Source: a virus
Length of the DNA: 20,827 bases
IMG/VR virus record: IMGVR_UViG_3300031566_000450
Coordinates: 1 to 20,827 of that record
Direction: 5' to 3' (one strand)
Every line of letters begins with the position of its first letter. Within the stretch, counting starts at the first letter, position 1. Both the position numbers and the translations under genes were made by a program. Under the pieces are notes generated by a model. That model did no database searches. It saw only the letters and a program-made list of their open reading frames with translations, and was not told the DNA's origin. Positions 1-20,827 of the stretch are shown piece by piece.

Positions 1-153
1 CCTCATTGTTGATAGACCAGTATAGCAATGTGCCATACCTAAAACAAACTGCTACCATTCTGTTACAAGAGCAGTGTGCGGTGGGGAGTTGACTTTGTGC
101 TTCGGTTTTCGTTAGTTCGCGACGTGGTTGTATCGTTCTGGAGGCGCGCTTGG

Positions 154-1089
154 ATGCTGCAGCAAACCCCGACACTAACAACTGAATCGAAGCTCGTCCG
201 TTGCGGTTCGAGGGACGAGTGGAAGACGAAGCGGATGCTGGGTCTTACCGGAACCGACGCCGGCATTATCGCTGGCGTCACCCGTAAGTACGGCAGCCGT
301 TATGAACTATACCTCAAGAAGACTGGGCAGCTGGTCGACGTTGAGGAAGAAGTCTACACGCACCCCGAAGATCGATACGGTCCTCGGTACTGGGGCATCG
401 AGCAAGAGCCGATACTCCTCAAGACGTTCCGTGATGACAAGGGCCTGTCCGTTCACACCGATCCGGAATGGTCGATCCGTCGTCACCCAACGCTCAAGTG
501 GATGTTGGCCACACCCGATGGCCACGTCTACGATCCGAAGCTGGGCTGGGGCGTCTTGGAGATCAAGACGGCCGGCCTCTTCAAGGAGAGCGAGTGGAAG
601 TATGGCCGCGTGCCGAAGAGCTACCTGCTCCAGGTCTTCCACTACATGATCGTGATGAACTATCAGTACGCATGGTTTGCCGCGCTCATCGGTGGTCAGA
701 AGTATCGGACGTTCTTCATCCCTCGTGACGACAGCTTCTGCGAGATGCTCGTTGCTGCTGAACAACGGTTCTGGGCACGCATACAGAACCGCGAGCCTCC
801 AGAGATCGACGGGCATCCCGCCACGACTCAAGCTGTCGCAGCGATGCATCCCGAATGGGAAGACGAGGTAACTGAGCTTGAGACCGAGTCGCTGTCGTGG
901 GACATGCAGCGTGCCAAGGCGATCGAGGATCAAGAGGAGTCGGCTACGAGACGCGCCGAAGCCGAGAACAAGATCAAGGATGCGATCGGTGAAGCGGCGT
1001 ACGGCATCCTCCCCAATAGCGCGGGGAGGTATTCATGGAAGGGTAAGCCACGGAGGCTTCTGCGGCTGAAGAGCAAGGAGGAAGGGTGA
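154..1089 (+). CDS. YqaJ-family phage recombination exonuclease
   Basis: This is a lambda-exonuclease/YqaJ-like alkaline nuclease, expected to resect linear double-stranded DNA 5' to 3' for single-strand annealing recombination. Counting from ATG 154 (311 residues), the family signatures are LTGTDAGIIAGV (31-42), the PD-(D/E)xK core with PDG at 121-123 and LEIK at 135-138 (D122, E136, K138), and the helix containing Q160 (SYLLQVFHYMIV). The C-terminus (IKDAIGEA...GRYSWKG) matches the usual tail of phage YqaJ proteins. The open frame extends upstream to a GTG at 76, but ATG 154 sits just before the conserved domain and has GGAGG about 10 nt upstream, so I prefer it. It is followed without a gap by the 1090 gene, and an SSB lies further downstream. 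There is no recognisable Bet/Erf/RecT annealing protein beside it, unless the unknown 1090 product fills that role. Family call is confident; the exact start is less so. Confidence 0.88.
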   Translation: MLQQTPTLTTESKLVRCGSRDEWKTKRMLGLTGTDAGIIAGVTRKYGSRYELYLKKTGQLVDVEEEVYTHPEDRYGPRYWGIEQEPILLKTFRDDKGLSVHTDPEWSIRRHPTLKWMLATPDGHVYDPKLGWGVLEIKTAGLFKESEWKYGRVPKSYLLQVFHYMIVMNYQYAWFAALIGGQKYRTFFIPRDDSFCEMLVAAEQRFWARIQNREPPEIDGHPATTQAVAAMHPEWEDEVTELETESLSWDMQRAKAIEDQEESATRRAEAENKIKDAIGEAAYGILPNSAGRYSWKGKPRRLLRLKSKEEG

Positions 1090-1704
1090 ATGGGCGATAA
1101 CGAACGAGACATGGAGGTCGAGGTTCTTACCAACGGCAAGCTTCACAAGACCAAGGCCGGGAAGAGGAACTGCAAGTTCGATGCGGAGATAGATGGCGAG
1201 CGCGTGTGCGTAACAGTCTGGACCCGTGACATGGAGCGGCTGCCGGGTGAAGGCGAGGGTCTGCGGCCAGGGTGTCGTGTCCACGGCAAGTTCACCGAGA
1301 AGGATGAGTACGACGGGAAGGCTCAGTTCTGGTGCAGCCCCGGTAGCGTGATCATCCCCGACGACCTGCCGGTCGAGACCGCCAAGAAAGAGGAGAACCC
1401 CCGGAAGGAGAGGGCTGCGAATCGTGCGATGCCGTACGGGCTGAACATCAACTTCATGAACACGACGTACGCCCAGATGGTGTCCGTTGTGCGCAGACAG
1501 GCGAACGCGAAGGCAAGCGAGGATGCGATCCTCGACATCGCGTGCCGGCTCACGACCACTGTCTACATCTCATGGAAGGATGGGTACGTGAAGATCACTG
1601 CCCCGAAACCTGAAGAGACTAAGAGCGGTCCTGCTGAGGGCCAAAATGTCGACGTGAAGGCAATGCTCGCTGAGGTTTCAGCGTTGCTGGAGGTGGATTA
1701 CTGA
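1090..1704 (+). CDS. Hypothetical recombination-block protein (possible OB-fold N-terminus)
   Basis: I do not recognise this 204-residue protein. ATG 1090 directly follows the exonuclease stop and has a strong AAGGAGGA SD about 7 nt upstream. The stop overlaps the SSB start by one base (TGATG), so the three genes are probably translated as a unit. Residues 8-90 are beta-rich, and a GKFTEKDEYDGKAQFWC segment (about 66-82) recalls OB-fold nucleic-acid-binding proteins. Residues 115-200 are a mixed alpha/beta segment ending in an amphipathic helix (VKAMLAEVSALLEV). Position between an exonuclease and an SSB suggests a role in DNA recombination, perhaps an annealing or accessory protein. That is inference from context only. 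Confidence 0.8.
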   Translation: MGDNERDMEVEVLTNGKLHKTKAGKRNCKFDAEIDGERVCVTVWTRDMERLPGEGEGLRPGCRVHGKFTEKDEYDGKAQFWCSPGSVIIPDDLPVETAKKEENPRKERAANRAMPYGLNINFMNTTYAQMVSVVRRQANAKASEDAILDIACRLTTTVYISWKDGYVKITAPKPEETKSGPAEGQNVDVKAMLAEVSALLEVDY

Positions 1705-2174
1705 TGCTGTCCAAGGCAATTCTAGTAGGAAGGATCGGCAAAGATCCTGAGAAGAAAATTGCGAAGAACGGAAGTTCGTACTGTCGCATGCGGATCTGCT
1801 GCAACCATACTTGGGTGAACAAGGACGGCGAGAAGCAGGAGGTTCCGTACTGGTTCTCGATCTCGGCGTTCGGCAAGACCGCAGACAACTGCGCGCAGTA
1901 TCTGCAACGCGGCTCGCTTGTGTATGTGGAAGGTCGGCTACAGTCCGACAAGCCGGAAGAGGGAGGGTGGGATCGAGTTGAAGTCGTCATCGACGAAATC
2001 AAGTTCCTCGCGCGGCCCAGGCCGAGGTCGGAAGACGAAGAAGGCCAAGCGGCGGCAGCCGCCGAAGGAGACCAAGGCCCCGGTCTCGCGCCGCCAGCGG
2101 ACGACGACATCCCGTTTGCTTGGGTGGGGCCATTGCTCGCGGCCGGGGCGGGGTTGTGGCCGTTCGTCGCGTAA
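1704..2174 (+). CDS. ssb: Single-stranded DNA-binding protein with extended C-terminus
   Basis: This SSB binds single-stranded DNA during replication and recombination. Residues 1-105 form the bacterial-type OB fold: the MLSKAILVGRIGKDPE start, the WFSISAFGKTADNCAQYLQRG core, and VYVEGRLQSD. An Ala/Pro/Glu-rich linker (about 106-132) follows. The classic acidic partner-binding tip DDDIPF is present at about 133-138 but is not the end of the protein: 18 further, mostly hydrophobic residues follow (AWVGPLLAAG onward). In the SSB family the tip is normally the extreme C-terminus. The extension lies where the downstream HNH gene begins in another frame, which suggests that insertion of the HNH gene removed the original stop codon. 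The ATG overlaps the upstream stop. Confidence 0.93.
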   Translation: MLSKAILVGRIGKDPEKKIAKNGSSYCRMRICCNHTWVNKDGEKQEVPYWFSISAFGKTADNCAQYLQRGSLVYVEGRLQSDKPEEGGWDRVEVVIDEIKFLARPRPRSEDEEGQAAAAAEGDQGPGLAPPADDDIPFAWVGPLLAAGAGLWPFVA

Positions 2175-2587
2175 GAAAGCGCTGCTTCAAGTGCGGGGAG
2201 GTAAGACCCCTCGTACAATTCTACTGCCACAAGGGGATGGCGGATGGGCATCTGAACAAGTGCAAGGAATGTACGAAGTCGGATGTCCGTCGCCATCGGC
2301 GGGAGAACGACTCAGTTCGCGAGTACGATCGCTTGCGCGGCAATCGGCAGGATGTCGAGTACCGGCGTACCTACAACGAGAAGAACAAAGAGAAGCGACA
2401 GGCGTATGGCGTGGTATGGCGTGCGATTGTCAGGGGCGACTTGGTGCGAGGTCGATGTCGGGTTGATGGCTGCGAAGCGGAAAAAGTCCACGCGCATCAC
2501 GAAGACTACTCGAAGCCGCTCGAAGTCGAATGGCTCTGCGCGGTCCACCACCGTCGCTTCCACGCCGCGCAAGAAGGGGCAAGGTAA
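2156..2587 (+). CDS. HNH endonuclease-like protein with N-terminal zinc ribbon
   Basis: This is a small phage HNH/zinc-finger protein (143 residues from GTG 2156). The N-terminus carries a treble-clef or ribbon pair C10xxC13 and C36xxC39. A Lys/Arg-rich, probably helical middle follows. The C-terminal half has the pattern CRVDGCEAEKVHAHHEDY...WLCAVHHRRFH, a common phage HNH variant with paired cysteines and histidines. Such proteins are usually free-standing homing nucleases or nicking enzymes; its target is unknown. An alternative TTG start at 2120 lies deeper inside ssb. GTG 2156 follows a G-rich stretch and begins just before the first cysteine pair. The 3' end overlaps the next gene by about 120 nt in another frame. 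The gene looks inserted between ssb and its former neighbour. Confidence 0.75.
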   Translation: MAVRRVRKRCFKCGEVRPLVQFYCHKGMADGHLNKCKECTKSDVRRHRRENDSVREYDRLRGNRQDVEYRRTYNEKNKEKRQAYGVVWRAIVRGDLVRGRCRVDGCEAEKVHAHHEDYSKPLEVEWLCAVHHRRFHAAQEGAR

Positions 2588-3062
2588 TCGATCTCCCTGG
2601 AGATGGACGCCTGCGGTCTATGGGCGCGGGGGACTGGCGAAGCCGGAACCGGAACGATGCTTTATACTGAATGCTTCCGAGCGCGCACGGATCGAGCGAG
2701 CAGTCGGTGTGACACTCGAAGGCACGGAGCAGTACCGGAAGCACCATGGCACTCGCTTCCTACTGGGCGAGTTGCGTTTGGTGTTGGCAGTTGTTGACGA
2801 TGCGCTACGTCTATACCTGCGAGGCATCGACCCGTCCCTCGCGCCCAGCCAGGGCGTCAGGAAGTATCCTACGCGGCGAGACAAGGAGTGGGAGGAAGTC
2901 AAGGCCTGGTTCGAAGACGACAACGGCCACGCTGATCCGTGGAGCTTCAGGTGGTGTATAGAGATCATCAACCACTTAACGGAGACGTGTCTTGAGTTCG
3001 ATACGCTTCAGCGGATCTTGCTCGATCTACCGGACAGGTACGTATGTCCGATCGCATCGTAA
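2466..3062 (+). CDS. Hypothetical phage protein with basic N-terminal tail
   Basis: I do not recognise this protein (198 residues from ATG 2466). The first 50 or so residues are a Lys/Arg/Ser/Thr-rich low-complexity tail encoded in the region that overlaps the HNH gene, so they may be only a frame-shifted reading of that gene. From about residue 60 the protein looks folded: RCFILNASERARIERAVGV, then hydrophobic helices (FLLGELRLVLAVVDDALRLYL) and a Trp-rich KEWEEVKAWFEDD...DPWSFRWCIEII segment. There is no other ATG before the folded part, hence the chosen start; a GTG or TTG further in cannot be excluded. The 3' end overlaps the RuvC-like gene by 19 nt. Context suggests the replication/recombination block. 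Confidence 0.65.
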   Translation: MAAKRKKSTRITKTTRSRSKSNGSARSTTVASTPRKKGQGNRSPWRWTPAVYGRGGLAKPEPERCFILNASERARIERAVGVTLEGTEQYRKHHGTRFLLGELRLVLAVVDDALRLYLRGIDPSLAPSQGVRKYPTRRDKEWEEVKAWFEDDNGHADPWSFRWCIEIINHLTETCLEFDTLQRILLDLPDRYVCPIAS

Positions 3063-3541
3063 ACATACTGGGCATCGACCCAGGCTCGATCATTACCGGT
3101 TGGTGTTTGCTCACGAACGGCAAGCGCAAGGACAGTGGCGTGATCAAGGTGAGCGCGAAGCTGGACTTCGAGGCGCGACGCGAACTTCTGCGTGACGAAC
3201 TGATGGAACTGTACAGGCGACTTTGGGTTTCGTGTAAGGGGCGACTGTCGGTGGCCCTCGAAGATCCGCAGAGCAGGGGGATGGATGTAGCCAAGAAGCT
3301 TGCGTGTATCCGGACGATGTTCGAGGAACGTGCGACCGACTATCGATGGCCGTACATCAAGGTCTATCCTGCCGAGTGGCAGGCGTTGCTACGCAGAGCG
3401 GTCCCTCCAGTTGAGGGAGAGAAGATTAAGGCGTTGAGCTTGCGCGGTGCATACGAGGCAGTGGGGATTGAGAAGCCGGATGAAGCAGATGCGTACTGGG
3501 TCGCTAGATACCTGTGGGAAGCAGGACAGCAAATATCTTGA
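3044..3541 (+). CDS. RuvC-like Holliday junction resolvase
   Basis: This is an RNase H-fold nuclease of the RuvC superfamily, expected to cut Holliday junctions or other branched phage DNA before packaging, with two metal ions. In 165 residues the acidic catalytic set is visible: D12 in ILGIDPGSIITGW, E73 in VALEDPQ, and D146 with D149 in KPDEADAYWVARY. The VYPAEWQ motif (about 108-113) is typical of phage RuvC-like proteins, where it precedes the C-terminal helix. Length is close to bacterial RuvC. The ATG lies 19 nt inside the preceding gene. The final part overlaps the next HNH gene in another frame. It sits among exonuclease, SSB and HNH genes, consistent with recombination-dependent replication. 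Confidence 0.87.
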   Translation: MSDRIVNILGIDPGSIITGWCLLTNGKRKDSGVIKVSAKLDFEARRELLRDELMELYRRLWVSCKGRLSVALEDPQSRGMDVAKKLACIRTMFEERATDYRWPYIKVYPAEWQALLRRAVPPVEGEKIKALSLRGAYEAVGIEKPDEADAYWVARYLWEAGQQIS

Positions 3542-3794
3542 TTGGATGCGGAAGCAGCCGTGCGTTGTGTGCCGAAGGGTGCCCAGCGACCCCGACCACC
3601 ACCCATCCAGAGGATCTGGACGCGGGACGGACCGACGTACTTACCCAGTGTGCCGGATGCACCATGTTGAGCGGCACCGTATCGGCATCTACACCTTCCA
3701 GCGCAAGTATGGGATTGATGTGGAGAGTGAGATTAGTTCCCACGAGCGGAGGTATGAGAAGTGGATGTTGAGGAACAAATCGAGCACGTCGTAA
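3480..3794 (+). CDS. DUF968/Ref-like HNH nuclease
   Basis: This small HNH-fold protein has the pattern C28xxC31 ... DPDHHP (37-42) ... C58xxHH62xxRH ... IGIYTFQRKYG. That pattern resembles DUF968 and the RecA-dependent nuclease Ref from phage P1, found in many phage recombination blocks. The YLDWMRKQPCVVC segment is the usual lead-in to the first cysteine pair. Counting is from ATG 3480 (104 residues). ATG 3489 and GTG 3447 are alternatives; all lie inside the resolvase gene, and none has a decisive SD. The 3' end overlaps the GTG-started gene at 3761. Probable role: nuclease in recombination or junction processing, coupled to the resolvase. The fold call is good; the exact family is tentative. 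Confidence 0.75.
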   Translation: MKQMRTGSLDTCGKQDSKYLDWMRKQPCVVCRRVPSDPDHHPSRGSGRGTDRRTYPVCRMHHVERHRIGIYTFQRKYGIDVESEISSHERRYEKWMLRNKSSTS

Positions 3795-4360
3795 TTTGGG
3801 AAGATTGCGTGAACGTCGGCATCGAGATCGTCGGCTACGAGACGGAGGCGAACTGGTTACTCGGTTGCCTCGCCAATAGGATCTGTCGGTTGGACTTCCA
3901 TGATCCGAACCTCACCAGCCAGACCGCGACGCTCAAGGCGTTCGCTGGCGAAATCAAGCAACACTACGAGACCGTGAAGGACGCCTACCGCGTGGTGTCC
4001 AGGATCGACCGGCCGTTGCGGGACGAGTACCCGATGTTGAGCTACGGTCATTGGCGCGAGATCACCCGGCGCGGTAAGGCCAAGGACAAGAAGGCTCTCA
4101 GGGCCTGGGCCATCCGGTCCACGGACCATGGATGGAGCGTATCGCAGCTGCGCGAGCAGCTACGTGGGAATCGGAACGTCAAGAGCGCCGACCCGGTGAA
4201 GCTGATGCGGAAGGTGGTGGGAGTCGTCGGTGATCTAGCGGTGCTAGACATGGAAGCTTGCTGGAAGAACGAAGCTGACGAGATCAATGACGTGCTCTTG
4301 GCGCTTGAGGCCGCAGTCGATCGTATCGACACGACGAGGCGGAAGATGATGGATGGCTAA
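3761..4360 (+). CDS. Hypothetical protein with WSVxQLR helix-turn-helix-like segment
   Basis: This is a 199-residue, mainly helical protein that I cannot assign. GTG 3761 has GGAGG about 9-10 nt upstream and overlaps the end of the HNH gene, so it is the best start. Residues about 110-145 read LSYGHWREITRR...ALRAWAIRSTDHGWSVSQLREQLRG. That resembles the 'LSxxHxxE...A...WSVxxLR' helical module seen in several plasmid and phage DNA-associated proteins, including the N-terminal part of DUF1016. The C-terminal part (150-199) looks like a helical bundle or coiled coil. It may be a DNA-binding or replication-accessory protein; this is a weak inference from one motif and the neighbourhood. Confidence 0.75.
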   Translation: MDVEEQIEHVVIWEDCVNVGIEIVGYETEANWLLGCLANRICRLDFHDPNLTSQTATLKAFAGEIKQHYETVKDAYRVVSRIDRPLRDEYPMLSYGHWREITRRGKAKDKKALRAWAIRSTDHGWSVSQLREQLRGNRNVKSADPVKLMRKVVGVVGDLAVLDMEACWKNEADEINDVLLALEAAVDRIDTTRRKMMDG

Positions 4361-4655
4361 GATTGCTGAAGTTGCATCGAGCGAGTTCCCTCCTGGCCAG
4401 ATCGTCACGTACGCATCGCCGGAATGTCTTTGCGGTATCGAAGAGATAATCCTCTACTCGCGCTCCAACCGAGACGAGTTGCTGGAATGGATTCAGCTGT
4501 ACGAGTTCCCTGCATGGAAGGCGCGCGGCAAGTGGCGGTCGAGTCGCACGGCAATCGATGACTGGTATCGATCGGCTTATCAATACTTCAAGGGGCAAGA
4601 CGGCGCGCGATACAACGACAAGTTCTTCGAGACGCCAACGATCGATAGGGGGTAG
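4353..4655 (+). CDS. Small helix-turn-helix (excisionase/MerR-like) protein
   Basis: This is a 100-residue protein whose C-terminal half has the winged HTH pattern of phage excisionase or HTH_17 proteins: LYEFPAWKARGKWRSSRTAIDDWYRS (about 49-74), a strand, then a basic segment and an aromatic helix. The likely role is DNA binding, as a transcription regulator or DNA architecture factor. No integrase is visible, so a true excisionase role is not supported. The start overlaps the previous stop region by 8 nt. The gene ends in TAG just before the SD of the 39-residue ORF, and an intrinsic terminator follows, so it is near the end of the early transcript. Confidence 0.78.
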   Translation: MAKIAEVASSEFPPGQIVTYASPECLCGIEEIILYSRSNRDELLEWIQLYEFPAWKARGKWRSSRTAIDDWYRSAYQYFKGQDGARYNDKFFETPTIDRG

Positions 4656-4657
4656 GC

Positions 4658-4777
4658 ATGCGTTCGGTATACGTTCACTATCTTGTTCGCCTCATGTCGC
4701 CACAGTACACTGAGTGCCGTGGTGGTGTGGCGGTAGGCACTGAGGGGCGGCCGTCCTGGCAGGTGTTTGGGGAGTAG
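4658..4777 (+). CDS. Small ORF of 39 residues with strong SD
   Basis: ATG 4658 lies 2 nt after the stop of the HTH gene. It has the sequence AGGGGGT about 5 nt upstream, better than many neighbours. The frame encodes 39 residues (MRSVYVHYLVRLMSP... ending WQVFGE) and stops at TAG 4775-4777, inside the left arm of the terminator hairpin. I see no known domain. The SD, tight spacing and position as last gene before the terminator make real translation plausible, but a chance ORF this short cannot be excluded. Confidence 0.45.
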   Translation: MRSVYVHYLVRLMSPQYTECRGGVAVGTEGRPSWQVFGE

Positions 4778-4802
4778 GTGAGGAGCCTGCTCCCCTTTTT
4801 TT
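4769..4802 (+). terminator. Intrinsic (rho-independent) terminator
   Basis: A 10-bp stem pairs GGGGAGTAGG (4769-4778) with CCTGCTCCCC (4786-4795), with a single U-G wobble and a 7-nt loop, followed directly by seven T residues (4796-4802). This is a textbook terminator for the early block. Unusually, its T tract abuts the ATG of the ParB-like gene at 4803. Confidence 0.9.
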
Positions 4803-5327
4803 ATGAAAAAAATCATCACGAAAGTTGTCGGCCTGAAGCACATCCCGTGGGAGATTCTTCAGGGTTACGAGTTCAACGACCTGAAGGAGGTCGACAGCCG
4901 TGACGTGAGCAAGCTCAAGCGCGCGATCATCGAGCAGGGCTTCTGCTTCCCGATCGAGATCTGGGCTGGCCACCAGTACGTCATCGATGGCCGTGGCCGT
5001 GATGAAGCGCTGACGCAATTGGAGCAGGAAGGCTACGAGATCCCTCCCCTCCCCGTCATCGAGATCGAGGCACCGGATCGCGAGACCGCCAAGAGGCTCG
5101 TGCTGATGCGATCGTCGCAGCATGGACGGTTCACTCAATCGCAGCTGGAGGCCTTCGTGGCCGACATCCCGGTCGATGATCTAGATACCGTCGTCAGTAT
5201 TCCCGGCTTGGACATCGGAGTCCTGGGCTCGGACGTGGAGGACGCGGTCCCCCCTGACGACTTCGAGACGTTTGACGACGACATCAAGACGAAGCACCGT
5301 TGTCCGTCCTGCGGGTACGAATGGTGA
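4803..5327 (+). CDS. ParB/Srx-fold domain protein with C-terminal CxxC
   Basis: This is a 174-residue ParB-N-like protein. Residues 10-70 show the ParB pattern: IPWEILQ, then DVSKLKRAIIEQGFCFPIEIW, then the nucleotide-site motif IDGRGRDEAL (61-70). The end is HRCPSCGYEW (about 165-174), a lone CxxC that may bind metal. The fold includes CTP/ATP-using and phosphotransfer enzymes, and phage members often sit beside PP-loop enzymes and DNA methyltransferases. Here it heads the putative DNA-modification block and overlaps the PP-loop gene's ATG (ATGGTGA). A regulatory, DNA-targeting or phosphate-transfer role are all possible. The ATG lies directly after the terminator T tract with no SD at normal distance, yet the protein start (MKKIITKVVGLKHIP) looks natural. 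Confidence 0.8.
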   Translation: MKKIITKVVGLKHIPWEILQGYEFNDLKEVDSRDVSKLKRAIIEQGFCFPIEIWAGHQYVIDGRGRDEALTQLEQEGYEIPPLPVIEIEAPDRETAKRLVLMRSSQHGRFTQSQLEAFVADIPVDDLDTVVSIPGLDIGVLGSDVEDAVPPDDFETFDDDIKTKHRCPSCGYEW

Positions 5328-6253
5328 CGCCCTACTATATACAGCGTGGCCGACGGCTGTTCATCGAACGCTATCGGTACCTTGACCCGAACAACGAGGC
5401 CGAGATCATGCTGTCGGGTGGGGTCGACTCGGCTACCGTTCTATTCGCTGCGCTTGAGAACGGGCACAAGCCGCGTTGTCACACCTTCTTCCTTGCCGAT
5501 CGGATCTCGGACGACCTGAAAGTCGCACGGTCGATGACGAAGCGTCTCGGTGTTGAACTCAACGAGGTACCGATCAGCGTAGACCTGGACTCCCTGGTCC
5601 AGGATGTCGCGCGTGTGATGCGCGAGATCGAATGGCGCTTCCACAAAGGGCCGCGTCCGACGTTGATCCAGACGTGCCATCCGTTCCTCTACGTCTTGCC
5701 GCAAGTGAAGTCGGAGATTCTCATCACTGGCCTGGGGGCTGACGAACTGGCCGTGACGAATCGGCAGTCTGCGATGGCTATGCGGGTGGACCCTCGATGC
5801 CTGGATCGAGTCATGCGCAATCCGTTGCATAGGGGCGCAGGCGATAACTATCGTGAGTACGAGAGAATGGCGGGGAAGCGCGGGATCGCGCTGCGGAACT
5901 TCTTTGAAGGTGGCTCCATTATTAAATGGGCGTGGTGTGTGAGCCACGTAGACTTCAATGCCCCCCGGCAGAAATGGGCGATCGTTGCGCCGTTCAAGGA
6001 TTGGTGGAGTAAGGGCAAATGGTACCGGCGGAACTCGCCGTTCCAGATCGGCAGTGGGTTACGCGACCTGCACGACAAGCTGCTGACGACTGAATGGAAC
6101 GAAGGGGGACGCGCGGTGTCCTTCGTCTACAACCGGATGGCGCGATCGATCTGCACGCCTGACTTGGGCAAGCACTACGAGACGGGATGGGACATCATGG
6201 GTCAGCCTTGCGATGCAGTGTTCCAGTGGCCAACGCTAGGCAGCGATGATTGA
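5321..6253 (+). CDS. Asparagine-synthetase-like PP-loop ATP pyrophosphatase
   Basis: This is an adenylating enzyme of the asparagine synthetase C-domain type. From ATG 5321 (310 residues) the PP-loop is SGGVDS (32-37), followed by ALENGHKPRCHTFFLADR. The second family signature is ITGLGADELAV (135-144), matching the GxGxDE loop of AsnB-type enzymes. There is no N-terminal Cys2 glutaminase domain, so the nitrogen donor would be free ammonia or another amine. In the family the enzyme activates a carboxylate with ATP and amidates it, for example the aspartate side chain. Beside a CmoA-like enzyme and a C5-methyltransferase, I infer it amidates a carboxymethyl base. The frame is open upstream to TTG 5300, but ATG 5321 overlaps the ParB-like stop and is preferred. 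Confidence 0.8.
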   Translation: MVTPYYIQRGRRLFIERYRYLDPNNEAEIMLSGGVDSATVLFAALENGHKPRCHTFFLADRISDDLKVARSMTKRLGVELNEVPISVDLDSLVQDVARVMREIEWRFHKGPRPTLIQTCHPFLYVLPQVKSEILITGLGADELAVTNRQSAMAMRVDPRCLDRVMRNPLHRGAGDNYREYERMAGKRGIALRNFFEGGSIIKWAWCVSHVDFNAPRQKWAIVAPFKDWWSKGKWYRRNSPFQIGSGLRDLHDKLLTTEWNEGGRAVSFVYNRMARSICTPDLGKHYETGWDIMGQPCDAVFQWPTLGSDD

Positions 6254-6614
6254 TCGCGAGTTTTATAACCAGATCATCATGCGCGGCGTCTTGAACGTCC
6301 TGCCGAACCGACTGCGCGTGATGTTCCTGGACGACGACGGGCAGTACGTGAAGGGGTCGTTCTGGGTCGAGAACGTGAAGGCCGATCGGGACGAGGACGG
6401 CGTCATGTACATCGCGGCTGACGACTGCGTGTTCGAGATGGAGCCGGGAACCGTGATCACGCAGATGGAGCTACGGACCATGGATGGACAAGAGGTTGCG
6501 CGGTTTGTACGAACTGTGCGAGTAGAAGGACCGACGTTGCTCATCTGGTGGTATGGGTCAATCCATGGAAAAGACGGTCGCATCTGCACCTTCGACATCG
6601 GGGGGATCGAGTAA
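6246..6614 (+). CDS. Hypothetical beta-rich protein in the modification block
   Basis: This is a 122-residue protein without a recognised family. ATG 6246 overlaps the stop of the PP-loop gene by 8 nt. The sequence alternates short strands and acidic turns (LRVMFLDDDGQYVKGSFWVENV, MYIAADDCVFEMEPGTVI, ARFVRTVRVEGPTLLIWWYG), suggesting a compact beta-barrel or sandwich. There is no signal peptide, membrane helix or zinc motif. It lies between the asparagine-synthetase-like gene and the DNA methyltransferase, so it may be an accessory subunit of the modification pathway. That is inference from context. Confidence 0.75.
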   Translation: MIDREFYNQIIMRGVLNVLPNRLRVMFLDDDGQYVKGSFWVENVKADRDEDGVMYIAADDCVFEMEPGTVITQMELRTMDGQEVARFVRTVRVEGPTLLIWWYGSIHGKDGRICTFDIGGIE

Positions 6615-6636
6615 GCATGCCCTGGTCATTCCGACG

Positions 6637-7623
6637 ATGGCGGAAATTCATTCCGTCCCGCGTAATGGATACAACGTGGTCTCTACCTTCAGTGGGTGCG
6701 GAGGTTCGTGCCTGGGGTTTGAAATGGATGGCTACCGAACCCTCTGGGCAAACGAGTTCAGCACCCAAGCCGCCCGTACGTACCAAGTTAATCACCGTGG
6801 AGTTCCCCTGGATCGGCGCGACATACGTTTGGTTTGTGCGAGTGAAATACAGGCAGCACGAAGACCAGGGGAGATAGACGTGCTCGAAGGCTCGCCGCCA
6901 TGTGCGAGCTTTTCAGAGGCAGGGCATAAGAAGGAAGGATGGGGGAAGGTCAAGCGTTACAACGCGGAGATGCGACAGCGCACGGACGATCTGTTCTTCC
7001 ACTTCGCTCGTATCGTCCACGACCTACAGCCGAAGGTGTTCGTTGCCGAGAACACGCTAGGCCTGGTTCGTGGCTATGCGAAGGGGCACTTCAAGATCTT
7101 CCTCAGCCATCTGCGCGAACAGGGCTACCGTGTAGAGGCGAAGTTGTTGGATGCGATGTGGTTGGGTGTTCCTCAAAGGCGGCAGCGGTTGTTCTTCATC
7201 GGTGTTCGGAAGGATCTTGGCCTTCCTCCTGTATTCCCCCAGCCGTTCCCGTGGAAGTACGTGATGGCAGATGTTCTTCCCCATGTCGCCTACTTCCACC
7301 GGCCTGGCCTGACCAGCCGCAAGGTTCCTCGGCCCTGGTACAACGCGAAGCGCGAGGTGGCCAATGCGATCACGACTCATGCGATTCGTTCTTCGAAGAA
7401 GGCATGGTTTAGTTCATCGGGGATGGTTGAATTGGTTGACGGAACGAGACGGCGACTGACCGTTGACGAGATCAAGGTCTTGCACACGTACCCAGAGGAC
7501 TTCGAGCTAACGGGCAACGTCTACGATGCATGGGAAAGGGTCGGTCGCTCGGTGCCGCCCCGTATGATGTACGAGGTGGCGAAGACAATCCGGACGGGGA
7601 TTCTTGAAAGATGTATTTCGTAA
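6637..7623 (+). CDS. Cytosine-C5 DNA methyltransferase family enzyme with altered cofactor pocket
   Basis: This is a Dcm-type C5-cytosine transferase, 328 residues from ATG 6637; an in-frame ATG at 6553 would add 28 residues overlapping the previous gene. Motif I is VVSTFSGCGGSCLGFE (14-29). Motif IV is GSPPCASFS with catalytic C89. Motif VI is VAENT (E138), motif VIII QRRQR (180-184), motif IX RRRLTVDEIKVLHTYPEDF (271-289), motif X VGRSVPP (302-308). Two residues are unusual. The residue after the catalytic Cys is Ala90, where PCQ is common. The motif X Asn (GNSV/GNAV) is Arg304. In M.HhaI the matching positions, Gln82 and Asn304, line the cofactor pocket. The target recognition region between VIII and IX is short, possibly meaning low sequence specificity. 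I infer a carboxymethyltransferase using carboxy-SAM; plain methyltransferase activity is the alternative. Confidence 0.9.
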   Translation: MAEIHSVPRNGYNVVSTFSGCGGSCLGFEMDGYRTLWANEFSTQAARTYQVNHRGVPLDRRDIRLVCASEIQAARRPGEIDVLEGSPPCASFSEAGHKKEGWGKVKRYNAEMRQRTDDLFFHFARIVHDLQPKVFVAENTLGLVRGYAKGHFKIFLSHLREQGYRVEAKLLDAMWLGVPQRRQRLFFIGVRKDLGLPPVFPQPFPWKYVMADVLPHVAYFHRPGLTSRKVPRPWYNAKREVANAITTHAIRSSKKAWFSSSGMVELVDGTRRRLTVDEIKVLHTYPEDFELTGNVYDAWERVGRSVPPRMMYEVAKTIRTGILERCIS

Positions 7624-8027
7624 TGCGAAAGATCCACGTTGGAGTTGACGGGTGTTGGCTATGGACGGGGTCTCGGTGCAACGGTGGTTACGCTCAGGTC
7701 AGGCGTAAGGGGCGGATGATTATGCTTCATCGATATGTGCATGAAGCCATGGTGGGGCCTATCTCTGATGGGCTCGACTTGGATCATCTTTGCCGGGTGC
7801 GTCACTGTTGCAACCCTCGACACCTAGAGCCGGTTACGCGAAAAGAGAATATTGCTAGGGGGGAGTTACGGAACGTGATTCAGGAGTTGGCACAGGCTCG
7901 TACGGAATGCTGTAAGGGGCATTCTTATGAAGACGCATATATTTACAATGGCAAGAGGTACTGTCGTGGATGCAGACGTGAAGCGGATCGACGAAGGCAC
8001 GCAAAAGGCAAGCTCGCTAGGTCATGA
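7611..8027 (+). CDS. Free-standing HNH homing-type endonuclease
   Basis: This is an HNH_3-type phage endonuclease, 138 residues. GCWLWTG (14-20) and GYAQVRRKGRMIMLHRYVHE are the usual N-terminal part. The HNH core is LDLDHLC (55-61), HCCNPRHLEPVTRKEN (65-80), with D58, H59, N68 and H71 visible. After it comes a Cys/His module, ECCKGHSYEDAYIYNGKRYCRGCRRE, that probably binds zinc or DNA. ATG 7611 overlaps the end of the methyltransferase gene, and ATG 7623 is an alternative. The 3' end overlaps the in-frame upstream part of the CmoA-like gene. It probably nicks or cuts a DNA target and spreads by homing; its insertion between two modification genes looks secondary rather than functional. Confidence 0.87.
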   Translation: MYFVMRKIHVGVDGCWLWTGSRCNGGYAQVRRKGRMIMLHRYVHEAMVGPISDGLDLDHLCRVRHCCNPRHLEPVTRKENIARGELRNVIQELAQARTECCKGHSYEDAYIYNGKRYCRGCRREADRRRHAKGKLARS

Positions 8028-8721
8028 GCCGTCGCCTGACTGGCGGTTCGATGAGTCGGTGGTTGCCGTCTTCGAGGACATGTTGGCTCGCTCGATTCCC
8101 GACTACGAAGGGATGCGGAAGCTGACGACGGATCTCGCCGCGCAGTTCTTCATTGACTACAGTAACGTACTCGACCTTGGCTGCAGTAAGGGGGCGATGT
8201 ACGAGACGATGGGTCAGCACAAGTTCTGGCCTGAGCATCAGACGTACGTTGGTCTGGATAGTAGCCTTCCAATGATCGAGCACTGTCGTGCGACGTATGG
8301 TGCGGGTACGGGGTTCTGGTTGCTGGACCTCACCGTGGATGAGTTGCCCGTGCATCCGGAATCGTGCTCGGTGGTTCTCAGTGTCTTGACCATGCAGTTC
8401 GTGCCGATCAACTACCGCCAGGAGCTTTTGCGCCGGATCTACGACGCGATTCGGCCTGGTGGTGCATTCATCATGGTCGAGAAAGTCCTGGGCGAAAGCG
8501 CAGGTATGACAAAATTGTGGACATCCTTATACTGGGACATGAAGGAAGAGCATGGCTACACGATGGAAGAGATCGACCGTAAGCGCATATCACTCGATGG
8601 TGTGCTTGTGCCGGTCACTGCCTCGTGGAACCAAGACTTGTTGGAAAAGGCTGGCTTCTCAACAGTAGACTGCTACTGGCGTTGTATGAACTTCGCCGGA
8701 TGGATCGCAGTCAAGGAGTGA
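7927..8721 (+). CDS. cmoA: CmoA-like carboxy-SAM synthase (class I SAM-dependent enzyme)
   Basis: This 264-residue Rossmann-fold enzyme matches bacterial CmoA along its whole length, as judged against the E. coli sequence from memory. The N-terminal cap is DWRFDESVVAVFEDMLARSIP (38-58; E. coli DWTFDERV...). Motif I is VLDLGCSKGA (81-90), motif II GLDSSLPMIEHC (109-120), then LTMQFVP, then LRRIYDAIRPGGAFIMVEK (168-186). The region after it, IDRKRISLDGV (216-226), aligns with the CmoA segment carrying the arginine (Arg199 in E. coli) that contacts the carboxylate of carboxy-SAM; here R220. The C-terminus is RCMNFAGWIAVK. CmoA makes carboxy-SAM from SAM and prephenate, normally for CmoB-dependent tRNA wobble uridine modification; no CmoB is present here. 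The start is uncertain: ATG 7927 has an AAGGGG upstream, and GTG 7978 gives a length nearer to CmoA. Confidence 0.85.
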   Translation: MKTHIFTMARGTVVDADVKRIDEGTQKASSLGHEPSPDWRFDESVVAVFEDMLARSIPDYEGMRKLTTDLAAQFFIDYSNVLDLGCSKGAMYETMGQHKFWPEHQTYVGLDSSLPMIEHCRATYGAGTGFWLLDLTVDELPVHPESCSVVLSVLTMQFVPINYRQELLRRIYDAIRPGGAFIMVEKVLGESAGMTKLWTSLYWDMKEEHGYTMEEIDRKRISLDGVLVPVTASWNQDLLEKAGFSTVDCYWRCMNFAGWIAVKE

Positions 8722-8725
8722 AACC

Positions 8726-8824
8726 ATGGGTCTAAAGAATGGCGTTCCGAAAGGAACCGGCAGCACGAGCACCGGCAAGGACGTACAAGCCCCGGCCGAC
8801 GCCGTGACCAAGCCGAGAAAGTAG
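8726..8824 (+). CDS. Small ORF of 32 residues with strong SD
   Basis: ATG 8726 starts 4 nt after the CmoA-like stop and has AAGGAG with 8 nt spacing. The 32-residue product starts MGLKNGVPKGTG and is rich in Lys, Gly, Thr and Ala, ending KPRK. It has no hydrophobic core and would be disordered and basic. The SD and spacing support translation. Function is unknown. Confidence 0.5.
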   Translation: MGLKNGVPKGTGSTSTGKDVQAPADAVTKPRK

Positions 8825-8836
8825 TACGCAGCATCA

Positions 8837-8872
8837 CGCCTGACGATAGTTCCTGTGTGACAGCGTCAGGCG
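8837..8872. repeat. Inverted repeat, 9-bp stem
   Basis: CGCCTGACG at 8837-8845 and CGTCAGGCG at 8864-8872 are perfect reverse complements separated by 18 nt. There is no T tract after it, so it is not a simple terminator. It could be an RNA hairpin in the late leader or a protein-binding site. Confidence 0.6.
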
Positions 8873-8930
8873 CTGCCCGCTGGCTTAGCACCCGCGCTGT
8901 CTGCAGCACAACGGAGGCTAGTGGGACGAA

Positions 8931-8973
8931 GACCGGTACCAGGGTGCGGCAGCTGCAATCGTCGGTACCGGTC
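8931..8973. repeat. Inverted repeat, 10-bp stem
   Basis: GACCGGTACC at 8931-8940 and GGTACCGGTC at 8964-8973 are perfect reverse complements separated by 23 nt. Each arm itself contains the palindromes ACCGGT and GGTACC. An AT-rich run (AATTATTAG) follows at once, so the right arm could overlap a weak promoter as an operator, or the repeat could form a leader hairpin. Confidence 0.65.
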
Positions 8974-9067
8974 AATTATTAGCACGGGGCGGGGTTACGC
9001 CGCAGAACGAAACAACCCTTCCTCTCGTAGTGGCCTCGTCCCGTGTTTACTTAGTGGAGTGGTGGTG

Positions 9068-9586
9068 ATGTCGAAAGTCCTGGATCTCGGAAAGAAGAAC
9101 AAGCGCAAGGGCGGCAGGCCAACGGCTGCGGAGACACGCGACGAGTGTCGGCGTATCGCCGCGTTACTGGCGTCTGGTTTCGGCCCTGCCGACATCCGCA
9201 AGGAACTGAACCTCACCGAGCGGCAGTACAAGTATCGGATGAAGCTGCTACGGCAGCGGTCGCACGATGCGAAGGAAGTGTGGCCGAAGTACGTCGCGAA
9301 GGTCGACACCCGGTATCGCCAGTTCGAGGTGATCCGACAGAAGGCGCTGGCCGGCAACGACCTCAACGCAGCCATGCGTGCGATTGAGAACCTGCGTCGC
9401 TTGGATCTCGAAGTCATCCAGGTCGGCCAGGAGCTAGGCGAGTACGAGCGTCAGGCGCGCAAGAGCGAACTGACGATCAACGCCCCTACGCTCGGGATGT
9501 TCCACGACAAGCCTCCGGAGGTCGAGGGCCGAGAGAAGGCCAAGGCCGAGAAGGCTGCCGAGTCCGAGAAGCCGACCGTCCACTAG
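9068..9586 (+). CDS. terS: Terminase small subunit (putative)
   Basis: This 172-residue protein directly precedes the large terminase, as small subunits do. Residues 22-60 form a helix-turn-helix-like segment (TRDECRRIAALLASGFGPADIRKELNLTERQYKYRMKLL) suited to recognising the packaging site. A helical middle follows (YRQFEVIRQKALAGNDLNAAMRAIENLRRLDLEV), then an acidic/basic charged tail. ATG 9068 is chosen because it has GGAG 8 nt upstream; the frame continues open upstream to 8921 through the gap, but that part is not protein-like. The stop TAG is followed immediately by the terL ATG. Family call rests on HTH plus position. Confidence 0.8.
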   Translation: MSKVLDLGKKNKRKGGRPTAAETRDECRRIAALLASGFGPADIRKELNLTERQYKYRMKLLRQRSHDAKEVWPKYVAKVDTRYRQFEVIRQKALAGNDLNAAMRAIENLRRLDLEVIQVGQELGEYERQARKSELTINAPTLGMFHDKPPEVEGREKAKAEKAAESEKPTVH

Positions 9587-11023
9587 ATGGCACTCGCCGA
9601 ACATCAGTGGACGGAAGGGGACTTCCGTGAAATCAACACGCGCATTGATCGATGGCGCGTCGACCCAGTAGCCTTCGTTCGCGAATCAATCGGGATGAAC
9701 CCGAATCCACATCAGCAGCAGATGCTGAAGTCGATTCAGGAGTTCGTTTCTGGTGGTGGTAAGTTCGGGACGAGCATTCGATCAGGCCAGGGCTGCGGCA
9801 AGTCATGTGGCGCGGCGATGGCCATCCTCTGGTTCCTGGTGTGCTTCCGGAACTCCCTGATCCACTGCACGGCCCCGACAGAGAAGCAGCTGAACACGGT
9901 CCTCTGGGGCGAGCTTGAGAAGATGATCAGGAACTCCCCCTTCCTGAGACAGTTCTTGGAATGGCGTGCGACACGGATCTGCGTACGTGGCGAGTCGGTG
10001 AACTGGTCTGCGATTGCTTGTACGGCGCGTAACGTCGAGGCCATTCAGGGTAAGCACAGAACCGACATGCTAGTCGTTGTCGATGAGGCGTCGGGTGTAG
10101 AGGACAAGTTCCTGGACGCGCTTCTTGGCGGCATGTCGGAGCCGCACAACCTGGCGTTGATGATTAGCAATCCGACGATCCCGTATGGGATCTTCTACGA
10201 ATCTCACACCAAGGATCAGCATCTCTGGGACTCGATGCGATTCTCGGCACGTGAGTCGATGCTCGTTACTGACGCTCACATCGATAGGATGGAGCGCAAA
10301 TACGGACCCGAATCTCCGATCGTCAGGGTTCGTGTTGATGGCGAGTTCCCAGAGCAGTCCGAGATGTCTCTCATGAACCGGGTGCAGGTGCAGGAGTGCT
10401 GCAACCAAGATGAGTTCGAGGTCGAGGACAGTCTCTGGCACATGGGGATTGATGTTGCCCGGTATGGCGCGGACCAATCGGCTGCGGTTGTTCGTTCTGG
10501 CAGGAACGTCAAGTTCATCGATCGATGGCATGGCGCATCGTTAGGTGAATCGTGTGGACGGATCATTGGCATGCTGGGCGAGCTACCGCTCGTTCGGTGC
10601 GTCAAGGTTGACGAGATCGGAGTGGGTGCGGGGCTGTACGATATGCTAGTAGAGCAGCAGGGCGCGGGGAAGATCGATCAGGACGTCCTCCTGGTGCCTA
10701 TCAATGTTGCGCATCGAGCGTACGACGACGAGCGTTATCCTCGGCTGCGAGACCAGCTGTGGTTCGAGCTAGCCGATGTGGTGAACGCAGGGCAGATAGC
10801 TTTCTCGGACGATTGCGAGCGGGAACTCGTGGACGGGTTCGCGTCCGAGGTGGTGCCGATGGAATACAAGTTCACCATCGACGGACGGCGAGTGGTGGAC
10901 AAGAAAGACGACATGAGGGCGAAGCTGGGTTATTCGCCTGACATTGGAGATGCGATGTGCTTGGCCTTCCATGAGGAATCGGCAGGGCTTGTCGGGTTTG
11001 TGGATCTAGGCGTGGTTGCATGA
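9587..11023 (+). CDS. terL: Terminase large subunit
   Basis: This is the ATP-driven DNA-packaging motor with a headful or cutting nuclease, 478 residues. The ATPase half has a Walker A variant IRSGQGCGKSC near residues 64-74, Walker B MLVVVDEASG near 161-170, and a motif III-like LMISNP. The RNase H-like nuclease half shows three acidic sites: MGIDVARYGADQSA (about 286-299), VKVDEIGVGAGLYD (about 339-352), and a C-terminal PDIGDAMCLAFHE. These match phage terminases of the Terminase_6/GpA-like groups, docking the portal and cutting concatemers. ATG 9587 follows the terS stop with no spacer and no clear SD, suggesting coupling. Its own stop overlaps the ATG of the 54-residue ORF (ATGA). Confidence 0.95.
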   Translation: MALAEHQWTEGDFREINTRIDRWRVDPVAFVRESIGMNPNPHQQQMLKSIQEFVSGGGKFGTSIRSGQGCGKSCGAAMAILWFLVCFRNSLIHCTAPTEKQLNTVLWGELEKMIRNSPFLRQFLEWRATRICVRGESVNWSAIACTARNVEAIQGKHRTDMLVVVDEASGVEDKFLDALLGGMSEPHNLALMISNPTIPYGIFYESHTKDQHLWDSMRFSARESMLVTDAHIDRMERKYGPESPIVRVRVDGEFPEQSEMSLMNRVQVQECCNQDEFEVEDSLWHMGIDVARYGADQSAAVVRSGRNVKFIDRWHGASLGESCGRIIGMLGELPLVRCVKVDEIGVGAGLYDMLVEQQGAGKIDQDVLLVPINVAHRAYDDERYPRLRDQLWFELADVVNAGQIAFSDDCERELVDGFASEVVPMEYKFTIDGRRVVDKKDDMRAKLGYSPDIGDAMCLAFHEESAGLVGFVDLGVVA

Positions 11024-11184
11024 AGTGGGATGAGCAAGCACCGCCGATCGAGGTCACGCAGCACCAGAAAGAAATCATCGCCGCTGCTGTCACTCGGCTC
11101 CGAGAATGGAAGGGAGAAGCCTTACCTGAAGGTCGTGCCCTCGAAATCATCTGTGTCGACTTCATCGAGTCCTTCAAGGAATAA
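11020..11184 (+). CDS. Small ORF of 54 residues coupled to terL
   Basis: ATG 11020 overlaps the terL stop as ATGA, the typical sign of translational coupling. The product (MKWDEQAPPIEVTQHQKEII... ending FIESFKE) is acidic, with one likely amphipathic helix (TQHQKEIIAAAVTRLREWKG) and a second short helix. It reads like a real compact protein, whereas the competing frame from 11030 is a Ser/Arg-rich low-complexity stretch. No family recognised. Confidence 0.65.
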   Translation: MKWDEQAPPIEVTQHQKEIIAAAVTRLREWKGEALPEGRALEIICVDFIESFKE

Positions 11185-11215
11185 CCTATGGGGCAACATC
11201 AGAGTTCTACTATGG

Positions 11216-11752
11216 ATGGGGCACAAGCCAGTACGCATTGCGAAGATCTATGCGTTCCGTGGAATCGATGCGCAGCAGATCCGTTGGCAGAATTTCAAGC
11301 GATGGAGGATCGACGCGAAGACCGGCTCGAAGAGAGGCCCCCGCTGCCCCGGCTGCCGCAAGCGCAAGCCATGCTTCAAGACCGACCTCTGCAAGACGTG
11401 CTACTGGACTTCGCAGCGCAAGGGACGACCCAGCGGCCCCGCCGCCCCAGGCTGGAAGGGCGGAAGGACATTGACGCCGGATCAGGTACGGTTGACGCCG
11501 CAGTACCGAGCGTTCAGACGCCGTATCTTGAAGCGAGACAAGTATCGCTGCACCAAGTGTGGTGCGGAGCGAGTCGATGGCGCGAAGCTCGAAGTCGATC
11601 ATGTGGTGCCGCAAGCGGCGAGGAAGGATCTGATTCTGGACGAGTCGAATGCGCGGACGTTGTGCGTGACCTGTCACCAGGGGACGGATACGTGGGGCAA
11701 TCGTGCCAAGTACCACAGGCATTTGGAGCGGAAGCGGAGGCGGGATGGGTAA
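11216..11752 (+). CDS. HNH nuclease with HTH and zinc ribbon
   Basis: This 178-residue protein begins with an HTH-like segment (GHKPVRIAKIYAFRGIDAQQIRWQNFKRWR, 2-31), then a zinc ribbon C44xxC47 ... C59xxC62, a Gly/Pro-rich linker, and a C-terminal HNH domain: QYRAFRRRILKRDKYRCTKCGAERV...LEVDHVVPQ...LDESNARTLCVTCHQ. The HNH core is canonical (CxxC, DH, N, CxxCH). HNH proteins next to terminases can activate packaging cleavage (as in HK97 gp74); this one has an extra DNA-binding part and may instead be a mobile nuclease. The frame is open back to 11030, but that would overlap the 54-residue gene with unstructured sequence, so ATG 11216 is preferred. The stop overlaps the next ATG. Confidence 0.83.
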   Translation: MGHKPVRIAKIYAFRGIDAQQIRWQNFKRWRIDAKTGSKRGPRCPGCRKRKPCFKTDLCKTCYWTSQRKGRPSGPAAPGWKGGRTLTPDQVRLTPQYRAFRRRILKRDKYRCTKCGAERVDGAKLEVDHVVPQAARKDLILDESNARTLCVTCHQGTDTWGNRAKYHRHLERKRRRDG

Positions 11753-11969
11753 TCTAGTCCCCATCGGAAAGGCAGCTAGGGAGTCGCTATTGGCGATGGC
11801 CGAGAACATCGTCGACAACGCGCACGAGTGGGAAGGGGCGCTGCTGATCTACAAGAACGCTGACGGGCAGTTGGTGCTTTCGTCCGCGTGCGTGGAGGAT
11901 GGGACAGCGGTATCCTGGCTGGAGCTTACGAAAACCCAGGTTTGTCGTGATATTGTGGGGGAGCGGTGA
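11745..11969 (+). CDS. Hypothetical small protein upstream of portal
   Basis: This 74-residue protein starts at ATG 11745 with GGAGG 4 nt upstream and overlaps the HNH stop. The sequence MGNLVPIGKAARESLLAMAE...HEWEGALLIYKNADGQLVLSSA predicts one helix followed by a beta-hairpin and a final helix (SWLELTKTQVCRDI). Similar small helix-beta proteins occur near phage head genes, but I cannot name a family. It ends 10 nt before the portal start. Confidence 0.7.
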   Translation: MGNLVPIGKAARESLLAMAENIVDNAHEWEGALLIYKNADGQLVLSSACVEDGTAVSWLELTKTQVCRDIVGER

Positions 11970-11979
11970 GGCGGATGAG

Positions 11980-14082
11980 ATGGCAAACGACCTGACGCTG
12001 TTCGATGCAAACGGCCGGGAATTGAAGAGCCCGTCTGTGGAACTCGAACAGCGGACCAACTTCGACGAGATCGTTTCCTCGTTCATGAGAGGCGTGCCGA
12101 TGACCGGTGCGCCAGTCGTCACTGAGAGGAACGCGTACCAGAAGCAGGTGTGGGTGTTCGCCTGCGTCACTGCTATCGCCAGGCTCGTCGCCTCGATCCC
12201 TATCGAGATTAGGAACATCTCATCCGGCAAACCGGTGAAAGAGGGACTGGTCCCTGACCTATTCCTCCGTCGCCCCGCCATCCGTCGGTCACGCTACGAA
12301 CTGATCTTCACCACGCTTGCCCACCTAGAGCTTTCAGGGAATGCGCTCTGGTTGATGGACCAGTCGTTAGGGGATGACCAGCCGCCGTTCAGCCTGAAGC
12401 CGCTCAATCCTCGCCGTACTATCCCGGTTCGTCGTCCGCACTCGCTGGACGTGATCGGCTACATGTACATGCCGGATCCGAACAACGACTCGCTGAAGAT
12501 TCCGTTGCGGCTCGACGAGGTGATCCACTTCAAGTACCCGAACCCCGAAGACGATGGCTGGGGACAGTCGCCGCTCGAAGCCGGGATGTTCGCCGTTCGT
12601 ACGGACGTGAAGGCAGCGGCGTACAACGAGAAGTTCTTCGACAACTCGGCGCAGCCTGGAGGCATTCTGCTTCACAAGCGTCCCCTGACGACTCCGCAGC
12701 GCGAGCAGATCGCAACGCAGTTCGAGGAAGAGTACGGCGGGGTGAACCAGTCGCATCGCACGGCGGTGTTGGCCGGCGAGTGGTCATACCAACAGGTTGG
12801 CTTGAACCAACGTGACATGGACTACCTCAATCAGAGGCAGTTCAGCAGGGAGCAGATCGGAGCCGTCTTTGGCGTTCCTGGAATCCTGATCAACGACCCG
12901 AACCGTTCGAACTACTCGACCGCATCGATCGAGATGCGGCTGTTCGCTGATAGCAACTGGGTACCGAAGGTCAAGTATATCGAGGACGTGATGCGGTCGC
13001 AGTTCTTCCGGCGCTTCGCTCCGGAACTGGAGATGCGTTTCCAGACGGCTGAGGCTCCCGGCCTTCGCGAGGCTACGAGCGAACGCATCGGTCAGATGAT
13101 CGACCTCAACAAGGCCGGCGTGCCGATGGCCGATCTGATCAGGCACTTCGAGATGCCTTGGAAGATCTACCCACACATGAAGCACTGGTGGATCCCGATC
13201 AGCATGGTCCCGGCCGATCCGGAGAGCGCGGCCAGCCTGCAGGAGATCAAGACGGACAAGACGATTCTGGGACAGGGCGAGGGTGGGCGACCGGCCGAGG
13301 GAGCGAAGTCGGACGGCGGCAAGCTGCCGGGTACGAAGGACAGCGACACCGCCACCCCACCCGAAGACAAGAAGCCGAAGGCCGTGGCCGCTGTTGGCGG
13401 TGGCCGTGCGGCCTACGTCGACAACCGGCGTGCGGTTTACTGGCGGTCCTACGACCGACTGTTGCAGAGCTACATTTCCATAGCCGAACGAAAGGTCAGC
13501 CGCGCGTTCTTTGAGTCGCGGCAGCGAGTTCTCGGGAACACGTTGCTGACGGGTAACAGCGCCGGGGATTTCTACAACGTGGACTACGAAGTCGAGGAAC
13601 TTCAGAAGCTGCTCGGCCCAATCGTCGGAGACGTATTGGAGCGTGCGGGGCAGATGGTCTTCGATGAACTGCAGCTAGAGCGGGAGTTTTTGCTGCACGA
13701 GGACGTTCCTCCGGAGCAGTATTCCGCTGCGCTTGAGGGATTGTCACAAATTCCGGAGACTATTAAGCCTGTATTGAATCACGCCGTGGAGGCAGGTGAG
13801 GTCCGGAGGGTATTCGATCTGCTAGGAAGCAAGTCGAAGTTGATTGCGCGTGCTGAACTCTCACGCTCCGTGAACCGTGGCCGTATGATCGCGATGCGTC
13901 TTGCTGGTATCGACCAGCATCAGTGGATCGCGGCACGAGCCGCAAGGGGAGTCGGGTGTGGCCACCTCAACGATGGCGAGGTTCGTCAGATAGGCGAGCC
14001 GTTCAGTAACGGCATGGTACATCCAGCGGAAGTAGCGGTGAATGGCGGGTGCTGTGGATGCATCACATTGCCGATGCCATAG
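11980..14082 (+). CDS. Portal protein fused to a MuF-like minor head domain
   Basis: This 700-residue protein starts at ATG 11980 with a GAGG-containing leader. The N-terminal about 440 residues are an HK97/lambda-family portal: KQVWVFACVTAIARLVASIPIEI, LAHLELSGNALWLM, VIHFKYPNPEDDGWGQSPLEAG, and the wing/crown segment RQFSREQIGAVFGVPGILINDPNRSNYSTASIEMRLFA. A Gly/Lys/Asp-rich linker (about 430-480) joins it to a MuF/SPP1 gp7-like domain ending QWIAARAARGVGCGHLNDGEVRQIGEPFSNGMVHPAEVAVNGGCCGCITLP. That end retains the 'H-N-G ... F-G-hP ... C-C' pattern of MuF proteins. The portal ring is the DNA entry vertex; the MuF part probably goes inside the head. Fusion of the two is known in some phages. 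Confidence 0.9.
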   Translation: MANDLTLFDANGRELKSPSVELEQRTNFDEIVSSFMRGVPMTGAPVVTERNAYQKQVWVFACVTAIARLVASIPIEIRNISSGKPVKEGLVPDLFLRRPAIRRSRYELIFTTLAHLELSGNALWLMDQSLGDDQPPFSLKPLNPRRTIPVRRPHSLDVIGYMYMPDPNNDSLKIPLRLDEVIHFKYPNPEDDGWGQSPLEAGMFAVRTDVKAAAYNEKFFDNSAQPGGILLHKRPLTTPQREQIATQFEEEYGGVNQSHRTAVLAGEWSYQQVGLNQRDMDYLNQRQFSREQIGAVFGVPGILINDPNRSNYSTASIEMRLFADSNWVPKVKYIEDVMRSQFFRRFAPELEMRFQTAEAPGLREATSERIGQMIDLNKAGVPMADLIRHFEMPWKIYPHMKHWWIPISMVPADPESAASLQEIKTDKTILGQGEGGRPAEGAKSDGGKLPGTKDSDTATPPEDKKPKAVAAVGGGRAAYVDNRRAVYWRSYDRLLQSYISIAERKVSRAFFESRQRVLGNTLLTGNSAGDFYNVDYEVEELQKLLGPIVGDVLERAGQMVFDELQLEREFLLHEDVPPEQYSAALEGLSQIPETIKPVLNHAVEAGEVRRVFDLLGSKSKLIARAELSRSVNRGRMIAMRLAGIDQHQWIAARAARGVGCGHLNDGEVRQIGEPFSNGMVHPAEVAVNGGCCGCITLPMP

Positions 14083-14094
14083 GAGTGTGTGGTC

Positions 14095-15357
14095 ATGAGT
14101 GAGAAGAAGTTCGAATACCGATCGTTCGACATCAGCAAGCGTGTTGTCGACGACGATCAGAGACTGATCGATTACTGTGCGTCGACAACCGGTATCGATC
14201 GGTACAAGACGCGTGTGCTGGATTGGAACGAAGACGGCATTGCGCGTTACCTGGGTCAGAACCCGGTCGTGCTCTGGGCTCACAACAGCCACATGCCGCC
14301 GATCGCCAGAACCCTGGCCATCAAGCACGAGCCAGGCAGGATGCTCACCCGCATCCAGTTCGCGCCGAAGGAAGTGTACGAGTTCGCGGACACTATCTAC
14401 AAGCTCAACCGCGAAGGCTTCCTGTCGGGACTGTCCGTCGGCTTCATGCCGGGGAAGAGGGAGTTCAACGAGGAACTCAAGTGTCTCGACCTCATGGACA
14501 ACGTCCTCTTCGAGCAATCGTGCGTGCCCATCCCCGGCAATGGCGATGCGGGGCGTCTCGAAAACGCCTTGCGTGATATGTCGATTCCCGAACCCCATCA
14601 GCACCTGCTCGTCGCGAACTACGCGATGAAGGCTGAGGGTATCGAGGGGATCAACGACATGAGCGCTCTGCAGAAGGACGTTCTGGGCTGGGCCGAGACC
14701 GAGCAGTTCGGTCGGTCGATCCAGGTCGATGTTCCCATCGAGTTCGAGGAGCCGGAAGGCGACGAGCCGGGACTGGGCGCGAAGGCCCCCGCCCCTGTCG
14801 TCAGCCAGCGAGCCCTGGAGCGGATCGAGGAACTCACTGAGGAGGTTCGGCTGGGCCAGACCCTGGCCGAGGAACTCACCCAGGATCTCAAGGTACAGAC
14901 GGACGAGAACGTGGCGATGCGTGCCTGGGTTCGCATTATCGCTGCAACCGTCGACTTCGACTTCACGAAGCTGGACGCGGACGGCTCGCTGCTGTCCCTG
15001 GCGTCGGCCGTGCAGGCCGCAACGGTGCGGATCGGTGCGACCCTATCCAGGCAGAACATGGAGCGCCTGGGTGCGGCTATCGACGCCCTGGTCTCGATTC
15101 GGGAATCGGCGGTGAAGGGCCAGGACATCGACGCCGACGACAATGACGAGCCGAGGAAGGCCCCGGACTCAAAGAGTGACGTGTCACCCGACGCGAAGCG
15201 CCTCGACGACATCGAGCGAGCGCTTCTCATGATCGGTGACCGACTCGACGACAAGACGCGCGTTACGAGTGCGCGACAGTTGATCGAGTCAGGAGAAGAG
15301 GATCGCCATGACAGCGTCATGGACTCGATTCTCGACAGATTGGGCGGCGGCAAGTAG
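14095..15357 (+). CDS. HK97-type prohead protease with long scaffold-like tail
   Basis: This 420-residue protein starts at ATG 14095, 9 nt after AGGAG (14081-14085); GTG 14089 is too close to that SD. Residues 1-165 are a U35/S78 prohead protease: VVLWAHNSHMPP with H63, FLSGLSVGFMPG with S114 (S111 also near), and LFEQSCVPIPGNGDA with E140, matching the His-Ser-Glu arrangement of HK97 gp4. The remaining about 255 residues are helical: a coiled-coil segment (RALERIEELTEEVRLGQTLAEELTQDL, about 240-266) and an acidic linker with DDNDEP. A tail of this size probably serves as the scaffold for head assembly and is then removed by the protease. This fits the apparent lack of a separate scaffold gene. 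Confidence 0.9.
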   Translation: MSEKKFEYRSFDISKRVVDDDQRLIDYCASTTGIDRYKTRVLDWNEDGIARYLGQNPVVLWAHNSHMPPIARTLAIKHEPGRMLTRIQFAPKEVYEFADTIYKLNREGFLSGLSVGFMPGKREFNEELKCLDLMDNVLFEQSCVPIPGNGDAGRLENALRDMSIPEPHQHLLVANYAMKAEGIEGINDMSALQKDVLGWAETEQFGRSIQVDVPIEFEEPEGDEPGLGAKAPAPVVSQRALERIEELTEEVRLGQTLAEELTQDLKVQTDENVAMRAWVRIIAATVDFDFTKLDADGSLLSLASAVQAATVRIGATLSRQNMERLGAAIDALVSIRESAVKGQDIDADDNDEPRKAPDSKSDVSPDAKRLDDIERALLMIGDRLDDKTRVTSARQLIESGEEDRHDSVMDSILDRLGGGK

Positions 15358-15360
15358 ACC

Positions 15361-15421
15361 GAGGCGTAACGCCTCAAGGTCGGGGCTAGCAACCGTTCGT
15401 GGTGCCCAGCGTGGTGCTGGG
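15361..15421. repeat. Two small hairpins in the leader of the Lys-rich gene
   Basis: The 77-nt gap after the protease gene contains GAGGCG-TAA-CGCCTC (15361-15375) and CCCAGC-GTGGT-GCTGGG (15405-15421). Neither is followed by a T tract. They may shape the transcript or protect mRNA ends; regulation is not shown. Confidence 0.4.
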
Positions 15422-15434
15422 ATGGAGGAAGAGG

Positions 15435-15857
15435 ATGACGATCGAAGACTTCGAACCTGAATCATGGGTTGAGGAGTGGCTGGGCGAACCGGCCTTCGAT
15501 CCGGAAGAGATCGCGATGCTGCCGCGTGGCAGCGGAGTTGGTGGTGGCGTGGCGCGTAAGGCGCTTGCGGCTGGTGGGATCAAGAACAAGGCCCAGCAGA
15601 CGCGCATCATCAATGCGAACAAGGACTCACGGGGACGTGTGAAGCGCGGAGGAATCACCAAGGCCATCAAGAAGGCTAGTAAGTCTGGCAAGGTGGGCAA
15701 GCGCGCAGCTACGGTTCTGGGATCCAAGAAATCTTCCGGCAAGAAGTCTGGTTCGAAGAAGGCCGCTAAGAAGGCTGCTAGCAAGAAGTCGACGAAGAAG
15801 GCTGCTAGCAAGAAGTCGACGAAGAAGGCTAAAGCATCGAAGAAGAAGAAGCGTTAG
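15435..15857 (+). CDS. Histone H1-like Lys/Ala-rich protein
   Basis: This 140-residue protein starts at ATG 15435 after a GGAGGAAGAGG leader. Residues 1-30 are acidic (MTIEDFEPESWVEEWLGEP), residues 35-95 contain Gly/Arg/Lys-rich helices (GGITKAIKKASKSGKVGKRA), and residues 95-140 are an almost pure Lys/Ala/Ser/Thr tail with KKAASKKSTKK repeats. Such tails bind DNA or RNA nonspecifically, as in bacterial histone H1-like proteins. Its place between protease and major capsid genes suggests a virion-associated DNA-condensing or head-assembly protein. A capsid decoration role is also possible. The tail contains a 27-bp perfect tandem repeat. Confidence 0.75.
   Translation: MTIEDFEPESWVEEWLGEPAFDPEEIAMLPRGSGVGGGVARKALAAGGIKNKAQQTRIINANKDSRGRVKRGGITKAIKKASKSGKVGKRAATVLGSKKSSGKKSGSKKAAKKAASKKSTKKAASKKSTKKAKASKKKKR
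15771..15824 (+). repeat. 27-bp perfect tandem repeat, two copies
   Basis: Positions 15771-15797 and 15798-15824 are identical 27-mers, each starting AAGGCTGCTAGC and ending GACGAAG. Each encodes KAASKKSTK in the basic tail of the Lys/Ala-rich protein. Identical third bases point to recent duplication by slippage. Confidence 0.9.
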
Positions 15858-15890
15858 GTAGTCATCCGTGAATTGAGATGGAGGTGATGT

Positions 15891-17108
15891 ATGAGTAAAG
15901 AAGGAAAGACTGGCCCCGACATCCACACGAAGTCGGACGATGTGCTTACGCGCATCCTTGCTGGTATCGAAGACATCGAAACGAAACACGGCGACAAGAT
16001 CGCGGATCTCTGCAAGGACTTCTCGCAGTTCCGCGAGACCCTCGACGAGCACAAGGCCTATATCACGGCCCTGGAGTCGAAGATCGCGAATCCGGATAAC
16101 CGCACGATCGCGGCTATCTACGGCGACACGGACGAGCAGCGGATGCACTCGCTGTCCGACTGGGTCACCAATCTGTACAACAAGCAGCACGGACTCTCGT
16201 TCCAGGAACGTGCCGATCAGGTGATCGGTACGGACGCCGATGGCGGCTTCCTCGTTCCGTCCCCGCTGTCGGCCGAGATCATCCGCATCGTCGAGCGGTA
16301 TGGCGTGGCGCGGTCAATCTTCCGCAACATGCCGATGACCGCGACGACTCTGCGGCTCAACGCGGATCTCGCTGGACCGGACGTGTTCTTCACCGCAGAG
16401 GCGGCGGCGATCACCCAGACCAAGGCGACCTTCAAGCAGGTCACCCTGACGGCTGAGAAGCTGGCTGCGCTGGATGAGTTGACGCTCGAAGTGGAGCAGG
16501 ACGCAATCCGACCGCTCGTCCCCTACCTGGTGACTCGCTTTGGCGAGTCGATCGCCAAGAAGGAAGACGACTCCATGTTCACCGGCACCTCGCCGTTCAC
16601 CGGAATCTTCGCGCACACCGCCGCCGCCGCCCCTACTGAAGGGCAGATGGCTCTCGTGAACGTGAGCGGAACGGCGGCTCTGGGTACCGAACTCACCGAC
16701 GTGCTGTACGACGATCTCGTCGACACGATGCACGCCGTGAACGAGAATCTCGTGTTCAGTGGAACCTGGTTGTTCCATCACACGGTTCTCGCTCAGCTTC
16801 GTAAGCTGAAGGATCTGGACAACAACCCGATCTGGGCACCGATGGCCGCTGGCGCACCCGCGACGATTCTGGGGCAACCCTATCTCCTCGCGAACCGTGC
16901 GCCTTCGAGCTTCAGCGGCAACGACAAGCCGATCCTCATGTACGGGGACTACTCGTACGGCGTGTTCGGTAATCGGATGGGGCTGGAGATCGCATTCTCC
17001 ACGGACGCCGGGTTCAAGACGGCGTCGAGGTTCATGCGAACCCTGGAACGCATCGCGTACGTGACGACCAAGCCGAACGCATTCGCGCGTCTGGAAACCG
17101 TCTCGTAA
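15891..17108 (+). CDS. Major capsid protein, HK97 fold
   Basis: This 405-residue protein starts at ATG 15891 behind a very strong GGAGGTGAT, as expected for the most abundant virion protein. Residues 8-70 are a charged helical delta-domain-like region (DDVLTRILAGIEDIETKHGDKIADL...ALESKI). The mature-type domain begins at about residue 113 with GTDADGGFLVPSPLSAEIIRIVERYGVARSIFRNMPM, then LNADLAGPDVFFTAEAAAITQTKATFKQVTLTAEKLAALDELTLE, the usual E-loop and spine region, and a C-terminal P-domain (ILMYGDYSYGVFGNRMGLEIAFSTDAGF). The prohead protease is expected to cleave before about residue 110. It forms the icosahedral shell. A strong terminator follows. Confidence 0.95.
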   Translation: MSKEGKTGPDIHTKSDDVLTRILAGIEDIETKHGDKIADLCKDFSQFRETLDEHKAYITALESKIANPDNRTIAAIYGDTDEQRMHSLSDWVTNLYNKQHGLSFQERADQVIGTDADGGFLVPSPLSAEIIRIVERYGVARSIFRNMPMTATTLRLNADLAGPDVFFTAEAAAITQTKATFKQVTLTAEKLAALDELTLEVEQDAIRPLVPYLVTRFGESIAKKEDDSMFTGTSPFTGIFAHTAAAAPTEGQMALVNVSGTAALGTELTDVLYDDLVDTMHAVNENLVFSGTWLFHHTVLAQLRKLKDLDNNPIWAPMAAGAPATILGQPYLLANRAPSSFSGNDKPILMYGDYSYGVFGNRMGLEIAFSTDAGFKTASRFMRTLERIAYVTTKPNAFARLETVS

Positions 17109-17113
17109 CCGCT

Positions 17114-17127
17114 GACCGTATACGGTC
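17114..17127. repeat. 14-bp perfect palindrome
   Basis: GACCGTATACGGTC is a perfect palindrome 5 nt after the capsid stop and 6 nt before the terminator stem. It could be a DNA-binding site or a small extra hairpin protecting the capsid mRNA end. Confidence 0.55.
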
Positions 17128-17133
17128 GTAGCC

Positions 17134-17166
17134 GGGGGGCGGGGCCATGCGTCCCGCCCCCCTTTT
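17134..17166 (+). terminator. Strong intrinsic terminator after the capsid gene
   Basis: GGGGGGCGGG (17134-17143) pairs perfectly with CCCGCCCCCC (17153-17162) around a 9-nt loop, followed by TTTTGGTTTT. The all-GC stem and T-rich tail indicate efficient termination of the capsid transcript. An ATG lies in its loop, in frame with the glycosyltransferase, but is unlikely to be used. Confidence 0.9.
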
Positions 17167-17173
17167 GGTTTTC

Positions 17174-18208
17174 ATGGGCGAAGCCGCAGAAAAACTTACG
17201 TCGCCATGGCCGATGTCGCGGGTACGCTGGTCGCAGCCGATGACGAAGAGTTACGGGGGCTTTATCGGATACGGCAACCTGTCGCGTGATCTCGGTAAGT
17301 GCATCACACCCGACGACAGTGCGCCCTGTAGCCTCACCCTCGCAGACCCGTCGCTTTCGCTAGAGGACGTAGGCGGGACGAAGCTGCTGTACACAATGTG
17401 GGAGAGTCGCGACTTCCCACGTGCCTATGTAGAGAACATCGAATTTGCCGATGTGCTGATTGTCCCATCGCGATTCTGTCACGACACGTTCAAGAAACAT
17501 TTCCCTAAGAAGCCGATCCACTTGCTGTCACCAGCGGTGGATTCGGAAACGTACACGTACCGGCGACGCAAGAAGCCACGCGTGAACAAGGGAGAGAAGT
17601 TCCGATGGCTGTGGGTCAACGCTCCCGACGTTCGCAAGGGCTACCATATGCTGGCCCAGGTCTGGGAGAAGACCTTCATGAAGGCTCCATGGTGTGAGCT
17701 TTACCTGAAGACGACGAACAACACCGAGGACAAGTTCGAGCGCAGAGCCAACGCGATCTTTGATTCACGCTTCCTGCCTAAAGACGAACTCGTCGACCTG
17801 TACCACTCCGCTCACGGGTTCATCTATCCGACATGGGGCGAAGGCTTTGGCTACACGTTAGCTGAAGCGATGGCGACGGGGCTGCCGTCCGTGGCCACGA
17901 ACTGGTCAGGCCAGACCGACTTTATGAACCCGGCCGTGGGCTACCCGGTCGACTACGACTTCTGGCGCGTGACGCGCGAACTGCATGTCTCGGCAGGGGG
18001 TGGCGAGTCTCACTCGTTGGCCGAGGACATGAAGTACGAGATCTCGATCTGCAAGGTCAGGGACATGATCCGGCAGATGGCAACGGTGATGGACAAGTAC
18101 TCGCCTGCTGTCGAGAAAGCGCAACGAGGTGCGCGATTGATCCGACGAGACTACACTCTTGAGAAGATGGCGGCGGGGCTGCACGAGATAGTGGAGAGGT
18201 ATTCGTAA
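17174..18208 (+). CDS. GT-B fold glycosyltransferase (GT4-like)
   Basis: This 344-residue protein (from ATG 17174) is a GT-B glycosyltransferase. The N-terminal domain has YGGFIGYGNLSRDL, the glycine-rich acceptor-site loop of GT4-like enzymes, and EFADVLIVPSRFCHDTF. The C-terminal donor-binding domain has FRWLWVNAPDVRKGYHMLAQVWEKTF and the E-x7-E nucleotide-sugar motif EGFGYTLAE (223-231), followed by AMATGLPSVATNWSGQTDF. It transfers a sugar from an activated donor; the acceptor could be a virion protein, host surface sugar or modified DNA. Lying amid head/tail genes, a virion protein is my first guess. The start is uncertain: ATG 17147 lies inside the terminator loop, and ATG 17213 (MSRVRWSQP) is also plausible. 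None has a good SD. Confidence 0.83.
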   Translation: MGEAAEKLTSPWPMSRVRWSQPMTKSYGGFIGYGNLSRDLGKCITPDDSAPCSLTLADPSLSLEDVGGTKLLYTMWESRDFPRAYVENIEFADVLIVPSRFCHDTFKKHFPKKPIHLLSPAVDSETYTYRRRKKPRVNKGEKFRWLWVNAPDVRKGYHMLAQVWEKTFMKAPWCELYLKTTNNTEDKFERRANAIFDSRFLPKDELVDLYHSAHGFIYPTWGEGFGYTLAEAMATGLPSVATNWSGQTDFMNPAVGYPVDYDFWRVTRELHVSAGGGESHSLAEDMKYEISICKVRDMIRQMATVMDKYSPAVEKAQRGARLIRRDYTLEKMAAGLHEIVERYS

Positions 18209-18597
18209 TGGCTGATGGAGCAGTAATCGCGGTCCCAAGGGCGACGCAGACAGGCGACCAGAACATCGAATCGATTGAGGCGGATCGTGGCGGTGGCATC
18301 CGCCTGATCCAGAGCGTCTGCCAGCCGTGCATCCCAGGAACGGTGGTCGTGACTGGCCAGATCTCGGTTCTCACGTCGAGCACCACGATCCGAGCGGCGA
18401 ATGACAATCGCGTGTCTCTTTGGATCTACAACAACGGGAACCAGACGGTCTTCATCCGTCAGGGTACGGCAGTCATCACGGATTGGCCCGTCCCTCCGGG
18501 TGGATGGTTCCAGGATAGCCTGACGCCAGGGGCCTGGTCGGGGATCTCGAACAGCGGGACGCAGAACGTCCGGTTCATGGAGGTAGGCCTTCCATGA
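18208..18597 (+). CDS. Small beta-rich virion-type protein
   Basis: This 129-residue protein starts at ATG 18208 overlapping the glycosyltransferase stop (TAATG) with GGAGAGG upstream. The C-terminal two thirds (ANDNRVSLWIYNNGNQTVFIRQGTAVITDWPVPPGGWFQDS...NVRFMEVG) has the 'NR-SL-I-NNG--TV-I--G' beta-sandwich pattern common in phage structural or decoration proteins. The N-terminal 40 residues are polar. It is probably a virion component such as a head decoration or fibre-associated protein. No specific family name is claimed. Its stop overlaps the start of the long fibre-like gene (ATGA). Confidence 0.75.
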   Translation: MADGAVIAVPRATQTGDQNIESIEADRGGGIRLIQSVCQPCIPGTVVVTGQISVLTSSTTIRAANDNRVSLWIYNNGNQTVFIRQGTAVITDWPVPPGGWFQDSLTPGAWSGISNSGTQNVRFMEVGLP

Positions 18598-20827
18598 GAG
18601 TGGTTGTTCTATCGGCTATCATCGGCCTGCTTCTCGGCAGCACGTACGTCTATTCGCAGGGTGGGCCTGGGCACTACCGTCCGATCTTTGATGGGACGGA
18701 TTTCACCGATAGCGGGAACACGGTGTCGCTGGGGACAGCACCGACAGCCGGGGCATTCGTTTCGACGACTGCCGACCCTGCCGCTGCAGGTTTTTTGCGC
18801 GGCGCGAACAACGAGGCACTTTGCTTCCGCAACTCGATAGCGTCTGCGGACGAGTGCATCACGCTGAATACGACCGATACCTTCATCATCACAGGCAGTC
18901 TCCAATTCAACGGCGACGGTTCTCTTCTCAGTCCGAGCCTACTCGTTTTTGACGGTACGGTTGCTGATGCCGGTACCATACGGCTTGGCAATACCGACCC
19001 CATCGCGTGGCGGAACGCTGGTGGCAGCGCCAACGAGACATTGCAGCTGGACGCCAATGACGACTTCCTGTTCTCGACGGACATTAACCTCGACGACAAC
19101 ACCACTGATTCTCCCCACCTTGTTCTCAGCCCGGCCACCGAGGCGAACGCCTGGCAGATCTATGTATCTGAGACGGAGCAAGATCTAGAGATCGACTCGC
19201 CATCCTCAGCGTCCGAGCATGGGTTCGACATCACCAACCCCGGCGGCGGCGGCGTTCTCATCACGATGGATGGCCGCATGAACTTCAACTACTCGCAGAG
19301 CCAGAACACGCCTGCGCTGGAAGTTGGGAACACGAGCAACGCCGTCAACAACGTGATTGCCCAGTTCAAGAGTGGCGACGTGACCACGCCTGCCGCGAAC
19401 GATCGTGGCCGCGTCGAGTTAATGCACGAGACCGCCGACGGGTTCGAGGCGGGTTCTGCGATCCAGGGTCGCGTCAACGACGTAACCACTGGTGCGCAAA
19501 CGGATGCGTCGCTTGAGATCCTCGTTGCTGACAATGACACGCTCACCGAGATTGCGAGCTTTAACAGCACGGACGGCGGTGGGCTTGATATTGCGTTTGC
19601 TCCAGCAACGGTGACCATCAATACGACCGAACAGGTAGCCTCTGATGCAAACACCCTAAGTTTTACGAACAAGACGTTCGATGCCAACGGTACGGGTAAT
19701 GCCCTGTCTAACGTAGATGAACAGAATGTTGCATCCTCGTCAGACTGGGGCGATTTTACATGCTCTGGTGGCGATGCTGGTTGCGCTCTCGATAGCACCG
19801 TCGTTGATGTCTTGGAGCTGGTCGACGATCTCGTCTTCGAAAGTACGGCGCTACTCGACCTCAACGGTATCGACGCTAACGCGAATGGAGAAGGGCTCTA
19901 CGTTCCGATGGCGGCGACATGCGCGACCGCTTCCATCGACGAAGGCTCGTGCTGCTACGAGCAGACCACCAACTCTTGGTGCATCTCGAACGGCACGACA
20001 TTCGACTGCGTCGATCTCGACGCTGCGCCGGGTTCGATGACGTCGTGGGAATTGTCGGCCGATACGGGTACGGACGAGACGATCGCCGACGGTAACATCG
20101 CGCACTTTGCTGGCGGCGTCGGTATCACGACGGCAGTAGCGCCGACCGATACGGTCACGGTGTCCTTTGTATCTACGGAGGTCGAAGCCACGACTTGGGG
20201 CGCAGGCGGCAATGCTTCGAACGTCTGGACTTTCGACCTTGCGGCTGGCGATCCGACCATGACGTTCGGCAATGGATCGGTGACGTATAACAGCAACCTG
20301 CTCATCTCGACTGGGCAATTAAATGTCGACGCCGGTGACGTAGGCGCGACGCAGGCTGTTGGTCTGTTCACACACAACGGCAGTATCGGTACTGACTTCC
20401 GCGTGCTGTCGTTACTTGGTTCAGATGCCATCACTCAAGCCGATAACGATTCAGCCCACGTAGCTTACTTCTTAGAGACCGATGCTGGCCTCGAACAGGT
20501 AGCCGCCATGAGGTGGACGATCGAAGATGTGACCACGACGGCTGGAGGTAGAGACTCCGCATTCCAGTGGCAGATTTACGACGACAACTCGTTCGTTACG
20601 CCATTCGAGATTCTTGGTAACGAGGGTGCAGCCGCGTCGGTCGCCTCCCACGTGAACCTCGTGGTCGACACGGTCTCTGGCGATGCTTCGGTACAACTGC
20701 CAGCCGACTCGATCTCGGACGTCGAGGTGGCAAATAATATCACGATCGATCTCGCCACTTTGGCCAGCACCGTAACGGTCGCCGACATCGGCGGCGACAC
20801 CACGTCGTTCGTAGCCGTCGTTACCGA
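18594..20827 (+). CDS. Long fibre-like structural protein with signal-peptide-like start (partial)
   Basis: ATG 18594 overlaps the previous stop (ATGA) and has GGAGG about 10 nt upstream. The frame stays open for 744 codons to the window edge; I read it through without a stop. The first about 21 residues (MRVVVLSAIIGLLLGSTYVY, then SQ) look like a signal peptide or N-terminal membrane anchor. The rest is Gly/Asp/Thr/Asn-rich beta-repeat sequence typical of phage tail fibres: RLGNTDPIAWRNAGG, LQLDANDDFLFSTDINL, SWELSADTGTDETIADGNIAHFAGGVGITT, and a PADSISDVEVANNITIDL segment near the window end. A cysteine-rich patch lies at about residues 385-465 (FTCSGGDAGC; GSCCYEQTTNSWC; FDCVDLD). It is likely a receptor-binding or surface fibre protein. 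Confidence 0.85.
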   Translation, partial: MRVVVLSAIIGLLLGSTYVYSQGGPGHYRPIFDGTDFTDSGNTVSLGTAPTAGAFVSTTADPAAAGFLRGANNEALCFRNSIASADECITLNTTDTFIITGSLQFNGDGSLLSPSLLVFDGTVADAGTIRLGNTDPIAWRNAGGSANETLQLDANDDFLFSTDINLDDNTTDSPHLVLSPATEANAWQIYVSETEQDLEIDSPSSASEHGFDITNPGGGGVLITMDGRMNFNYSQSQNTPALEVGNTSNAVNNVIAQFKSGDVTTPAANDRGRVELMHETADGFEAGSAIQGRVNDVTTGAQTDASLEILVADNDTLTEIASFNSTDGGGLDIAFAPATVTINTTEQVASDANTLSFTNKTFDANGTGNALSNVDEQNVASSSDWGDFTCSGGDAGCALDSTVVDVLELVDDLVFESTALLDLNGIDANANGEGLYVPMAATCATASIDEGSCCYEQTTNSWCISNGTTFDCVDLDAAPGSMTSWELSADTGTDETIADGNIAHFAGGVGITTAVAPTDTVTVSFVSTEVEATTWGAGGNASNVWTFDLAAGDPTMTFGNGSVTYNSNLLISTGQLNVDAGDVGATQAVGLFTHNGSIGTDFRVLSLLGSDAITQADNDSAHVAYFLETDAGLEQVAAMRWTIEDVTTTAGGRDSAFQWQIYDDNSFVTPFEILGNEGAAASVASHVNLVVDTVSGDASVQLPADSISDVEVANNITIDLATLASTVTVADIGGDTTSFVAVVT

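Follow-up and report, generated by a model that had tools for sequence, protein, structure and literature searches.

The window, a 20,827-nucleotide stretch of viral DNA (IMG/VR record IMGVR_UViG_3300031566_000450), contains the following features between positions 4769 and 8721:

4769–4802, + strand: hairpin with an 11-pair stem followed by TTTTTTT, immediately 5' of the ParB start (consensus match only)
4803–5327, + strand: ParB-like protein (PHROG ParB families) with a C-terminal CPxCG zinc-knuckle (KTKHRCPSCGYEW)
5321–6253, + strand: stand-alone ATP-dependent amide ligase of the AsnB/beta-lactam-synthetase type, putative third class (PF00733, E = 1.5e-11; SGGVDS PP-loop; Gln117, Glu142, Lys218, Asn238)
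6246–6614, + strand: small phage-lineage-specific protein without a family match
6637–7623, + strand: predicted CmoX-type DNA cytosine C5-carboxymethyltransferase (PF00145, E = 4.9e-53; SPPC with Cys89; Arg304)
7611–8027, + strand: free-standing HNH_3 endonuclease between cmoX and cmoA (phrog_826, E = 4e-42; PF13392, E = 5e-11)
7927–8721, + strand: predicted CmoA-type carboxy-SAM synthase (phrog_4752, E = 3e-67; Arg199-equivalent at codon 8584–8586)

An earlier sequence-only reading of this DNA named a block of genes for a ParB-like protein, an AsnB-type ligase, a small protein, a C5-cytosine transferase, and CmoA. The block is real, and the ORF listing places all of its reading frames at the coordinates given above. 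The gene list of that reading lacked the HNH endonuclease, which is inserted between cmoX and cmoA, its gene overlapping the 3' end of cmoX and the 5' end of cmoA. A longer contig of this phage encodes a paralogue of the endonuclease upstream (E = 1.4e-32). The start of CmoA at position 7927 is uncertain, and the conserved domain begins near position 8030. The hairpin and T run are a possible boundary of the module. Promoter-like sites occur close to chance level. The small protein matches no Pfam or PHROG family, and a scan of viral contigs recovered it only from two contigs that belong to this phage and are nearly identical. Its single-sequence structure prediction is of low confidence (pLDDT 55) and too poor for a fold search. 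A candidate counterpart of the small protein in Pseudomonas phage PaBG was tested and rejected.

In Synechococcus phage S-B43, CmoA, CmoX, and CmoY form 5-carboxymethylcytosine and also the amide of this base with glycine (Yang et al., Nat Commun Dec 2025, PMC12783734). The best PDB match of the transferase from the window is SpCmoX (8yf3, E = 5e-47). The alignment places the catalytic Cys89 in the motif EGSPPC and equates Arg304 (codon 7546–7548) with SpCmoX Arg350, the segment ERVGRSVPP aligning with ERVGRMVPP. Arg304 stands where ordinary C5-methyltransferases have an asparagine (HhaI Asn304). Of the two altered residues of the cofactor pocket that the sequence-only reading had invoked, one is confirmed and corresponds to Arg304. 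Among sequenced phages, the top match of the transferase is CmoX of PaBG, at 43% identity. As is expected of a CmoX, the transferase has a cmoA gene nearby, at 7927–8721. The best PDB matches of the CmoA are 4gek (E = 1.8e-34, residues 37–263) and 1im8; the match spans the whole domain, and Arg199 is kept, the residue that alone contacts the carboxyl group in E. coli CmoA (PMC4482062). Not all phage CmoAs have Arg199: its position is occupied by glutamate in 89 of 149 of them and also in the active SpCmoA. Therefore, Arg199 supports the assignment of the CmoA from the window but is not required for it.

Relatives of CmoA are present in 82 of 50,697 phage records. In viral contigs, by contrast, 75 of the 80 related transferases have CmoA no more than a few kb away, and chance falls far short of explaining the gene set. 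Arginine at the position of SpCmoX Arg350 predicts a neighboring CmoA: in the ParB-first gene set, CmoA is found at 65 of 66 loci with arginine versus none of 10 with asparagine, and in bacterial genomes at 16 of 18 loci with arginine versus none of 65 with asparagine or methionine, with p-values that overstate independence because the tree requires only four residue changes. Ligase genes are present at 24 of the 66 arginine loci and at none of the 10 asparagine loci (p = 0.026). Arginine-type loci without a visible CmoA number two in bacterial genomes and four in viral contigs (L028, L068, L072, L074), in part because contigs end. Because the natural switch between Arg and Asn follows the presence of CmoA, it provides a simple sequence rule for telling carboxymethyltransferases from methyltransferases. 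Membership of PF00145, together with the role of bacterial CmoA in tRNA modification, would fit an ordinary 5-methylcytosine methyltransferase flanked by a CmoA and a ligase that serve tRNA or metabolism. This is extremely improbable and is rejected on the arginine and CmoA evidence: Arg304 replaces the asparagine, SpCmoX is the nearest structure, and CmoA tracks the arginine in both phages and bacteria.

The ParB-like protein matches PHROG ParB families with E-values of 2e-9 to 3e-9 and has no match in Pfam, to PF02195 or any other family, even at E = 10. Its CPxCG knuckle is common to 75 of 77 ParB-like neighbors of related transferases, and ParBc neighbors occur in many phages with CmoX systems (PMC12783734). 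As the Arg/Asn switch shows, the ParB-knuckle protein is tied to the transferase and not to carboxy-SAM. Because it accompanies carboxymethyl- and methyl-type transferases alike, it probably helps the transferase to act on DNA.

The ligase is 310 residues long, with the PP-loop SGGVDS at residue 32. Its AF2 model (pLDDT 85) has the predicted fold of the AsnB synthetase domain, with Z-scores of 24.1 to human ASNS and 21.1 to E. coli AsnB; the fold (Z 21–24) and the PP-loop are shared with E. coli asparagine synthetase B and beta-lactam synthetase. Unlike E. coli AsnB, the ligase has no N-terminal glutaminase domain, and it has Gln117 in place of AsnB Arg324 and Asn238 in place of AsnB Lys449. 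The glutamine amidotransferase domain that characterizes glutaminase-type phage ligases (A0A7T0Q3R0 cluster of PMC12783734) is absent from 5321–6253, and the module encodes no separate glutaminase. A stand-alone AsnB-type synthetase domain with a PP-loop is what is seen in CmoY. In the tree, the ligase lies in the stand-alone branch (support 100/100), apart from glutaminase-bearing phage ligases, and outside the CmoY clade (16 rows, support 98/93). Within that clade, the residues at the positions of AsnB 324, 348, and 449 are nearly uniformly Glu, Gly or Ser, and His; by contrast, the ligase from the window has Gln117, Glu142, and Asn238.

Three relatives (L044, L181, L263) share the Gln/Asn signature and the motif WYRxNSPxQ with the ligase from the window, in a grouping of modest support (89/72). 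The members are about 30% identical to each other, and the conservation of the motif at this distance points to selection on these ligases. Apart from near-identical contigs of this phage, queries with single ligase proteins matched nothing, and an alignment of five diverse ligases yielded no usable conserved stretch. From its sequence, and in comparison with the CmoY clade and glutaminase-bearing ligases, the ligase is read as a third class. For several of the ligase clusters in the survey of PMC12783734, no amine is known.

The sequence-only reading predicted that the ligase uses ammonia and that the final base is 5-carbamoylmethylcytosine. An acidic residue, Glu142, is indeed kept at the position of AsnB Glu348, a position at which Gly or Ser is found in CmoY ligases of the glycine type; however, the position is occupied by Asp in L044 and L263 and by Gly in L181. 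The lysine corresponding to AsnB Lys449, which is kept in all glutaminase-type ligases examined, is Asn238 here. Since the ligase lacks a glutaminase domain, the ammonia product is not specifically supported; the only tested member of the stand-alone branch uses glycine, and the active-site residues of the ligase from the window differ from those of that member as well. Use of ammonia is unlikely. It is possible, if rather doubtful, that the ligase is functionally a CmoY and forms the glycine amide as in S-B43. The stand-alone domain layout and the gene partners are the same, and CmoY of S-B43 and of two sister phages are the strongest matches by E-value among sequenced phage genomes (4e-21), but the position outside the CmoY clade and the three exchanged residues argue against the same function. 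A degenerate ligase, or one acting on another substrate, would leave 5-carboxymethylcytosine as the final base. The divergent sequence and altered positions would be consistent with this, as would 44 related loci of the first set that encode ParB, CmoX, and CmoA without a detected ligase. Such an outcome is nevertheless improbable, because SGGVDS, Lys218, Gln242, and Asp141 are kept and the class retains its own motif.

Most likely, the ligase uses something other than simply glycine or ammonia as its amine, and a conjugate with another amine, which the sequence-only reading had offered as its alternative, fits better than the ammonia product. It is a tentative proposal, with a chance somewhat short of even, that the ligase from the window and its three relatives constitute a third class of 5-carboxymethylcytosine ligases that couples a non-glycine, non-ammonia amine and thereby forms a DNA base new to nature. 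The four contigs define a ligase class with a sharp signature.

The arrangement, which the sequence-only reading took to be undescribed, no longer counts as such after the publication of CmoA–CmoX–CmoY in December 2025 (PMC12783734). No earlier prediction of a CmoA–CmoX–ligase system was found in the searched text of the jumbo-phage survey PMC7824862. The S-B43 locus resembles the window in its adjacent genes for a carboxy-SAM synthase, a transferase with SPPC and the carboxylate-binding arginine, and a stand-alone AsnB-type ligase. However, its gene order is CmoA–ligase–CmoX and ParB was not detected there, whereas the window has ParB, the small ORF, and HNH; the two ligases are 24–28% identical. 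The cultured phage PaBG carries the four protein types in one block annotated as ParB, cytosine methylase, tRNA cmo5U methyltransferase, hypothetical, and asparagine synthase, but its ligase is CmoY-type (Glu, Ser, His) and placed last, and the other extra genes differ. Streptomyces phage TurkishDelight has ParB, CmoX with the arginine, ligase, and CmoA; however, its ligase bears a glutamine amidotransferase domain. The order ParB–ligase–CmoX–CmoA recurs in L041 and L044. The chemistry of S-B43 is known, and the new element here is the separate ligase class, so the final base may differ.

The CmoA–CmoX–ligase module very probably carries out carboxymethylation followed by amide ligation, a judgment that covers no one amine. 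CmoA would convert SAM and prephenate to carboxy-SAM. The transferase would flip out a cytosine at a short motif, assisted on DNA by the ParB-knuckle protein, and Cys89 would attack C6; CmoX of S-B43 modifies a GC motif (PMC12783734). Transfer of the carboxymethyl group held by Arg304 would give 5-carboxymethylcytosine, the carboxyl group of which the PP-loop ligase would adenylate using ATP and join to a small amine by an amide bond. The steps to 5-carboxymethylcytosine, already proposed in the sequence-only reading, are strongly supported by homology, the diagnostic arginine, and CmoA co-occurrence, and by biochemistry of the homologous S-B43 system (PMC12783734). The evidence in the window consists of homology, diagnostic residues, and co-occurrence, and the literature on the homologue covers glycine ligation in addition to the two reactions before it; for this phage, we infer the enzyme activity, the amine, the ParB role, and the protection. 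Hypermodification of DNA by way of a carboxymethyl handle is a recent discovery.

It is plausible that the bulky base would shield the phage DNA from restriction. The Mom system of phage Mu embodies a similar idea, in which a bulky amide-bearing base protects phage DNA, although the base and the enzyme differ. In keeping with such a role, 5cxmC blocks HhaI (PMC12783734).

The window is a whole virus record of 20.8 kb. Outside the block discussed here, its genes include those for a RecE-like exonuclease, SSB, terminase, portal, protease and the major head protein. The gene block at 4803–8721 that the sequence-only reading had picked out is confirmed, with all of its genes on the + strand.

Genes of the block at 4803–8721
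4803–5327, +, ParB-like protein
5321–6253, +, AsnB-like ligase
6246–6614, +, small ORF
6637–7623, +, C5-cytosine transferase (CmoX type)
7611–8027, +, HNH_3 endonuclease, overlapping cmoX at its 3′ end and cmoA at its 5′ end
7927–8721, +, CmoA

Near-identical copies of the block are present on two further IMG/VR contigs; therefore, it is not an assembly artefact. The order ParB–ligase–CmoX–CmoA recurs in the related loci L041 and L044; to this order the window phage adds the small ORF and the HNH gene. The latter looks like a mobile free-standing nuclease; its paralogue (E 1.4e-32), which adjoins a second ParB-like gene, is located upstream on a longer contig of the window phage (L102:2751–3191, − strand). 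Three more HNH or endonuclease-VII-like genes lie within the same 20.8 kb (2120–2587, 3447–3794 and 11030–11752).

The CmoA–CmoX–CmoY system has been described by Yang et al. (Nat Commun 2025, PMC12783734). In Synechococcus phage S-B43, CmoA produces carboxy-SAM, CmoX produces 5-carboxymethylcytosine, and CmoY couples glycine to this base, the glycine amide being present in the phage DNA (PMC12783734). Thousands of CmoX enzymes, defined by an SPPC motif and Arg350, occur in IMG/VR and other sets, frequently adjoining CmoA, AMP-forming ligases and ParBc proteins; part of the ligase clusters have different active sites, with amines that are not known (PMC12783734). The sequence-only reading had proposed, for an arrangement that it did not know to be described, a pathway from carboxy-SAM through 5-carboxymethylcytosine to an amidated base. 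Because the system is already described, this chemistry is right in kind but not new: the first two steps stand as published, and the end product is uncertain. New in the present analysis are a third ligase class, a ParB knuckle, and a rule linking Arg or Asn in the transferase to CmoA, tested in two gene sets.

The top PDB match of the window transferase is CmoX of S-B43 (8yf3, E 5e-47), with the HaeIII and HhaI methyltransferases ranking lower. It contains the SPPC motif (Cys89), and its Arg304 aligns with Arg350 of S-B43 CmoX in a common ERVGRxVPP context. Control phage C5-methyltransferases were sorted by the residue at this position. CmoA adjoins the Arg-type enzymes of Moraxella Mcat8, Streptomyces TurkishDelight and Synechococcus S-CRM01, and is encoded elsewhere in the genome of Erwinia SNUABM_5 (Arg type); none adjoins the Asn/Met-type enzymes of Escherichia 12474, Aphanizomenon CL131, Flavobacterium FPSV-S2 and Bacteroides Versailles. 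The search patterns of two wider tests excluded the Arg position. Entry through the ParB family instead of the transferase gave 80 viral loci with 77 transferases: 65 Arg-type with CmoA, one Arg-type without it (close to a contig end), no Asn-type with CmoA, ten Asn-type without it, and one unaligned. After removal of near-copies, the numbers were 43, 0, 0 and 7. In bacterial genomes, local CmoA accompanied 16 Arg-type enzymes and was missing from two, and it accompanied none of the 65 Asn/Met-type enzymes. These counts are not fully independent events, as about four residue changes suffice on the tree. Four bacterial loci, L184 (Nonomuraea fuscirosea), L199 (Spirosoma arboris), and L198 and L200 (Endozoicomonas), combine CmoX, CmoA and ParB genes; part of them belong to named strains. 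They are possibly prophages and provide handy assay material.

The Asn group is nested within the Arg group (SH-aLRT 99). Its ten loci (L116, L130, L142, L152, L153, L154, L161, L162, L164 and L176) contain the ParB-knuckle gene, and neither CmoA nor a ligase was found at them; a separate Leu case (L023) likewise lacks CmoA. The ten enzymes are apparent methyl-type members of the CmoX clade, and we read the group as having returned to, or kept, methyl transfer. Only one enzyme runs counter to this pattern: the highly divergent C5-transferase of Staphylococcus phage vB-SscS-F1 (L008:5263–7781), which has Gly at the Arg position and adjoins CmoA and a ligase. It is either an exception to the rule or a different solution.

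The window CmoA matches E. coli and Haemophilus CmoA best in the PDB, over the full domain, and retains the equivalent of E. coli Arg199, the sole residue contacting the carboxyl group (PMC4482062). Among phage CmoAs from all loci, 53 have Arg and 89 Glu at this position. Arg199 supports activity of the window enzyme but is not proof of it, because the active CmoA of S-B43 is of the Glu type.

A C-terminal CPxCG knuckle (consensus DENIETEHxCPKCGYxWSG; KTKHRCPSCGYEW in the window protein) is present in 75 of 77 ParB-like neighbours of related transferases. ParBc proteins have been mentioned beside CmoX, their role not known (PMC12783734). Because the same family also accompanies Asn-type methyltransferases, the ParB-like protein is probably there for the transferase or its DNA rather than for carboxy-SAM. 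Immediately 5′ of its start codon, at 4769–4802, a hairpin with an 11-pair stem precedes a T run.

In its AlphaFold2 model (pLDDT 85, pTM 0.84), the ligase adopts the same synthetase fold as asparagine and beta-lactam synthetases, with VIA Z of 24.1 for human ASNS, 23.5 for beta-lactam synthetase and 21.1 for E. coli AsnB (rmsd 3.0–3.4 over 260–265 residues). The protein lacks a glutaminase domain. On a tree, phage ligases form two deep groups, glutaminase-bearing and stand-alone (support 100/100 each), and the window ligase is placed outside the CmoY clade (98/93).

Ligase residues at the positions of AsnB Arg324, Glu348 and Lys449 (1ct9 chain numbering)
Phage glutaminase-bearing group: Glu/Glu/Lys, without exception
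CmoY group: Glu / Gly or Ser / His, few exceptions
Window ligase: Gln117/Glu142/Asn238
L044 ligase: Gln/Asp/Ala, window pattern
L181 ligase (Microbacterium MAG): Gln/Gly/Asn, window pattern
L263 ligase: Gln/Asp/Asn, window pattern

The last four ligases group together (support 89/72) and have a common motif W-Y-R-x-N-S-P-x-Q, followed by S-G-L-R. Each has a CmoX of the Arg type and a ParB-knuckle gene as neighbours, and CmoA is visible at three of the loci, the exception being the short contig L181. The persistence of the motif and residues in proteins that are about 30% identical speaks for a functional enzyme with a different pocket. Its amine, which is not readable from the sequence, is most likely neither ammonia nor glycine. 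Both are kept as rivals because residue 142 is acidic, resembling ammonia-using AsnB, but the counterpart of AsnB Lys449 is lost, which speaks against ammonia; we consider ammonia improbable and glycine somewhat less so, though still doubtful.

Amid the structural genes, a GT4-type glycosyltransferase (17147–18208; PF20706 GT4-conflict, phrog_2170) could decorate the virion or, less likely, DNA. A basic, very lysine- and alanine-rich protein is encoded at 15399–15857, and its gene contains a 27-bp tandem repeat (15768–15830).
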